Shown: piece after piece, positions 1 to 64,000 of the stretch
Layout: every line of letters starts with the position of its first letter
Position numbering within the stretch: position 1 is the stretch's first letter
Source of the DNA: Natrinema salaciae
GTDB taxonomy: Archaea; Halobacteriota; Halobacteria; Halobacteriales; Natrialbaceae
Direction: 5' to 3'
NCBI RefSeq assembly: GCF_900110865.1
Contig: NZ_FOFD01000001.1
Location: 806,001 to 870,000 of the forward strand
DNA: 64,000 bases
Position numbers and translations under genes: made by a program
Notes under the pieces: model-generated
Databases searched by the model: none
The model's input: only the letters and a program-made list of their open reading frames with translations
Told to the model about the DNA's origin: nothing

Positions 1-656
1 TTCTTAACTTCATCCACGATTCCGATGGGCGTTCCATCGGACGCCGTGACTTGTCCGACGAGCGCGAGCGACTCGAACGCGAGCAACGCTCGCTCTCTCG
101 CAAGCAGTATGAGTCGAACAACTGGGAAGCTCAACGCCGTCGCGTTGCCGAGGTTCACGCCCGAATGTCAAACAAGAAGCGTGATTACAAGCACAAGCTC
201 GCGCACTTCTACGCGACGGAGTACGACGCCGTGTTCGTTGAGAATCTCAACGTGAAGTCGATGTTGGAGAACAATGACAATGCGCGGAATAAACACGAGG
301 TAGGATGGAGTAAATTCCGTGCGATTCTCGAACACCATTGTGACAAGCACGGCACGCACTACGTCGAAATCAATCCAAGCGGGACGACGAAAGAATGCGC
401 ATCGTGTGGCGTGGAATCAGAGAAGCCGTTGTGGGTTCGAGAACACTCGTGCCCAGCGTGTGGGTTCGAGTTGGACCGGGATTGGAACGCGGCGTTAAAC
501 GTGCAGTCGCGTGGTCTATCTGAACTAGGAGTGGTTCACTCCGAAGCAACGCCTGTGGAGACTGCGACCGCTGTGGACACTCGTTCTGTGTCTGCAAGTC
601 GCGTCGTCGAAGCAGGAAGCCCCTGCCTCAAGGAAGCCACGCCAGCGGCTGAGTAG
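1..656 (+). CDS. tnpB: IS200/IS605-family TnpB (OrfB), 3' part only
   Basis: The reading frame is open from the left window edge, so the start lies outside. What remains is the C-terminal half of a TnpB-type protein, an RNA-guided nuclease of IS200/IS605 (IS1341-like) elements. Visible landmarks are the RuvC-like acidic motif VFVENLN, the zinc finger CASCG...CPACG, and the final catalytic DRDWNAALN. After this comes a variable tail rich in V, A, T and S, ending at TAG 654-656. No tnpA is visible, which is usual for IS1341-type elements. The family call is firm. Whether the protein is active cannot be judged because the N-terminal half and first RuvC aspartate are outside the window. Confidence 0.9.
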   Translation, partial: LNFIHDSDGRSIGRRDLSDERERLEREQRSLSRKQYESNNWEAQRRRVAEVHARMSNKKRDYKHKLAHFYATEYDAVFVENLNVKSMLENNDNARNKHEVGWSKFRAILEHHCDKHGTHYVEINPSGTTKECASCGVESEKPLWVREHSCPACGFELDRDWNAALNVQSRGLSELGVVHSEATPVETATAVDTRSVSASRVVEAGSPCLKEATPAAE

Positions 657-672
657 GCAGGGGTAGTTCACG
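560..672 (+). ncRNA. Putative omega/reRNA 3' end and right end of the IS element
   Basis: TnpB elements encode a guide-scaffold RNA that overlaps the 3' end of tnpB and runs to the right end of the element; in Halobacterium such sense-overlapping RNAs were described for IS1341-type genes (established knowledge). Here a perfect 9-bp inverted repeat, CCCCTGCCT at 620-628 and AGGCAGGGG at 655-663, encloses the tnpB stop codon, with a smaller AGCC/GGCT stem inside. It is followed by TAGTTCAC, a sequence I associate with the ends of such haloarchaeal elements. The 5' boundary is a guess. Confidence 0.4.
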
Positions 673-726
673 GTTCTTCTCCATCGTCCGTTTGAGAGTG
701 GAATTCGCGGCACCCCACATCTTGCC

Positions 727-880
727 CTAACGGTGGGTTCGCCAAATCAAGCCACTAGGGACACTTCCAGACTCCAGTGACGCGTCGCGGATGGCAGTCC
801 GCTCTTCGTGCGTTACGTAATCCCGTGGCGTCGTTGATTGGTTTTTGCGGAATCCGCTACGTGTGGGCAAATTCCGGAAT
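727..880 (-). pseudogene. Fragment of a haloarchaeal tyrosine integrase
   Basis: On the minus strand a short stretch reads PTRSGFRKNQ, then RDYVTHEERTAIRDASLESG, then SVPS. This resembles the N-terminal region of haloarchaeal XerC/D-type phage integrases (RDYVTHEER..IR.ASLEYGSVP), recalled from family knowledge. Similarity stops at about 750 and the frame ends at 727, so the core-binding and catalytic domains are absent. It lies between the TnpB end and tRNA-Glu, where an integrase from an element inserted at that tRNA would sit. It reads as a remnant rather than a functional gene. Moderately sure; a profile search would settle it. Confidence 0.5.
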
Positions 881-1056
881 CGCCCGACTGGACCCGAATC
901 CCGTCTGAGTCCTGCGAATCGCATAGCCCGGCAAAACGGGAAATCGCAAGACAGCGTGGCTGTGTGTGAATTCTTCGAATCTACTTGGCCTGAGTATTGA
1001 GTCGAACATGGGTTACCTCCGCAGGCCAAAACCGAAAGAAGGCGTCGGGAAAGGAG

Positions 1057-1131
1057 TGCTCCGACAGGGATTCGAACCCTGGTCATTGCCGTGAGAGGGC
1101 AATATGATTGGCCGGACTACACCATCGGAGC
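1057..1131 (-). tRNA. tRNA-Glu (CTC anticodon)
   Basis: Minus-strand cloverleaf: 7-bp acceptor stem GCTCCGA/TCGGAGC, anticodon stem TTGCC/GGCAA with loop CTCTCAC giving anticodon CTC, and T arm containing GGTTCGAATCC. The discriminator A is at 1057. CCA is not encoded and there is no intron. Glutamyl-tRNA synthetase is encoded in the same window. Confidence 0.95.
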
Positions 1132-1239
1132 GGGCGTCGTCCTCACTCAATCGTAGCGCGGTACGATGTTTAAGGATTCCGTTTCGTCCCGAGAGTGTCG
1201 AACAGTCCCACGTGAGAACCTCTCAGCGAGTGCCCACAG

Positions 1240-2502
1240 TCACTCCTCGAACGGGGACTTCGTCGCCTCGGGTTCGAAGCCCTCGAGACTGATGATGTTT
1301 TCGCGGCCGACGCGGAGTTTGCTGATGGTGCCGTCGTCTTCCATGTCCGAGAGGAGCATACTGACTTTGGACTTCGACCAGCCGGTCGCGTCGACGATGT
1401 TGACCTGTTTCATCCGACCGCCGTTCTCACGGATGAGTTTGACGACGCGGTCTTCGTCCGTCATGAGCTCTTCCTCGGAGAGCGGATCGGGCCCCGCGTC
1501 GTCGCCGTCGTTCGTCGGGTCGGTATCTCTCGAGTCCGCAGCCGCGTCATCGTCGCCCTCGGACCGCGGCGGCGACTCGGACGACTGGTCGGTCGTCCCG
1601 TCGGCCGTCTCGGCGCCGGGTCCGTATCGGCGGTACCAGACGACGGCGGCGACGCCGACCGCCGCAACGAGGAGGCCACCGACCAGATACCAGACGAGAT
1701 TGGCGCTCTCGAGCGCGCCCAAGAGCCCGGTGCTGCCGGCGGGAGCGGCAGCACCCGTCGGGGTGACGAGCTCCGCGTGCGGCTGGCCGTCGGCGAACTG
1801 CTGCTCGCCGCTCCACTGGACCGACCCCGTTCGCTCGAGCGTGGAGCCGTCGTACTGGGTGTCGGGGTCCGGGGCGACGGTGCGGAACTGAAGGTCACCG
1901 CCCGGCTCGAGCACGATCGACTGGTCGGACGCCAGATAGAGGTCACGGAAGACGTCGCCGACGACGATCGTCTCGCCCTCGATCGCAGCGAAGTTCGTCC
2001 AGGTGAACGACATTTCGACGATGCCGCGCTGGTTCAACCGCCCCTCGTCGACCCAGGCGGACCGGCGAAAGGTCGTCGCTGCCATCTCACGGTCGGCTTC
2101 TCGGGAGCCGGCCGCGACCAGTTCGTGCGACTGGTTGATGAATCCCTCGTAGAGCCCCGTCTCGTTCGCTTCGAACGCCGTCGCGAACTCCCTGAAGTTT
2201 CGTTCCGCCTCGCTCTCGTTGTCCTCGTTCGCGAACAGTCGCTCGTGGCGGAACGTCCACGTCGCGCTTCCGTTCTCGTATACCGTGATCTCGAACGTCG
2301 TTTCGTCGAAATTCTGCGTCTCCTGTGACGCGATCGCGCTCGAGTCCGCGGCGAGCGCCGCGGTGTGTGTGTCCGCGCCGTCGGGCCCTGTCGCCGACGG
2401 CGCGTCCGGTCCGGGGGCTGCCAGCGCGACCGATCCGCTGATCCCAGCGACGGACGCGAGGACGACGAGAACGACGAATCCGACGGAGACCGGCCGATTC
2501 AT
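1240..2502 (-). CDS. Membrane-anchored winged-helix regulator (DUF7345/DUF7343 type)
   Basis: 420 residues. Residues 1-30 form a Sec-type signal peptide ending around SVALAAPG. An acidic extracellular domain follows, with the pattern FEITVYENGSATWTF and repeated aromatic/Asn motifs typical of the haloarchaeal DUF7345 family. One transmembrane helix lies near residues 268-290 (NLVWYLVGGLL...), then a charged D/E/S/T linker, then a C-terminal winged helix (EEELMTDEDRVVKLIRENGG, ...WSKSKVSMLLSDMEDDG) matching DUF7343. The layout suggests a one-component surface sensor with an intracellular DNA-binding domain. Ligand and targets are unknown. It is transcribed alone, downstream of a region divergent from the MBL gene. 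Confidence 0.8.
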   Translation of the reverse strand: MNRPVSVGFVVLVVLASVAGISGSVALAAPGPDAPSATGPDGADTHTAALAADSSAIASQETQNFDETTFEITVYENGSATWTFRHERLFANEDNESEAERNFREFATAFEANETGLYEGFINQSHELVAAGSREADREMAATTFRRSAWVDEGRLNQRGIVEMSFTWTNFAAIEGETIVVGDVFRDLYLASDQSIVLEPGGDLQFRTVAPDPDTQYDGSTLERTGSVQWSGEQQFADGQPHAELVTPTGAAAPAGSTGLLGALESANLVWYLVGGLLVAAVGVAAVVWYRRYGPGAETADGTTDQSSESPPRSEGDDDAAADSRDTDPTNDGDDAGPDPLSEEELMTDEDRVVKLIRENGGRMKQVNIVDATGWSKSKVSMLLSDMEDDGTISKLRVGRENIISLEGFEPEATKSPFEE

Positions 2503-2688
2503 TCGTCTACCACTACGTGCCGGAGCTAAAAATGCTTGTGAATACTATGGGTCGAACGGAAGACGCCGCGAGCCGCGGTCAGGAGGCGTGTCTCCCGGAT
2601 AGCGTCCATATCTCTCGAAACTGTCCGGATGTCGGTACCGCGGACCCTGTGTCGATACCCACAAATCGGTCGCCCGTCTACTGCCCCC

Positions 2689-3267
2689 ATGATCGACAAT
2701 CTTGCAGCCGGCGTGCGGGCCTTTACCAGCAACGCCTTTCTGGTGACCGGCGAGCGGTCCGTGCTCGTCGATACGGGAGCGAACTTCGACGTCGTCGACG
2801 CCCTCCACTCGCGGGTGGACGATCTCGATGCGGTCGTCCTCACGCACACGCACCGCGACCACGTCGGCAACCTCGAGGCGGTCACGGACGCGTTCGGCGT
2901 CGACGTGTGGGGATACGACCCGTCGATCGACGGCGTCGATCACGCGATCGCGGACGAGGAGACGGTCAGGCTCGGCGACCACGAGTACGTCGCGCTGCAC
3001 ACGCCCGGCCACAAGAACGACCACCTCTGCTTGTATTCGGCATCCGCTGGCGTGCTGTTCGCGGGCGATCTCGTCTTCCAGAACGGAAGCTTCGGCCGCA
3101 CCGATCTCGAGGAGGGCGACCGCGAGGCGCTGATCGAGAGCATCGACCGCGTGCTCGAGCGGATCGATCCCGACCTCGAAGAGCTGCACACCGGCCATGG
3201 ACCGAGCGTGACGACCGACCCCTACGATCACGTCGAACTGGCGGCACAGATGGCACGGCGGGCCTGA
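2689..3267 (+). CDS. MBL-fold metallo-hydrolase
   Basis: 192 residues from the ATG at 2689 (MIDNLAAG...). The metallo-beta-lactamase signature THTHRDHVG supplies HxHxDH metal ligands. Further ligands are the histidine in LHTPGHKNDH, the aspartate in FAGDLVF and the histidine in HTGHGP. This is the short glyoxalase-II-like/RNase-Z-like class that acts as a thioester or phospho-ester hydrolase; the substrate cannot be read from sequence. An in-frame upstream ATG at 2629 exists, but the residues from there lack homology-like character, so I prefer 2689. It stands alone and converges with the ATPase gene. Confidence 0.85.
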   Translation: MIDNLAAGVRAFTSNAFLVTGERSVLVDTGANFDVVDALHSRVDDLDAVVLTHTHRDHVGNLEAVTDAFGVDVWGYDPSIDGVDHAIADEETVRLGDHEYVALHTPGHKNDHLCLYSASAGVLFAGDLVFQNGSFGRTDLEEGDREALIESIDRVLERIDPDLEELHTGHGPSVTTDPYDHVELAAQMARRA

Positions 3268-3308
3268 CCCGACTCGTCGAGCGCGCTCCGCTCGGCGCTC
3301 GGCATCTT

Positions 3309-4133
3309 CTAGACCCGTCCCGCGGCGTCGAGTAACGCCTCGTAGGCGTTCGCGTACGCACGGGAGATCCGCGCGGGGTCGTCTCGCTCGTCACCCCCGA
3401 GTGCCGGAAGCCGGACGCGCTCGAGCGGCTCGAGGTACTCGAGGACGTTGGGGACGCGCTTCTCGATCGCCCCGTCTCTCGGGCTCGAGCTGGCTACGTC
3501 GCAGGCCCGGCAGTACCGATCGCCGGGGTAGATCCGGGCGCGCCCGGGTTCGACAGCCGCGACGGCGGCGATCGACGCTGGGTCCAGCGCCTCGAGCGGC
3601 CGGGCGATGTCGCCGTAGGACTCGACGACGGCGAGGTCCGTCGATTCGATCTCGGCGGCCAGTCGCTCGAAGGCGGGGACGTACTGCCGTTCGGCGACCT
3701 CGTTGAACTCCGCGACGGTCTCGACGTCGATCGCGTCGTCGAGCGGGAGCGACTCGGCGACCGCGTCCGGAACGTCCGCGGTCGCGTTCCGGACGAACAG
3801 CGGGTCGTCACGGCCGACTCGGTCGACGACGAACTCCCGGTCGGCGCGGCCGAGCAGTCCGGTTCCGCCGTCGGGTGTGGGTCGCCACAGCCGGTGGACG
3901 GGGTTGAGTCGCTCCGGCGGGCGATCGCGGCCGTCGGCGCTGGAGAGTCGAACCGCGTCCTTGCCGTAGAGCCGTCCGTCGACGAGCGCCCGCCGACAGT
4001 CGTCGTGGTCGAACCAGAAGTCGTTGCCCGCGCGGGGCTTGTAGCCGACCGCGCCGGTTCGATAGAGCAGTCCGGCCGAGAACGTGGTCTTCCCGGCGTC
4101 GACGCGATCGGCACCGACCACGAGGAGGTTCAT
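3309..4133 (-). CDS. P-loop ATPase, dethiobiotin-synthetase-like fold
   Basis: 274 residues. The N-terminus carries a Walker A sequence, GADRVDAGKTT (about residues 7-17), with the spacing seen in MinD/BioD-type ATPases. The rest is haloarchaeal and I recognise it only as a conserved ATPase without assigned role. Two cysteines (YCRACDVA, about residues 208-213) could bind metal. Its ATG overlaps the stop of the upstream DUF5827 gene by 4 nt (ATGA), so the two are translationally coupled and probably work together. It is not dethiobiotin synthetase: no biotin genes are nearby and the remainder of the fold differs. Confidence 0.65.
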   Translation of the reverse strand: MNLLVVGADRVDAGKTTFSAGLLYRTGAVGYKPRAGNDFWFDHDDCRRALVDGRLYGKDAVRLSSADGRDRPPERLNPVHRLWRPTPDGGTGLLGRADREFVVDRVGRDDPLFVRNATADVPDAVAESLPLDDAIDVETVAEFNEVAERQYVPAFERLAAEIESTDLAVVESYGDIARPLEALDPASIAAVAAVEPGRARIYPGDRYCRACDVASSSPRDGAIEKRVPNVLEYLEPLERVRLPALGGDERDDPARISRAYANAYEALLDAAGRV

Positions 4134-4396
4134 TCTTTCAGGCCGTAGTAGCCGGGTTCGTCCTCGTCTCGTGGTTCGGCGACCACGAGGTCGTCGGCGT
4201 TAGTCATGACCCACGGAATCGCCCAATCGAGCAGGATGTCCTCGGTCTCGCGGTCGATGTCGGCGTCCGGCTCGAGGCCCTGCAACAGGCGCGCGATCTC
4301 GTAGACGGAGTACATCTGATCGTCCTCGAGCAGTTCCGCGGGCGTGTAGAAATCACACGGTGGGAGGCTCTCGAATTCGGATTTGGGTACGGGCAT
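4130..4396 (-). CDS. DUF5827 family protein
   Basis: 88 residues beginning MPVPKSEFESLPPCDFYTP, an acidic protein matching the haloarchaeal DUF5827 family as I recall it. It has no membrane segment or catalytic motif. A longer frame upstream exists, but the MPVPKSEF start at 4396 is the conserved one. Its stop overlaps the start of the P-loop ATPase by 4 nt, so the pair forms a two-gene operon. A regulatory or partner role for the ATPase is inference. Confidence 0.75.
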   Translation of the reverse strand: MPVPKSEFESLPPCDFYTPAELLEDDQMYSVYEIARLLQGLEPDADIDRETEDILLDWAIPWVMTNADDLVVAEPRDEDEPGYYGLKE

Positions 4397-4778
4397 ACCG
4401 TCCCGTACCCGCGGGCGATGCCTAAATCGTTCGTTCGCGCTCGCACATGTGGAACGGTTACCGATGCGGAATCGGTGGTGATGGCTCTGTGACGACTGCG
4501 GGCTCGCGGTCGACGACGGCGAGCCGGTCACGTGAGCGATCGGCGCTCATGCCGCGAGAGAACGGCTCCGAAAATCCCCGGCGCACGAGCGGGGTCGACT
4601 CAAGCCGGTGGCGACCGGCGACGACGTCGAGACGGGAGTCGAGGCGGAGAACGGGCCGGTTCGGCGACGGTTGCTGACGACCGTCCCGGTCGGGCTCGGT
4701 TCGCAACGCTATCCGTCAACGGACTGTCTCGCGAATAGAGCGATGAAACGTTTATTCACGCCCCCGTTGCCGGTGAGT
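4397..4778. other. 382-bp divergent intergenic region
   Basis: This separates the DUF5827 start (minus) from the cupin start (plus). A TATA-like TTTATTC at 4751-4757 is centred about 25 nt before the ATG at 4779, consistent with a leaderless cupin mRNA. The frame running upstream of the cupin is open but arginine-rich and shows no protein-like pattern. I see no RNA gene or repeat. Confidence 0.5.
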
Positions 4779-5249
4779 ATGGGTGATGGTAACATGGAGT
4801 ACGAATCGAACATCGAGCCGCCGTTCGAACGACTCGGGGATCACGAGCAACACGAGTGGACGTCGCTCCCGTGGGACGGCGTCCACAACAAGGTGCTCTA
4901 CTTCGATCGAGCGACGGGAATGACGCTCGAGTTAGCCATGGTCGAGGAAGGTGCGGAATTCCCGCAACACTACCACACGACGGCACAGACGCTGTTCCTC
5001 GTCTCCGGCGAACTCGAGTCGGCGGAGACGACGATCACCGAGGGGACCTTCAATTTCATCCCGGCCGGCGAAAAACACGGTCCGTACGTGGCCCAGGAGG
5101 ACTCCGTTCAGTTCAAGTTCTTCAACGCGACGCCGACCTACATCCTCGAAGACGGGGACTGTTTCGTCTACACGTACACGGGCGAAACGCTGGACGCGGG
5201 AACCCTCGAAATCGAGAACCTGGGCCGAGAGAACATCCTGGTACCGTAG
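4779..5249 (+). CDS. Cupin-domain protein
   Basis: About 156 residues from the ATG at 4779 (MGDGNMEYESNIEPP...). The single cupin barrel is shown by GAEFPQHYHTTAQTLFLVSG (metal-binding H.H and later glutamate of motif 1) and FIPAGEKHGP (motif 2). Motif 1 supplies two histidines. The substrate is not predictable. Other ATGs at 4743 and 4794 are in frame; 4779 is favoured by the TATA-like box at 4751-4757. The next gene starts 3 bp after its stop, so it is probably co-transcribed with the nuclease. Confidence 0.8.
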   Translation: MGDGNMEYESNIEPPFERLGDHEQHEWTSLPWDGVHNKVLYFDRATGMTLELAMVEEGAEFPQHYHTTAQTLFLVSGELESAETTITEGTFNFIPAGEKHGPYVAQEDSVQFKFFNATPTYILEDGDCFVYTYTGETLDAGTLEIENLGRENILVP

Positions 5250-5251
5250 CC

Positions 5252-6190
5252 ATGTCTGGCACCAACGTTCGGGGAACGTCCCTCGAGGTCGACGTCGTGA
5301 ACGCGGTGGACGGCGATACGATCAAAGTCGACCTCGACGGCGAGGAGGAGAACGTCCGCCTCCTCGCGCTCGATACGGAGGAGTCCTGGGCCGGCGGCAA
5401 CAAACCCGTCACGCCCTGGGGAACGGCAGCCAAAGAGAAGGCGGAAGACGTGTTCCCCGAGGGGACCGTCGCGACGCTCGAGTTTCCGGGGACCGAACCG
5501 CTCGAGGAGTGCCTCCGGCGGTACCGGGGCAACTACGGCCGCCCGCTGGCGTATCTCCACGCGAACGGCGAAGACTACCAGGAGACGATGATCCGAGAGG
5601 GGTACAGTCCGTATTTCACCAAGTACGGCTACGCCCACTTCGATACCCACGACCGCCGGTACAGGGAGGCCGAACGACAGGCACAAGCCGACGCGATCGG
5701 CGTGTGGAATCAGCTCCAGGTCAACGGCGCGGAGATGCGCGACTACGACTCGTTGACCGCCTGGTGGGAGCTCCGGGCGGAGACGATCGAAACCTTTCGG
5801 CGGGCCAGACGGGACGGGACCGAGGAACTGTTCGATAGCAGACTCGATTACGACGAACTCGAGGCGCGAGTAGGCGAGCACGCGGTCGTATTCACCGAAC
5901 TCAGCTCGTACCGGCGGGTCGGGCAGAGTCACGCCGTCGTCAACATCGGCTCCCAGGCGCAGCCGTTCAAACTGTTCCTCCCGAACGCGGTCGAAACGGC
6001 CGAGGGGCAGCGGGCCCTTTCGCTACTCGACAACCGCTACATCGCCGACTCCGACGGCGTGACCGTTGCCGCGCCGCGGCGCAGCTACGCCTACATCGCC
6101 GGCGATATCGAGGAATATCGGGACGAACCGGAGATAGAGATCACGTCGCCCGATCAGATACGCGACGGACCGCCGTCGCAATCGACGTGA
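5252..6190 (+). CDS. Thermonuclease-family (SNase-like) protein without signal peptide
   Basis: 312 residues. Residues about 10-155 match staphylococcal nuclease: VDGDTIKV (Asp22), VRLLALDTEE (Arg36, Asp41, Glu44, equivalent to R35/D40/E43) and YGRPLAYLH near the second catalytic arginine. The C-terminal 150 residues look like a separate beta-rich domain (VVFTELSSYRRVGQ...FKLFLPNA) of unknown role. There is no signal peptide, so it is predicted to be cytoplasmic, unlike the classic secreted enzyme. It follows the cupin gene by 2 bp. Confidence 0.85.
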   Translation: MSGTNVRGTSLEVDVVNAVDGDTIKVDLDGEEENVRLLALDTEESWAGGNKPVTPWGTAAKEKAEDVFPEGTVATLEFPGTEPLEECLRRYRGNYGRPLAYLHANGEDYQETMIREGYSPYFTKYGYAHFDTHDRRYREAERQAQADAIGVWNQLQVNGAEMRDYDSLTAWWELRAETIETFRRARRDGTEELFDSRLDYDELEARVGEHAVVFTELSSYRRVGQSHAVVNIGSQAQPFKLFLPNAVETAEGQRALSLLDNRYIADSDGVTVAAPRRSYAYIAGDIEEYRDEPEIEITSPDQIRDGPPSQST

Positions 6191-6312
6191 CCGTCCGGCG
6201 ACGAACATGATCGAGGTGAGCCGACTCGTCTCACCCGACGTGCTCGCCGAAATCGAAACCGCCGGGATACTCGAGGCGGAGTGGAACTCGACCATCACGC
6301 GGCCCGGATCGG

Positions 6313-7440
6313 TCATTCGTTTCGCGTTCCGCCCGCCAGGTAGTACTGGATCCGATCGCGGGTCGACTCGGCCACTTTCACGAACTCGACGACGCGCTCG
6401 CCGTCCTCGCGGCGGTCCGATCGTCGCTCGATCGTCATCGATTGGTCGTGCAGGTGGTCGAACAGCGCGTCGATCGAGTCGGAATCGCCCCTGACGGTGT
6501 GTCGTTCTCCGACGGTCTCGCCGTCGGCCACGTCCCGGATCGTCGACACCATCGGCGGGAGGATCGACTCACCGAGGTTCCGCGCTCGCTCCCGTATCCG
6601 GTCGTCGTCCTCGTCCAGCTCGGCGGCCTGGAACGCGTCGCGAACGATCCGAGAAAAGACGAAGTCCCGACCGTGATCGAACGGCAGCGAAAACGCGTAG
6701 GCGAGTTCGTCGTGGTGCTGGGCCGGCGTCGTGTATTTGACCATCGCGTCCCCGTCCGCTGATTTGAGGACGACCCCTTCTCGCCCGGCCGCGTCGAGGT
6801 CGGCGACGGCGTCCCGAACCGTCGCGACGGCGTCGGACGGTCCCTCCCGCCCGAAGAGCCGCGGCTGGGAGAAGCCGTACTCCTCGCAGAGCGCCCGCCG
6901 GTCGTCGACGGGAAGCGGATCGCCCGATTCGCGGTCGCGGACGTCGAACACCCGAAAGTCGTGGGAGACCACGTCCTCGTAGTCGTGGGACGTGTACGGC
7001 GTCTCCGGCCCGATTAGCTCGGCACAGATCGTCCGCTCCGGGTGGGCCGCGAAGAAATCCTCGAGCGGGAGGCGATCGCGCGCTCGTGCCGTCGTGTACG
7101 GACAGACGTACCCGCTTCTGGTGAACGCGAGGATATCGCCGACGTCCGCGATCCGGACGTTGAAGCCGTCGAGTTTCTCCTCGATCGCGACGGTATCGGC
7201 TCCCTCGAAGAACGAGGGGACGCCCGGATCGAGCACGAGGATTCGCGGGACGCTCGGATAGCCCCGAACGATCACCCCCGTCTCCTCGACGATAACGGTC
7301 CCGCGCTCCACGCCGTGGCGGGCGGCGGTGAGTACGTGGTGCGTCCGACCGGCCGCGGACCGCTGCTCGAAGTGCTCGAAGAGGTCCGCGGGCTCCTCGG
7401 TGGTGGCGTCGAGCCGCTCGAGGTACGCGTCCCGATCCAT
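6313..7440 (-). CDS. ATP-dependent RNA ligase, Pab1020/Rnl3 family
   Basis: 375 residues starting MDRDAYLERLDAT. The nucleotidyltransferase motif I is EEKLDGFNVR with the AMP-accepting lysine. Later motifs include GREGVVLKS and MVKYTT (motifs IV and V). The C-terminal region is helical, as in the homodimeric Pyrococcus Pab1020 enzyme that circularises RNA in vitro (established). A divergent neighbour encodes the PIN-domain RNA ligase partner. The frame extends further upstream, but MDRDAYLERL is the conserved start. Biological substrate in haloarchaea is unknown. Confidence 0.88.
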   Translation of the reverse strand: MDRDAYLERLDATTEEPADLFEHFEQRSAAGRTHHVLTAARHGVERGTVIVEETGVIVRGYPSVPRILVLDPGVPSFFEGADTVAIEEKLDGFNVRIADVGDILAFTRSGYVCPYTTARARDRLPLEDFFAAHPERTICAELIGPETPYTSHDYEDVVSHDFRVFDVRDRESGDPLPVDDRRALCEEYGFSQPRLFGREGPSDAVATVRDAVADLDAAGREGVVLKSADGDAMVKYTTPAQHHDELAYAFSLPFDHGRDFVFSRIVRDAFQAAELDEDDDRIRERARNLGESILPPMVSTIRDVADGETVGERHTVRGDSDSIDALFDHLHDQSMTIERRSDRREDGERVVEFVKVAESTRDRIQYYLAGGTRNE

Positions 7441-7566
7441 ACGTCGTCCGACGACGCTCTCGGTGAAAAACACCGGGTCGGTCGGCCGTCGTCGGTCGAG
7501 TTCGACGACGCGTCGCGGCGGGATCCGGGGCTGAGGCCTATGTAGGTTACCGTCCAATCGACGACT
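7441..7566. promoter_or_regulatory. Divergent promoter between RNA ligase and its PIN partner
   Basis: The 126-bp region serves both genes. For the plus gene a TATA-like CCTATGTA lies near 7533-7540, about 28 nt before the ATG at 7567, consistent with a leaderless transcript. A small hairpin, CGGTG-A5-CACCG, sits at 7461-7475, closer to the ligase start. Confidence 0.45.
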
Positions 7567-8250
7567 ATGCCCGGAGCACTGCCGCGCCAACGGTTCGTGC
7601 TGGACACGTCGCTGTTCATCACCGAGGAGATACGCGAGGACGACGAGTCGCTGGAGGAGGCCGTCCATCGCCTGCTCGATCTGATCGCGACCGCTCGACT
7701 CGAGCTCAACATCTCCTGTTACGTGCCCCCGTCGATCCACGACGAACTCGGGACGATGTTGCGCGAGCGAAGCGTCGACGAGGACGTGTTCTCGCGGCTC
7801 GACACGTGGGTCGTTCGCAAGAGCCCCGATCGGTACGGCGTGACGATCCCGGCGAACGTCGTCAATAACTTCATCGACGAGATGAGCGACCGCGTGGATC
7901 GCGGCCTCCGCGTGTCGGAGAAGGCGATCCGCGAGGTCGAACAGCTCGACCCGGACGAGCTCACCGCCGGGTCGGACACGGACGGGCGGGACGAGTACAT
8001 GACCGAGGCCGATCGGATCCTCTCGGACATGCGAGACAAGTACCGGCGCGCCCTCCGACAGGGCGTCCTGGACTCCCGGGAGGACTTCGACCTGTTGATC
8101 CTCGCGCGAGAGCTGGACGCCGGCGTGGTCACCGAGGACCGGGGCATCATCTCCTGGGCCGACGAATTCGGACTCCGGTACGTCCGGGGCGGGCAGTTCC
8201 CGACGCTGCTCGAGGAGTACCTGCGAGCGACCGGTATCGAGGACGAGTGA
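7567..8250 (+). CDS. RNA ligase partner protein, PIN domain
   Basis: 227 residues. The PIN-like acidic residues are visible: [12 protein letters not shown] near the N-terminus, [21 protein letters not shown] in the C-terminal half (D at the [10 protein letters not shown] core and ED of VTEDRG), and SWADEFG. The family is known as RNA ligase partner protein because it sits beside Pab1020-type ligases in archaea and a few bacteria (established association). Here the two genes are divergent. A joint role in RNA end processing is likely but unproven; the intact acidic residues suggest nuclease activity. Confidence 0.85.
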
Positions 8251-8259
8251 TCGGATCGG

Positions 8260-11200
8260 CTACGTCTCGAGACCACGCGCGAGGAGTTCGACGGGGTGTT
8301 CGGGTCGCTCGTACCCGTCGAAGTCGCCGATCTGCGTCCGACAGGAGGTCCCCGGCGCGACGACGGTCGGCGCGCCGCCCTCGCCGGATTTGTCGGCCGT
8401 CGGTCGGCCGTCCGAGGCGGCGCGAGCGGCGCTGTCCTCGAGTGTCTCCCGCAGCAGCGATCCGATCGCCGTCGAGAGCTCGTAGTGTTCGGCCTCGTAG
8501 CCGAAGCTGCCGGCCATCCCGCAACAGCCCGAGTCCACCGGATCGACGGTGTAGCCGGCCCGCCGGAGGACGCCGACCGCGTGGTGGTCCACGCCGCGGG
8601 CTTTCTGGTGGCAGTGACCGTGGAACGTGAGCGATCGCGCGCCGGTCGCGGACTGGTCGAACGACAGCGCCTCGTCCAGCCGGCGGTCGTCAAGGTACTC
8701 GCAGACCCCGTAAGCGTTCGCCGCGAGCGCGTCGACTCGATCGTCCGCGAGCAGCGACCGGTACTCGTCGACGACCATCGCCGCGTCGGAGGGCTCGACG
8801 AACAGGACCGACCACCCGCGCTCGAGGAAGGGCTCGAGGTCGTCGACGAGCGCCCGCCCCTGCTCGGCGGCGACGTCGAGCAGGCCCGTGGAGTAGGCGG
8901 CTCGCCCGGTCGGGCCGAGATCCGGGATCGCGACGCGAACGTTCGCGGCCTCGAGGACCTCGACCGCCGCCTTGCCGGGCGCGGGATTCGAGTAGTTCGT
9001 CTCCGTGTCGGGGAAGAGGACGACCCCGGCGGTGGCGGTCTCTGAATCCACCTGCGATCCGCCTCGGTTCCGGAACCAGTCGACCAGCGACTCCCGCCGA
9101 AACGTCGGCACCGTCCGGTCGGCCGCGATTCCGAGCGTCTTCTCGAGAGCGGTCCGCGCACCCGGGAGCTCGGTGGCGCGGTTAGCGATCGGGGCGAGGG
9201 TGCTTCCGACCGCCGCGAGCTGGTCGACGTTCGCGAACAGCCGTTCCCGGAGGGTCGTCCCTTCCCGCTCGTGGTACTGGTGTTTGACTTCGGCCTTGAG
9301 CTTCGCGAGGTCGACCCCGGTCGGACAGTCGCTCTGACAGCCCTTGCAACCGATACAGAGATCGAGCACCTCGTTCTGGAACCGCTCACCGTAGAGTTCG
9401 TCCGGCTCGATCTCGCCGCTGATCGCCGCCCGGAGCAGGTTCGCCCGCCCCCGCGTGGTCGCGATCTCCTCCTCGGTCGCCCGATACGTGGGGCACATCA
9501 CGTCGCCGTCGGTCTGCCGGCAGGTACCACAGCCGTTACAGAGCTCCACGAGGTGGGAGAACCCGCCCTTCTCGTCGAACTCCAGCGTGGTCTGCGGCTC
9601 GAGGGAAGCGTACGCCGGCCCGTACCGGAGGTGCTCCCGAATGTCGGTGGGGTCGTCGTCGCGATACACGACCTTTCCGGGGTTCAGCCGCCAGTCGGGG
9701 TCGAAAGCCGACTTGAGATCCTGAAACGCCTCCCAGAGGTCGGGACCGTACAGCTTGGGGTTGAACGCCGTCCGCGCGAGGCCGTCACCGTGTTCGCCGG
9801 AAAAGGAGCCATTGTGTTCGCAGACGAGGTCGGTGACGTCGTCGGCGATCGCGCGCATCTTGTCGACGTCGTCCCCATCTTTGAGGTTCAGAACCGGCCG
9901 AATGTGGAGCGTGCCGACGCCAGCGTGCGCGAAGTAGGCGGCCGTCGTGTCGTGGTCCTCGAGGATCTCCTGAAAGCCCGCGACGTACGCCGCCAGTTCG
10001 TCGGGCGGGACGGAGGCGTCCTCGACGAACGGGTACGGCTTCGGATCGCCCTCCATGCTCATCAACAGCGGAATTGCGGCCTTCCGGAGCTTCCAGAGCC
10101 GATCCTGTTTCGCCGGCGAGAACGCCTCGATCGAACCGAAGGCCGCGCCGTCGTCGACGAGACCGGTCGTCGCAGTCGCGATCGCGTCCGGTAGGTCGTC
10201 GACCACCTCCGAATCGAACTCGAGCATCAGCGCCGCCTCGGTTCCGTCGGGGATCGGCTCCGCGTACTCGGCGTACTCCGACGACGCCGCGGCCAGCCGA
10301 AACACTTCCCGATCCATGAGCTCGACCGCACTGGCCTCGAGTTCGAGGGCGTTCGGGACCGCGGCCAGCGCTTCGAGCAGGTCCTCGTAACAGTAGACGG
10401 CCAGCGCGGTCTCGTCCGGCTGCGTGACCAGCGAGAGCGTGGCTTCGACGACGACGCCGAGGGTCCCCTCGGCACCGACGAGGAGTGTGGAGAGGTTGAT
10501 GATTCGCTTCCCCTCGGCGGTCGTTCGCAGCACCTTCTGGAGGTTGTACCCGCTGACGCTGCGCTTGAGGTCGGGATACCGCTCGTCGATCTCCGCGGCG
10601 TTCTCCTCGACGAGCGTCCGGACGGTTCGGTAGAGCCGGGCCTCGCGGTCGTCTTTCGAGACGATCCGCTCCCATTCGGGACCGTCGACGACGATATCTC
10701 GCGTGTGGATCAGCGATCCGTCCGCGAGGACGACCTTACACTCCTCGACGTAGGCGTCCGTGATCCCGTACCGCACCGAGTGAGCGCCGGTCGAGTTGTT
10801 CCCGATCCCGCCGCCGATCGTTGCCCGGTTCGACGAGGCGGGGTCGGGTGCGAAGCGGAGGTCGTGGGGATCGAGCGCCGCATCGAGATCGTCCTGGACG
10901 ACCCCCGGCTGGACGACGGCGGTCCGCGCGTCCGGGTCGATATCCCGGATCTCGTCCATGTGGCGCGATAGATCGAGCACCACGCAGCCCGGACCGACGG
11001 CCTGCCCGGCGAGCGACGAGCCCGCACCGCGGGGCAGCACCGGTGCGTCGTGATCGGCCGCGACCCGGACCGCCGCGCGAACGTCGTCGGCGTCCCGCGG
11101 GAAGACGACGCCCGCGGGCTGTGCGCCGTAGATGCTGCCGTCGGTCGCGTAGAGGACGCGCGTGTACTCGTCGAATCGCACGTCGCCGTCGCACGCGGCC

Positions 11201-11319
11201 CGAAGCGCCGCCGCGAGCGCCTCGCCCGCGTCTCCCCGCTTCGACTCCGATGGCTGTCGCCCCGGCTGTTCGGTCCGATCCTCGACCGTCGCGTCGACGT
11301 TGGTGTCCTCGGCGGCCAT
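8260..11319 (-). CDS. FAD-linked oxidase / Fe-S oxidoreductase fusion (D-lactate or glycolate dehydrogenase type)
   Basis: 1019 residues from the ATG at 11319. Order: an N-terminal PCMH-type FAD domain (VLPRGAGSSLAGQAVGPG), an FAD-oxidase C domain, two 4Fe-4S clusters (CNGCGTC...CPT near residue 610 and CIGCKGCQSDCPTG near 670) and a C-terminal GlpC/CCG domain (FHGHCHQKARG, SGCCGMAG). This GlcD-GlpC fusion architecture is used by bacterial and archaeal D-2-hydroxyacid dehydrogenases feeding electrons to quinone. The substrate is undetermined. A TTAAAC element at 11348-11353 (minus strand GTTTAA) favours the 11319 start over an ATG at 11343. Confidence 0.88.
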   Translation of the reverse strand: MAAEDTNVDATVEDRTEQPGRQPSESKRGDAGEALAAALRAACDGDVRFDEYTRVLYATDGSIYGAQPAGVVFPRDADDVRAAVRVAADHDAPVLPRGAGSSLAGQAVGPGCVVLDLSRHMDEIRDIDPDARTAVVQPGVVQDDLDAALDPHDLRFAPDPASSNRATIGGGIGNNSTGAHSVRYGITDAYVEECKVVLADGSLIHTRDIVVDGPEWERIVSKDDREARLYRTVRTLVEENAAEIDERYPDLKRSVSGYNLQKVLRTTAEGKRIINLSTLLVGAEGTLGVVVEATLSLVTQPDETALAVYCYEDLLEALAAVPNALELEASAVELMDREVFRLAAASSEYAEYAEPIPDGTEAALMLEFDSEVVDDLPDAIATATTGLVDDGAAFGSIEAFSPAKQDRLWKLRKAAIPLLMSMEGDPKPYPFVEDASVPPDELAAYVAGFQEILEDHDTTAAYFAHAGVGTLHIRPVLNLKDGDDVDKMRAIADDVTDLVCEHNGSFSGEHGDGLARTAFNPKLYGPDLWEAFQDLKSAFDPDWRLNPGKVVYRDDDPTDIREHLRYGPAYASLEPQTTLEFDEKGGFSHLVELCNGCGTCRQTDGDVMCPTYRATEEEIATTRGRANLLRAAISGEIEPDELYGERFQNEVLDLCIGCKGCQSDCPTGVDLAKLKAEVKHQYHEREGTTLRERLFANVDQLAAVGSTLAPIANRATELPGARTALEKTLGIAADRTVPTFRRESLVDWFRNRGGSQVDSETATAGVVLFPDTETNYSNPAPGKAAVEVLEAANVRVAIPDLGPTGRAAYSTGLLDVAAEQGRALVDDLEPFLERGWSVLFVEPSDAAMVVDEYRSLLADDRVDALAANAYGVCEYLDDRRLDEALSFDQSATGARSLTFHGHCHQKARGVDHHAVGVLRRAGYTVDPVDSGCCGMAGSFGYEAEHYELSTAIGSLLRETLEDSAARAASDGRPTADKSGEGGAPTVVAPGTSCRTQIGDFDGYERPEHPVELLARGLET

Positions 11320-11473
11320 ATGCGGTATGGCATCGTCCCACACTAAGTTAAACGGTGCGAGTCACTCACAGCGCATGTGATCGCGAACGGATACCGAAGC
11401 GACGCCATCGGCACATCGATTCGCGACTCGAGCAGCGTCGATCCCGCCGCGCCGCTGTGGTATCGCGTTCGAT

Positions 11474-11478
11474 AAAAA
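11474..11478 (-). terminator. T5 terminator after sod
   Basis: On the minus strand a T5 run (CTTTTTATC) lies about 24 nt past the superoxide dismutase stop codon. Archaeal RNA polymerase terminates on such T tracts. Confidence 0.4.
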
Positions 11479-11501
11479 GACAGGATCGACTGGGTCGTCG
11501 C

Positions 11502-12104
11502 TTACTCGAAGTGGTCGAGGCAGGTCTGGTACTCCTCTTCGGCCTTCTCCCAGTTGACGACGTCGAAGAAGGCGTCGATGAAGCTGCCACGGTCCGGACC
11601 GTAGTCGTAGTAGTAGGAGTGTTCCCAGACGTCCAGCGCGAGGACGGGGTGTGCGCCCCAGAGCGCGCCCTGGTCGTGCTTGTCGACCGCGAGATTGCGC
11701 AGCTGCTTCGCGACCGGATCGTACACCAGCAGTGCCCAGCCACCGGCGGCACCGGCAGCGGCCTCGAACTCGCCCTTCCAACCCTCGTAGGAGCCGAAGT
11801 CCTCCTCGATGCGGTCGGCGAGGTCGCCCTCGGGTTCGCCGCCACCGTTCGGCGACATGTTCTCCCAGAACAGCGTGTGGAGGTAGTGTCCACAGCCGTT
11901 GTGAGTGACGTTGCTGAGAGCGCCGGGCGTCGAACCGAAGTCGCCCTCCTCGCGGTTCTCGGCCAGCGTCTCCTCGGCCGAGTTGAGGCCGTTGACGTAC
12001 CCCTGATGGTGGGTATCGTGATGCCAGGTCAGTACCTGCTCGGACAGTGCCGGTTCGAGCGCGTCGTAATCGTACGGAAGTGGTGGAAGTTCGTGATCAG
12101 CCAT
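11502..12104 (-). CDS. sod: Superoxide dismutase, Mn/Fe family
   Basis: 200 residues from MADHELPPLPYDYDALEP. Metal ligands are visible: His in LTWHHDTHHQGYV, His in HNGCGHYLHTLFWENM, and Asp/His in DVWEHSYYYDYG. The protein detoxifies superoxide in the cytoplasm; haloarchaeal members are usually manganese enzymes. A TATA-like TTAAGT near 12141 lies about 38 nt before the ATG, and a perfect 8-bp inverted repeat is immediately upstream of that box. The gene is monocistronic, with a T5 tract after its stop. Confidence 0.96.
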   Translation of the reverse strand: MADHELPPLPYDYDALEPALSEQVLTWHHDTHHQGYVNGLNSAEETLAENREEGDFGSTPGALSNVTHNGCGHYLHTLFWENMSPNGGGEPEGDLADRIEEDFGSYEGWKGEFEAAAGAAGGWALLVYDPVAKQLRNLAVDKHDQGALWGAHPVLALDVWEHSYYYDYGPDRGSFIDAFFDVVNWEKAEEEYQTCLDHFE

Positions 12105-12155
12105 AGTATGCACCTCACGTGCTGTATCGGTATCTCGCCTGTTAAGTTTTGAGGA

Positions 12156-12177
12156 GTGAGACGATATCACGTCTCAC
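12156..12177. promoter_or_regulatory. Perfect dyad upstream of sod
   Basis: GTGAGACG, 6-nt spacer, CGTCTCAC: an 8-bp perfect inverted repeat. It lies about 10 bp upstream of the TATA/BRE region of sod on the minus strand, a position suited to a dimeric regulator. It could instead be a stem-loop ending the transcript of the upstream wHTH gene, though that stop codon is at 12310. Confidence 0.5.
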
Positions 12178-12309
12178 AAACTCTCGCCGTCCCGTCTTGC
12201 GATTTACCGACACTCCACTGGACCCACCACGGACGCACTCTTAAAACTTTCAGCAACTCCGGACCGGACGCCTGCCGTTCGGACGCGCCGAGGCGGCGTA
12301 CTCCTCGAT

Positions 12310-12723
12310 CTACCCGAGTTCCTTGTGCTGGGCGTGCTCCAGCCACTCCTCGAGCGACGGCTGACTCCAGTATCGAACCGTGTCGCTTCGACGGTCGTGT
12401 TCGATGACACCCGCGTCCTCGAGTTTGGGGAGGTGAACGTGCTGGAGTTCCAGTTGGATGTCCGTCCGCCGATCCGCCGAACCGCGATCCGAATCGGCTC
12501 TCAGCCCGCCGGCCGATTTCCCGCCCGCGTCGCCGCGCTCGGTTGCCTGCTCGAGCGCGGCGACGTTCTCGGTGAGGTTCTCGATCGTTGCAACGCCGTC
12601 CGATTGGTCGTGTAGGTGATAAAGGATGTACCGCCGTCGGCTGTCCGAGAGCAGTTCAAAAACGAGATCGAGCGACGGCGTCGCCTCCCCAGTCAGTGCC
12701 GTCCCACCCTCCGTTTCACGCAT
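12310..12723 (-). CDS. Winged-helix DNA-binding protein, DUF7344/ArsR-like
   Basis: 137 residues. The opening LDLVFELLSDSRRRYILYHLHD is the typical first helix pair of the haloarchaeal DUF7344 winged helix. The recognition helix and wing come later (LQHVHLPKLEDAGVIEHDRRSDTVRYWSQP). A low-complexity G/A/D/R insert (about residues 62-83) separates helices. It is a predicted cytoplasmic transcription regulator with unknown targets. Two direct repeats lie just upstream of its start, suggesting autoregulation. Confidence 0.8.
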   Translation of the reverse strand: MRETEGGTALTGEATPSLDLVFELLSDSRRRYILYHLHDQSDGVATIENLTENVAALEQATERGDAGGKSAGGLRADSDRGSADRRTDIQLELQHVHLPKLEDAGVIEHDRRSDTVRYWSQPSLEEWLEHAQHKELG

Positions 12724-12771
12724 CCACGAACCACCTACCGAAAGTTACCATTCGAAACCACCACGAACCAC
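12724..12771. repeat. 11-bp direct repeat upstream of the wHTH gene
   Basis: CCACGAACCAC occurs at 12724-12734 and again at 12761-12771 (minus strand GTGGTTCGTGG), 37 bp apart, directly before the wHTH start codon. This is operator-like. Confidence 0.45.
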
Positions 12772-13046
12772 TACTACAGCCCGCACATTAGAGCTTACGT
12801 CTTTCTAGAAAAACACCTGTGTTAAATGTGTAGTTTTCGGACAGGATTTTAAGAGATGGGACGGCCACTCGTCGTCGGTTCTCGCAGTTGGCGGGACTCT
12901 CGAACCGTTCGAGCCGCTGGCGCTCCCGACCACGCGACCGAGAGCCGGTCCGCTGTCCGTTCGCTACGTCGGCCTATCACGGGCTCGGGAAAATCGGCGT
13001 CGACGAACGGGCCGCCGCTACTCGACGGCTGTGGCCGTCGAGGGAC
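12772..13046. other. Intergenic region after ndk
   Basis: Roughly 275 bp with no convincing gene. It contains a perfect TTTCTAGAAA palindrome near 12802-12811 next to an A-rich tract (T-rich on the minus strand, a possible terminator for the ndk operon), a TATA-like GATTTTAAG near 12846, and the hairpin at 13021-13042. Short plus-strand frames here look arginine/serine-rich and non-coding. Confidence 0.4.
13021..13042 (-). terminator. Strong stem-loop just after the ndk stop
   Basis: CTCGACGGC, TGTG, GCCGTCGAG: a perfect 9-bp stem with a 4-nt loop, starting 5 nt beyond the ndk stop codon. It has no adjacent T run, so it may be a 3'-end stabiliser or processing site rather than a simple terminator. 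Confidence 0.45.
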
Positions 13047-13511
13047 TCACTCGTAGAGCCACTCGGCGTCGTGCTGATCGTAGTCGATCAGTTCGTCGTC
13101 GTCGAAGTGGATCGCGATCTCGCGTTCGTTCGCGCCCTCGTCCTCGTGGTCGGCCGCGTGAACGACGTTCCGACCGAGATCGAGCGCGTAATCGCCCCGG
13201 ATCGTGCCGGGATCGGCCTCGAGCGGGTCGGTCTCGCCGATCATCTGGCGGACCTGTCGCGTCGCGTCCTGGCCCTCCCAGACCATCGGGACGACCGGCC
13301 CCGAGGTGATGAAGTCCACGAGGTCGTCGTAGAACGGTTTGTCCTCGTGTTCGCTGTAGTGTTCTTCGGCCCGTTCGCGGGGCATGGTCTCGACCTTGAT
13401 GCCGACGAGCTTGAGCCCGCGGTCCTCGAGTCGGGAGACGACTTCGCCCACGAGTCCGCGTGCGAAGGCGTCGGGCTTGACCATCACGAAGGTGCGCTCG
13501 TGATCGCTCAT
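13047..13511 (-). CDS. ndk: Nucleoside diphosphate kinase
   Basis: 154 residues. TFVMVKPDAFARGLVG is the classic N-terminal motif, and the phosphohistidine lies in NVVHAADHEDEG (the NxxHxSD motif, here HAAD). The enzyme transfers the gamma phosphate between NTPs and NDPs. It is the last gene of the L7Ae-S28e-L24e-Ndk operon: its ATG overlaps the L24e stop by 4 nt. This linkage of ndk to the ribosomal genes is usual in archaea. Confidence 0.97.
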   Translation of the reverse strand: MSDHERTFVMVKPDAFARGLVGEVVSRLEDRGLKLVGIKVETMPRERAEEHYSEHEDKPFYDDLVDFITSGPVVPMVWEGQDATRQVRQMIGETDPLEADPGTIRGDYALDLGRNVVHAADHEDEGANEREIAIHFDDDELIDYDQHDAEWLYE

Positions 13512-13879
13512 GCTTCTTCGGCCTCGGTCTCGGTCTCGGTTTCCTCAGTTTCCTCGGCTTCCTCGGAATCCTCGGCCGCAGACTCGGTTTCGTCGACGGT
13601 TTCGGACTCGGCCTCGGTTTCGGTTTCCAGGTCCTCGTCCTCGCCGGCCTCGGTCTGGTCGGCTTCCTCGTCGGCAGGCGCCTCGGCCTGCGCAGGACTT
13701 TTGCCGCGACGTCCCTCCTCGGTCCACTCGAGGTCGCGCGGTTCGCGACCGAGCTTGTAGTTTTTCTCCGCCTTGGAGTCGACGAAGTGGAGCACGGTGC
13801 CGTCGCTTTTGACGTACATGATGCCCGTGCCGGGTTCGATCTCTTCGCCCGTGTAGTCGCAGGTTCGTTTCTCGACCAT
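13508..13879 (-). CDS. rpl24e: Ribosomal protein L24e with acidic tail
   Basis: 123 residues, about twice the usual 60-70. Residues 1-60 match L24e (CDYTGEEIEPGTG, LGREPRDLEWTEEG). The tail, about residues 60-123, is almost entirely E, T, D, S and A repeats and predicted disordered. Of the four zinc-binding cysteines of the classical protein (CxxC...CxxxC), only the first is kept: the others are T, V and A (CDYT, HFVDSKAEK). Its stop overlaps the ndk start. This looks like the zinc-free L24e variant seen in many haloarchaea. Confidence 0.93.
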   Translation of the reverse strand: MVEKRTCDYTGEEIEPGTGIMYVKSDGTVLHFVDSKAEKNYKLGREPRDLEWTEEGRRGKSPAQAEAPADEEADQTEAGEDEDLETETEAESETVDETESAAEDSEEAEETEETETETEAEEA

Positions 13880-14103
13880 TATTGTCCTCCGATGGAGTCG
13901 GCCTCGCGGGCGGTCTCGCGAAGCTGGAGTACGTCCCCTTCGCGGACCGGCCCGAGGCAGTTACGGGTGATGATGCGTCCCTGGTTCTCGCCCTCCTTGA
14001 TTCGGCATTTGACCTGCATGGCTTCGCCGTGCATGCCGGTCTTGCCGACGATCTCGATGACCTCGGCGGGCGTAGAGCCGCTTTCTTCCTCTTCAGCACT
14101 CAT
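13879..14103 (-). CDS. rps28e: Ribosomal protein S28e
   Basis: 74 residues. Diagnostic S28e sequence [20 protein letters not shown] and [14 protein letters not shown], with an acidic/Ser N-terminal extension ([11 protein letters not shown]). It is a component of the small subunit near the mRNA exit region. Its stop and the L24e ATG share one base, and L7Ae lies 11 bp upstream, so the three are one translation-coupled unit. Confidence 0.96.
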
Positions 14104-14114
14104 CTCTGATCACC

Positions 14115-14477
14115 TCAGTCGAGGTCCTCGACCTTGTCGGCGATATCCTCGACGTCGTCGTCGGCCTCGCCGGCGTCGACGATCGCCGCGGCGGCCGAGC
14201 CGACCTCGAGGCCGGCGGCGTGGCCGACGTCGTCCTGGGTCTCGATGAAGATGACCGAGATGCCCTTCTCCTCGGCGAGTTCTGGCAGGTGCATAACGAT
14301 CTCTTCGGGGGAGACGTCCTCGGCGACGTAGACGAGCTCGGCGTTGCCGCGCTCGATCGCCTTCGTCGTTTCGTTGGTTCCTTTCTTTACTCGTCCGGTG
14401 TCTCGTGCGACCTCGAGCGCCTCGAGGGCGTCCTCGGCGAGGTCGGCTGGGATGTCGGTGGTTACGTAGACTGACAT
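14115..14477 (-). CDS. rpl7ae: Ribosomal protein L7Ae (K-turn-binding)
   Basis: 120 residues. L7Ae core motifs: [20 protein letters not shown] and [15 protein letters not shown]. The protein binds kink-turns in 23S rRNA, box C/D and H/ACA guide RNAs and RNase P. It is the first gene of a four-gene operon. A Shine-Dalgarno-like GGAGAGGTGA precedes the ATG. The long 5' leader can pair that sequence with an upstream CTCCTA (see leader feature), which fits the known ability of archaeal L7Ae to control its own mRNA. Confidence 0.97.
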
Positions 14478-14606
14478 TGGTTGTTCACCTCTCCTACACG
14501 TGGGCTCGCGCTCCCCTGCCGTCCGGGCACTGGGTACCCGTGCCGGGATCGACCCGGCGGAAATCCTGTGAAGCTAGGAGCATCATCAACCCCGCGTAGG
14601 GTGTAC
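14478..14606 (-). promoter_or_regulatory. Long structured leader of the L7Ae operon
   Basis: On the minus strand a TATA-like TTTTAAG near 14630-14636 places the transcript start near 14606, giving a leader of about 125 nt where leaderless mRNAs are the rule. Within it, GGTTG (14589-14593) can pair with CAACC next to the ATG (14479-14483), and CTCCTA with TAGGAG of the Shine-Dalgarno region. They flank an asymmetric loop holding TGATGA-like and GGTGAA sequences. Further stems lie between (GCCGGG/CCCGGC, GGCAC/GTGCC). The start site is inferred, not measured. Confidence 0.5.
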
Positions 14607-14666
14607 ACTCGAATAGCGTTGCCCCCCTTAAAAGCGTGTTCAAACGCGTGAGGGCGTGGGATGCTA

Positions 14667-14706
14667 CCGCACGCTGCCACACGCCGCCGCACACCGCCGC
14701 ACGCCG
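14667..14706. repeat. Four tandem imperfect 10-bp repeats
   Basis: CCGCACGCTG, CCACACGCCG, CCGCACACCG, CCGCACGCCG in direct tandem, each differing from the consensus CCGCACGCCG by at most two bases. They lie upstream of the L7Ae operon promoter, between it and the end of the zinc-binding protein gene. Confidence 0.6.
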
Positions 14707-14732
14707 GAACTGGATGCCGTCTCGTGTGACCG

Positions 14733-15113
14733 TCAGTTCGCGTCCGCGAGCGTCTCGACGTCCGCTTCCAGTTCGCGCCGCACCGTCGCGGCCTCGGCCT
14801 CGTCGTAGTCCGCGTGAAACTCCTTCGAAACGCCCGCTTCGGCGAGGTTGTAGTGGAGATCGGGCGAGACGTCGTGGCGATCGAGACACTGTTTTGCGCA
14901 CTCGAGCGGGCAGCCGTCGATCGCGACGATCGGCCGTCCGGACGTGGCCGTTTCGACGAGCGGTGCCACGCCGCCGCCGACGCCGGCGATACACGACATT
15001 TCGGCGAGTCCGTCCCTGTCGAGGGAAACGGCTAGATCGTTCGCCAGCTGTGCCGCGCTCGAGCACCCCGAACAGGCGTACACCAGCGGACGGTCGTCGG
15101 ACGTGTCCGTCAT
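14733..15113 (-). CDS. Putative zinc-binding protein (DGC-domain family)
   Basis: 126 residues from MTDTSDDRPLVYACSGCSSA. Cysteine motifs CSGCSSAAQLAND, SCIAGVGG and DGCPLECAKQCLD match the DGC/putative zinc-binding family, named for its conserved Asp-Gly-Cys, seen here as IDGCPLEC. The family often accompanies redox or metal functions but has no fixed role. A longer frame upstream is open, but residues before MTDTSDD are Arg-rich and unlike the family. It is monocistronic. Confidence 0.75.
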   Translation of the reverse strand: MTDTSDDRPLVYACSGCSSAAQLANDLAVSLDRDGLAEMSCIAGVGGGVAPLVETATSGRPIVAIDGCPLECAKQCLDRHDVSPDLHYNLAEAGVSKEFHADYDEAEAATVRRELEADVETLADAN

Positions 15114-15480
15114 ATCGGCCGGCCGTTTCGCTCGACCGCTCGAGAAGCTGGCCCCGCACATGTGCGCACGGGGACGGTTCTCGATCGCTCGATCGACGGT
15201 GTCCGCTCCTCCGTGGGCGACCGCAGATCCCATCCGCTACCGGACGCAGTCGACTCCGACGCTCCGCGTGACTGGTGCCGTCGACCGATCCCTTCGCCTC
15301 CGTGGCGGATCTTGAGTCGTTCCCCCGAAACGGTCTCGGATGCGCTGCTCGCCGTCGAACCCCTGTCGGTCGAACACGGCCGGTCCAGTCATTCGAATCG
15401 AGGCCGGCAGTAGCGACAAATATCCCCGGTGGTACCGTCCTTTACGTGCCATACCGACGACAGTATTATGCGCTGAAAGC
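15114..15480. other. 367-bp divergent intergenic region
   Basis: Separates the zinc-binding protein (minus) from the VOC protein (plus). AT-rich patches ACAAATATCC (about 15417-15426) and AGTATTATG (about 15462-15470) are candidate TATA elements for the plus gene but neither is spaced for a leaderless start. Nothing else recognised. Confidence 0.35.
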
Positions 15481-15864
15481 ATGACTTCGATAGAAAAGAT
15501 TACTGTGGCTTGTAAGTCTCCCGATCGACTCGCGACGTTCTGGGGGCAGGCGCTCGAGCGCGACCGAGCGGATCTGCCACCGGAACTGGCCGGCGGGGCG
15601 GACGACCCGGACCACGTCGTCCTCGCGGCCGCCGATCGAGCGCCACCCCTTCTGTTCAAGCGAATGCCGAAGGGGTCCACCGAGGACATCCCCATCCACC
15701 TCGATTTGGCGACGGGAGACAGGGCGGCAACGGTCGAACGACTCGAGGCGCTGGGTGCGAGCGCGATCGAGACGAAACGCGAACGCGTCGGCGGTCGAAC
15801 CGCGGAGTGGACCGTGATGGAGGATCCGGAAGGGAACGGGTTCTGCGTCTGCGACCGAGAGTAA
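15481..15864 (+). CDS. VOC-superfamily (glyoxalase-like) protein
   Basis: 127 residues starting MTSIEKITVACKSPDRLATF. Paired beta-alpha-beta modules are visible: an N-terminal half ending LLFKRMPKG, and a second ending WTVMEDPEGNGFCVCD, the usual DPxGNxFxV signature of glyoxalase-like domains. Histidine in IPIHLDLATGDR begins the second module. It is probably a small dimeric enzyme or binding protein with unknown substrate. It precedes tmcA by 55 bp and may share a transcript. Confidence 0.8.
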   Translation: MTSIEKITVACKSPDRLATFWGQALERDRADLPPELAGGADDPDHVVLAAADRAPPLLFKRMPKGSTEDIPIHLDLATGDRAATVERLEALGASAIETKRERVGGRTAEWTVMEDPEGNGFCVCDRE

Positions 15865-15919
15865 CCGACACGAGAGCGCGTTCCGGTGCCTATTACTCCG
15901 GCAGCGCGAACAGCGACGT

Positions 15920-18205
15920 ATGAACGCGGACGTCGACGCAGTCGCCCTCGCGGAGTCGCTGTTCGACGAGGCGACGAGAGCGAACGAGCGACGGTTGCTG
16001 GTCCTCGCGGGCGACCGCGGGCGGGGATACGACGCCCTCGAGTCGCTTCTCGAGGCCCTCCCGGTGCCGATCACCGGGACCACGGTAGTCGGCCCCGACG
16101 ACCGCCTCCGCTGTGAACACCTCCCGCAGGCCAACGCGGGTGAACTCCTCGGAACGACGCGGGACGTGATCGCCGTCGACGCCCACGACGAACTCCGGCC
16201 GAACGCGCTCGGCAAAGTCGTCGGCGCGGTCGACGGCGGCGGCCTCCTGATCCTGCTCGCGCCGTCGCTCGAGACGTGGCCAGACCGGCGCGGCGGGTTC
16301 GACGAGTCGCTCGCGGTCCCGCCGTTCGAACTCGACGACGTCACCGGGCGGTTCACACGCCGGCTCGTCGAGACGCTGCGGGTCCACCGCGGCGTCGCGA
16401 TCGTCGACCTCGAGCGGGGGCGAGTCGAGGCCGACGGACTGACCGATCCGGCCCCCCGGTCGGCGACGACCGCTCCTGCTCCCGCTCCGCCCCCGAATTG
16501 CCGATTTCCGGCCGCCGCCTACGAGGCCTGCCTCACGGCCGACCAGGTCGACGCCGTCGCCGCCTTCGAGTCGCTGTCCGAGGCCGATCGAGCCGTCGTG
16601 CTCGAGGCCGATCGCGGCCGGGGCAAGTCCAGCGCGGCCGGACTGGCCGCAGGCGCGTTCGCCGCCGACGGCGAGGACGTGCTCGTGACTGCGCCCGCCG
16701 CCCGGAACGCGAGGGAACTGTTCGATCGGGCGAGGGAGCTCCGTGAGACGCTCGAGGACGGCGGCTCTACGGACGACGACGAGATCGGGACCGATTCCCG
16801 TCCGATCGAGACGGCAGCCGGCGGCTCCATCTCCTTCCGCGAGCCGACCGCGGCCGTCGCGGAAGTCGGATCGGCGGACGTCGTCATCGTCGACGAAGCC
16901 GCCGCGCTCCCCGTCTCGACGCTCGAGTCGCTGCTCGCCGCCGATCGGATCGCCTTCGCGTCGACGATCCACGGCTACGAGGGCGCGGGACGTGGGTTTT
17001 CGGTCCGCTTCCGCGACCGACTCGGAGAGAGCGACCACGCGGTGACCGACTGCACGCTCGTCGAACCGATCCGATACGCGGCCGGCGATCCCGTCGAGGT
17101 GTGGGCCTTTCGCGCGCTCTTGCTGGACGCGCGCCCGCCCGTCGAGCCGCTCGTGGTCGACGCCGATCCCGAGACCGTCGAATACCGCCGGCTCGAGCCC
17201 GACGAGCTGCTCGCTGACGAGCGCCTGCTCCGCGAGGCGTTCGGGCTGCTCGTGCTCGCCCACTACCGGACCGAACCGAACGACCTCGCGCGAGTACTCG
17301 ACGCGCCCAACCTCGAGGTCCGTGCGTTACTCCACGACGGTCACGTCGTCAGCGTCGCCTTGCTCGCACGCGAGGGAGCCCTTCCCCCGGACATCCGAGC
17401 GATGATGTACGAGGGCGGCCGGGTCCGCGGGAACATGCTGCCGGACGTGCTGACGAGCCAGCTGCGAGACGAGGCGGCAGCCGAGCCGGCCGGCCGCCGC
17501 GTCGTCCGCATCGCGACCCACCACGCGGCTCGCTCGCGAGGGCTCGGGTCGCACCTGCTCGAGTGCATCCGGGAGGAGTACGGCGATGCCATCGACTGGC
17601 TCGGCACCGGCTTCGGGGCGACGCCCGGTCTCCTCGCGTTCTGGCGCGCGAACGGCTACCGGACGGTTCACGTCTCGACGACGCGCAACGACGCCAGCGG
17701 CGAGTACTCGGCGCTCATGCTCGCACCGACGAGCGACGCGGGGACGGCGTTACACGACCGCCACGCCGACTGGTTCGTCCGCCGATTCGGCTCGCTCTGT
17801 ACGGACGCGCTCGACGACCTCGAGCCCGACGTCGCCCGCGCGGTGCTTCGGAGCGTCGACGCCGACGCCGGACCCCCGCTCGAACTCTCGGCCCACGAGT
17901 GGCGCGTCGTCGCCGGTGCCGCCTACGGACCGGGGCTGTTCGACGTCGATCCCGGGCCGTTCCGAGCGCTCGTCGTCCGCTACTTCGTTGACGATCCCGA
18001 CACTGTCGACCTGACCGGTCGCGAGGAACGGCTCCTCGTCCTGCGCGCGCTCCAGGGGCGAGCGTGGGAGACCGTCGCCGACCGCCTCGCGTACCCCTCC
18101 GCCGGGCAGTGCATGCGAGCGCTCGGCGACGCGTGCTGCCCGCTAGTCGACCACTACGGAACGGACGCAGCGCTCGAGGTACGGGAGCGGTTCGCGAACG
18201 ACTAA
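15920..18205 (+). CDS. tmcA: tRNA(Met) cytidine acetyltransferase TmcA
   Basis: 761 residues. Domain order follows the TmcA/NAT10 family: N-terminal DUF1726-like domain, RecD-like ATPase with Walker A EADRGRGKSSAAGLAAG (about residues 230-246) and DEAA Walker B (VVIVDEAAALPVS), a GNAT domain with acetyl-CoA loop ARSRGLGSHLLE, then a C-terminal tRNA-binding region. The enzyme makes N4-acetylcytidine using acetyl-CoA and ATP; in archaea targets extend to rRNA and other RNAs. The start at 15920 agrees with the usual length. Confidence 0.93.
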   Translation: MNADVDAVALAESLFDEATRANERRLLVLAGDRGRGYDALESLLEALPVPITGTTVVGPDDRLRCEHLPQANAGELLGTTRDVIAVDAHDELRPNALGKVVGAVDGGGLLILLAPSLETWPDRRGGFDESLAVPPFELDDVTGRFTRRLVETLRVHRGVAIVDLERGRVEADGLTDPAPRSATTAPAPAPPPNCRFPAAAYEACLTADQVDAVAAFESLSEADRAVVLEADRGRGKSSAAGLAAGAFAADGEDVLVTAPAARNARELFDRARELRETLEDGGSTDDDEIGTDSRPIETAAGGSISFREPTAAVAEVGSADVVIVDEAAALPVSTLESLLAADRIAFASTIHGYEGAGRGFSVRFRDRLGESDHAVTDCTLVEPIRYAAGDPVEVWAFRALLLDARPPVEPLVVDADPETVEYRRLEPDELLADERLLREAFGLLVLAHYRTEPNDLARVLDAPNLEVRALLHDGHVVSVALLAREGALPPDIRAMMYEGGRVRGNMLPDVLTSQLRDEAAAEPAGRRVVRIATHHAARSRGLGSHLLECIREEYGDAIDWLGTGFGATPGLLAFWRANGYRTVHVSTTRNDASGEYSALMLAPTSDAGTALHDRHADWFVRRFGSLCTDALDDLEPDVARAVLRSVDADAGPPLELSAHEWRVVAGAAYGPGLFDVDPGPFRALVVRYFVDDPDTVDLTGREERLLVLRALQGRAWETVADRLAYPSAGQCMRALGDACCPLVDHYGTDAALEVRERFAND

Positions 18206-18247
18206 TCCGTCGTCTGTCTATGCCGGCGAGTTCACCTCGCGAAGCCC

Positions 18248-18988
18248 TCAGAAGAGCCGTCGGAGCAGCCCCTCCGGCGCGAGATCCAGAAACCACGCGA
18301 CGAGCCGCCAGCGCCGCGTGACGTACGCGTGGGCTCGCTTTCGCTCGATCGCTCGAGCGATCTGATCCGCCGCCGTCTCCGGCGAACACTCCCAGAACCC
18401 GCCCAGAGAGAGGTCGGTGTCGACGAAACCGGGCTCGACGGTCGTAATCGTCACGTCGGCGTCCCTGTCCCCCTGCCGGCTGCGCAACCCCTCGAGATAC
18501 GTCGAGACGTAGGCCTTCGAGGCGTTGTACGCCTGGACGTTCCCCGTCCCGAAGTGGGCCGCGACCGAGGAGATGCCGACGAGGTGGCCGTCCGCCTCGC
18601 TCGCGTGATCGGGGGTTTGCTCGAAGTACGCCATCGCGGCCGTCGCGATCGCCGTGAAGCCGCGCACGTTGACGTCGATCGTCTCCCGTTCGGGCTCCCA
18701 CTCGAGGTCGCGGTTGACGTGGGCGACGCCGGCGCTGATGACGACGAGATCGACGGGCGGCATCGCGTCGGCGAGCTCGAAAAAGCCCCGTCGGGCGTCC
18801 TCGGGGTCGGTGACGTCCATCGTCGCGACGTACGCTTTCGTCGGTAGCTCCGCTCCGATCCGGCGCATTCGCTCCGTTCGACGGGCGGCCAGCCCGATTT
18901 CGTAGCCGTCGGCGGCGAGCCGTCGGGCCAGCGCTTCGCCGATGCCCGACGACGCGCCGACGATGATCGCGCCGCGCTGGTGGGTCAT
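18248..18988 (-). CDS. SDR-family oxidoreductase
   Basis: 246 residues from MTHQRGAIIVGASSGIGEALA. Rossmann motif GASSGIGE, conserved NxG equivalent VVISAGVAHVN, catalytic Ser in GISSVAAHFG and YNASKAY with the Tyr-x3-Lys pair. It is a classical NAD(P)-dependent short-chain dehydrogenase; the C-terminus (WRLVAWFLDLAPEGLLRRLF) is hydrophobic and may associate with membrane. Substrate unknown. It converges with tmcA. Confidence 0.87.
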   Translation of the reverse strand: MTHQRGAIIVGASSGIGEALARRLAADGYEIGLAARRTERMRRIGAELPTKAYVATMDVTDPEDARRGFFELADAMPPVDLVVISAGVAHVNRDLEWEPERETIDVNVRGFTAIATAAMAYFEQTPDHASEADGHLVGISSVAAHFGTGNVQAYNASKAYVSTYLEGLRSRQGDRDADVTITTVEPGFVDTDLSLGGFWECSPETAADQIARAIERKRAHAYVTRRWRLVAWFLDLAPEGLLRRLF

Positions 18989-19065
18989 GCACACAGGTTC
19001 GGAGCCGCCTACGTAACACTACTGGAGGCAGTAGGCCTTTGCCGCGGTCCGTCGTCGTAGCCGGT

Positions 19066-19551
19066 ATGGTCGACGCCGTTACCGTCGTCGCGATCGCGTT
19101 GCTCGTCGGCGCCATCGTCGGCGCCGCCGTGCCGATGGTCCCCAGCGGCCTCCTCTCGCTGGCCGGGCTCGTCGTCTACTGGTGGGGGGCCGGATTCGCG
19201 GAGCTGAGCCGCCTCACCTTTGCCGTCCTCGTCCTCATCGCCATCGTCACCGCGCTCGTCGAGTTCTTCGGCGGCTCGATCGCCGCGCGGGCCGGCGGCG
19301 CGTCCTGGCTGACCACCGCCGTCGCCGCCGTCGTCGGGATCGTCCTCATGATCGTCAGCGGCCCGCTCGGGCTACTCGCCGGCCTCTTCGGGACCGTCTT
19401 CGTCCTCGAGTTCGTCCGCAACGGCGAACTCGAGGGAAGCGCGCGCTCGGCCGTCTACACGACCGTCGGGACCCTCGCGTCGACGGCGGTCCAGGTCCTG
19501 CTGACGGCGTCGATCCTGCTCGGATTCATCGTCGCCGTCTTCCTCCTGTAA
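19066..19551 (+). CDS. DUF456 membrane protein
   Basis: 161 residues, four or five predicted transmembrane helices. A glycine/alanine-rich pattern (LLVGAIVGAAVPMVPSGLLS, ...GLLAGLFGTVFVLEFVRNG) is typical of the DUF456 family, which has no known activity; its glycine-zipper-like helices may associate. The start MVDAVTVVAI at 19066 is preferred over an upstream in-frame ATG at 19039. It lies divergent to the SDR gene. Confidence 0.8.
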   Translation: MVDAVTVVAIALLVGAIVGAAVPMVPSGLLSLAGLVVYWWGAGFAELSRLTFAVLVLIAIVTALVEFFGGSIAARAGGASWLTTAVAAVVGIVLMIVSGPLGLLAGLFGTVFVLEFVRNGELEGSARSAVYTTVGTLASTAVQVLLTASILLGFIVAVFLL

Positions 19552-19593
19552 TCGGGGAAACACTGAAGGCATGGGTGTCGTTCACACGAATAG

Positions 19594-19758
19594 ATGGCGT
19601 GTTCCGAGCCCGACTGCGAACGTCCCGCCGCGGTCGAGTTACACATCCCCTGGGCCGAGAACCGGCTAGTCTGTGCCGCCCACGCCCGCGTGCTCGGTCG
19701 GCGGGACGGCATCGTCGCCGATCCGTTCCCCGAACGGGCAGACGACCTGCTCGAGTAG
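19594..19758 (+). CDS. Small zinc-finger-like protein (54 aa)
   Basis: ATG at 19594, TAG at 19756-19758, 54 residues. It begins MACSEPDCERPAAVELHIPW, then a second pair CAAH, giving Cys-x4-Cys ... Cys-x2-His. The C-terminus is acidic. Codon use matches its neighbours and it ends well before gltX. It is too short for many gene callers. Similar 50-60 residue haloarchaeal proteins with CxxxxC...CxxH exist in my recollection, and such micro-zinc-fingers are abundant there. Function unknown. Confidence 0.65.
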   Translation: MACSEPDCERPAAVELHIPWAENRLVCAAHARVLGRRDGIVADPFPERADDLLE

Positions 19759-19838
19759 GCGACCGACGCGACCGTCTCGGCTCTCGATACCGCCCTCGTG
19801 ATCGAGCGCGGTCGGCGCGTGCCGCCGCTTCGCGAGCG

Positions 19839-21569
19839 CTAGGGGTGGGCGTAGTACGCGACCGTCTCCTCGTCCTCGTGGCGGTCGATTCTCGCGAACC
19901 CGACCCGCTCGAACTGCACCACGTCGTCGGTCTCGAGGTCGCCGACGCCCGGTTCCGCGTGTCCGGTCACGTCGCCGTCCATCGTTCGCATGCGGACGGC
20001 GACGCTCTCGGCGGCGGGTACCCAGTGGACGACGTCGACGCCGCCCTCGCGGACCGCGTCGATGTCGTCGGCCGTGTACTCGAGGACGCCGTCGGCGAAC
20101 CGGAAACAGCCCAGACCCTTCAGCCAGATACGCGGGTCGTCCGCCTCGTCGGGATCGGGGATGTCCGCGCGCTCGAGCATGACGGCGTCGCCGACCGGAA
20201 TATCGCGGACGCCGCGGTCCTCGTGGTTGGGGTGGAGCGGCGGGGTCGCCGCCGCGGGCGGCTCCCCGGTGAGGGGGAGCTGATTGCCGTCGCGGACGAG
20301 GAATCGACGGTCGGTCTCCTCGTCGATCAGGTCGCGGTTGTTCGCGTAGATCGAACTCATCGCGAGGTCGACGTCGGTGGTCGAGGTGCCCAGCCCGACC
20401 ATCGCCTCGACGATGGCTTCACCCCGGATACCGCGTCGTCGCAAGCTCTTGAGCGTAGGCGCTCGCGGGTCGTCCCAGCCGTCGAGTTCGCCAGCGTCGA
20501 TCAGCTCCGAGATGGTCGACGTGCTCATCTTGACGTCGTAGTCGTCCAGCTGGACGTGGCCCCAGTGGACGACCTCGGGATACTCCCAGCCGAAGTAGTC
20601 GTAGACGAACTGCTGGCGTTTCGCGGAGTCTTGCAGATCGATCCCGCGGATGATATGCGTGATCTCGACCAGGTGGTCGTCGATCCCCGACTGGAAGTCG
20701 AGCATCGGCCAACAGCGGTAGTCGCTGGCCTCCTCGCGGGGGTGTGGCGTGTCGATCATCCGGAAGGCCACCCAGTCGCGCAGCGCTGGGTTCTTGTGCT
20801 CGATGTCGGTCTTGACCCGCAGGACCAGTTCGCCGCTGCTGTACGCCCCCGCGATCATATCCTCGAACTCCTCGAGCACCGTCTCCGCGTCCTTGTCGCG
20901 GTGTGGACAGGCCTCACCCGCGTTCTTCAGTTCCGAGAACGCCTCGCCCGAGCAGGAACAGGTGTACGCACCGCCCATCTCGATCAGCTCGCGGGCGTGC
21001 TCGTAGTAGGTCTCGAGCCGATCGCTCGCCCTGTAGGTCGCGTCGGGCTCGAATCCGAGATAGTCGAGATCTTCGAGGATCGCGTCGTAGGCGTCGAGGT
21101 CCGGCCGTTTGGTTTCGGGATCGGTATCGTCGAACCGGACGCAGAACCAGCCGTCGTAGCGCTCGCGGTAGGTGCCGATGACGGCCGGCATCCGCGCGTG
21201 GCCGACGTGCCACGGCCCGTTCGGGTTCGGTGCACACCGCATTCGGATCTCGTCGTACTCGTCGGCGTTCGGCAGGCTCGGCAGATCGTGTTCGTCTTCC
21301 TCCTCCTCGGCCTCGATCGCGGCCAGCTCGTCGGGCGCGATCTCCTCGAGACGGGCCCGTTTCTCCGCGTAGTCGAGATCGTTGACGCGGCCCACGACGC
21401 CGCCAACGATACCGGGAACGGCGTCGGAGTGCTCGCGAAAGTCGGGGTTGTCGCCCATCAGCGGTCCCATGACGGCACCGACCGCGGCGTCGCTCTCGTG
21501 TTTGACGGCGTTCAACAGCGCGTGCTTCTCGGCCTCGCGCTCGACGCGCTCGCGTAACTCGTCGTCCAT
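19839..21569 (-). CDS. gltX: Glutamyl-tRNA synthetase, archaeal type
   Basis: 576 residues. Class I signatures: NGPWHVGHARMP (HIGH motif as HVGH) and DVKMSTSTISE (KMSKS equivalent). The C-terminal half is the beta-barrel anticodon-binding domain of GluRS/GlnRS-A type. Archaea use this enzyme to charge both tRNA-Glu and, as a mis-charged intermediate, tRNA-Gln. The MDDELRERVEREAEK start at 21569 is preferred; upstream in-frame sequence is Arg-rich. It lies downstream of idsA with a small lipoprotein gene between them. Confidence 0.96.
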   Translation of the reverse strand: MDDELRERVEREAEKHALLNAVKHESDAAVGAVMGPLMGDNPDFREHSDAVPGIVGGVVGRVNDLDYAEKRARLEEIAPDELAAIEAEEEEDEHDLPSLPNADEYDEIRMRCAPNPNGPWHVGHARMPAVIGTYRERYDGWFCVRFDDTDPETKRPDLDAYDAILEDLDYLGFEPDATYRASDRLETYYEHARELIEMGGAYTCSCSGEAFSELKNAGEACPHRDKDAETVLEEFEDMIAGAYSSGELVLRVKTDIEHKNPALRDWVAFRMIDTPHPREEASDYRCWPMLDFQSGIDDHLVEITHIIRGIDLQDSAKRQQFVYDYFGWEYPEVVHWGHVQLDDYDVKMSTSTISELIDAGELDGWDDPRAPTLKSLRRRGIRGEAIVEAMVGLGTSTTDVDLAMSSIYANNRDLIDEETDRRFLVRDGNQLPLTGEPPAAATPPLHPNHEDRGVRDIPVGDAVMLERADIPDPDEADDPRIWLKGLGCFRFADGVLEYTADDIDAVREGGVDVVHWVPAAESVAVRMRTMDGDVTGHAEPGVGDLETDDVVQFERVGFARIDRHEDEETVAYYAHP

Positions 21570-21670
21570 TACCGAGCGGTATTCGCGCCCGGCCCAAAAC
21601 CTTCGCGATTCGCGGTATCGTCCCCGTCCTCGTCGGTCGCCTCGCCGAGTCACGGCCCCTCCGGCGGCCG

Positions 21671-22321
21671 TCAGTCGGCGAGGTCCTCCGCGTACACTCG
21701 CGTGTTGAGGACGTTACTGATGAGAAGGATCGCGGCCGTGCCCGCGCCGGAGACGCCGCGTTCGGTCTCGTTGGAGTCGGTTTCGCCGTCCGTCCCGTTC
21801 CCGCCGCTCGACCCGTCACCGTCGGTTCCCGTTTCGTTGTCGCTCCCCGTCCCACCGTCTCCGACGGCCGCGTTGTATCGTTCACACCACTCCGTCTTGA
21901 CCCCCCAGCCGTGGGCCTGTCCGTCGAACGGGGTCGTGTTCTCCGCAAAGAGCATTCCGACTCCAGCGCCGTGTTTCACGAGAATCTCGTTGTAAACGGT
22001 CGTGATAACCTCGATCTCTCGTTTCGACTCCGCCTCCGTCTCGGCTTGCGAGTCGTACTCGAGAACCAGATCGGACTCGTCCCACCGGAGCGATTCGACC
22101 GGAATGTCGTTTCGCTCGACGAGCGTATAAAACTCGCCCGGCGTCCCCGATCGCGGGTCGCTCGGCTCCTCGGGCTCGATCTCGGTTTCGTTCGCGCCGG
22201 CGCTCCCGAGCAGCGAGCCGAGACAGCCGGCGGTCGCGGTCGTCCCGACCGCCGCGGCCGTGCCGAGAAACCGTCGCCGAGAGGGAGTGCTTGCGGGGTC
22301 GCAGGCGAAATCGTCGGTCAT
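21671..22321 (-). CDS. Tat-exported lipoprotein
   Basis: 216 residues. The N-terminus has the twin-arginine motif SRRRFLG and a lipobox-like TAGC at about residues 31-34, so it is folded before export and lipid-anchored on the outer face. The middle (residues 55-140) is a compact acidic domain (LVERNDIPVESLRWDESDLV, ITTVYNEILVKHGAG) of a haloarchaeal family I recall as DUF8159-like. A Gly/Asn/Asp/Thr-rich linker precedes a hydrophobic C-terminal stretch (GAGTAAILLISNVLN). Function unknown. It lies between gltX and idsA on the same strand. Confidence 0.7.
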   Translation of the reverse strand: MTDDFACDPASTPSRRRFLGTAAAVGTTATAGCLGSLLGSAGANETEIEPEEPSDPRSGTPGEFYTLVERNDIPVESLRWDESDLVLEYDSQAETEAESKREIEVITTVYNEILVKHGAGVGMLFAENTTPFDGQAHGWGVKTEWCERYNAAVGDGGTGSDNETGTDGDGSSGGNGTDGETDSNETERGVSGAGTAAILLISNVLNTRVYAEDLAD

Positions 22322-22438
22322 GTACGCCGGTCGGGACGGCACCCGCAAAAAGATCCGGACGATATCGAACGGTGAGTTCGGGCGGAGTCGGCGGCGACGG
22401 CCACCCCTCGCCGAGCGGGGGCGCGCCGCCAGCAGTCG

Positions 22439-22445
22439 AAAAAAA
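22439..22445 (-). terminator. T7 terminator after idsA
   Basis: Minus-strand T7 run about 44 nt beyond the idsA stop codon; it ends the rnj-idsA operon before the lipoprotein gene. Confidence 0.5.
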
Positions 22446-22488
22446 CCTGGTCCCGAGCGACGGTGACGGCCTCGAGCGGCCACCTCGC

Positions 22489-23541
22489 TCAGTAGCCGCG
22501 TTCGATCAGGTAGTCCGCGACGTCACAGAGGAGGTCGCGGGCCTCGTTGTCCGGCAGTAGCTCGATCCGATCTTTCCCCTGCTCGACCAGCTCGCGAGCC
22601 GTTTCGTTGGCGTAGGAGATCGAGCCGGCCGCCTCGAGTTCGGCGACCGCGTCGTCGATCTCGGCCTCGGTGACCGCGTCGACGTCGTCGGTATCGACCA
22701 GGCCGTCGACGTCGACGCCCTCGTTGCGGGCGTGGACGGTGATCAGCGTCTGCTTGTTCTCGACGAGATCGCTCCCGCGCTGTTTCCCGAGCCGTTCGCT
22801 GGGAACCGTCAAATCCAGCACGTCGTCCTGAATCTGGAACGCGCGGCCGATGTCGAGTCCGTAGCCGTAGAGCGCGTCGATCGTCTCCTCGTCGGCACCC
22901 AGCAAGATCGCGGGGAGGGACGCCGAGGCCGCGTACAGCACGGCCGTCTTCTGCTCGACCATCTCGAGGTACTCCTCGGGCGAGACGTCGGTACGCTCCT
23001 CGAAGGTGACGTCCAGGGACTGCCCCTCACAGATCTTCGTGCAGGTGGTCGCGAGCACGTCCAGCGCTTCGACGATGCGGTCCGGTTCGGCGCGCGTATC
23101 GAGCATGATCTCGAACGCCTTCGAGTAGAGCGTGTCGCCGGCCAGGATCGCCGTCTCGAGGTCGTATTCCTTGTGAACGGCGGGAACGCCGCGACGGAGG
23201 TCGTCGTCGTCCATGATGTCGTCGTGGATCAGGGTGAACGACTGGATGACCTCGACGCTGACGGCGGCGGCCATCACGTCGACCGGGCCGCTCTCGTCGA
23301 GCGGGGTGAACGACCGGTACTCCGCCGACAGCGGGTCGACGTCGCCCAGGGCCTCCGCGGTCGTCAGCAGGACGGCCGGCCGCAGTCGTTTGCCCCCGGC
23401 GTCCAGCAGGTACCGGGAGGCCTCGTAGAGCCGTTCGGGTCGCTGGATCGGCAGCTCTTCGGGAATCGCTTCGTTGACCTGCTCGCGGCGCTGCCGGATC
23501 GCCTCGAGCACCGCCTCTTCGCGTGCCTCGGGACTCGTCAT
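22489..23541 (-). CDS. idsA: Geranylgeranyl (polyprenyl) diphosphate synthase
   Basis: 350 residues. First Asp-rich motif LIHDDIMDDDDLRRG (DDxxxD-type) and second QIQDDVLDLT are clear, as are GKRLRPAVL and the lysines of the substrate pocket. The enzyme condenses IPP with allylic diphosphates to the C20 precursor of archaeal lipids. It follows rnj by one base, so the two are co-transcribed and probably coupled. The mvk-ipk pair of the same pathway is 8 kb away in this window. Confidence 0.93.
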   Translation of the reverse strand: MTSPEAREEAVLEAIRQRREQVNEAIPEELPIQRPERLYEASRYLLDAGGKRLRPAVLLTTAEALGDVDPLSAEYRSFTPLDESGPVDVMAAAVSVEVIQSFTLIHDDIMDDDDLRRGVPAVHKEYDLETAILAGDTLYSKAFEIMLDTRAEPDRIVEALDVLATTCTKICEGQSLDVTFEERTDVSPEEYLEMVEQKTAVLYAASASLPAILLGADEETIDALYGYGLDIGRAFQIQDDVLDLTVPSERLGKQRGSDLVENKQTLITVHARNEGVDVDGLVDTDDVDAVTEAEIDDAVAELEAAGSISYANETARELVEQGKDRIELLPDNEARDLLCDVADYLIERGY

Positions 23542-23542
23542 A

Positions 23543-24895
23543 TCAGTCGACTAGCTGGATGAGGTTTCCGTTGCGCGTGACGTGGAGGTCGCGCCCGAGC
23601 TTGTACCCCTCGCTTTCGCAGAGGTTGACGTAGCTGGAGTAGCCGCTCATGTCCTGGTGGGCCGGAATGATGTGCTGGGGCTGCAACGCGTCGAGCATCT
23701 CGTAGTGGCCCTCCTGGTTGAGGTGGCCCGAGACGTGGATGTCGTCGTAGACCCGTGCGCCCTGCATACCGAGCAGCTTCTCGGCCTGATAGCGCTGGCC
23801 CTCGTTGGTCGGCTCGGGGATCACGCGGGCGGAGAAGACGACCTTGTCGCCGTCGTCCAGTTCGTACGGCGTCTCGCCGCGGGCCATTCGGGTAAGCATC
23901 GCGCGGGGTTCGCCCTGGTGACCGGTGACGACGGGCAGGTAGTTCTCCTTGCCCTCGTTCATGATCCGCTTGAACGTGCGGTCGACGGACTTGCGGTGGC
24001 CGAACATCCCCAGATCGTCGGGGAAGTCGACGAAGTCGAGTCGTTCCGCGGTTCCGGAGTACTTCTCCATCGACCGGCCCAGCAACACGGGCTGGCGACC
24101 GATGTCCTTGGCGAACTCGACGAGGCTCGTGACCCGCGAGATGTGGCTCGAGAACGTGGTGGCAACGATGCCGCCGTCGTAGTCCTCCATGCTGTAGAGG
24201 ACGTCGCGGAGGTGTTCCCGGGCGACGTTCTCGGAGGGAGTCCGGCCTTTCTTGTTGGCGTTGGTACAGTCCTCGATGTAACAGAGGACGCCCTCGCCTT
24301 CGCGACCGATCTCGCGGAACCGGTCCATGTCGATCGGGTCGCCGATGACGGGGGTGTGGTCCATCCGCTTGTCGAGCCCGTAGACGACCGCGCCCTCGGG
24401 CGTGTGGAGGACTGGATTGATCGCGTCGATGATCGAGTGGGTGACGTTGACGAACTCGAGGTCGACCGCGCCAGAGTCGCCGATCGACATCGTCTCGCCG
24501 GCGTCCATCTTGACCAGGTCGTTCTCGACGCCGAACTTCTGTTCGCCCTCGATCTGCTGTTTGACCAGTTCGATCGTAAACGGCGTGGCGACGACCGGCG
24601 CGTTGTACCGGTGGGCCAGCTTCGAGATCGCACCGATGTGGTCGAGGTGACCGTGGGTCGGGACGATGGCCTTGACGTCGCCCTCGAGATCGCTCATGAC
24701 GCGGTCGTCGGGGATCGCGCCCATGTCGATCAGATCGAGACTGTGCATCCGCTCGGTTTCGACGTTGTCGTGGATCAGGACCTGCGAGAGGTTCAGACCC
24801 ATGTCGAAGATGACGACGTCGTCGCCGGCGCGGACGGCCGTCATCTGCCGTCCAACTTCTTCGTAGCCGCCGATTGTTGCAATTTCGATTTCCAT
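23543..24895 (-). CDS. rnj: Ribonuclease J, archaeal
   Basis: 450 residues beginning [20 protein letters not shown]. Metallo-beta-lactamase motif [10 protein letters not shown], then beta-CASP motifs ([41 protein letters not shown]). It is a 5'-3' exoribonuclease of the aRNase J type. It lies in the archaeal arrangement rnj-idsA. The ATG at 24895 is preferred over one 12 bases upstream. Confidence 0.93.
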
Positions 24896-25260
24896 GGTTC
24901 GTAGCACTGAAAGCCGCTGAATGGACTCTCATCGAAACGGTCCGCGGACTCCTAGTCGTACGGCCCCGGCATCTTGCAGCGCGTCGGCCATCCCGCTATG
25001 CGCTCGGTACGACGGCGGATCCGTCTTCGATAGCTCGCGACATCGCAAGCCCCGAACGCACTTGCCCGCGGGTTTCGCTACTGCCATCTACACGCCCGGG
25101 TGTTAAAAACGCAGTGGGTTGGCCCGTCCGCCGTTGCGTCGCCCGTGGCGACGGTTTTGGGAGCCCTCGTCGGCAATCGTCGGACGCTTCCACACACCGC
25201 AATCCATTTGCCGGTCGCTCCGAAATCGGTGGTCAATATCATGCTTTCGGAGGGATCGTC
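24896..25260. other. 365-bp divergent region between rnj and trkA
   Basis: A TTAAAAA element at about 25104-25110 can act in both directions (minus TTTTTAAC for rnj, plus TTAAAA for trkA), leaving leaders of roughly 130-200 nt. Nearer trkA, TCAATATCA (about 25234-25242) is a second candidate, and a GGAGGG Shine-Dalgarno sits 10 nt before the GTG start. No RNA gene recognised. Confidence 0.4.
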
Positions 25261-26592
25261 GTGTACGTAATCATCGTCGGGGCCGGCGAGGTCGGTCGCT
25301 CGATTGCCGCCAACCTGGAGAACGGGCACGACGTGGTCGTCATCGACCGTGACGCCGACGTCGTCGAGGAACTGACCTACTCGCTGGACGTGCTCACGAT
25401 TCACGGCGACGGGACCGACCTCGAGACGCTACGCGAGGCCGGGATCGAGCAGGCGGAACTGGTCATCGCCTGTACGGACAACGACGAGACGAACGCGGTC
25501 GTCTGCGGCGCGGCCAAGGCGTCGACGGACGCCTTTACCATCGCGCGGGTGCGACGGCGGACGCTGCTCGAGACGTGGCAGGGTTCGCAGGGCGCGTTCG
25601 GCGTCGATTTCATGGTCTGTACGGATCTGTTGACCGCGCAGGCGATCTTCCGGATCTCCGGGCTGCCGAGCGCTCACGACGTCGATACGTTCGCTAGCGG
25701 TCTCGTCCGTATGGCCGAGTTCGACATTCCGACCGATAGCCCGATCGCGGACCGGACCGTCAGCGAGGCCGACTGCTACGATTCGCTCACCTTCGCCGCC
25801 ATCTTCCGGGGCGACGAGATGGTCGTGACCAGAGGGGATACGATCATTCGGGGTGGTGACCGCGTCGTCGTGATCGGCAGTCCCGACTCGATCAACGAGT
25901 TCGCCGACGAGGTCGCGCAGACGCCGGACGAGGCGGAGGAGGTCGTCATCGTCGGTGCCAGCGAAATCGGCTTCCAGGCCGCTCGCGAGTTCGAGGACCA
26001 CGGCTTCCGACCACGGATGATCGAACGGGACCACGACCGGGCCCGCGAGGTCGCCGAGGCGCTCCCGAACACGATGGTCATGGAGAGCGACGCGACCGAC
26101 GCCGACTTCCTCGCCCGGGAACACGTCGACGAAGCCGACGTCGTGATCGCCGCGCTCGACAGCGACGAGAAGAATCTACTCGTCTCCCTGCTCGCCGACC
26201 GCCTCGGCGTCGACCGCACCGTCGCCGTCATCGAGACGCCGGAGTACGCCGACCTCTTCGAGACCGTCGGCGTCGACGTCGCGATCAACCCCCGCGAGGA
26301 GACCGCCGAAGAGATCGTCCGCTTCACTCGCACCGACCACACCGAAAAGGTCGCCATGCTCGAGCACGACCTCGCGGAAGTCATCGAGATCGAGGTCGGC
26401 GAGGACAGCGTCCTCGTCGATCGACCGATCGCCGACGCGACGAACGACCTCCCGACGGGCGTCGTCATCGGCGCGATCTCGCGCGGAGGCGAGCACATCA
26501 CGCCCCGCGGATCGACGGTCGTCCAGCCCGGCGATCACGTCATCGTCTTCGTCGACGCGGCTGTGATCGACGAAGTCATCGAATTGATATAG
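25261..26592 (+). CDS. trkA: Trk potassium uptake protein TrkA (tandem)
   Basis: 443 residues, GTG start at 25261 preceded by GGAGGG. Two repeats of TrkA-N (NAD-binding Rossmann) and TrkA-C: first Rossmann VIIVGAGEVGRSIA, second VVIVGASEIGFQAA; TrkA-C domains near residues 140-220 and 360-443. The ring-forming cytoplasmic subunit gates TrkH in response to nucleotides. Frames are open upstream, but MYVIIVGAGEVG is the conserved start. It stands convergent to a small membrane gene and trkH. Confidence 0.93.
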   Translation: MYVIIVGAGEVGRSIAANLENGHDVVVIDRDADVVEELTYSLDVLTIHGDGTDLETLREAGIEQAELVIACTDNDETNAVVCGAAKASTDAFTIARVRRRTLLETWQGSQGAFGVDFMVCTDLLTAQAIFRISGLPSAHDVDTFASGLVRMAEFDIPTDSPIADRTVSEADCYDSLTFAAIFRGDEMVVTRGDTIIRGGDRVVVIGSPDSINEFADEVAQTPDEAEEVVIVGASEIGFQAAREFEDHGFRPRMIERDHDRAREVAEALPNTMVMESDATDADFLAREHVDEADVVIAALDSDEKNLLVSLLADRLGVDRTVAVIETPEYADLFETVGVDVAINPREETAEEIVRFTRTDHTEKVAMLEHDLAEVIEIEVGEDSVLVDRPIADATNDLPTGVVIGAISRGGEHITPRGSTVVQPGDHVIVFVDAAVIDEVIELI

Positions 26593-26649
26593 GCGCGATT
26601 CTCCCGGTCTACTCCATCGTCCGTAGCGAGTCCTGAGCGGTGCCCGTCC

Positions 26650-26853
26650 TCAGTTACGGATGCCGCGGTAGAGGACGTATACAACGAAGAAAACGACGTA
26701 GGTGACTGCGAGCCCGGTGGTGAGGACCGATCGTCCAACGACGGCGATGAAGAGGATCAGAAGCGGCCCGACGAGCAGGAGCGAGTCGAAGACCCGATCC
26801 TCGGCACCCGATTCGAGGAGCTCACCGACGACGGGAATATCGCCGATCTTCAT
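26650..26853 (-). CDS. Small membrane protein coupled to trkH
   Basis: 67 residues: MKIGDIPVVGELLESGAEDR, then two hydrophobic helices (SLLLVGPLLILFIAVVG and GLAVTYVVFFVVYVLYRG) and a short basic end. Its ATG overlaps the trkH stop by 4 nt, so it is translated with the channel. I do not recognise a named domain. The tight coupling and membrane nature make it a candidate accessory subunit of the Trk system (inference). Confidence 0.7.
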   Translation of the reverse strand: MKIGDIPVVGELLESGAEDRVFDSLLLVGPLLILFIAVVGRSVLTTGLAVTYVVFFVVYVLYRGIRN

Positions 26854-28400
26854 CGGTAGATCCCTCCGCGATGGAAGACCGCTCGTAACGTCACCAGGAC
26901 GGGAATGATCTCGAGGCGACCGATCCACATATTGAACAGGAACATCACCTTGCCGAGCGTCGGTAGCGACTCGGGGCCGGTGATCCCTGCGGAGAGGCCG
27001 ACGTTGCCCTGCGCGCTCGCGACCTCGAAGATCACGTTCTCGAGGGTGTACTCGCCCTGCGGGAGTATCAGGAGGAGTACGAAGGTCCCGATACCGAGGA
27101 AGAAGAACCAGAGAGCCGCGATAATCGCCGCCTCCTCGAACTCCTGACGGACTTCTCGTTCGTCGAGACGACGACCGTTGATCTTCAGTCGGCGAACGGC
27201 CGTCTCGGGATAGAAGACGTCCGCGATACGGAATCGAATGCCCTTCAGCAAGGTCAGCGCTCGGATCAGCTTGATCCCGCCCACCGTCGATCCGGCCGCG
27301 CCGCCGATAAGCATGCCGAACGCGACAGTGAGCTGGGCCTGCGCCGACCACCGGCCCAGTGCAACGTTGGTCGAATCGACGGCGGTCTGGAAACCGGCGC
27401 AGGTCGCCGCCGAGACGAACTGGAACGAGCCGTACCGGAAGGCGGTGAACAGGGAGTCGTAGGTGTCGCCCACGTACACCAACGCGGTGAGGAGGGCCGT
27501 CCCGAGACTCATATAGATGAACACCCACCGGGTCTGGAGGTCCGAATAGAGGTTCCGCAGGTCGCCCTGCAGGATGAGGTAGTGGACCGGGAACGCGATA
27601 CTGCCGAGGAGCATGACCGGCAGGAGCGCGAAGTCGATGGCCGCGCTGTCGTAGGTCGCGATCGAGTTGTCTTTGATCGAGAATCCACCCGTCGCGAGCC
27701 CCGTCATGCCGTGGTTGATCGCCCCCCAGATCGGCATCCCGACGACCCAGAGGAGCAGGATCGAGACGAAGGTGAACAGGATGAAGATCCACCAGATCGT
27801 CTGCACCGTCGAGACGATGCTCGGATGAATTCGCTCCGACCGTGCCTCGCTCTCGTAGAGAGTGAGCGATCCGCTCCCCGGCCGGGAGAGGATCGCCGTC
27901 GTGAGGACGATCACGCCGACGCCGCCGACCCACTCGATGAACGAGCGCCACCACTGGAGCGTCCGCGGCAGCACCTCCTCGTTGTCGGTCATCGTCAGTC
28001 CAGTCCCGGTGAAGCCGCTCATGCTCTCGAACAACGCGTTGAGCGGGTTCGTGAACGCCGCGAGCGTCGACGTCTGCGACGGCTCCCCGAGGACCGGCGG
28101 CGCGAACTCGACCGTCCACGCGATGAGGTAGAAGGGCAGCGATCCGAAGATCGCGACGCAGAACCAGCCCAGGGCGGCGATGATCATCCCGTGAAGCTTG
28201 CCGGGTCTGGTCGCCTCCTGGAACCGCGTCGTGAAGAAGGAGCCGATCGCGAAGGGGATCGCCCCGGAGACGATCAGCGACGGAATCGCGTAGTATTCGC
28301 CCCAGATCAGGGGAACGAGGATCGAGACGAAGAGTAACCCGGCGAGCGCCTGAAATATTCGGCCGAGGTCCCGGCCGATCGTTTCCGTCGCCTCCTTCAT
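26850..28400 (-). CDS. trkH: Trk potassium transporter, TrkH family (copy 1)
   Basis: 516 residues from MKEATETIGRDLGRIFQ. The four P-loop selectivity signatures are visible: SMSGFTGTGLT, GLATGGFSIKD, CAGFQTAVD and SAQGNVGLSAG, each with the filter glycine. About ten transmembrane segments. It imports K+ for cytoplasmic osmotic balance together with TrkA. A TrkA-type protein lies 124 bp upstream on the same strand, and the small membrane gene overlaps its end. Confidence 0.93.
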   Translation of the reverse strand: MKEATETIGRDLGRIFQALAGLLFVSILVPLIWGEYYAIPSLIVSGAIPFAIGSFFTTRFQEATRPGKLHGMIIAALGWFCVAIFGSLPFYLIAWTVEFAPPVLGEPSQTSTLAAFTNPLNALFESMSGFTGTGLTMTDNEEVLPRTLQWWRSFIEWVGGVGVIVLTTAILSRPGSGSLTLYESEARSERIHPSIVSTVQTIWWIFILFTFVSILLLWVVGMPIWGAINHGMTGLATGGFSIKDNSIATYDSAAIDFALLPVMLLGSIAFPVHYLILQGDLRNLYSDLQTRWVFIYMSLGTALLTALVYVGDTYDSLFTAFRYGSFQFVSAATCAGFQTAVDSTNVALGRWSAQAQLTVAFGMLIGGAAGSTVGGIKLIRALTLLKGIRFRIADVFYPETAVRRLKINGRRLDEREVRQEFEEAAIIAALWFFFLGIGTFVLLLILPQGEYTLENVIFEVASAQGNVGLSAGITGPESLPTLGKVMFLFNMWIGRLEIIPVLVTLRAVFHRGGIYR

Positions 28401-28524
28401 GCGTTCCCTCCCGTCGCCGGTCGCGAATACGCGGCACTCCGTCGGCGGTTCGCTCGAGTCCCGACGCTCGAAGCCGTCCGGACCAGGTAGCGGGCGAACG
28501 CGAGGGAACCGTTCGGGTCGCCCG

Positions 28525-29211
28525 TCATCGCAATCGATCTTCGGGGTGGCCGAACACGTCGGTGAGTTCGGGTTCGGCACCGAACGCCGAGTAGACGGTG
28601 ACCAGATCGCCGGCCTCGATTCTCGTCCTCCCTTTCGGCGTGATCGGCGGATCCTCCCCTTCGCGTTCGATCGCGACGATCAGAACGTCGTCGGAGAGGA
28701 GACCCCCGTCGTCGGCTTCGATGAGCGTCTTCCCGGCAATCGGTGCGTTATCCGTCACCTGGATCTCGAACACTTCCGCCTCCTCCCCGATCCGCATGTA
28801 ATCGACGATCGCCGGGCGGGCGACCGCCCGATAGAGATACTGGGCAATGAGTTCCTGCGGGTTTTCCATCGTGTTGACGCCGATCTGGCGGAACACGTTC
28901 ATGTGCTGGGGGTCGTGAACGACCGAGACGATATTGGGGACCTCGTGTTCCTGCGCGAGCAGGCAGACCATGATGTTGGTCGGGTCTCGGTCGGTCGTGC
29001 TGATCAGGGCGTCCGCGTTCCCGATTCCGGCGTCGATAAGCGCTTCGTGAGCCGTCGCATCGTCGTTGAGAATCAGACAGTCGTATTCACCGGCGACCCG
29101 ATCCGCTCGCTCGGGATCGTTCTCGATGACGACGACCTCGTTTCCCGACCGCGTCGCGATATCGATGAGCGGAATTCCGATATCGCCCGCGCCGACGATG
29201 ACGAGATACAT
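28525..29211 (-). CDS. TrkA-type regulatory protein (single unit)
   Basis: 228 residues from MYLVIVGAGDIGIPLID. One Rossmann TrkA-N domain (GAGDIG) followed by one TrkA-C domain (VFEIQVTDNAPIAGKTLIEA...PKGRTRIEAGDLVTV). Half the length of the tandem TrkA 2 kb away. A TATA-like GATATATTTTC near 29240-29248, about 32 nt from the ATG, indicates a leaderless mRNA. It probably partners the adjacent trkH copy 1. Upstream in-frame residues are not conserved-looking. Confidence 0.9.
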   Translation of the reverse strand: MYLVIVGAGDIGIPLIDIATRSGNEVVVIENDPERADRVAGEYDCLILNDDATAHEALIDAGIGNADALISTTDRDPTNIMVCLLAQEHEVPNIVSVVHDPQHMNVFRQIGVNTMENPQELIAQYLYRAVARPAIVDYMRIGEEAEVFEIQVTDNAPIAGKTLIEADDGGLLSDDVLIVAIEREGEDPPITPKGRTRIEAGDLVTVYSAFGAEPELTDVFGHPEDRLR

Positions 29212-29364
29212 TGCGTCGGTCTTCTTACGTGACCGTTGAAAATATATCGTTTCAGTGATCTCGGTTACGACCATCGAACTCGAGCCGTCGCCGCGTAATC
29301 GGTTTCGAACTTCGAACGCCCGGCACCGTGCAGGCGCGCACGACGCGACGCTATCGAGACCCGT

Positions 29365-29607
29365 TCATTCCCACGGCGGCTTCTCCTGTCGCTGCTTCGA
29401 GCGGGCCTCGGACTCCGCTAGAATCCGTTCGATCGCCCAGCCGACCCACAGGAAGATGATCGCCATGAAGACGACCATCTCGAGCCGGATGGCCGACCCG
29501 TATCGGACAGCCAGGACGAGAGCCATGATCGCCACCGCGGCGGCGACGACGGTGAACACGTCGTAAAACGAGTGCGGGTGGCGAACGCTTGGTAATCGGG
29601 CGCTCAT
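29365..29607 (-). CDS. Small membrane protein (80 aa)
   Basis: 80 residues: MSARLPSVRHPHSFYDVFTV, one or two hydrophobic helices (VVAAAVAIMALVLAV and MVVFMAIIFLWVGWAIERIL), then a charged tail KQRQEKPPWE. A TATA-like CTATATACG near 29627-29633 gives a leaderless start. It sits between the trkA-type gene and the divergent second trkH. I do not recognise a family. It is the second small membrane protein of the Trk locus. Confidence 0.7.
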   Translation of the reverse strand: MSARLPSVRHPHSFYDVFTVVAAAVAIMALVLAVRYGSAIRLEMVVFMAIIFLWVGWAIERILAESEARSKQRQEKPPWE

Positions 29608-29814
29608 GGGTCAATATACGCCCGATTCGTATATAGGTCCTCGTCTCGGAACGACGGAGCGGGGATCGCACGCCGACCAGCGTCGCCGCTCGTCTCCGTT
29701 TGGCCGCCGCGAGCGCCGTTCCGACGGAGGCCGACTTACGATGGATTAATACGATTCTACCCAAATGCCGTTAGATACCGTGTCCAGACGTGCCCCTGCG
29801 AACGGAGTGTTTCT

Positions 29815-31353
29815 ATGAGACTCCGCACTGACTGGCGCGCCAGTTTTGCGCTCGTCGGCACCGTTTTGAAATATCTCTCCGTCCCGCTCGTGATCCCGAT
29901 CGTCGTGGCACTCATCTACGGCGACTCCCTGTTCCCGTTCGTCGCGACGATCGCGCTCACGATCGCCGTCGGCCACGGTCTCGAGCGACTCAGCCCCGAA
30001 CCGGATCTGCAGGTCCGGGAGGCGATGCTCTTCGTCGCGGTATCGTGGCTGGCAGTGGCGATCGTCGGTGCCGTCCCCTACGTGATCGCGGGCTGGGGGA
30101 CCGAATCGACGCTCGCCCATCCCGTCAACGCGCTGTTCGAGTCGATGTCCGGGTTCACGACGACCGGGGCGACGGTGCTCGGGAAGATCTCGCTCGAGCA
30201 CCACTCCCACGCCGTGATGATGTGGCGACAGCTCACGCAGTGGCTCGGCGGGATGGGGATCATCGTGCTGATGGTCGCGATCCTGCCGGAGTTGGCGGTC
30301 AGCGGCGCGCAACTCGTCGAGTCGGAAGCGCCGGGTCCGCAGCTACAGAAACTCACGCCGCGAATCGCCGAGACGGCGCGCATCCTCTGGCTCGTCTACT
30401 TCGCCTTTACAATCGTCTACATCGCTATTCTCTACGGGTTCCACCTCGCAGGAGTGGCCCCGAACATGAACTTGTATAACGCCATCGCCCACGGGTTCAC
30501 GACGCTCCCGACGGGCGGATTCTCGCCGGAAGCCGACAGCGTCGCGGCGTTCTCCGCGATCGTCCAGTGGACGTTCGTTCCCTTCATGATCATCGCCGGG
30601 ACGAACTTCGCCCTGTTCTGGCACGTCTTTAGCGGGGAGGGTGACCACTTCGTCCACAACTCCGAGTTTCGGACCTATATCGGCGCGATCGGCGTGTTTA
30701 CCGTTCTCCTCACCGGAATCCTCTATACCGGTGCCGCACCGGAGCTGGGAGAACTCGGCGGCGTGACGGAAGAGGTCTTCGGGAACTCGCTGCGACAGAG
30801 CGCCTTCCAGATCGCGTCGCTACTGAACTCGACGGGCTATGCGACCAGCGACTTCGCCGAGTGGACCGCGACGGGGAAGATCGTTCTCCTCTTCGCCATG
30901 CTCGTCGGCGGCTGTGCCGGGTCGACCGGGGGCGGCGTCAAAGTCGTTCGGTGGCTGATCGTTTTCAAGATCCTCCGCCGAGAACTGTTCACAGCCTCCC
31001 ACCCCGAGGTCGTCCGCCCGATCCGGCTCGGCGGCAACGTGGTCGACGAGGACGCCGTTCGCGGCGTGCTGGGTTTCACCTTCCTCTACCTGTTCATCTT
31101 CGGTATCGCCGCGCTGTTCATCGCGCTCGACACGAGCCGTATCGGATACTCGCTGACGCCCCTCGAGGCGTTCAGCGCGAGCCTCGCGACGATCGGCAAC
31201 ATCGGTCCCGGGTTCGGCTCCCTGGGGCCCTTCGGGAACTACCTGAACTTTCCGATCAGCTCGAAGCTCCTGCTGATCTTCCTCATGTGGATCGGCCGTC
31301 TCGAGATCATTCCCGTCCTCGTCATGTTCACGGGTGGGTTCTGGACCCGCTGA
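29815..31353 (+). CDS. trkH: Trk potassium transporter, TrkH family (copy 2)
   Basis: 512 residues. P-loops: SMSGFTTTGATVL, FTTLPTGGFSPE, LNSTGYATSD and ATIGNIGPGFGS, each with the filter glycine. It is a paralogue of copy 1 with clearly diverged filters, so ion preference or affinity may differ. TATA-like ATTAATAC near 29744. It runs opposite to the other trk genes and converges with ipk. Confidence 0.93.
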   Translation: MRLRTDWRASFALVGTVLKYLSVPLVIPIVVALIYGDSLFPFVATIALTIAVGHGLERLSPEPDLQVREAMLFVAVSWLAVAIVGAVPYVIAGWGTESTLAHPVNALFESMSGFTTTGATVLGKISLEHHSHAVMMWRQLTQWLGGMGIIVLMVAILPELAVSGAQLVESEAPGPQLQKLTPRIAETARILWLVYFAFTIVYIAILYGFHLAGVAPNMNLYNAIAHGFTTLPTGGFSPEADSVAAFSAIVQWTFVPFMIIAGTNFALFWHVFSGEGDHFVHNSEFRTYIGAIGVFTVLLTGILYTGAAPELGELGGVTEEVFGNSLRQSAFQIASLLNSTGYATSDFAEWTATGKIVLLFAMLVGGCAGSTGGGVKVVRWLIVFKILRRELFTASHPEVVRPIRLGGNVVDEDAVRGVLGFTFLYLFIFGIAALFIALDTSRIGYSLTPLEAFSASLATIGNIGPGFGSLGPFGNYLNFPISSKLLLIFLMWIGRLEIIPVLVMFTGGFWTR

Positions 31354-31384
31354 ACGACACCGGTCGTCGTCTGTTCTATCGCGT

Positions 31385-32125
31385 CTAGTCGATCGTCGTC
31401 CCTGGATTCTCTCCGTCGAGGAACGCCTCGAGCGCCTCGAGCCCGAAGATCGACGCCTCGGCCTCGAGATCGAGCAGCGCCCGAACCTTGCCGGCCATCC
31501 CCCCGGTCACGTCCGTCGCCTCGCTCGCACCCAGTACGGGCGCGACGGCGTCGAAGTCGTCGATCCGGTCGATCACCGCGTCGTCCGCGTCCAGGACCCC
31601 GGAAACCGTCGAGCAGAGGCCGATTCGATCGGCCTCGAGGTCCCGAGCGAGGGCCGCCACGAGCTCGTCGCCGCTGACGACGGTCGCACCCGCGCCGGCG
31701 TGGGCGATCACGTCGCCGTGGAGGACCGGGACGAACCCTTCCGCGAGCATCGTGTCGACCTGCCCGGTCGGCAGCTCGAGTCGTCCCCCGCGGTCGCGGT
31801 GGGCCGCCGAGAGCGGATGAACCGGCACCGCCTCGACGTCGCGTTCGAGCAGGCGGCGCAGAACGAACCGGTTCAGGGTCGTCATCGCGCCGTGGATGTC
31901 CAGCGCGGCGCTCGCATCCCGCGTCCCCTCGGTCGTACTGACGCCGTGCTCGCTGGCGTTGTGGTGGCCGAAGCTCCCGCCGCCGTGGACGACGACCAGG
32001 TCCTCGAGCCCGGCGTCGGCGGCCGCTGCGATCGCGTCGGCCGCCCGCTCGAGGGCGTCGCCGTCGAGCGTTTCCGGTCGGTCCTTCTCGGTGATGACGC
32101 TACCGCCGAGTTTGAGGACGATCAT
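31385..32125 (-). CDS. Isopentenyl phosphate kinase
   Basis: 246 residues. Amino-acid-kinase fold: KLGGSVITEKDRPETLDG (nucleotide binding), VHGGGSFGHHNA (substrate loop with the catalytic histidine in GSFGHH), and DVTGGMAGKVRALLDL near the C-terminus. It makes IPP from isopentenyl phosphate in the archaeal mevalonate branch. Its ATG overlaps the mvk stop by 4 nt. Confidence 0.92.
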   Translation of the reverse strand: MIVLKLGGSVITEKDRPETLDGDALERAADAIAAAADAGLEDLVVVHGGGSFGHHNASEHGVSTTEGTRDASAALDIHGAMTTLNRFVLRRLLERDVEAVPVHPLSAAHRDRGGRLELPTGQVDTMLAEGFVPVLHGDVIAHAGAGATVVSGDELVAALARDLEADRIGLCSTVSGVLDADDAVIDRIDDFDAVAPVLGASEATDVTGGMAGKVRALLDLEAEASIFGLEALEAFLDGENPGTTID

Positions 32126-33108
32126 TCGAGCCGCTGCACCCCCTCTTCGGCGAGTTCGGCGCGGAAGGTATCCTCACAGCCCGGCGTAAACGACAGCGCC
32201 GTCTCCGTCTCTTCGGTCGGATCGAGGGCGACGATACAGCCGCCGCCGCCGGCACCGGTGAGCTTTGCGCCGTGGGCGCCCGCGTCCCGGGCCGCCCAGA
32301 CCATCGTATCGAGCGAGCGCGACGAGACGCCAAGCGCGGAGAGGAGGCCGTGGTTGAAGTCCATCAGTCGCCCGATCTCCTCGACGTCGCCCTCGGCGAG
32401 CGCGTCCTCGCCGTTCCGGACGATGTCCCCGATCGCTTCGACCGTGTCGGCCGCGAAGTCGTACTCCTCGCGCAGGGCGCGGACGCCCGCGACCAGCTGG
32501 CCGGTGTCGCCCGCGCCGCCGTCGAACCCGATCACGATCGGCAGGTCGGGTGCCTCGAGCGAGCGACAGTCCTCGCCTTCGACGCGGACCGCACCGCCGG
32601 TCGCCGAACAGAACGTGTCGGCCCGCGAGGCCTGGCCGTCCTGAACCTGCGACTCCGTCCGATAGGCTCGATCGGCGAGTTCCGCGGGCTCGAGGGTGAC
32701 GCCCAGTTCGCGGGTCGCAGCGTCGATGGCGGCGACGACGACCGCCGCCGAGGAGCCAAGGCCCGCGCCGAGCGGGATGTCGCTCTCGATCGTGACGTCG
32801 AAGCCGGCCTCGTCCGCGCCGGTCACCTCGCGGACCTGTTCGATCGCGCCGTCGACGTACTGCGTCGCCGCCGTCACGAGCGACTCCGGCACGTCGACGT
32901 CGGGGCGGCCGTCGGCAGTGGCTCCGTACTCGACGGTAAATCCGTTGAGGCTGAGGTCCTCGGCGTTGACCCGGAGATGGCCGTCGTCTCGTCGTTCCAC
33001 CGCTACACGTGCCCGCCGTTCGATCGCGCATGGTACGGCTGGTTCGCCGTAAACCACCGCGTGCTCCCCGAACAAGTACACCTTCCCGGGAGCGCTCGAG
33101 CGTGTCAT
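32122..33108 (-). CDS. mvk: Mevalonate kinase
   Basis: 328 residues. GHMP-kinase signatures: APGKVYLFGEHAVVYGEPAV, phosphate loop PLGAGLGSSAAVVVA and C-terminal GAKLTGAGGGGCIVAL. It phosphorylates mevalonate at the start of archaeal isoprenoid synthesis. A palindromic TATA-like AGTTAATAACT at 33131-33141 is centred about 27 nt before the start codon, so the mRNA is probably leaderless. It forms an operon with ipk and lies divergent to the ThiR-like regulator. Confidence 0.95.
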   Translation of the reverse strand: MTRSSAPGKVYLFGEHAVVYGEPAVPCAIERRARVAVERRDDGHLRVNAEDLSLNGFTVEYGATADGRPDVDVPESLVTAATQYVDGAIEQVREVTGADEAGFDVTIESDIPLGAGLGSSAAVVVAAIDAATRELGVTLEPAELADRAYRTESQVQDGQASRADTFCSATGGAVRVEGEDCRSLEAPDLPIVIGFDGGAGDTGQLVAGVRALREEYDFAADTVEAIGDIVRNGEDALAEGDVEEIGRLMDFNHGLLSALGVSSRSLDTMVWAARDAGAHGAKLTGAGGGGCIVALDPTEETETALSFTPGCEDTFRAELAEEGVQRLE

Positions 33109-33222
33109 GCCCGGCGGTTCGTCCGACGACAGTTAATAACTATCTTTGTCGTTTCTGATACCCGGCGGCCGGCCGAGCCGGTCGGAGTCGGACTTATGAC
33201 CCTGCGGGCGAACGTCGATCGT

Positions 33223-34146
33223 ATGTCGCTCGTTTTGCCCAGCGAACTCGTCGTCGATCGGTTCCTGCCGACGGTGCGGGCGATGCTGGCCACCCGACTC
33301 GCCGAGCGCGGGCTGACCCAACGGGAGATCGCCGCCGAACTCGGCGTCACCCAGGCCGCGGTGAGCAAGTACGTCGGCGGCGAGAGCGGCGGCGACGACC
33401 GCTTTCGGGACGATCCAGAAACCGTCGCTACCGTCGAACGCATCGCCGACGGACTCGACGGCGGGGAGATGGACGGCTACGACGCGCTGGCCGAACTCCT
33501 CTCGCTCGTCCGCAGCCTCGAGGATCGCGGCCCCATCTGCGAACTCCACGAGGAGGAGATGCCCGAACTGCAGGGCCTCGGTTGTGACCTCTGCGTTCGG
33601 GGGCTCGATCCGGACGTCCGAGCGGAACGGGACGTCCTCGCGAACGTCCGGACCGCCGCACGCACGCTCGCTTCGATTCCCGGCATGGCCGACTACGTCC
33701 CGAACGTCGGGACGAACGTCGGAATGTGTCTTCCCCAACCCCGCGACGAGACCGACGTCGCCGCGATCCCCGGCCGAATCTACGCCATGGGTGGCCGAAT
33801 CGAGATCCCGGCGAACCCCGAATTCGGCGCGTCGAAACACGTCGCGACGGCGGTCCTCGCGGCAACTGCCGTCGAACCGGAGGTCCGTAGCGCGATCAAC
33901 ATCGCCACCGACGACGACCTGCTCGAGGCTGCGCGGACGATCGGTATCGACCCCCTCGAGTTCGACGCCGACTACGAGGACCGCGGCGAGCACCTCCGAG
34001 CCCGATTCGACGAGCGCGGGGCGGTTCCCCGCGTCGCCTATCATCGCGGCGCGTTCGGGATCGAACCCGCGACCTACGTCTTCGGCGTGACGGCCGTCGA
34101 GGCCGCCGATCTGGTCGAAGCGTTGCTCGAGACGGCCGCGACGTAA
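33223..34146 (+). CDS. ThiR-like regulator: HTH plus ThiN domain
   Basis: 307 residues from MSLVLPSELVVDRFLPTVRA. An Xre-type helix-turn-helix (residues about 20-55, LTQREIAAELGVTQAAVSKY) is followed by a cysteine segment (CELHEEEMPELQGLGCDLC) and a C-terminal ThiN domain (NVGTNVGMCLPQPRDETDV, VAYHRGAFGIEPATYVFG). HTH-ThiN fusions are archaeal thiamine regulators (ThiR) that sense thiamine phosphate. No thi gene is adjacent. TATA-like ACTTATG at 33191-33197 supports this leaderless start over the ATG at 33196. Confidence 0.82.
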   Translation: MSLVLPSELVVDRFLPTVRAMLATRLAERGLTQREIAAELGVTQAAVSKYVGGESGGDDRFRDDPETVATVERIADGLDGGEMDGYDALAELLSLVRSLEDRGPICELHEEEMPELQGLGCDLCVRGLDPDVRAERDVLANVRTAARTLASIPGMADYVPNVGTNVGMCLPQPRDETDVAAIPGRIYAMGGRIEIPANPEFGASKHVATAVLAATAVEPEVRSAINIATDDDLLEAARTIGIDPLEFDADYEDRGEHLRARFDERGAVPRVAYHRGAFGIEPATYVFGVTAVEAADLVEALLETAAT

Positions 34147-34177
34147 CCGCTCCCGTCGCCCGGGTCGCGACCCCTCG

Positions 34178-34600
34178 CTACCCTCTCAGCCGTCCCCCCG
34201 AGTGGTCGCCGCTCCGTTCCCGTTCGAGGGCCTGACACCCGGCGACCAGCCGGTCGGGTATCTCGTCGGCGTTCGCGTACAGACTCTCGAGAACGACGCC
34301 GACCGCTTCGAAATCGGGACCCCGATACGCCCGGAACGGATCACGTTCCCACTGAACGAGCCCCGTCTCTTCCAGTAGCGGGAGATGGCTGTGATGGAGC
34401 CGGTGCTCGAGTCGGTCGGCATCCGTCGCCCCGTTCGGGGCCAACGCGGCGTCCGGCAGCGGAACGGCCTCGCCCGCCGGGGCGTCCAGCAACGCGTCGA
34501 CGAGCCGCCGTCGTGGCTCGGCCGACAGGACGGTAAACACTCGATCCCACTGATGAGGAACGTCTTTCGGGCCGTTCGCCGGAAGCGTAGCCATACCCAT
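34178..34600 (-). CDS. Winged-helix protein, DUF7344-like
   Basis: About 140 residues from the ATG at 34600 (or 34594). The wHTH runs WDRVFTVLSAEPRRRLVDALL, a linker, then LEHRLHHSHLPLLEETGLVQ as recognition helix and wing. The basic C-terminus (RERSGDHSGGRLRG) is short. A cytoplasmic transcription regulator of the same broad family as the one at 12310. A perfect 7-bp inverted repeat overlaps its start codon and a TATA-like TTTACG lies near 34622-34627, which suggests autoregulation. Confidence 0.72.
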   Translation of the reverse strand: MGMATLPANGPKDVPHQWDRVFTVLSAEPRRRLVDALLDAPAGEAVPLPDAALAPNGATDADRLEHRLHHSHLPLLEETGLVQWERDPFRAYRGPDFEAVGVVLESLYANADEIPDRLVAGCQALERERSGDHSGGRLRG

Positions 34601-34610
34601 ACGTGGGTAT
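34593..34610. promoter_or_regulatory. Dyad overlapping the wHTH start codon
   Basis: ATACCCA-TACG-TGGGTAT: 7-bp perfect arms with a 4-bp spacer. It covers the predicted transcription start and start codon of the wHTH gene, a typical place for a repressor to block its own transcription. Confidence 0.5.
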
Positions 34611-34835
34611 GCGACGGAGCGTAAACCTTGTGGATCGTTACCTATTGACAGTGGTTCGGCCGCTCGCGCCGTTCCCGTCGGCGACACGCGTCGACGCGAA
34701 CCGGGTGTTCGACGGCCGATCCGCGACGCTGCATCGCGGTGGAACCGACGGAGCCGAGCGCCGTCGCTAACTCTCGAGAGTGACGTTCCGTCTTGGACTA
34801 CCGTGAGAAAACGAACAGCGTCGAAATCGACCGCG

Positions 34836-35645
34836 TTAGACCGTACTCTCGAAGTCCTCGAGCGAGTAGGACGGCTCGGCGCCGCGCCGGTCGAGGACCT
34901 CGTTGGCGAGGAGCCAGTAGACGACCGAGAGGGCCTTGCGACCCTTGTTGTTCGTCGGGACGACGAGGTCGACGTTACTGACCTGGTTGTTCGAGTCGCA
35001 CATCGCGATGACCGGGATGCCGACCGTAATAGCCTCCTTGACGGCCTGCGCGTCGCCGATCGGGTCCGTGACGACGAGCACGTCCGGCTCGATGTAGCCG
35101 TCGTACTTCGGGTTCGTCAGGGTTCCGGGGATGAACCGTCCGGTGCGGGCGCGAGCGCCCACGGCCTCGGCGAACTTCTCCGCCGGGAAGCGACCGTACT
35201 GGCGACTCGAGGTGACCAGAATCTGCTCTGGGTCGTAGCTGGCGAGGAAGTCCGCGGCCGTGCGGATACGGCCGTCGGTCTTCGAGACGTCGAGCACGTA
35301 GAGACCGTCGGTTCGGACGCGGTGGATGAACCGCTCCATATCCTCGGTCTTCTGCTGGGTCCCGATGTGGACCCCGGCGCCGAGGTAGTCCTCGACGGGG
35401 ATCAGCAGGTCCGCCTCCTCGTCGGACATGACGTCGTCGTCGAGGGTCGGACCGGCGTCCGCGTCCTCGGCGTCGTCGTCGGCTGGTTCTGCGTCGGCCG
35501 CGGGGGCTCCCTCGGCGTCGGCGGGCTGTTCGTCTACTGGCTCGACGTCCTCCTCGGCGGCGGGGCCAGCCCCTTCGGCTGGCTCCTCGTCGATTTCCTC
35601 CTCGGCGGCGTCGAGCCCTTCCTGGGTTGCGTCGTTTTCTGTCAT
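34836..35645 (-). CDS. rps2: Ribosomal protein S2
   Basis: 269 residues. The S2 core begins at [21 protein letters not shown] (about residue 85) and includes [13 protein letters not shown] and [25 protein letters not shown]. The first about 80 residues are an acidic Glu/Asp/Ala tail. It is the last gene of the L18e-L13-S9-RpoN-RpoK-enolase-S2 cluster; its ATG overlaps the enolase stop by 4 nt. Confidence 0.97.
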
Positions 35646-36847
35646 GTCGCGTCGTCTGCGATTCGAATGAGCTCGTTGAGCTTTGCGGTTCGCTCGCCGC
35701 CGACGGTGCCCGTCTTGATGAACGGGGCGTCGGTCGCGACGGCGAGGTGTGCGATCGTCGTGTCTTCGGTCTCGCCCGATCGGTGGGAGACGACCGAGTC
35801 GTAGCCGTTTCGCGTCGCGAGTTCGATCGCGTCGAACGCGTCCGTCAACGTCCCGATCTGGTTCGGCTTGATCAGGATGCTGTTGGCCGCGCCGTGATCG
35901 ATTCCCTCGACGAGACGATCCGTATTCGTGACGAACAGGTCGTCACCGCAGATCAGCGTCCGGTCGCCGACTTCGTCCGTGAGGTCGGCGAAGGCGTCGT
36001 AATCGTCCTCGTCGAGGGGGTCCTCGACGTAGACGAGGTCGTACTCGTCGACCAGGTCGGCGATGTACGCGATCTGCTCGTCGGTGTCGCGGCTCCGGTC
36101 GCTGTACTCGTACGTTTCCGAGTCGGAATCGTACAGCTCCGCGCCGGCGACGTCGAGCCCGAAGCCGATGTTGAATCCGACCTCGTCTTCGACCAGTGAG
36201 ACCGCTTCGTCGACGATCTCGAACGCCTCGCTGTCGTCGATCGACGGGGCCCACGCCCCCTCGTCGCCCTTGCCGCAGGGAACGCCTCGTTCGGCGAGCA
36301 GGTCGGCGACGGCGTCGTGGACGGCCGCGTTGGCGAAGACCGCGTCCGCGACGCTGGGTGCGCCGACGGGTGCGGCCAGGAACTCCTGTATGTCCGTCGC
36401 GTCGGCGGCGTGTTCGCCCCCGCCGACGACGTTGCCGAGCGGAATCGGGAAGTCATCGCCGCGGAACGTGCCGCCGAGGTGCTGGAACAGTGGTGCGCCG
36501 AGCACGTCGGCACCGGCCTTCGCGGCGGCCATCGAAATGGCGACCGCGCTGTTGGCACCGATCTCCGAGAAGTCGTCGGTGCCGTCGGCGGCGTGGAGCG
36601 CGGCGTCGACGTCGCGCTGATTGCCCGCGTAGACTTCGCCGACGAGGCGGGGAACGGCGTGTTCCCGAGCCGCGGCGATCGCCTCGCCCGGCGGCCGCTC
36701 GACGGCCTCGTACTCGCCGGTGCTGGCACCGCTGGGTGCCGCAGCACGGCCGAAGCCGCCGCTCTCGGTCACGACATCGGCCTCGACCGTCGGATTCCCT
36801 CGCGAGTCGAGGATTCGTCGCAGCCGAACGTCGGTGATGAGCGTCAT
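35642..36847 (-). CDS. eno: Enolase
   Basis: 401 residues from [20 protein letters not shown]. Catalytic landmarks [19 protein letters not shown], metal ligands in [12 protein letters not shown] and TLICGDDLF, and the active-site lysines/loops [14 protein letters not shown] and [11 protein letters not shown]. It interconverts 2-phosphoglycerate and PEP. Placement inside a ribosomal operon is the normal haloarchaeal arrangement. Start and stop overlap both neighbours by 4 nt. Confidence 0.97.
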
Positions 36848-37029
36848 TTCCGATCGTACCCCCGCTTGACGGTAAACGGCAGCACGCCGGCGTCGTACTC
36901 CTCGGCGGCGATGAGGATCGGCTGCGTCTGCTCGGTTTCGATCAACACCGGCGCACCGTAGGAGATCTGCAACGCTCGAGCACCGAGGATGCGTGCCTTC
37001 TCGTAGCGGTTGTGCTGTTGTTGTTGCAT
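36844..37029 (-). CDS. rpoK: RNA polymerase subunit K (Rpo6)
   Basis: 61 residues: [20 protein letters not shown] followed by [20 protein letters not shown], the core of RpoK/Rpb6 that clamps the polymerase assembly. Overlaps enolase by 4 nt. Short glutamine-rich N-terminus. Confidence 0.95.
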
Positions 37030-37031
37030 TG

Positions 37032-37226
37032 TTACTGGTACGGGGAGACGACGTCGACGAGGTCGGTGTGGCTGACGAGCATGCGCCGACAGCAGTAGCG
37101 CTCGACGCCGAGCTCGTCGAGGACCGCCTCGGGGTCCTCGTCGCCCTCGTTAGCTCGCTCGTCGAACTCCTCCCAGTGTTCGGCGACGACGGTGCCACAG
37201 GTGAAACACCGGACCGGTACCATCAT
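37032..37226 (-). CDS. rpoN: RNA polymerase subunit N (Rpo10)
   Basis: 64 residues. Zinc-binding [17 protein letters not shown] and [11 protein letters not shown], giving the CxxC...CC pattern of RpoN/Rpb10. Two adjacent ATGs (37226, 37223) are possible. Directly followed by rpoK. Confidence 0.95.
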
Positions 37227-37238
37227 GATTGGATCACC

Positions 37239-37637
37239 TCAGCGGTAGGACTTCTGGTAGCGCGCCCGAGCGCCCGGGCCGCCCCACTTCTTCGGTTCGG
37301 ACTGGCGAACGTCGTTGACCAGCAGCGAGCGATCGAACTCCATGAACGCGTCGCGGAGTTCGGCGTCGTTCGTGTGCTGGACGATGCCGCGGGCGATGGC
37401 GGTGCGGACGGCGTCCGCCTGCCCGCTAATACCGCCGCCCTCGACGCGGACGTCGATGTCCATCTCGCCGCGAAGGTCTTCCCCGACGATGCGGAACGGC
37501 TCGAGCATCTTGAGCCGGGACATCTCGGGCTCGACCAGTTCGACCGGTTGCGAATTGATTCGAACGCGACCCTCGCCCTCGCGCACCGTGGCGCGAGCGA
37601 CGGCCGTCTTTTTCTTGCCACTCGTGTTGGTTACCAT
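37239..37637 (-). CDS. rps9: Ribosomal protein S9
   Basis: 132 residues. Core motifs [20 protein letters not shown] and the basic C-terminal [14 protein letters not shown] that reaches the decoding centre. Overlaps the L13 stop by a few bases. Confidence 0.96.
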
Positions 37638-38080
37638 GTGACGTTAGCACCTAACTGTTCGGACACTTCGTGTAGGTGGACGAAGCGGATGTTCGACAGG
37701 CGATCCAGCGACGTCCCCTCGAGCACTTCGGACTCGTGATCGTCGTCGTGCTCGTAGGGGTTGCCGACGTAGACGCGCACGCTGTCGAGTGCCTCGCGGC
37801 CACGTGGTTTCTTGTACGGCAGCATCCCGCGAACGGACCGCTTGAAGATCGTGTCCGGTCGACGGGGGTAGTAGGGGCCGCGGTCCGAACCCATCTGTAG
37901 CCGCGTGCGGTACGTCTCGAAGATGTCTTCTTTGTCGCCGGTGATGACCGCGTCCTCGGCGTTGACGATCGCGACGCGGTCGCCGTCCAGCGCGCGCTGG
38001 GCGACTTCGCTGGCGACGCGACCGAGGATGCAGTCTCTGGCGTCGACGACGAGATCTGCGTCGAATTCGGCGAGACTCAT
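37631..38080 (-). CDS. rpl13: Ribosomal protein L13
   Basis: 149 residues. [19 protein letters not shown] and [20 protein letters not shown] are L13 signatures. Acidic C-terminal region. Overlaps L18e stop by 4 nt. Confidence 0.96.
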
Positions 38081-38430
38081 CGAATCACCCGGACATCGGA
38101 TCCGTCTGGATTGTCTTCGAGCACTTGCTCGAGCGGTACCGGTTCGCCGACCTGTTCGATCTTCGTCTCCGCGGACGAAGAGAAGTTGACGGCGGCGACC
38201 GTGACGTTCTTTTGTAGTGCGCCGGATCCCAGCACTTTGCCGGGAACGACGACAGTCTCTTCTTCACGTGCGTATCGTTCGATGCGGCCCAGATTCACCT
38301 CAGCGTGGGTTCGTCGGGGCTTCTCGAGTCGATCCGCAACGTCTCGCCAGACGTCGGCGTCCGTTTCGCGGGACGTCGACTTCAGCTCGGCGATGAGATC
38401 GTTGAGCCTCGGATTAGTTTTGCTACTCAT
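38077..38430 (-). CDS. rpl18e: Ribosomal protein L18e
   Basis: 117 residues. [20 protein letters not shown] and [20 protein letters not shown] are L18e motifs. First protein gene after tRNA-Leu; a stem-loop lies in the spacer. In Haloarcula marismortui the equivalent cluster is transcribed from tRNA-Leu through S2 (established knowledge). Confidence 0.96.
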
Positions 38431-38460
38431 TGGTTTCCTCCGAATACTGCGATGGCTCGC

Positions 38461-38480
38461 GGAGACGAGGAAGCGTCTCC
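38461..38480 (-). other. Stem-loop between tRNA-Leu and rpl18e
   Basis: GGAGACG, 6-nt loop AGGAAG, CGTCTCC: a perfect 7-bp stem, 30 nt before the L18e start and 34 nt past tRNA-Leu. Confidence 0.5.
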
Positions 38481-38514
38481 ACCAGCGTCGTTGGAATCGA
38501 TCTGATAGAAGTGA

Positions 38515-38599
38515 TGCAGGGAGCAGGATTTGAACCTGCGGACTCCTACGAGACAGCGCCCTGAACGCTGCGCCGTTGGCCTGACTTGGCTATCCCTGC
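38515..38599 (-). tRNA. tRNA-Leu (CAG anticodon)
   Basis: 85 nt, type II with a long variable arm. Acceptor stem GCAGGGA/TCCCTGC, anticodon stem CAGCG/CGCTG with loop TTCAGGG giving CAG, T arm GGTTCAAATCC, discriminator A at 38515. No intron, CCA not encoded. It is embedded between rpoD and rpl18e. Confidence 0.95.
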
Positions 38600-38728
38600 T
38601 CGCACTTCCGTCTACCCGTCGCCCCTTCAAACCCCTTTCGATTCCAGTAGACGAGCGGTCGCCGGTCTCGTCGCTCACGGCACCGGCGAACTGCGCGTCC
38701 GGGTCGGGTAGGGGGCGTCGGTTCATGT

Positions 38729-39478
38729 CTAAAGCTGTACTGCGTCTTCGAGTTCGGTCGCACGCGCCGCGAGCGTGTCCGCGGCTCGCGTGACCAGTTC
38801 TTCGACGGTAAAGGAGCCGTCCGTCTCTACGTGGAAGACGAAGGCGTTGGGCACGTCCTCGACCCGGACCTCCTTGCCCGGGTAGCGGTTCGAGAGGTCG
38901 TGGTCGAACTCGCTGGTCGAAACGAGTTCGCCGTCGTCTTCGATGACACCGCGGATGATCCGGCGCTCCTGATCCTCGAACTCGGGAAGATCGCCGACGA
39001 CCTCCACGCGCTGGAGGTGTCGGTAGCCGACCGCGACTCCTCCCTGGTGTTTCGCGTGGTCTTTTCCGCGGTCGAGCACGGCGTCGGCCTCGGCCTCGAG
39101 GCGCTGATCGTCCTTGAGTTCGATGATCGGGATGTTCTCGTCCGCGGGCTGGACGAGCTCGTCGCTCGAGACGAGGTCGCCGGAGTAAGCGGTCGCCGGC
39201 CCTTCGACGTCGATCGAGAGCGTGACCGTCTCGTCTTCGGCGAACTCGCCGACCGGCGGCGTCGTCAGCGGGACGAGCCCGAGCCGAAGCGCGAGCTGCT
39301 CGTCGAACATGACGGACGAGTTCTCGACGAACCGGACGGTGTCGACGGCCATCGTCGGCACGTCGGCGACCATCGCTCGGCGAATGCCGTTAGCGAACCC
39401 CGGTGTCACGCCGCGAACGAGGAACCGCGCCTCGCGATCCTCGCGTTCGACGAACTCGACGTCGTACTCTGCAGTCAT
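38729..39478 (-). CDS. rpoD: RNA polymerase subunit D (Rpo3)
   Basis: 249 residues. [20 protein letters not shown] and [19 protein letters not shown] identify the alpha-like/Rpb3 subunit. No cysteine cluster for an Fe-S centre is present, as in other haloarchaea. S11-S4-S13 lie immediately upstream. Confidence 0.95.
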
Positions 39479-39481
39479 GAT

Positions 39482-39871
39482 CTAGTAGCCGCCCTTCCCT
39501 TTCGGAGCGCGCGATCCGTCGTGCGGGATCGGCGTGACGTCCTCGATGCGCCCGATCTCGATGCCCGAACGGGCGAGCGCGCGAATCGTCGCCTGCGCGC
39601 CGGGACCGGGGGACTTCTGGAGGTTGCCGCCGGGGCCGCGCACGTGAACGTGCAGGCCCGTGATGCCGGCCGCCTTGACCTCCTCGGCGACGGACTCGGC
39701 CATCTGCATGGCCGCGTACGGCGACGCCTCGTCGCGGTTCTGTTTGACCGCCGTCCCGCCGGAGGACTTGGCGATCGTCTCCGCGCCCGTGAGGTCAGTC
39801 ACGGTCATGACGGTGTTGTTGAACGATGCGTGTACGTGGGCAATGCCCCATTTCTCGTCGTCCTGACTCAT
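39482..39871 (-). CDS. rps11: Ribosomal protein S11
   Basis: 129 residues from [20 protein letters not shown]. Motifs [16 protein letters not shown] and [20 protein letters not shown]. An upstream in-frame ATG would overlap S4; the 39871 start gives the normal protein. One base separates it from S4. Confidence 0.96.
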
Positions 39872-39872
39872 G

Positions 39873-40394
39873 TTACTGACCCTCCGCGCGCTCGGGGTGG
39901 AGTTCGTCCGCAAGCGGGCTGTGCTCGTCGAACGCCACCAGATCCTCCTCGTCGATGTCGACGACGTAGGACGGAACGCGGTGACGCTGATCGTCGATCA
40001 CGATGTGGCCGTGCGTGATGAACTGACGGGCCTGCTGGGTCGTGTTCGCCAGCCCCGTCCGGTAGACGACCGTCTGGAGTCGGCGCTCGAGGATGTCCTC
40101 GATCTCGAGCGACAGGATGTCGCCGAGTTCGTCGGTCTCGTCGAGGATGCCGACGCGCTTGAGTCGATTGAGGAACTCCTCGGAGCGACGGATGACGGTT
40201 TCGTCGTCCTGGGCCTGGCCGAGCAGTTCGCGGGCCTCGCGCCGGTAGGAGCGAAGCTCGGACTGGGCTCGCCAGAGCTCTTCTTTGTTCTTGAGGCCGT
40301 AGCGGTCGACGAGGGAGTGTTCGCTGGCGATTCGTTCACCCTGGTAGGGGTGGTTCGGCGTCTCGTATTGCTTGGTGTCAGTGCCGAGTGGCAT
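39873..40394 (-). CDS. rps4: Ribosomal protein S4
   Basis: 173 residues. [20 protein letters not shown] then the S4 RNA-binding domain ([37 protein letters not shown]). Start and S13 stop share a base. Confidence 0.96.
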
Positions 40395-40915
40395 TATTCG
40401 CCCTCACCCTCTTCGGCGGCCTCTTCGGCCTGTTCTTCGCGGATCTCTTCAACGTTGACTCCGATGGTGCCCTCCGTTCGGCCGGTGGACTTGGTTCGCT
40501 GACCGCGAACCTTCTGCCCGCGCTTGTGGCGGGTCCCCTTGTAGGAGTCGATCATCTTCATCCGGTTGATGTCGTGCTGGCGGGTCAACTGGAGATCGTT
40601 GCCGATCTCGTGGGTCGTTTCGCCGCTGTAGAAGTCCTGCTGCCGGTTGTTGAGCCAGTCCGGGACTTCGTCAGCGTAGTTCTCGACGAGCTCGACGACG
40701 TCGTCGATGACGTCGTCGTCGAGTCGGCCGAACGTCGCCGTCCGGTCGACACCCGCTTCTTCGGCGATGAGCCGGGCGGTCCGTCGACCGATCCCGTTCA
40801 TCTCCGAGAGCGAGCGCTCGACGGACTTCGTCCCATCGAGGTCCGTCTGCCCGATGCGAACGAAGTACTGGAGATCTTCGTCGTCCTGTTGTTCTTGAGG
40901 TTCTTCCGCGCTCAT
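40394..40915 (-). CDS. rps13: Ribosomal protein S13
   Basis: 173 residues from [39 protein letters not shown] and [20 protein letters not shown] are S13 motifs, with short acidic extensions at both ends. First protein gene of the S13-S4-S11-RpoD unit, behind tRNA-Ser. Confidence 0.96.
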
Positions 40916-40957
40916 GTATCGTGTATCTGTGTCTGGTCTGCGTGCGGTGCAAATCGA

Positions 40958-40975
40958 CTGGCGGGAAAACGCCAG
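40958..40975 (-). other. Stem-loop between tRNA-Ser and rps13
   Basis: CTGGCG-GGAAAA-CGCCAG: 6-bp perfect stem, 11 nt past the tRNA-Ser 3' end and 42 nt before the S13 start. Mirrors the stem-loop after tRNA-Leu. Confidence 0.45.
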
Positions 40976-40986
40976 TGAAGTTCCGA

Positions 40987-41069
40987 CGTTGTGGCGGGGA
41001 TTCGAACCCCGGAGGCTTGACGCCACATGGTTAGCAACCATGCGCCTTGGGCCGCTTGGCTACCACAAC
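40987..41069 (-). tRNA. tRNA-Ser (GCT anticodon)
   Basis: 83 nt, type II. Acceptor stem GTTGTGG/CCACAAC, anticodon stem CATGG/CCATG with loop TTGCTAA giving GCT, T arm GGTTCGAATCC, discriminator G at 40987. It precedes rps13 on the same strand. Confidence 0.95.
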
Positions 41070-41279
41070 ACGGTCGGTCTATCGTCGCCCTTCCGGACTC
41101 GGGGATCGCTCCCCTACACGTAACGCACCCGGACCTACCCCCGTCTGCTACTTAAGGGCAACGAAAGGTGGCGGCGGCTCGCGTGTCCCTGTCTCCCGTG
41201 GTGATCCCGACACGGGCGTCCGAATCCGGCTCGAGTCGCGTCGAGAAGTGATCGGGTAACACGACGGAAACGCGGTACG

Positions 41280-42251
41280 TCAGGCCCCGGCGTACTCCTC
41301 GATGTACTTCTCGTTTACCTCCCACTCACCCTCGTCGTTTCGAATCATGTACTCGCCGTAGTAGGGGACCCGGTCGGCGACGACGGCGCGGAAGGCGTCG
41401 CGGATCTCCACCTTCGTCATCTCACCCATCGGCTTGAGATCGTCGTTGCGGTTGAGACAGCCCTTCAGGTAGCCCTCGTGAGTGACACGGACCCGGTGAC
41501 AGTTCGCACAGAAGGTCGGGTTCTCGACGGGATCGACGATTTCGACCATCCCCCCGTCGATCCAGTAGCGCTTGCGGTCGTGCATCTCGCGGTGCTCGAT
41601 CTCGTCGGCCCGCTCGGCCAGCCAGTCGTGGACCCGCTCGATGTCGATCGCCCACTCCGGCTTCCCCGTCAGTTCCGGCATGTACTCGATCAACTGCAGC
41701 TGGAGGCCGTCGTTCTCCGCGACGTGGTCGACCATCTCCGGCACGTACCCCGCCGTGTGTTCGAAGACGACCATGTTGAGTTTGACCGGGTCCAGTCCCG
41801 CGTCCAGCGCCGCCTCGACCCCCTCGAGGACCGTCTCGTAGGCGCCGCTCTTGGTCACCGCGGCGAAGTCCGCCGGATCGAGCGCGTCCTGGGAGACGTT
41901 GACTCGCTCGAGGCCGGCGTCGACGAGTTCGTCGGCGCGACCGGGGAGGAACGTACCGTTCGTGGTCAGCGAAACCTCCATCCGGTCCGGCGTGCGCGAG
42001 ATTATTTCCGCCAAGTCCTGTCTGAGCATCGGTTCCCCGCCGGTGAACTTGACCGCGTCGACGTCGAACTCGGCGGCGACCTCCAGAAACCGGACGACGT
42101 CGTCGGTTGACATCTCGTCGTCCTGCGGGTCCATCGGTCCGCGAGTATCCCCGAGCCCCTCGTTGTGACAGTAGACGCAGTCGAAATTACACCGATCGGT
42201 GAGGGAGACGCGAACCCCCGTTACCTCCCGCCCGAAGTCGTCGGTGAGCAT
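41280..42251 (-). CDS. moaA: GTP 3',8-cyclase MoaA
   Basis: 323 residues from [20 protein letters not shown]. Radical-SAM cluster CNFDCVYC and the C-terminal second cluster [19 protein letters not shown] are intact. It performs the first step of molybdopterin cofactor synthesis with MoaC. No other mo genes are nearby. Upstream in-frame sequence to 42326 lacks family character. Confidence 0.95.
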
Positions 42252-42494
42252 ACCACCGAGTTGCAGGTGGATCCGCTTAAACGCGCCGGGGATTTCGACG
42301 GCTCGTAACCGGTTTCGGTTTCCCAACTGCTGTCAGCGTAGTGTGAGGACGTGCACGAGGCGAGTGCGGATCGTGAGCGCCGATGGTCCGGTCGGTCCGG
42401 AGACGGTTCGTTCGGGATCGACGGCGGTTCCGTCACGTCGGCGGCGATCCGGTCGGGGTCGGATATCTTTACCGTCCGTGTGGTCGCACTCCGC

Positions 42495-43163
42495 ATGAGT
42501 ACCATCGCGGAACTCGCCGTCCCCGCCGCGGAGTTCGCGCTCCGACACACGCTCGACGTGACCGACGGTCTCGACGCGGAGATCGAACGCGTCGTCGCGT
42601 ACGAGCCGGAACACGTCATGCCGTACGTCTGGTTCGCCGGCGAAGAGTCGACGCTCGCGACCGTCGACGACGCGCTGGCCGACGATCCCAGCGTCGACGA
42701 AGCCGAACGGCTCACCGAGATCGACGGCGAGTGTCTCTACCGAATGAACTGGGTCGACGACGTGACCGTGATGCTCCACCTGCTGACCGAAGCGCACGCC
42801 ACTGTCCTCGACGCACACGCCGAAACCGATCGGTGGCTGTTCCGGGTCCTCTTCCCCGAACGGGACGCGATCTCCCGAACCTACGAGTTCGCGACCGAGC
42901 ACGGTCTCTCCGTCGAAGTCCGGAAGATACACCGTCTCGAGGAGAGCCGTCGCGGTCGGTCTGGGCTCACCGACGCCCAGCACGAGACGGTAGTCGCCGC
43001 CCTCGAGCGCGGCTACTACGAGATCCCACGCGAGACGGACATGGATCACCTGTCGGACGAACTCGGGATCTCCCACCAGGCGCTCTCCGAGCGGCTCCGT
43101 CGCGCCCATCGGACGCTCGTCGCGGAGCTGGTCGACGTCGGCGGGTCGGACGAGGGGACGTGA
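42495..43163 (+). CDS. Bat-type HTH-10 transcription regulator
   Basis: 222 residues from MSTIAELAVPAAEFALRHTL. The N-terminal half is the small-molecule-like bacterioopsin-activator domain (VMPYVWFAGEE, WLFRVLFPERD). The C-terminal HTH_10 reads GLTDAQHETVVAALERGYYE and LSDELGISHQALSERLRRAH. TATA-like TCTTTACC near 42466-42473 supports this leaderless start. A clear paralogue lies at 59703-60383. Confidence 0.87.
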   Translation: MSTIAELAVPAAEFALRHTLDVTDGLDAEIERVVAYEPEHVMPYVWFAGEESTLATVDDALADDPSVDEAERLTEIDGECLYRMNWVDDVTVMLHLLTEAHATVLDAHAETDRWLFRVLFPERDAISRTYEFATEHGLSVEVRKIHRLEESRRGRSGLTDAQHETVVAALERGYYEIPRETDMDHLSDELGISHQALSERLRRAHRTLVAELVDVGGSDEGT

Positions 43164-43229
43164 CGACCGGGGCGACTCGGCGCAGCGACCGGCGGAAGAC
43201 CTACCTCGCCCACGCCCGAACGACGCCGT

Positions 43230-43442
43230 ATGGACGAGGACATGCTCGCGGACCAGCGTCGCCTCGTGGAACTCATCGAAGCCGAGGGCTGGGACGTCAC
43301 CGACCTCGAGATCTCGGCCTACGACAGCCCGTGGGCCGACGAGGACGACCCCGAAGCGACCGTGACGATCACCGCCCGAAAACCGTACGAGAGCGAGGGG
43401 GACGACGGCGAAGACGACGAGAGTCCGTACCGGCTGAAGTGA
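43230..43442 (+). CDS. Small conserved-looking acidic protein
   Basis: 70 residues: MDEDMLADQRRLVELIEAEG, then WDVTDLEISAYDSPWADEDD, then a strand-like ATVTITARKPYES and an acidic end. Reads as a compact alpha-beta fold; I recognise no domain. Position and codon use support a real gene. Confidence 0.65.
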   Translation: MDEDMLADQRRLVELIEAEGWDVTDLEISAYDSPWADEDDPEATVTITARKPYESEGDDGEDDESPYRLK

Positions 43443-43456
43443 CGGTACACCGACGA

Positions 43457-43834
43457 TCAGTTCAGTTCTTCTAATGTGATCCGCTCGGAGTAGCCGTCGT
43501 AATCCGATTCGCTCGAGACGATCGGATCGTCTCCGGATGCGACGAGATGCAGCGCATCGAGCGGGGTGAATCCGTCGTCTTCGACGTAGCTGGCTGCAGC
43601 GAGGACGTCTTCCGTATCTCCACGGACATCGACCAGCGATCGCGCTGCCGTTACCGTCCGAAGTACGTCTCATCCCTCTCGATACGCAACCATCGTGAGT
43701 TCGATCAGGGTCGCCCGATCAGTCCATCGCTCGTCTCGCCGCTCTTCGTAAACGGCTTCGGCGGCCGCTTGGAGCCGATCGTCGTCGTCGTTGATCAACG
43801 CGAGCAGGAAGTCGGCCTCAGCGTCCGTCGTCTT
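43457..43834 (-). pseudogene. VapC-type PIN toxin, broken by an in-frame stop
   Basis: Read on the minus strand in one frame, the sequence gives TTDAEADFLLALINDDDDRL, then WTDRATLIELTMVAYREG, then a TGA at 43670-43672, then DVLRTVTAARSLVDVRG and FTPLDALHLVASGDDPIVSS to a stop at 43457. The acidic residues and length (about 125) fit a VapC PIN domain. The stop stands where YREGWDVLRT would be expected, so TGG to TGA is likely. No ATG, GTG or TTG in frame at the expected start (AAG at 43832-43834). Its antitoxin partner is just upstream. Confidence 0.75.
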
Positions 43835-44058
43835 CCCGCTTCTTCGAGCGCCTCGTCCAGTGCACTCTCTTTGAGCTGTTCGGCCGATTTGTCGCTCTTT
43901 CCAGCCTCTTTTCGAAGTGCCTCGAGGAGATCCTCAGGAACCGGAACGAGTACGAGGCGATCTCCCCGATCGATGAGTTCGAACTCGTCACCGAACTCCT
44001 CTCGAAGGGACTTCGGGAGATAGATTCGCCCATCTCGGTACTGACACGCATACTCCAC
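43795..44058 (-). CDS. VapB/AbrB-type antitoxin
   Basis: 87 residues. MEYACQYRDGRIYLPKSLRE and FELIDRGDRLVLVPVPEDLL are an AbrB/MazE-like swapped-hairpin DNA-binding domain, followed by a helical toxin-binding tail. The last residues (GRRRTLRPTSCSR) read through into the toxin region, and a neighbouring frame gives GREDDGR then stop, so the C-terminus may be altered by a small indel. The cognate toxin is a pseudogene. Confidence 0.75.
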   Translation of the reverse strand: MEYACQYRDGRIYLPKSLREEFGDEFELIDRGDRLVLVPVPEDLLEALRKEAGKSDKSAEQLKESALDEALEEAGRRRTLRPTSCSR

Positions 44059-44143
44059 GATACACGGTAGTATTATTCTTCCGCCGCCGATACGGTATCG
44101 GAACGACGCGAGAATTACGGCATAGTGCGGCTACGTTCCCACG

Positions 44144-45610
44144 TCACCCCTTGATGTTACACACGGGGAACGTCCGCGCGACCTTGTCGCCGATGCCGAG
44201 TTCGTCGGAGATGCGGACGACCTCGTCGACGTCCTTGTAGACGCCCGGCGCTTCCTCGGCGACCGTCGCGCCCGACTGGGCCTTGACGTAAATCCGGTCC
44301 TGTTCCTCGAGTTGTTGCTGGACGTCGCCGCCCCAGAACTCGTTTTTGGCCTGCGTGCGGCTCATCAGCCGGCCCGCGCCGTGTGCCGTCGAACCGAACG
44401 TGAGGTCCATCGAGCGGTCGCCACCGCGAAGGACGTAGCTGCCCGCGCCCATGCTGCCGGGGATGATCACCGGCTGGCCGACGTCGCGGTACGCCGTCGG
44501 AACCTCGGGGTGTCCGGCGGGGAACGCCCGCGTGGCTCCCTTGCGGTGGACGTAGAGTTCGCGCTCGTCGCCGTCGTCGTTCACCGTGTGGGTCTCCTTC
44601 TTCGCGATGTTGTGTGCCACGTCGTACAGCAGGTGCATGTCCATCTCCTGCCAGGAGCGGTCGAACACTCGCTCGAAGACCTTCCGCGTGCGGTGCATGA
44701 TCAGCTGCCGGTTGACCCACGCGAAGTTGATCGCCGCGTTCATCGCGCCGTAGTAGTCCTCGGCGAGCTGCGAGCCCGCTGGCGCGGCCGCGAGTTCCTT
44801 GTCGGGGAGCCGATCCAGCAGGCCCTTGTGTTGCTGCTCGATCTTCCGCAGGTAGTCGTTGCAGGTCTGGTGACCCAGCCCCCGCGAGCCGCAGTGGATC
44901 AGGACGACGATCTGGTCCTCGGAGAGGCCGTACGCCTCGCCCACGCCGTCGTCGAAGACGTCGGTAACGCGCTGGACCTCGAGGAAGTGGTTGCCGGACC
45001 CGAGCGAACCGATCTGGTTCTTGCCGCGGTCCTTGGCCTTCTGGCTCACTTTTTCGGGATCTGCCCCCTCGCGCATCCCTTCGTCCTCGCAGTGGCGCAG
45101 GTCGTCCTCGACGGCGTGGCCGTTCTCGAGCGCCCAGTCGACGCCGCGAGCGAGGATTTCGTCGACCGTGTCGACGCCGGCTTCGACGATGCCGCCGCCC
45201 CCGAGCCCCGATGGGATGTTCGCGAACAGCGAGTCGACGAGCTCCTCCTCGCGGCCCTGCAGCTCGTCGTAGGTCAGGTTCGTCCGCATCATCCGGACGC
45301 CGCAATTGATGTCGTAGCCGACCGCTCCCGGCGAGATACAGCCGTTCTCTGCGTCGAGTGCGCCCACCCCACCGACGGGGAAGCCGTAGCCCTGATGGCC
45401 GTCGGGCATACAGATCGCGTAGTTCGTAATTCCCGGCAGGTGGGTCGTGTTCGTGATCTGGTCGAGCGTCTTGTCCTCCTTGATCTCCTCGAGCAGCGCT
45501 TCGCTCGCTAGGACGCGCGCGGGGACGCGCATGTCTCCCGCTTGTGGAATCTCCCAGACGTACTCGCGAACCCGCTCGAGCGTGATGCCGTTGGCGTCGA
45601 AGGTAGTCAT
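44144..45610 (-). CDS. rtcB: RNA-splicing ligase RtcB
   Basis: 488 residues from MTTFDANGITLERVREYVWE. Metal and catalytic motifs are intact: MPDGHQGYGFPVGG, DINCGVRMM (metal-binding Cys), GSLGSGNHFLEV, HCGSRGLGHQ, and the guanylation His in SMGAGSYVLRGG region/AHGAGRLMSRTQAKNEF. No intein interrupts it. It joins 2',3'-cyclic phosphate or 3'-phosphate ends to 5'-OH ends in tRNA splicing and repair, activated by archease, which is encoded upstream on the same strand. Confidence 0.96.
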   Translation of the reverse strand: MTTFDANGITLERVREYVWEIPQAGDMRVPARVLASEALLEEIKEDKTLDQITNTTHLPGITNYAICMPDGHQGYGFPVGGVGALDAENGCISPGAVGYDINCGVRMMRTNLTYDELQGREEELVDSLFANIPSGLGGGGIVEAGVDTVDEILARGVDWALENGHAVEDDLRHCEDEGMREGADPEKVSQKAKDRGKNQIGSLGSGNHFLEVQRVTDVFDDGVGEAYGLSEDQIVVLIHCGSRGLGHQTCNDYLRKIEQQHKGLLDRLPDKELAAAPAGSQLAEDYYGAMNAAINFAWVNRQLIMHRTRKVFERVFDRSWQEMDMHLLYDVAHNIAKKETHTVNDDGDERELYVHRKGATRAFPAGHPEVPTAYRDVGQPVIIPGSMGAGSYVLRGGDRSMDLTFGSTAHGAGRLMSRTQAKNEFWGGDVQQQLEEQDRIYVKAQSGATVAEEAPGVYKDVDEVVRISDELGIGDKVARTFPVCNIKG

Positions 45611-45741
45611 ACGCGGAACTCGGACCGCGGCGAAGAAAGATGTTCGTCTCTCGAGTCGCCGTTCGCCGGCCCGTCCGGGGTCGGACGCGTGGTCCAGTTC
45701 ACCGCGATCCGGACCCGGATGGGAGCGACCCGTTCGAAGCC

Positions 45742-46218
45742 TCAGACGTCGAAAACGACGTACGCTTCCCAGCCGCCGGTGCCGTCCGCGCCGTCGACGC
45801 GCTCGAGGCGCATCTCCGAATAGGTCACCGCCTTCACCTCGCGGGCGTCGATCTCGGACAGCGGGACGCCGCGAGCGCTTGCCTCGAGGTGCCACTCCGC
45901 GGTTCCGGGCCGCCCCGCCGAGTCGTCGTCGGCGACGTCGTCCGAGACGGTCCGCTCGATCGACTCGACCCGGTGATCGACGGGGAGTACCGATCGGACG
46001 TCCCGCAGGTAGATCAGTTCGTCGAGGTAGTCGAACAGCAGCGCTTCGCGGTTCTCGGCCGTCACGGACAGCGAAAACCGGTCACCGGAGTCGGACGGAA
46101 CGTCGTCGCACGAGGCGGCCGCGAGGCCGTCAGCCGTCGCGGCGAACGCCGTCTCGAGCGAGTCGCCCGTCGCGGCCACTGCCACGTCGGCCGTGTGATC
46201 GCGTAGTTCGAACCCCAT
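45742..46218 (-). CDS. Archease
   Basis: 158 residues. MGFELRDHTADVAVAATG is the archease N-terminus (metal-binding Asp and His in DHTAD), and VKAVTYSEMRLE with C-terminal AYVVFDV completes the family. Archease accelerates RtcB guanylation and turnover. It lies 131 bp upstream of rtcB in the same direction, so the two probably act as a unit. Confidence 0.94.
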   Translation of the reverse strand: MGFELRDHTADVAVAATGDSLETAFAATADGLAAASCDDVPSDSGDRFSLSVTAENREALLFDYLDELIYLRDVRSVLPVDHRVESIERTVSDDVADDDSAGRPGTAEWHLEASARGVPLSEIDAREVKAVTYSEMRLERVDGADGTGGWEAYVVFDV

Positions 46219-46386
46219 CTGCGACCCCCTTCGCCGACCGGGGTCGTATGCCCATCGCTTCGAGCGCTTCGTTCGGGGTTCGTTCCGCTCGAGATAGACA
46301 CGGGTTCGGACATGTCGTCCGCGTCTGACGTTCCGGAGCGTCGACTGCCGGTGGAATTATATTGACGACGCTGGTAGACTGTGGTA

Positions 46387-46863
46387 GTGAGCGTCAACAT
46401 CGACAGTCGCGTCGTCGCCCCGGGGAGCGACGACTTCGTCGACGAAGCCTGGCAGCTAAAGGAGGAGATCAACCGTCAGGAAGATGTGCTCAAGCAGCGG
46501 TACGACTTCTTCACCGACGCGTATCGCCGGTCGAAGGTCCACTGTTACGTCCAGAACGACGAGCTCATCGGGTTCGCCGCCGTTCGACGCGACGGGTACA
46601 TTCTCTTTCTGGCAGTCTCCCCCGCGTACCGCGGCGAGGGGATCGGCAAACGACTCGTCGCCCACGTCGCGGACGATCACGACACGATCACGTGTCACGC
46701 CCGAACGAGCAACGAGAACGCACTACAGTTCTACGAACACCTCGGCTTCGAGATCACGCGTCGGATCGACGACTACTACGAGGACGGCGGCGACGCCTAC
46801 TACCTGAAACTCGGTTCCGACGTCGGTATCGCGGATCGGATCACGGACCTGATTCGCCGGTGA
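46387..46863 (+). CDS. GNAT-family N-acetyltransferase
   Basis: 158 residues, GTG start at 46387 (MSVNIDSRVVAPGSDDFVDE). Acetyl-CoA loop VSPAYRGEGIGKRLVAHV and NENALQFYEHLGFEITRRID are classic GNAT features, though the substrate is unknown. A TATA-like AATTATATT near 46353-46361 is centred about 30 nt before the GTG, consistent with a leaderless mRNA. A second GTG at 46381 is possible. Confidence 0.88.
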   Translation: MSVNIDSRVVAPGSDDFVDEAWQLKEEINRQEDVLKQRYDFFTDAYRRSKVHCYVQNDELIGFAAVRRDGYILFLAVSPAYRGEGIGKRLVAHVADDHDTITCHARTSNENALQFYEHLGFEITRRIDDYYEDGGDAYYLKLGSDVGIADRITDLIRR

Positions 46864-47037
46864 CGAGCCGTTCGACCGAGCGCGTCTCTCACAGCCAGCG
46901 GCCGCTCTCGCGGTCACATCTCCGTTCGCGACCGGGGTGACCGGTCGATCGTCGGTCCGTTTCTTCGCGGGCCACACCTCATGGGTCTGCTCCATTCGGC
47001 AGGATTATACACCCCCACCGATGACTACCCGAAGCGC

Positions 47038-48213
47038 ATGGAGGAGCGAACGAGGGCCTATCTGCGGGGGCGGTTCCGCGACCACTACCGTCGCACTGAG
47101 ATCACGCCACCGCCCGCGGCCAACGAACGCGAGTGGGGCTTTATCCCCTGGACCGAGGGACCCGATACGACGATGGTCCGCCACCGTTCGCTGCTCGAGC
47201 TCGGCGATCTCTCGGCGTTTCTCGTCCGGAAACGACCGCGGCACGTCTATTTCTCCGCCGGCCGATTCCGCGACCCCGGCGCGAGTTCGATGACGGAGAA
47301 GGACTGGCAGTCCGCTGACCTCGTCTTCGACCTCGACGCCGATCACCTGCCCGGCGTCACCCTCGGGGAGGACAGCTACGCGGAGATGCTCGCGAAGTGT
47401 AAGGACGCGCTGTGCCGGCTGCTCGAGTTCCTCGAGGAGGACTTCGCCTTCGACGACCTCGAGATCGTCTTCTCGGGCGGCCGGGGCTACCACGTCCACG
47501 TTCGCGACGAGAACGTCCTCCACCTCGAGCGGGAGCACCGGCGCGAGATCGTCGACTACGTCCGCGGTATCGGCCTCGAGTTCGAGGAGTTGATCGAGAC
47601 CGAGACCGTCGCCGGATTGGGGCGCAAGACGCCGACGGAGCGGCGCACCCTCCAGATCGAGGGGGGCTGGGGTGCTCGGACGCACGCCCACCTGATGGCG
47701 TACATCGACGACCTGCTCGAGTTGGACGAAGACGCCGCCCTCGATCGGTTGCAGGCGTTCGACGGCATCGGGGAGGGGAAGGCCCAGGCCACGCTGAACG
47801 CGGCCCGCACCAATCGAGCGCAGCTCGAGGCGGGCAACGTGACCGTCCACACCGCGGTCGCACAGCTGGCCGAACGGTTCGCGACCGAGGCCGTCGAGCG
47901 GGACAACGCGCCGATCGACGAACCCGTCACCACGGACACGAACCGGCTGATCCGGCTTCCGGGCAGTCTACACGGCGGGAGCGGACTGAAGACGGTCCGA
48001 CTCGAGCGCGAGGAGATCGCCGACTTCGATCCCCTCGTGGACGCCGTCCCGGAGACCTTCGTCGGTCACGAAATCACGGTCGACGTGAGCGACGGCGGCG
48101 AGGTCGAACTCGGCGGAGAGACCATTACGGTTTCGGAGGGGGAGCAGTCGCTACCCGAGCACGTCGCCGTGTTCCTGATGGCGCGCGGCCGGGCCGAGAA
48201 GGAAAAGGAGTGA
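47038..48213 (+). CDS. priS: DNA primase small subunit PriS
   Basis: 391 residues from MEERTRAYLRGRFRDHYRR. Catalytic DxD in LVFDLDADHL, FSGGRGYHVHVRD, and the C-terminal TNRLIRLPGSLHGGSGLKT. It makes RNA/DNA primers with PriL. The ATG at 47038 gives the usual N-terminus and has a TATA-like GATTATAC about 33 nt upstream; a longer start at 46981 is less likely. GINS51 lies 232 bp downstream. Confidence 0.93.
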   Translation: MEERTRAYLRGRFRDHYRRTEITPPPAANEREWGFIPWTEGPDTTMVRHRSLLELGDLSAFLVRKRPRHVYFSAGRFRDPGASSMTEKDWQSADLVFDLDADHLPGVTLGEDSYAEMLAKCKDALCRLLEFLEEDFAFDDLEIVFSGGRGYHVHVRDENVLHLEREHRREIVDYVRGIGLEFEELIETETVAGLGRKTPTERRTLQIEGGWGARTHAHLMAYIDDLLELDEDAALDRLQAFDGIGEGKAQATLNAARTNRAQLEAGNVTVHTAVAQLAERFATEAVERDNAPIDEPVTTDTNRLIRLPGSLHGGSGLKTVRLEREEIADFDPLVDAVPETFVGHEITVDVSDGGEVELGGETITVSEGEQSLPEHVAVFLMARGRAEKEKE

Positions 48214-48445
48214 TCCGGTTCGATCGGCGGCCGGGTACGGGGGTCGTTCACACACCCGTCGTCTTGCTTCCGACGCAGGTCGTCTCGCTGGCAGTCGTCC
48301 GACAGCCGACAGCCGATCGTCGAGGGCCCCGCGACCTCGACGCCGCCGGTCGCGCGACGACGATATATTTACAACCCCGGAGACTGTTCACTCCGGTCAG
48401 GAGTTCACTACGACCGTCCCGTCAGGGTGGCTAGTGGGAATCGAA

Positions 48446-49390
48446 ATGAATCTAGACGAACTGCGTTCGGTCCAGAGCAAGGAGCGCCAGAAGGACAGCC
48501 TCCAGAACCTGCGCCCTTCGTTCTACCAGGAAGTCGGCGAGTACATCGCCGACCTCGAGGACGAACGCGACCGCGTCGCCGAGCAGGCCGAGGACCCCTT
48601 CTCCGAACCCGAAGTCGGCCGTCTGACGGACGAGATCGAGACCGCCAAGGACGTCGTCGAGGCGATCTACGAGCGACGAATGGGAAAACTCGTCAAGCAG
48701 GCCAGCCTCGCCGCGGCCGGAATGGCGGCCGACGACGAGGGCCTGACCGCGGAGGAGGCGGACCTCTTCGACGACCTCGTCGACCGCATTAGCTCGAACA
48801 AGAGCCGAGTGCTGGACGTCCTCGAGGGCGTCGAGGGAGCGGCCACCGGAGCCGACGCGGCCACCGATCCGACCGGCGGCTCCGAGCCGCCCGCGACCGG
48901 TTCGGCCGGCGATCCCGAGACACCGCCAACCGGTCACGCACCCTCGGCGGGCGAAGACCGGACGGACGACGCCCCCCCGGCACCGCCGATGGACCCGCCC
49001 GCGGATACCGACCCGGCAGCAGCGACGGCGGCAGAGCCGGACGCAGGGGACGCGAGCGGCGTCTCTCCGGCGGACGTCATGGGCGGAAACGAACCGCCCG
49101 CGGGGGCGACTGACGCGGGCGCGCCGGGCGACCCAGCCGATCCGGCCCGGGACGAGGAGCCAACGACCCCCGCGGATTCCGGCGCTGGGACGGACTCGCC
49201 ACCGAACGCGGGCGACGCGGACCCGGCCGCCGATGTCGATCGGACGACCGTCAGGATCACCAGCGATATCGGCTCCATTCTCGGCGTCGACGATCGGGAG
49301 TACACCCTGACGAGCGACGACATCGTCACGCTCCCGGAGCAAAACGCCGCCCCCCTCGTCGATCGGGAGGCGGCCGAACGGCTCGAGTGA
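48446..49390 (+). CDS. GINS complex subunit (Gins51-like)
   Basis: 314 residues, longer than typical. The GINS A-domain is N-terminal (MNLDELRSVQSKERQKDSLQ, IADLEDERDRVAEQ, residues 1-125). A long Pro/Ala/Asp/Thr low-complexity linker (about residues 135-260) precedes a C-terminal B-domain (TTVRITSDIGSILGVDDREY, ...LPEQNAAPLVDREAAERLE). GINS joins MCM and GAN/RecJ in the replicative helicase. The priS-gins order is conserved in archaea. TATA-like GATATATTTAC near 48362. Confidence 0.87.
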   Translation: MNLDELRSVQSKERQKDSLQNLRPSFYQEVGEYIADLEDERDRVAEQAEDPFSEPEVGRLTDEIETAKDVVEAIYERRMGKLVKQASLAAAGMAADDEGLTAEEADLFDDLVDRISSNKSRVLDVLEGVEGAATGADAATDPTGGSEPPATGSAGDPETPPTGHAPSAGEDRTDDAPPAPPMDPPADTDPAAATAAEPDAGDASGVSPADVMGGNEPPAGATDAGAPGDPADPARDEEPTTPADSGAGTDSPPNAGDADPAADVDRTTVRITSDIGSILGVDDREYTLTSDDIVTLPEQNAAPLVDREAAERLE

Positions 49391-49480
49391 GCGACGTTCA
49401 GTACCAATTCGCTCACGGCGTCGTGATCCGCTGCCGTGTGAAACCGTAACGCATACATTACCCGTCACTAACTCGCATGC

Positions 49481-49954
49481 ATGCTCGACGTCGGCGACGA
49501 GGCACCCGAGTTCGAACTGCTGAACCAACGCGGCGAGACGGTCACCCGCTCCGATTTCGAGGGGCAGCGGCTCGTCGTCTACTTCTACCCCCGTGCCAAC
49601 ACGGACGGGTGTACCACCGAAGCCTGCGGGTTCGACGAGGCGCTGGCGGAGTTTGCGGACCTCGACGTCGCGGTCGTCGGTATCAGCGACGACCCCGTTG
49701 ACGATATCGCCGACTTCGCCGCCGACTACGGCCTCGAGTTCGACCTGCTCTCCGACGAGTTCGGCGAAGTCGCGACGCTCTACGAGTCCTACGGCGAGAA
49801 ACGGATGTTCGGGAACACCTTCGATGGCGTCTTCAGGAACACCTACGTCGTCGGGCCGGATGGGCGGATCGAGGCGGCGTACGAGGATGTCTCGCCCGAC
49901 GGACACGCCGACGAGGTCTTCGCGGATCTCGGACCGGCGGATCTCGCCCACTGA
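49481..49954 (+). CDS. Thiol peroxidase / peroxiredoxin (BCP type)
   Basis: 157 residues. Peroxidatic and resolving cysteines in ANTDGCTTEACGFDE (Cys-x4-Cys, the atypical 2-Cys BCP arrangement) within the thioredoxin fold (GQRLVVYFYPRANTDG). Conserved Arg and Phe near the C-terminus (TYVVGPDGRI). It reduces hydroperoxides using thioredoxin. Sits alone after the GINS gene. Confidence 0.93.
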   Translation: MLDVGDEAPEFELLNQRGETVTRSDFEGQRLVVYFYPRANTDGCTTEACGFDEALAEFADLDVAVVGISDDPVDDIADFAADYGLEFDLLSDEFGEVATLYESYGEKRMFGNTFDGVFRNTYVVGPDGRIEAAYEDVSPDGHADEVFADLGPADLAH

Positions 49955-50011
49955 CGCGGGATCGTCGCTAACGGCCCTCTCGTCGTTCGGAGTCCGCCGA
50001 CGGCCCGTTCG

Positions 50012-50341
50012 TCACTCGGAGTCCGCCGATGAGTCGGAATCGTCCGGCCCGAAGACGCGAATGCGGCCGGTATCCGTGACGCGAAGCAGGTGATCGTTCA
50101 GTTCCAACTCGACGGTGACGGTGCCGCCCCGTCGGTCGTCGGTCACGAGCGCATCGAGGGCTTCGGGATCGAGGTGATCGTAGAGCGTAAACCCGCGTTC
50201 GGTCGAACACTCGAGCGGATCGGTGTCGAGTGCGGCCGCGACCGCGTAGACGACGGCGATGCTGGCCGGCGTCGTTTCGTCGTGCGTCCGCTCGGCGAGG
50301 ATCGGCCGTTCGTCCAACGGATCTCGATCGGGACCGGGCAT
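50012..50341 (-). CDS. HalOD1 output-domain protein
   Basis: 109 residues from MPGPDRDPLDERPILAERTH. ASIAVVYAVAAALDTDPLEC and TVTVELELNDHLLRVTDTGR match the HalOD1 domain found as an output module of haloarchaeal signalling proteins. Here it stands alone, without a sensor. The tail is acidic. A GTG nine bases upstream is an alternative start. Confidence 0.8.
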   Translation of the reverse strand: MPGPDRDPLDERPILAERTHDETTPASIAVVYAVAAALDTDPLECSTERGFTLYDHLDPEALDALVTDDRRGGTVTVELELNDHLLRVTDTGRIRVFGPDDSDSSADSE

Positions 50342-50648
50342 TATCCGCACCCCCTCCAGGGTCTCGATCGTCGGTCGTAGCGTCCCGTCCCGTAGTCGAT
50401 CGATGGTCCGACCATTACCAGTGGTTCTCGGGCGTTCACTACGAAGCTTGGCCTTGAATAAGAGAGTTCGATCGACGTACCAGCACCATCACGATGATCG
50501 TGGCACGTGGCGGTCAGCGGCCCGGGTAACCAGTGATTACCGGATTACCGATCCGATTTTACCCGACTGAAGAAGTGAGATAACCTTTACACGTTCCGCG
50601 TGCAGTCCGCACACGCTATGGCTCCCACACCGAGCTGTCGGATCACCT
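50342..50648. other. 307-bp divergent intergenic region
   Basis: Between the HalOD1 gene (minus) and the TrmB-family gene (plus). Candidate TATA-like stretches: TTGAATAAG near 50454 and GATTTTACC near 50554. No gene or repeat recognised. Confidence 0.35.
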
Positions 50649-51485
50649 ATGTCTGAAACCGATGCCGTCGACGCGCTGGTCGAACTGGGGCTACGCACGT
50701 ACGAGGCGCGGTGTTTCGTGGCGCTGACACAGCTCTCGGAGGGAACGGCGAAGGAGATCAGCCGGGTCGCGGACGTTCCCCAATCCCGCGTCTACGACGT
50801 CGTCGACGAGTTACACCGGCTCGGTCTCGTCGACGTACAGGAGTCCGACCCGCGCAGATACAGCGTTGTCTCCGTCGACGCCGCCCGGAAGCGGCTCCGA
50901 CAGGAGTACCGCGGTCACCTCGACACCGCGACCGCGAACCTCCGAAAGCTCGAGCGACGGACGGTCGACGACGACGGCGTCTGGAAGGTCGCCGGCTCCA
51001 CGGACGTGCGCAACCGGACGGTGGAAGCCGTCGCGGACGCGACGAGCGAGATTTACCTGCTCGCGGCCGACGAGGAGTTGCTCGAGTCCGCCCTCCTCGA
51101 CCGCCTCGCCGCGGCACGCGAGCGAAACGTCGCGGTGTTCGTCGAGGTGCCGTCGTCGTCCGGGCGACAGCGGGTTCACGAGACGGTCCCGACGGCGGCG
51201 GTCGCCGTTACCGACTTCGCGTTCGATTCGCGGGACGTCCCGGACCGGTCGCTCGGTCGGTTGCTACTGGTCGATCGGGAGACGGTCGTACTGAGCGCGC
51301 GAACGACCGGTCTCGTCCCGAACGAAACGACGGAGACCGGCATCTGGGCCAGCGAACGCGGTCACGGACTGGTCGTCTGGCTCAGGTACACGCTCGAGGG
51401 GCGACTGGTGGCACTCGAGTTCGAAACCGGCGAGCCGACGGCGTCGTGCGATGCGGACGCGGAGTGTCCGGCGTGCGAAGAATGA
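50649..51485 (+). CDS. TrmB-family transcription regulator
   Basis: 278 residues from MSETDAVDALVELGLRTYEA. N-terminal TrmB winged helix (GTAKEISRVADVPQSRVYDV), then a PLD-like/effector domain (VWKVAGSTDVRNRTVEAVAD...). The last 12 residues hold CDADAECPACEE, three cysteines that could bind metal. TrmB proteins sense sugars or other ligands. Targets unknown. It converges with cdc48. Confidence 0.88.
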   Translation: MSETDAVDALVELGLRTYEARCFVALTQLSEGTAKEISRVADVPQSRVYDVVDELHRLGLVDVQESDPRRYSVVSVDAARKRLRQEYRGHLDTATANLRKLERRTVDDDGVWKVAGSTDVRNRTVEAVADATSEIYLLAADEELLESALLDRLAAARERNVAVFVEVPSSSGRQRVHETVPTAAVAVTDFAFDSRDVPDRSLGRLLLVDRETVVLSARTTGLVPNETTETGIWASERGHGLVVWLRYTLEGRLVALEFETGEPTASCDADAECPACEE

Positions 51486-51544
51486 GGTGGGACCGCAAGC
51501 GGCGAGAACGGTAGCTGCGACCGTCCCGGCTGCGGGCGGAGACC

Positions 51545-53806
51545 TTACTGGAAGGTCCGGCCGAGCTGTTCGTCCTGTCCGGGTTCGGCCTGCTGGAACT
51601 CGTCTTCGAGTTCCTCGTACTGCTCGCGGGTCGCGGGCGTCACGCTCGGGTTGACCTCGTCGAGCGCGTGCTCGAAGTGCTCGCGACTGATGCGGACGTT
51701 GCCGATGGTGTCGGCCATCTCCTCGGGGTCGACCGAGTTGATGAACTCGCGGCTGGCGGCCATCGAGGCCTCGCGACAGACCGCTTCGATGTCGGCACCG
51801 ACGTAGCCCTCCGTCTCACTGGCGAGCCACTCGAGGTCGACCGACTCGGCCAGGGGCTTGTTCCGGGTGTGGACGTCGAAGATCGCCTTGCGGGCGTCCT
51901 CGTCGGGGACCGGCACGTGGACGTGGCGGTCGAGCCGTCCGGGACGGAGCAGGGCGCTGTCGATCAGGTCCGGCCGGTTGGTGGTGGCGATCACGACGAC
52001 GTCCTCGAGTTCCTCGAGGCCGTCGAGTTCGGTCAGCAGCTGGCTGACGACGCGTTCGCCGACGCCGGAGTCGCCCTGGCGCTGCCCGCGTTCGCCCGCG
52101 ATCGAGTCGATCTCGTCGAAGAAGATCACGGTCGGTGCGTTCGACCGCGCCTTCTCGAAGACTTCGCGGACGCCCTTCTCGCTCTCCCCGACGTACTTGT
52201 TCAGCAGTTCGGGGCCCTTGATCGAGATGAAGTTCGACTGGGCCTCGTTGGCGACGGCCTTCGCGAGCAGGGTCTTCCCCGTGCCCGGCGGCCCGTACAT
52301 CAGGACGCCCTTGGCGGCCTGCATGTCCATCTGCTCGAACACTTCGGGGTAGTCGAGCGGCCACTGGATCGTCTCGCGGAGCTGCTCTTTGGTGTCGCCC
52401 AGTCCGCCGACGTCGTTCCAGGTGACGTCGGGGACCTCGACGAAGACCTCGCGCATCGCGGAGGGCTGGATGCCCTTGAGCGCCTCCTTGAAGTCGCGTT
52501 CCGTGACCTCCAGCGACTCGAGGACGTCGGCGTCGATCTCCTCGGACTCGAGATCGAGTTCGGGGCGGATGCGACGGAGCGCGTTCATCGCGCCCTCGCG
52601 GGCCAGCGACTCGAGGTCGGCGCCGACGAACCCGTGCGTGTTCTCGGCGTATTGGTCGAGGTCGACCGACTCCGTGAGCGGCATCCCGCGGGTGTGGACC
52701 TGGAGGATCTCCTTGCGGCCCTCCTTGTCGGGGACGCCGATCTCGATCTCGCGGTCGAAGCGACCGCCACGCCGGAGCGCGGGATCGATCGCGTCGATCC
52801 GGTTGGTCGCGGCGATGACCGTAACGCGGCCGCGCTCCTCGAGGCCGTCCATCAGCGAGAGGAGCTGGGCGACGACGCGCCGTTCGACGTCACCGCCGGC
52901 CTCCTCGCGCTTGGCGGCGATGGAGTCGAGTTCGTCGATGAAGACGATCGCGGGAGCGTTCTCCTCGGCCTCTTCGAAGACCTCGCGGAGTTGCTCCTCG
53001 CTCTCGCCGTAGTACTTCGACATGATCTCCGGGCCGGAGATCGTTTCGAAGTGGGCGTCGATCTCGTTGGCGACGGCCTTGGCCATGAGGGTCTTCCCCG
53101 TGCCCGGCGGGCCGTGCAGGAGGACGCCCTTCGGCGGCTCGATGCCGAGCTGCTGGAACAGCTCGGGGTGGCGCATCGGCAGTTCGATCATCTCGCGGAC
53201 CTGGTCGAGTTCCTCGTCCAGGCCACCGATGTCCTCGTAGGCGACGTTCGGGACGCCGTCGGCGGACGCTGCGCCGCCGGAGCTGACCTGCTCGGCGGGC
53301 GTCTCGGAGATCTCGATGCTCGTCGAGTCCGTGATGACGACGGTTCCGGACGGCGCGGTGCTCGCGATCTTCAGCGGGACCGACTGCCCGGAGCTGGCCA
53401 TGGGTCCGAACGAGAGCGAGAACGGCACCGTCTGACCCTCCGTGACGGCCTGCCCGCTCAGCTTGTCGCGAACGAGTGGCCCGATGTCGCCCCGGATCCG
53501 CAGGTTCTGCGGAAGCGCGACGGTGACCGATTTGGCGGGCTTGACGTCGGCCGCTTCGATGGTGACGGTGTCGTCGATCCCGACGTCGGCCTCCTGGCGC
53601 AGGCGACCGTCGATGCGTACGATCCCGCGCCCCTCGTCTTCGGGATACCCGGGCCAGACGCGAGCGACGCCCTGTCCGTCGCTCTTGCCCTCGATGACGA
53701 TGTAATCCCCGTTCTCGAGGTCGAGTTCGTTCATCGAGACGCGGTCGATCGCAGCGAGTCCGCGGCCGGCGTCTTTCTGTTTCAGTGGTTTGACAGTGAG
53801 CTTCAT
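51545..53806 (-). CDS. cdc48: Cdc48/VAT-family AAA+ ATPase
   Basis: 753 residues. N-domain (1-180, [16 protein letters not shown]), then D1 and D2 rings, each with GPPGTGKT and Walker B ([23 protein letters not shown]). The C-terminus ends [10 protein letters not shown]; the last three residues TFQ are close to, but not, the HbYX tail used to dock on the proteasome (Phe for Tyr). It unfolds proteins for degradation or remodelling. Its ATG overlaps the stop of a small Hsp20-like gene upstream by 4 nt. Confidence 0.95.
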
Positions 53807-54051
53807 AGTTCCTCCTCCAGTTCGACAGTGAGCACGCCGTTTTTGATAAACGTGTGCGCGTCCCCGACGGTATCGGGGAGTTCGATTTCGTACTGGTCGT
53901 CCTCGAGGACGACGATGACCGTGTTGTCGACGACGTCGACCGAGGCGTCGGTCTCGTCGGTACCGAAGTCGACGGCCATGATCACGGCGTCGTCGTACTC
54001 GTACTGACGGGCTACCTGCCCCTCGTCGCGGGTGAATTGTTCGAGAGTCAT
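53803..54051 (-). CDS. DUF7127 small protein, Hsp20/alpha-crystallin-like, coupled to cdc48
   Basis: 82 residues. Beta-strand-rich with hydrophobic alternation ([43 protein letters not shown]); the ending with GVLTVELxxx is that of small heat-shock/p23-like beta-sandwiches. Acidic throughout. Its stop overlaps the cdc48 ATG by 4 nt, so the two are made together from one mRNA. A TATA-like TTTATATGG lies about 40 nt upstream. Role as a substrate adaptor or chaperone for Cdc48 is inference. Confidence 0.72.
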
Positions 54052-54083
54052 GCTGTAACTAACCCAAGGTAAGCGCCAGAGCC

Positions 54084-54119
54084 ATATAAATCTTTCTACG
54101 GTTAACCGCCGTAAGGCGG
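54084..54119 (-). promoter_or_regulatory. cdc48-operon promoter with two dyads
   Basis: On the minus strand: TATA-like TTTATATGG (about 54083-54091); immediately upstream the perfect palindrome CGGTTAACCG (54099-54108); then CCGCC-TTAC-GGCGG (54106-54119, 5-bp arms). Activator or heat-response sites often occupy this spot next to the BRE/TATA. Confidence 0.5.
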
Positions 54120-54337
54120 CATGGTACGGTAGGAAGTGATTGTTCGCGGTTCACAGAAGGGGGTCTTCTCGAGATCGAACGTTCCGTTCGATGGCGTACC
54201 GGTAGATTGTGTCGGAAGCAGTATAGCCCCGTTGCTGGCGTTCTCCGGTCGATCGCTCGCGACGCCTCGCGGATTCGGATGCGATCGGCCCGAGACCGAA
54301 TCGAGTCTTTATGTCCGCACCGATCGTGTCACACCGT

Positions 54338-55114
54338 ATGGACACGGTATCACACCACGGTCGAGAGACGGCGTACGACGTCACCGACGGAACTGGTGAC
54401 GGGCCGACGATCTGTTGTATCCACGGAAGCGGTGGGTCGCGCGAGGTCTGGAACGGGCAACACCAGCTCGCGGACCGAGCGCCGGTCGTCTCGCTCGACC
54501 TCAGCGGCCACGGCGACTCCGACGACATCGATGCGAGCGCCGGCTACACGGCGCTGTCCGCCTACGTCGACGACGTGCTGGCCGTCGCCGAGGCGACCGA
54601 CGCGTCGATCCTGGTCGGGAACTCGCTGGGGGGTGCCGTCGTCCTGCAACTCCTGCTCGAGCGCGAGTTCGAGCCCGCGGCGGTCGTTCTGACCGGAACG
54701 GGTGCCAGACTCGGCGTCCTCGAAGACCTGCTGACGTGGCTCGAGTCGGACTTCGAACGCGCGGTCGAGTTCCTGCACGGGCCGGATCGTCTCTTTCACG
54801 ACCCCGATCCGGCGCTTCGGGAGCGGTCAATGGAGCGAATGTACGACTGCGGACAGGCGGTCACGCGCAGGGACTTCCTGACTAGCCACCAGTTCGACGT
54901 CCGCGACCGCATCGGCGAGATCTCGGTCCCGACGCTCGCGGTGCACGGGGAGTACGACCAGTTGACGCCGCCCTGGTTCCACGAGTATCTCGCCGACGAG
55001 ATCGAGGGGGGCGAACTCGCCGAAATCGAGGACGCGGCCCATCTGGCCATGATCGAGCAGTCGACGGCGTTCAACGCGGCCGTCGAATCGTTCCTGGCGG
55101 ACCTCGAGGAGTGA
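54338..55114 (+). CDS. Alpha/beta-hydrolase
   Basis: 258 residues from MDTVSHHGRETAYDVTDGTG. Oxyanion/HG motif CCIHGSGGSREVW, nucleophile elbow GNSLGGAV (Ser), later acid GEYDQLTP and the catalytic His in DAAHLAMIEQ. The elbow is GNSLGG instead of the commoner GxSxGG with His. A TATA-like CTTTATG near 54306-54312 supports a leaderless start here. Substrate unknown (esterase or ligand-cleaving type). Confidence 0.85.
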   Translation: MDTVSHHGRETAYDVTDGTGDGPTICCIHGSGGSREVWNGQHQLADRAPVVSLDLSGHGDSDDIDASAGYTALSAYVDDVLAVAEATDASILVGNSLGGAVVLQLLLEREFEPAAVVLTGTGARLGVLEDLLTWLESDFERAVEFLHGPDRLFHDPDPALRERSMERMYDCGQAVTRRDFLTSHQFDVRDRIGEISVPTLAVHGEYDQLTPPWFHEYLADEIEGGELAEIEDAAHLAMIEQSTAFNAAVESFLADLEE

Positions 55115-55245
55115 CGGATCGGGGTCGTGACTGGTGACGGCGGGACGTGGACAGTGTAGAGACGAGCGTAGCGCGGAGGAACCGGCCGATAGCGGGGTGC
55201 TGGACGAACGCGGCCGTGTGGGACGACGCCGGCTCGGGGGTGGAA
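55115..55245. other. Intergenic region
   Basis: 131 bp between the hydrolase and the converging DUF7511 gene; nothing recognised. Confidence 0.4.
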
Positions 55246-55446
55246 CTACCGCCGCCGCTCGAGGGCGACGAACGAATCGGTGGTCGCAGTGAGCCACTGG
55301 GTCGACATCGCGTTCTCGCTGACATCGGTCGGGAACATCGTACAGACGGCCACGTCGTCCCGTTCGACCGTGACGTGCTGTAATCGCGACGGGCGATCCG
55401 TGGGCGACCGGCGCTCGCGGGGCGTTTTGTTCGGAGAATATGACAT
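55246..55446 (-). CDS. DUF7511 family protein
   Basis: 66 residues from MSYSPNKTPRERRSPTDRPS. The core LQHVTVERDDVAVCTMFPTD and WLTATTDSFVALERRR match the haloarchaeal DUF7511 pattern (xVxYEDGPDxCTxFPxD, TxWLxAxxDSFVxLE). The ATG at 55446 is preferred over the frame's earlier start. A TATA-like TTTATATG lies near 55490-55497. It is a one-domain protein with unknown function. Confidence 0.72.
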   Translation of the reverse strand: MSYSPNKTPRERRSPTDRPSRLQHVTVERDDVAVCTMFPTDVSENAMSTQWLTATTDSFVALERRR

Positions 55447-55609
55447 GGGTTCGATCCTTCGCGTCGTGTCTCGAGGGAGGACGCCACAACATATAAACAC
55501 TTCCCCTATATCTGGCTAGAATAGTTGTGTAATATTATGCCCCTAATATCTTCGTCGCCGGGTGGACCCGTTCCCGAGGGGCGACCCGTCCGCATCGAGC
55601 GCCGGCGGG

Positions 55610-56422
55610 TCAGTAGACGTTCTCGAGGTCGCTCTCCTCGTGGCTGTGCTCGTCGGCGGGGAACTCGCCGGACTCGACCGCCGAGACGTACTCCCCGACC
55701 GCGGATTCCATCTCCTCGCGGACGTTCCCGAACTGCTTCGAGAACGACGGAGACCACTCGCTGAGGCCGATCGCGTCGTCGACCACGAGCACCTGTCCGT
55801 CACAGTCCGGGCCGGCCCCGATCCCGATGGTCGGGATGTCCAGGGCCGCCGTCACGTCGGCCGCCAGATTCGACGGGACGTGCTCCAGGACGAGCGAGAA
55901 CGCGCCGGCGTCCTCGTGGGCCCGGGCCAGTTCGAGGATACGCTCGGCGGCCGCTCGATCCGTTCCCTGTCGCGGATAGCCGCCGTACTGGTTGACGTGC
56001 TGGGGCGTCAGCCCGAGGTGAGCCATCACGGGAATCCCGAGCTGGACCAGTTTCTCGGTTAGCTCGACGGTGTGGGGGCCACACTCGAGTTTGACCGCGT
56101 GGGCGTCTTCCTCCTTGAGCATCCGGCCGGCGTTCTCGAGGCTGGCTCGTTCGTCGACGCCGATCGAGAGGAAGGGCATGTCGGCGACGACGAGGGCGTC
56201 GTCGGTCGCGCGAGCGACCGCGCCGGTGTGGCGGGCCATGTCGTCGACGGTCACTGGAAGCGTCGTTTCGTAGCCCAGACTGGCGTTCCCGAGGCTGTCC
56301 CCGACGAGAATGATGTCGACGCCGGCCTCGTCGACGATCGATGCCGTGGGCGCGTCGTAGGCCGTCAGCATCGTGATCGGTTCGTCGCCCGCTTTCGTCC
56401 GGATATCCCGTACGCTCGGCAT
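55610..56422 (-). CDS. panB: Ketopantoate hydroxymethyltransferase PanB
   Basis: 270 residues from MPSVRDIRTKAGDEPITMLT. TIM-barrel motifs ILVGDSLGNASLGYE, MAHLGLTPQHVNQYGG, IGIGAGPDCDGQVLV. Metal-binding Asp/Glu residues are in place. First step of the pantothenate branch to CoA. Upstream in-frame ATG extension is unlikely. Confidence 0.95.
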   Translation of the reverse strand: MPSVRDIRTKAGDEPITMLTAYDAPTASIVDEAGVDIILVGDSLGNASLGYETTLPVTVDDMARHTGAVARATDDALVVADMPFLSIGVDERASLENAGRMLKEEDAHAVKLECGPHTVELTEKLVQLGIPVMAHLGLTPQHVNQYGGYPRQGTDRAAAERILELARAHEDAGAFSLVLEHVPSNLAADVTAALDIPTIGIGAGPDCDGQVLVVDDAIGLSEWSPSFSKQFGNVREEMESAVGEYVSAVESGEFPADEHSHEESDLENVY

Positions 56423-56556
56423 ACGCACAGGTTGGTCTCCCACGATTAAACGTCGTTGTTCTTCGGCAACCGCCGTCACGTCTCGCTGTCCGCCGTCGAG
56501 CGTGGCCACCGCGCCGACCCGGCGCGCTTAAGACGAATCGGTCGTCATACTCACGC

Positions 56557-56790
56557 GTGCCTGAACGCGTCGAAACGACTTCGCCCGACGGGGTCGACTA
56601 CGGCTGGGTGATGCAGACGACGTTCGTCGCCACGATCCTCGTCGGCGCGCCGCTGGTCGCCGCGCTGTCGGCGACCGCGACGCTCCCCACGTGGGGCGAC
56701 CGCGTCGAGTTCGCGATCCGGGTCGGGGCTCCGGTCTGGTTACTCACGGCGCTCGTGGTATTCGCCTACGCGAAACGAACACAGACGTAG
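56557..56790 (+). CDS. DUF5822 small membrane protein
   Basis: 77 residues, GTG start at 56557. Two transmembrane helices (WVMQTTFVATILVGAPLVAA and APVWLLTALVVFAYAKR). TATA-like CTTAAG at 56527-56532, about 28 nt before the GTG, indicates a leaderless mRNA. I recall it as DUF5822 of haloarchaea; function unknown. It converges with the HAD gene. Confidence 0.7.
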   Translation: MPERVETTSPDGVDYGWVMQTTFVATILVGAPLVAALSATATLPTWGDRVEFAIRVGAPVWLLTALVVFAYAKRTQT

Positions 56791-56794
56791 CCGG

Positions 56795-57334
56795 TCAGAC
56801 GCCCGACGGTCCCTCGCCGACGTACTCGAAGTCAACCGCCGCCCGTTCCGCCGTCCGCCGATCCCGTTTCGAATCGCCGATGAACAGCGCCCGCTCCGGC
56901 TCGACCTCGAGGCCGCGAACGGTCGCGAGCAGCGGCTCCGGGTCCGGTTTCCACGTCTCGACCGTATCCCGGCCGACGACGGCGTCGACGGCCGCCGTGA
57001 GGGCGTGTTCCTCGAGCGCGATCCGGCAGGCCCGCTCGCAGTTCAGCGAACAGACCCCCGTCGGCAGCGACCGCTCGAGCGCCTCGTCGGCGTGGGCGAG
57101 CCGTCGGGACGTCCGCGCACCGTCGTGTTCGTGGGCCGCGATGGCCGACTCGACCTCGTCGGTCAGCCCGACGTCGTTTGCGGCCCCGAGCATGTCCCAG
57201 AGCCCGTCGCCGGGCGGCTCGACGTTCGCGGTCTCGTAGACCGCGCGGACGTCGACGGCGACGGCGTCCCAGTCGACGTCGAGGTCGACGAGCGTCCCGT
57301 CCAGATCGTAAACGACGGCCTCGTACTCGGTCAC
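56795..57334 (-). CDS. HAD-superfamily hydrolase
   Basis: 179 residues, GTG start at 57334 (MTEYEAVVYDLDGTLVDLDV). Motif I YDLDGTLV, cap helices, motif III lysine in ETWKPDPEPLL and motif IV FIGDSKRDRRTAE. A phosphoglycolate-phosphatase-like HAD; substrate unknown. The frame continues upstream but only GTG 57334 gives the canonical start. Confidence 0.85.
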   Translation of the reverse strand: MTEYEAVVYDLDGTLVDLDVDWDAVAVDVRAVYETANVEPPGDGLWDMLGAANDVGLTDEVESAIAAHEHDGARTSRRLAHADEALERSLPTGVCSLNCERACRIALEEHALTAAVDAVVGRDTVETWKPDPEPLLATVRGLEVEPERALFIGDSKRDRRTAERAAVDFEYVGEGPSGV

Positions 57335-57509
57335 GGCCGTCGATACGAGCGGCAGGGGAATAGGGACTTCGGTCACGGAGCCGACCGTTCGGAACCCGTT
57401 CGACCGGCCGCGCTCGAGGAACTGACTCGTACCAGTGGCGGGTCGACGGAGCGAGCCACAAGTGCGATCGACGACTCCCGTGATCGGACGCTGGTCGTGT
57501 CGACGAGCG

Positions 57510-58640
57510 CTACCGCTCCCCCAGCAGTTCCCGCGCGATGACCGTCTTCTGGATTTCGGTCGTCCCTTCGTAGATCTCGGTGATCTTGGCGTCGCGGTAG
57601 AGTCGTTCGACCTCGCCCTCGGTGACGTAGCCGTAGCCGCCGTGAATCTGGACCGCCTCGTTGGTCGCGAACATCGCCGTTTCGCTCGCGAAGTACTTCG
57701 CCATGCTGGCCTCGAGCGCCGCACTGCCGGCCGCTCGTTTCCGCGCCGCATCTCGGGTCAGCAGCCGCGCGGCGCGCGTCCGCGTCGCCATCTCGGCGAG
57801 TTTGTGCCGAATCGTCTGGATGTCCGCGATCGGGCCGCCGAACTGCTCGCGGTCCCCGCTGTAGGCCGTCGCCTCGTCGAGCGCGCACTGTGCGAGGCCG
57901 ACCGACTGCGCTGCGATGGCGATCCGGCCGCCGGTGAGGATGTGGAACGCGGCCGACAGCCCCTTTCCTTCTTCGGTGAGCCGGTTCGCAGCCGGGATTC
58001 GAGCGCCGTCGAAGGTCAGGCTCGTGGTGTCGCTCGCACGCAGGCCGAGCTTGTCCTCCTTCTCGCCGACGGTCAGGCCGTCGACGTCGCCCGGGACGAG
58101 AAACTGCGTGACCGACGACGGATCGTCGCGATCGGTCTTCGCGAACAGGACGTAGACGCCCGCTCGCTCGCCGTTCGTGATCCACTGCTTCTCGCCGTCG
58201 ATGACGTACTCGTCACCCTCGCGTCTCGCTTCCGTCGACATCTCCGCCGGGTTCGACCCCGCGTGCGGTTCCGAGAGCGCGAAGGCACCGACGGGTCGAC
58301 CCTCGGCCATCTCGGGCAGCCATCGCTCCCGCTGGGCGTCGCTCCCGAACTCGGCGATACAGGAGGTCGCGAGCGAGTGGACCGACAGCGCCGTCGCGAC
58401 GGCCAACATGCCGTAGGCGACCTCCTCGTTGACCACGGCGGCCGTCACCGGGTCCGCGTCGTACCCGCCGTACTGCTCGGGTACCGTCAACCCCGTCAGG
58501 TCGAGATCGGCGAGCCCGTCCCAGACGTCCTCGGGAAACGCCTGCGTTTCGTCGGCCTCGAGCGCGGTCGGCCTGATCTCCTCGTCGGCGAACTCTCGGA
58601 CGACGTCGCGGACCGCCGCCTGCTCCTCGGTGAGTTCCAT
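57510..58640 (-). CDS. Acyl-CoA dehydrogenase
   Basis: 376 residues from MELTEEQAAVRDVVREFADE (another ATG nine bases upstream). FAD-binding and catalytic motifs AFALSEPHAGSNPAEM, KQWITNGERAGVYVLFA and YRDAKITEIYEGTTEIQKTV are intact. It introduces the alpha-beta double bond in acyl-CoA or amino-acid-derived substrates. Transcribed in the same direction as the following lyase gene, which lies upstream. Confidence 0.93.
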   Translation of the reverse strand: MELTEEQAAVRDVVREFADEEIRPTALEADETQAFPEDVWDGLADLDLTGLTVPEQYGGYDADPVTAAVVNEEVAYGMLAVATALSVHSLATSCIAEFGSDAQRERWLPEMAEGRPVGAFALSEPHAGSNPAEMSTEARREGDEYVIDGEKQWITNGERAGVYVLFAKTDRDDPSSVTQFLVPGDVDGLTVGEKEDKLGLRASDTTSLTFDGARIPAANRLTEEGKGLSAAFHILTGGRIAIAAQSVGLAQCALDEATAYSGDREQFGGPIADIQTIRHKLAEMATRTRAARLLTRDAARKRAAGSAALEASMAKYFASETAMFATNEAVQIHGGYGYVTEGEVERLYRDAKITEIYEGTTEIQKTVIARELLGER

Positions 58641-58709
58641 GGCGGCCATTCGAGGGCCGCGACAAAAGTCTCCGTGTCGAACGCGAGCGGCGACGGATGG
58701 CGTTCAGAT

Positions 58710-59627
58710 TCAGAGGCCCTCGAGTCCCAGGTCCCGAAGCTGTTCGCCCATCTCCGCCGCGGCGTCGTCGTCCTTGAGGCGAAGCGGGCTCCGCAGCGGG
58801 CCGGCGTCGACGCCCCGCATCCGGAGCGCCGTCTTGACGCCGGACATGTACGCACCGCCGGTTTTGAACGCGTTCCGAACCCGGAACAGCGTGCTCTGTA
58901 GTTCGCGTGCGCGCTCCTCCTCGCCGGCGTCGTAGGCCTCGTAACAGTCGACGACCAGCTCCGGGAACGCGTTCGCGACGGCGCTGACCGCACCCGAGCA
59001 GCCGATCTCGAGCCCGGTGACGATCAGCGAGTCCGACCCCGCGAGGAAAGTCAGCTCGGAGTGGGCGTCGATCGCCTGTGCGAGCCAGGGAACGTCCTTG
59101 CTCGAGTCCTTGACGCCCGCGACGGCGTCGATCTCCGCGAGGTCGGCGAGGGTGTCGAGCGAGAGTTCGTTGCCCGTCTTGCTCGGGATGTGATAGATGT
59201 ACACCGGGAGGGAGACGGCCTCGGCGACCCGGCGGTAGTGCTCGATCGCGCCGTCGTGATCGAGCGGGAAGTAGTAGGGCGTGACGACGACGATTCCGTC
59301 CGCGCCGACCGACTCGGCGTGCTCGGCGTGGGCGACGGTCCGATGCGTGCTGGGCGCGCCGACGCCAGCGATGACCGGGACCTCGCCGCCGACCTCGTCG
59401 ACGACGGCCTCGACCACGCGGTCGCGTTCCGCGCCGGACAGCAGCGGGAACTCGCCGTTGGTCCCGAGCGGGAAGACGCCGTGGGCTCCGCGGTCGACCA
59501 CGAACCGGGCGTGGGCGGCGGTCGTCTCGTAATCGACGGACTCGTCCTCGTGAAAGGCGGTGACGGTCGGCGGGACGACGCCGCGAAGCGACAACGGGTC
59601 GGCAGCGCCGGGATCGTGATGCGCCAT
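58710..59627 (-). CDS. DapA/NAL-family lyase (aldolase)
   Basis: 305 residues from MAHHDPGAADPLSLRGVVPP. Schiff-base lysine in AGVKDSSKDV, conserved Tyr in VYIYHIPSKTGNEL, and GTNGEFPLLSGAE (the GTTGE loop, with Asn-Gly). The family includes dihydrodipicolinate synthase and archaeal KDG/KDPG aldolases. No other lysine-biosynthesis gene is adjacent, so an aldolase of sugar acids or similar is possible. Substrate undecided. Confidence 0.85.
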   Translation of the reverse strand: MAHHDPGAADPLSLRGVVPPTVTAFHEDESVDYETTAAHARFVVDRGAHGVFPLGTNGEFPLLSGAERDRVVEAVVDEVGGEVPVIAGVGAPSTHRTVAHAEHAESVGADGIVVVTPYYFPLDHDGAIEHYRRVAEAVSLPVYIYHIPSKTGNELSLDTLADLAEIDAVAGVKDSSKDVPWLAQAIDAHSELTFLAGSDSLIVTGLEIGCSGAVSAVANAFPELVVDCYEAYDAGEEERARELQSTLFRVRNAFKTGGAYMSGVKTALRMRGVDAGPLRSPLRLKDDDAAAEMGEQLRDLGLEGL

Positions 59628-59652
59628 GCCCGTCCGTCCGCCGGGCACGGCC

Positions 59653-59658
59653 AAAAAA
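59653..59658 (-). terminator. T6 terminator after the Bat-type regulator
   Basis: Minus-strand T6 run about 44 nt past the regulator stop codon (GTGTTTTTTGGCC). Confidence 0.45.
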
Positions 59659-59702
59659 CACCTGCCGTCAGCCGCGATCGCCCGGGTCGGTCGGCTGCTC
59701 GC

Positions 59703-60383
59703 TCAGTCGGGCGTCGCCATCTCGCTCGCGGGCTCGTCCAGCTGCTCGCCCGCGAGTACACGGTTCGCCCGCCGGAGCCGCTCGGAGAGCGCCTGATGGG
59801 AGATGTCGAGTTCGTTCGCGAGTTCCTCGAGCGAGATTTCGCGGGGGACGTCGTAGTAGCCCTGCCGATAGGCCTCGGCGATGGCCTCCTGCTGTGGCTC
59901 GGTCAGTGCCGCCGTCGTCTCGAGGTCCTCGTCCTGACCGGCCTCGACCATACGCTTGACGTCGATCCGGACGCCGCGCTCTTCGATGTCCGAGACGGCG
60001 CTCGAGAGCTCTTCGCGGTGGGGAAAGAGGAGCCGGAGCGTCCACTGTCCGTCCGACACCTGCGCGTCGAGCACCGTACCGCCGTGTCTGTAGACGCAGC
60101 AACAGACCGAGCCGACGTCCTCGGTGTACGTGAGTCGATAGAACAGTTCGCCGTCCTCGGTGCCTTCGAGGAGTTGCCGGTGCTCGTCGACAGTTGGATC
60201 CGTGTCGAGAGTGGTCTCGAGTTCGTCGTGATCGACGTTCGAGAACCAGACGAGCGGGACGGTTCGGGTCGGCCCTTCCGCGACGACGCTCTCGACGCGG
60301 ACCTCGAGGGCCGGTAGTTTCTGAAGGGTCTCTGCGAGTGCGAACTCGTCCGTCGAAAGCGAGAGTTCTGCGATCGTCGTCAT
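59703..60383 (-). CDS. Bat-type HTH-10 transcription regulator (second copy)
   Basis: 226 residues. Paralogue of the 42495 gene: MTTIAELSLSTDEFALAETL start, VPLVWFSNVD, TLRLLFPHREE, and C-terminal HTH_10 ALTEPQQEAIAEAYRQGYYD, LANELDISHQALSERLRRAN. It has three consecutive cysteines (GSVCCCVYR) in the middle domain, absent from the other copy. Targets unknown. A T6 terminator follows. Confidence 0.87.
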   Translation of the reverse strand: MTTIAELSLSTDEFALAETLQKLPALEVRVESVVAEGPTRTVPLVWFSNVDHDELETTLDTDPTVDEHRQLLEGTEDGELFYRLTYTEDVGSVCCCVYRHGGTVLDAQVSDGQWTLRLLFPHREELSSAVSDIEERGVRIDVKRMVEAGQDEDLETTAALTEPQQEAIAEAYRQGYYDVPREISLEELANELDISHQALSERLRRANRVLAGEQLDEPASEMATPD

Positions 60384-60697
60384 TGGAAGGTCACCTCGTA
60401 ACGCTGACTCGAGTCCGGTCGGCGAACAATATCGCTGTCGTGGTGGCGTGTGGACTCGAATCGTCTCATAAGTATCCAGCCGATCCGCTCGTATCGTCGC
60501 GAACGCGTCGCCACGGCGGCGGTCCTGCGGCCGTTCTCGATCGCGCCCGCTCGGATCGTGCTGCTAGAAGGGAGGGCTCGAATACGGTTGATGAGCGGGC
60601 CTTTGTGTTCCGGCAGTTTAAGGGAGCACGCCGCCCGGACGACGATCACAATCCCGTGACGGAACGGGGACGGTGACGGTTCGGTCGACGGCTACAG
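60384..60697. other. 314-bp intergenic region
   Basis: Lies between the Bat-type gene start and the HAD gene stop, both on the minus strand. A CAGTTTAAGG element near 60611 is the only TATA-like stretch. No RNA gene, repeat or convincing frame seen. Confidence 0.35.
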
Positions 60698-62023
60698 TCA
60701 CCCGAGGCGGGCCAGCCGATTGAGCGCGTAGACCGTCCGGAGCACGTCGACGCTCTTGCCGCGATCGAAGACGAGTTCGTCCGTCTCGAGCACGTGCTCC
60801 AGGGTGTCCTGCGAGGCGTGCTCCGGGGCGGCCGCGATCCCGGCGTCAGTGTCGTCGATCCACTTCATCACCCGCAGGTCGCTCTTGGAGTCGCCCATCA
60901 CGAGGGCGAACGGGTCGTCCACCCCGAGCACCTCCAGCGCCCGCTCGACGCCGACCACCTTGTTCAACTCGAGGCTGCCGATCTCCGCCGCGTCGGCCTC
61001 GTAGTAGGCGACGTCGATACGCTCGAGGACCCCGGCCAGTCGCTCGGGGACCGCGCTCGCATCGAGGTCGGGGTACGCCCCCTCGCCCTCGAGGACGGCT
61101 CTGATTTCGGAGTCCTGACCGGCGTAGAAGGCGCGGGTCCAGTCGACGACGGTCTCGCCACCCAGCGTCGTCTCGCCCGCGTCTTCGCCGTCCAGTACCG
61201 ATCCGACGGCGTCCCCGGCTTCGTCCCCGTTCCCGTCTCCGTCTCCCTCGATCGTCGCGCCCACGGCGTCCGCGAGCAGGTCGATGAGGTAGACCAGCGC
61301 CTCGTCGATGATATCGCGGGCGTCCGCGGAGCCGGTCTCGTAGTTGGGCTTCATCGTGACGTTGAACTCGTTGCCCTGAAGGTGACAGCCGCGCCTGAGG
61401 TCCTCGGGGGCTTCGGGCAACACGCGCGATCGCACGTCGTCGAAGACGGTCCGGATCGACTCCTCGAGATCTTCGTAGAGCAACTGTTTCGTGTCCGCAC
61501 CGTGACCAGGCGTGAACACGCCCGTCCCGGCCTCGTAGACGATCGAGAGGGTCCCCGAGTGGACGATCTCGCTGCCCAGTCCCTGGATCGCGAACCCCTT
61601 GACGTTCTCCAGGGTCTGGCCCGTACAGATGACGATCGGGACGCCGGCTTCGTGGAACTCGGTCAGGACGTGCAGCGTGTCCCGCGGGATCTCGTTGTCG
61701 GTCCCACCCGCGGAGCGCAGCGTCTCGTCGACGTCGAGCACGAGGACGTTCACCGCGCGGCCGTACTTCGCATCGAGATCGAGCGCGGTGAAGGCCTGAT
61801 CCCGGGTCGCCCGCGCGGCGACCTCCGCGAACGTCTCGCCCGCCGCGAACGACGACCGGATTTCGTCCTTGCGCTCCTCGAGTTCCTCGGTCGCCCCCTG
61901 CCAGTGCTCGAGCGCGACCCGAGAATCGACGGCGGGGAAGACGTCGACGAACTCCTGGTACTCTCGTAATGCCTTCGTGTCGTACTCGTCGTAGAGTTGA
62001 TAGACGAGATCGTATCGTTCCAT
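60698..62023 (-). CDS. Large HAD-family hydrolase
   Basis: 441 residues from MERYDLVYQLYDEYDTKALR. A helical N-terminal extension (1-95) precedes HAD motif I NVLVLDVDETLRS, motif II ICTGQTLENV, and motif IV MGDSKSDLRVMKW; about 40 residues near 300 are a Gly/Asp-rich insertion (GDGDGNGDEAGD). A Cof-like sugar or nucleotide phosphatase fold. Substrate unknown. Divergent to glucose dehydrogenase. Confidence 0.82.
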   Translation of the reverse strand: MERYDLVYQLYDEYDTKALREYQEFVDVFPAVDSRVALEHWQGATEELEERKDEIRSSFAAGETFAEVAARATRDQAFTALDLDAKYGRAVNVLVLDVDETLRSAGGTDNEIPRDTLHVLTEFHEAGVPIVICTGQTLENVKGFAIQGLGSEIVHSGTLSIVYEAGTGVFTPGHGADTKQLLYEDLEESIRTVFDDVRSRVLPEAPEDLRRGCHLQGNEFNVTMKPNYETGSADARDIIDEALVYLIDLLADAVGATIEGDGDGNGDEAGDAVGSVLDGEDAGETTLGGETVVDWTRAFYAGQDSEIRAVLEGEGAYPDLDASAVPERLAGVLERIDVAYYEADAAEIGSLELNKVVGVERALEVLGVDDPFALVMGDSKSDLRVMKWIDDTDAGIAAAPEHASQDTLEHVLETDELVFDRGKSVDVLRTVYALNRLARLG

Positions 62024-62145
62024 GTGAACTACAGTCGGGGGCAGTCGGATAATCGTTTCTGGTGGCGACCGCTTCGAGCACCGAGTGCGACGCTCCCGTA
62101 CGAATTCGACGCCCCGACGTTCGGGACGAGGGGATTTACTCGAGT

Positions 62146-62164
62146 AGGAATAAATATTTATCCT
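62146..62164 (+). promoter_or_regulatory. gdh promoter with palindromic AT core
   Basis: AGGAATAAATATTTATCCT. The central ATAAATATTTAT (62150-62161) is a perfect 12-bp palindrome and includes the TATA box. It lies about 25-30 nt before the gdh ATG. The flanking AGG/CCT extends the symmetry. GfcR, encoded downstream, is a plausible ligand (inference). Confidence 0.5.
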
Positions 62165-62184
62165 CACGGTTCCTAGTGGGGGGC

Positions 62185-63309
62185 ATGAAAGCCATCGCAG
62201 TCACGCCCGGGGCGGGTGTCCCCGAAGTCGTCGAGCGGCCCGTTCCTGAACCGTCTCCCGGCGAAGCGCTCGTGCGGATCTGTCGCGTGGGCGTCGACGG
62301 CACCGACTACGAGGTTATCGACGGAACGCACGGCGGCGTCCCCGACGGCGACGACCGACTGGTCCTCGGTCACGAGGCCGTGGGAATCGTCGAAGACGCG
62401 AACGGAACGGCCCTCGAGGAGGGACAGTACGTCGTCCCGACGGTTCGACGACCGCCCGCGGGCGTCGAGACCAACGGGTACTTCGAGCGCGGCGAGCCCG
62501 ACATGGCACCCGACGGCGAGTACGTCGAACGCGGCATCGTCGGGGCCCACGGGTTCATGGCCGAGTACATCACGAGTCCGGTCGACTGCCTCGTCCCGAT
62601 CCCCGCCGAGCTAGCGCAGTGGGGGTTTCTCGTCGAGCCGATCAGCATCACCGAGAAGGCGATCGAGCACGCACGCGCGACGCGCTCGGCGTTCGACTGG
62701 CGGCCCGAGTCTGCGCTCGTCCTCGGCACCGGGTCCCTTGGGCTGTTGACCACCGCGATGTTCGCGGAAACGCTCGGCTACGAACGCGTCTACTGCCTCG
62801 GCCGAAAGGATCGACCGCACCCGACGATCGACATCGTCGAGCGGCTCGGCGCGACCTACGTCGACTCCCGCGAGACGCCGGTCCCCGAGATCCCGGACGT
62901 CTACGAGTCGATGGACGTCGTCTACGAGGCGACCGGCTACGCGAAACACGCCTTCCAGTCGATCGAGGCGCTCGCACCCAACGGCGTCGCCGCGCTGCTC
63001 GGCGTCCCCGACGACTGGTCGTTCGAGGTCGACGGCGGCCGACTCCACCGCGAACTGGTCTTGCACAACAAGTCCCTCGTCGGTAGCGTCAACTCGAACC
63101 GGCGACAGTTCGAGGCGGCCGTCGACACCCTCGCCGGGCTCCCCGACTGGCTGCTCGAGGAGCTCGTCTCCGGCGTCTACGGGCTCGAGTCGGTCGACCG
63201 AGCGTTCCCGGAAGCGACCGCGCGCGTTCCGGCGGCCGGCGGCAGCACGGGTTCGGATTCGGATGACGATACGACTATAAAAACGGCGGTCGAATTCACG
63301 AGTATATGA
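62185..63309 (+). CDS. gdh: Glucose 1-dehydrogenase
   Basis: 374 residues, closely resembling Haloferax mediterranei glucose dehydrogenase (from memory): MKAIAVTPGAG start, GHEAVGIVED, zinc-site VPTVRRPPAGVETNGYFERG, NAD(P) motif VLGTGSLGLLTTAM, and C-terminal DDDTTIKTAVEF. Zn-dependent medium-chain dehydrogenase; first step of the semi-phosphorylative Entner-Doudoroff pathway. Its stop overlaps the gfcR ATG by 4 nt. Confidence 0.94.
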   Translation: MKAIAVTPGAGVPEVVERPVPEPSPGEALVRICRVGVDGTDYEVIDGTHGGVPDGDDRLVLGHEAVGIVEDANGTALEEGQYVVPTVRRPPAGVETNGYFERGEPDMAPDGEYVERGIVGAHGFMAEYITSPVDCLVPIPAELAQWGFLVEPISITEKAIEHARATRSAFDWRPESALVLGTGSLGLLTTAMFAETLGYERVYCLGRKDRPHPTIDIVERLGATYVDSRETPVPEIPDVYESMDVVYEATGYAKHAFQSIEALAPNGVAALLGVPDDWSFEVDGGRLHRELVLHNKSLVGSVNSNRRQFEAAVDTLAGLPDWLLEELVSGVYGLESVDRAFPEATARVPAAGGSTGSDSDDDTTIKTAVEFTSI

Positions 63310-63959
63310 AAAACGTCGACGACCTGATCGAGAGCGCGGCCGAGCTCGCGGCTCGGGGCCTCTCGAAGGGCGAAATCGCCGACGAGCTGAACGTCTCGCG
63401 GGAGACCGCGAGCTGGCTCGTCGAGCGCAGCAGTACCACCCCTCAGCCGACCGAACCCTCGACGCAGCAACCGGAGAGCGGTCCGAGCAGTCCGCAGGAC
63501 ATCCACGTCGACTGGTCTGCGATCGGCCGGGACAGCAAACGGATGAGCGCGATCGCCTCCGCGATGGCCGATATGCTCGCCAAACACGGCGAGGACGTCG
63601 ACCTGACGATCGGCATCGAGAAGGCTGGCGGCCCCATCGCCACGCTCGTCGCCCGGGAACTCGAGACCGACCTCGGGACCTACACTCCCGCGAAACACCA
63701 GTGGGAAGAAGGCGACATCGAGGAACTCGGCGGCACCTTCTCGCGGAACTTCGCTGGGATCCGCGACCGCGAGTGTTACGTCGTCGACGACACCATCACC
63801 AGCGGCACGACCATGCGCGAGACCATCGAGGCCATCCGCGCCGACGGCGGAAAGCCGCTAGCGTGTGTCGTCCTCGCCGACAAACAGGGGCTCGAAGAGC
63901 TCGAGGGCGTCCCCGTCTACTCGCTGTTGCAGGTCATCAGCGTCGGCAAAGACGAGTAG
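63306..63959 (+). CDS. gfcR: Sugar-catabolism regulator GfcR
   Basis: 217 residues. N-terminal HTH (residues 1-40, LSKGEIADELNVSRETASWL) and a C-terminal PRPP-binding/orotate-PRTase-like domain with CYVVDDTITSGTTMRETIEA. This is the GfcR type, known in Haloferax volcanii to control Entner-Doudoroff genes. Overlaps gdh, so regulator and target are co-made. The linker is P/S/T/Q rich. Confidence 0.9.
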   Translation: MKNVDDLIESAAELAARGLSKGEIADELNVSRETASWLVERSSTTPQPTEPSTQQPESGPSSPQDIHVDWSAIGRDSKRMSAIASAMADMLAKHGEDVDLTIGIEKAGGPIATLVARELETDLGTYTPAKHQWEEGDIEELGGTFSRNFAGIRDRECYVVDDTITSGTTMRETIEAIRADGGKPLACVVLADKQGLEELEGVPVYSLLQVISVGKDE

Positions 63960-63984
63960 CGGTCTCCCGCGCCGACGAACGCGA

Positions 63985-63989
63985 TTTTT
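63985..63989 (+). terminator. T5 tract after gfcR
   Basis: GCGATTTTTCGC about 25 nt past the gfcR stop, a T5 run between GCG/CGC. Confidence 0.4.
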
Positions 63990-64000
63990 CGCTCCGGTCC

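Follow-up and report, generated by a model that had tools for sequence, protein, structure and literature searches.

Two small predicted membrane proteins linked to different TrkH potassium channel genes in Natrinema salaciae and related haloarchaea

Two short genes of the haloarchaeon Natrinema salaciae, here termed smA and smB, probably encode overlooked helper subunits or regulators of TrkH channels, since both genes follow channel genes through many related genomes. Genomic linkage indicates that smA tracks TrkH1 and smB tracks TrkH2, and that the two small genes serve different trkH genes. We regard it as fairly probable that smA represents a dedicated subunit or an assembly or stability factor of the TrkH1 clade and that smB acts as a more loosely linked regulator of TrkH2 and not as an obligate subunit. 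Haloarchaea keep molar concentrations of potassium inside the cell, with Trk among the uptake routes, and to our knowledge the haloarchaeal Trk system has been modelled as TrkH and TrkA only. In the family, all TrkH1-clade genes that were examined are accompanied by smA, which suggests that a part of this system has been overlooked. Such a partner, if true, might explain why the cells keep two kinds of TrkH, and the carriage of smA in Halobacterium salinarum and Haloferax makes the idea testable in laboratory strains that are amenable to experiments.

Genetic organisation of the Trk locus and properties of the small proteins

Within the window, i.e. the whole stretch of 64,000 nucleotides that was analysed, two Trk systems adjoin each other. 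The gene order on the minus strand is smB-trkA1-trkH1-smA, and the plus strand carries trkH2 and trkA2, the latter being convergent with smA. The relevant features are:

25261 to 26592 (about), plus strand: TrkA2, a double-RCK TrkA with a putative start codon (NCBIfam NF007034 over cut-off; two TrkA_N stretches according to Pfam)
26650 to 26853, minus strand: smA, a small membrane protein of 67 aa with two predicted helices, linked to TrkH1 (open reading frame, conservation, synteny, hairpin model)
26850 to 26853, minus strand: ATGA shared by the stop codon of trkH1 and the start codon of smA, an overlap expected from the sequence to couple translation
26850 to 28400, minus strand: TrkH1, K+ channel or transporter subunit of 516 aa (Pfam PF02386, E = 1.9e-76)
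28525 to 29211, minus strand: TrkA1, a single-RCK regulator (Pfam: one TrkA_N and one TrkA_C)
29365 to 29607, minus strand: smB, a small membrane protein of 80 aa with two predicted helices, linked to TrkH2 (open reading frame, conservation, synteny, low-confidence model)
29629 to 29635, minus strand: conserved TATA-like box, about 22 to 28 nt before the smB ATG, a putative promoter element (intergenic alignment)
29738 to 29754, plus strand: ACGATGGATTAATACGA, a strongly conserved element 5' of TrkH2 (intergenic alignment)
29815 to 31353, plus strand: TrkH2, second K+ channel or transporter subunit of 512 aa (Pfam PF02386, E = 9.3e-68)

Both channel proteins belong to the TrkH family, as TrkH1 and TrkH2 scored 258 and 229 bits against PF02386 at a cut-off of 27, and the PDB entries 3pjz and 4j9u were identified as relatives of TrkH1. 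An earlier note on this DNA had described a 67-aa reading frame that overlaps a trkH stop codon by four nucleotides and an 80-aa reading frame as the first gene beside a divergent trkH. Both descriptions proved accurate: the ATG of smA and the TGA of TrkH1 share the four nucleotides ATGA, and smB opens the minus-strand gene series, with a gap of 207 nt to the start of the divergent TrkH2 and of 154 nt to trkA1. An identical gene order is present on a plasmid of Natrinema thermotolerans, where the deposited annotation labels both smA and smB as hypothetical protein.

The note had also recognised no named domain in the two proteins, in agreement with searches in which neither window protein matched Pfam below E = 0.03 or NCBIfam at E ≤ 1. 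Two of 20 smA family members matched the closest known family, Pfam DUF2177 (PF09945), at E ≤ 0.01, with 26.5 and 18.9 bits and thus below its cut-off of 26.9, and because two members touch this family a remote known family for smA is possible. The PDB contained no credible match to smA or smB. Profile matches of smA to a designed protein (E = 4e-8, with no stretch passing alone) and to HIV proteases were judged to reflect chance similarity to a short motif, and a Foldseek search with the smA model returned nothing at E ≤ 0.001.

The AlphaFold2 model of smA comprises helices at residues 7-14, 17-39 and 43-66 and, with pLDDT values above 90 over residues 21-60, represents a confident hairpin, which according to its hydrophobicity would sit in the membrane. 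The best-conserved residues in 100 single-copy pairs are G16, D19, G29, P30, G40, R41, Y52, F56 and Y59; in the model, the two long helices would be joined at a tip containing G40-R41, and the conserved tyrosines would be located on the second of these helices. The smB model (mean pLDDT 65.7) contains two helices at low confidence only. Both genes are under purifying selection, with a median dN/dS of 0.23 for smA (185 usable of 209 pairs) and 0.25 for smB (155 of 164 pairs), calculated from equal-length pairs that are mutually dependent. Both genes are short and unnamed, and the GC-rich genome is rich in spurious open reading frames, but these dN/dS values along with the conserved synteny and the presence of smA in 35 of 87 genera rule out chance reading frames or annotation artefacts, an explanation of negligible probability.

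Association of smA with the TrkH1 clade

Homologues of the smA protein were detected at 53 places in 36 of the 125 genomes of the family; at 52 places TrkH1 is located 5' on the same strand, and the remaining one (G084) is spurious. The 53 smA places and all 76 smB places are contained in 99 fetched regions. The 196 regions fetched overall were chosen for the presence of smA or smB and not for TrkH, except for 20 regions chosen because they hold a TrkH1-like gene at which no smA had been detected, where the sole smA spotted is that of locus L343. A search of the 196 regions with an smA profile (E ≤ 1e-3) yielded 115 matches, and 113 of these follow a TrkH gene immediately at its 3' side; of the other two, one is an smA (L231) that precedes TrkH1 in the same orientation and one is a spurious permease segment. 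Matches of the smA profile or protein rejected as spurious were G084/L135 and the permease segments L277 and L279. At the level of the order, a 20-row profile detected smA in 76 of 293 genomes, a count that takes in a few weak matches (G150, G288 and second matches in G135 and G160), and beyond the order in one genome (G381), where the gene is again joined to TrkH1. In named genera, including Halobacterium salinarum, Haloferax and Halorubrum, TrkH1 directly precedes smA at 22 of 22 loci.

The association was likewise evident in the reverse direction, for which the TrkH1-like genes of the 125 family genomes were compiled (107 rows at E ≤ 1e-60). All 48 genes with at least 64% identity to TrkH1 are accompanied by smA, as are none of the 50 paralogues with 52-59% identity and four of the nine genes with 39-44% identity, with one more (L343) recognised by eye. 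The earlier note had named the lack of a link to trkH in other genomes as an outcome speaking against its proposal, and for smA this outcome is excluded. All 33 genomes with a TrkH1 of at least 64% identity carry smA, which occurs in 35 of the 125 genomes (Fisher p = 3e-28, uncorrected for phylogeny), and smA-free genomes of the same genus (G052, G053, G062, G063 and G068-G071) gave no TrkH1-like match at E ≤ 1e-60, which corresponds to a co-loss. In a phylogeny comprising 206 TrkH proteins, four changes account for the presence of smA, one of which is L231, scored as absent on account of the upstream position of smA, compared with 68.7 changes for shuffled labels; none of the 68 TrkH2 rows carries smA. 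A single origin is likely but short of demonstrated, because the tree tool flagged long-branch joins among the rows with 40-43% identity. Since the 50 TrkH1 paralogues, which presumably work, and the 68 TrkH2 proteins are without smA, the small protein appears dispensable for TrkH function in general.

The distance between smA and the preceding TrkH gene is -4 nt in 92 of 113 copies, -1 nt in 11, 0 nt in eight, and +2 and +46 nt in one copy each, so that the start of smA overlaps TrkH by four or one nucleotides in 103 copies. A TrkA gene is located upstream of the TrkH-smA pair in 77 of the 113 cases, downstream in 15, on both sides in one and on neither side in 18, with two pairs at a region edge; smA stays with TrkH more tightly than TrkA does. 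The evolutionary distances of smA and TrkH1 are correlated (Pearson 0.78, 100 pairs), as is also found for co-inherited neighbours that do not bind each other. A generic small hairpin behind every TrkH was refuted by visual inspection of the 20 TrkH1-like regions and nine earlier ones, in which the only downstream small genes are smA in L343, smB in L149, L139 and L143, and an unrelated 85-aa reading frame in L339 (G067:C4). The latter encodes a hydrophobic protein unlike smA, begins 66 nt after an smA-free TrkH1 paralogue of 53% identity and is a possible third small partner. Several TrkA1-TrkH1-smA modules are present in two genomes of the same genus, with six smA places in G057 and three in G074, and some of these modules (L103, L105, L128 and L129) adjoin further TrkH2 and smB copies. 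In Halolamina pelagica (L322, 3295-4195) the TrkH1 match is broken, with a large middle part missing, and the downstream smA is intact.

In the mechanism that we propose, ribosomes terminating at trkH1 would re-initiate at the overlapping ATG, and smA would therefore be made next to the channel and in fixed proportion to it. The two-helix hairpin would pack against TrkH1, and the bound protein may stabilise the channel or influence how the RCK protein TrkA1 gates it. Short gene overlaps couple translation in Haloferax volcanii, where 45.2% of the gene pairs spaced by -8 to +10 nt are reported to encode subunits of heteromeric complexes, compared with 5.6% at more than 20 nt (PMC10666635). Because of this overlap coupling and the two-way pairing, a fixed-ratio partner of TrkH1 is the best reading of smA, in which coupled translation at the present locus, physical binding and any effect on K+ flux are inferred. 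A transient action on TrkH1, as an insertase-like helper or in quality control, or an action on the docking of TrkA1, in either case without smA being a stoichiometric subunit, appears unlikely. The same synteny and coupling would be expected for such a helper, and the smA-free TrkH1 paralogues fit it as well, but the strict clade-specific pairing and the overlaps of four or one nucleotides suit a fixed-ratio partner better (PMC10666635), and the 18 of 113 TrkH-smA pairs without an adjacent TrkA make docking improbable as the only role. It is very improbable that smA represents a C-terminal extension of TrkH1 produced by frameshifting or stop read-through. The 103 copies with overlaps of -4 or -1 nt do share the same relative frame, these spacings being equivalent, but eight copies at spacing 0 are in another frame, one lies at +46 nt and one is located 5' of TrkH1; an ATG is present at the overlap in most copies and no fused gene was noticed in the fetched regions.

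Association of smB with TrkH2 and the shared intergenic region

Homologues of smB were identified at 76 places in 59 of the 125 family genomes. The gene is located within 700 nt of 52 of the 58 TrkH2 genes with at least 65% identity, in 50 cases divergently at the 5' side and in two convergently at the 3' side, and near two of 88 TrkH2-like genes with 52-61% identity and one of four with 48-51% among the matches listed. Genomes G058, G068 and G071 contain TrkH2 without any smB match, the smB of G053 is found at an APC-Usp permease apart from the TrkH2 of this genome, that of G119 is located beside a TrkH2 paralogue of 56% identity, and the sixth exception, G074:C5, is an extra copy. In three loci a relocated smB is still found at a TrkH gene, where it follows a TrkH1 paralogue at a distance of about 250 nt (L139 and L143) or 76 nt (L149). 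Linkage to a transporter gene was accordingly observed for both small genes, for smA with TrkH1 and more loosely for smB with TrkH2. The co-occurrence with trkH that the earlier note named as a check holds for smB in so far as the gene is linked to TrkH2, but this is another TrkH than that of smA, and the wider smB family is also found at antiporter and APC-Usp loci. The role suggested in the note, a regulator or stabiliser of the channel, is supported in part and stands as a putative one for both proteins.

This wider distribution became apparent with an smB profile that detected 90 places in 175 regions (E ≤ 1e-4). At 60 of these places, a trk gene is the closest of the tested markers within 1.5 kb; an APC permease takes this position at nine, a CPA2 antiporter at four and a Usp gene at one, and 16 places have none of the markers. 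Sampled neighbours of smB family genes encode either Na_H_Exchanger proteins with TrkA_N or a nearby TrkA_C, or AA_permease_2 proteins with Usp domains, and distant smB relatives accordingly adjoin RCK-bearing antiporters and APC-Usp permeases. With 2-12 AA_permease_2 and 7-16 Na_H_Exchanger matches per genome in seven genomes, chance proximity is estimated at about 1-2% per place, the marker proximities being mutually dependent because permeases also occur near Trk loci. In locus L157 (G110:C2, 8127-17327) an smB family gene is located among clustered genes for APC-Usp permeases and Usp proteins, and CPA2 antiporters are present on the same contig at a distance of about 8-10 kb.

An alignment of the intergenic regions between smB and TrkH2, comprising the 27 of 31 loci with fewer than 260 nt, of which 12 rows were displayed, revealed that the TATA-like box is kept at 22-28 nt before the smB ATG. 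This position suggests a leaderless smB-trkA1-trkH1-smA transcript with the box as putative promoter element. The conservation of ACGATGGATTAATACGA in the aligned regions exceeds the needs of a TATA box, and the element is a possible regulator site. A short upstream reading frame conserved before TrkH2 was considered and rejected, as frame and start vary.

We thus envisage smB as a separate hairpin that would be expressed from its own promoter and be linked to TrkH2 and, more loosely, to other transporters carrying RCK or Usp modules. That smB is a bystander, or a general stress or transport membrane protein that shares the control region of TrkH2 without acting directly on TrkH, is a serious possibility, although not the outcome we expect. 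Its own conserved TATA-like box, the family members at APC-Usp, CPA2, Usp and unclassified places and the G053 copy separated from TrkH2 are consistent with such a protein, but smB is kept at 52 of 58 TrkH2 genes compared with two of 88 more distant TrkH2-like genes, and both the rearranged copies at TrkH genes and the G119 copy argue against it. For smB, a part in regulating TrkH2 is more probable, at lower confidence than the reading of smA. Rather doubtful is the broader notion of hairpin subunits specific to TrkH clades in the Trk systems of haloarchaea, with smA being stoichiometric for TrkH1 and coupled to it in translation, and smB representing TrkH2 in a wider family of hairpins that connects nucleotide-sensing RCK/TrkA or Usp modules of the cytosol to several monovalent-cation and APC-Usp transporters.

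Comparison with known transporters and their small partner proteins

KdpF, which has one helix, had been put forward as a likeness for the two small proteins, and this likeness stands as an analogy and not as a relationship. Like KdpF, smA is a small membrane protein in a K+ uptake system, but it ranges from 64 to 109 aa in the aligned set, is predicted to contain two long helices and has no KdpF-family match; this family was absent from the Pfam matches of the window proteins smA and smB (E ≤ 1) and of 20 smA and 24 smB family members (E ≤ 0.01). Moreover, KdpF is encoded with kdpABC, and the neighbours of smA and smB are trkA and trkH. The mycobacterial KdpF comprises 30 aa, and KdpF supposedly stabilises the KdpABC complex (PMC3618439), whose channel-like subunit KdpA aligns with KtrB and TrkH in a superfamily of K+ transporters (PMC6255902).

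The TrkH1 and TrkH2 systems resemble TrkH-TrkA and KtrAB in that they combine Pfam TrkH members with single- and double-RCK partners (PMC6987127). The bacterial TrkA opens and closes TrkH by nucleotide-driven changes, and the available part of this account mentions no small subunit or accessory protein, in which it differs from the smA and smB loci (PMC6987127). A literature search on TrkH with small proteins, haloarchaea and accessory or auxiliary subunits retrieved no small TrkH partner in the text accessible outside subscription journals.

In outline, smA may be compared with CydX, a protein of 37 aa (PMC4325964) needed for the function of cytochrome bd oxidase, and with AcrZ, which binds AcrB (PMC6005532, PMC7267776), as each is a short hydrophobic protein beside a large membrane complex. 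The host complexes are different, however, and the comparison at the level of Pfam scans revealed no resemblance. An archaeal counterpart of similar size is sP36, a protein of 61 aa that regulates the ammonium transporter AmtB1, shifts from the cytoplasm to the membrane and acts with GlnK1 (PMC10714827). Unlike sP36, smA is predicted to be embedded in the membrane, and its gene overlaps that of the channel.
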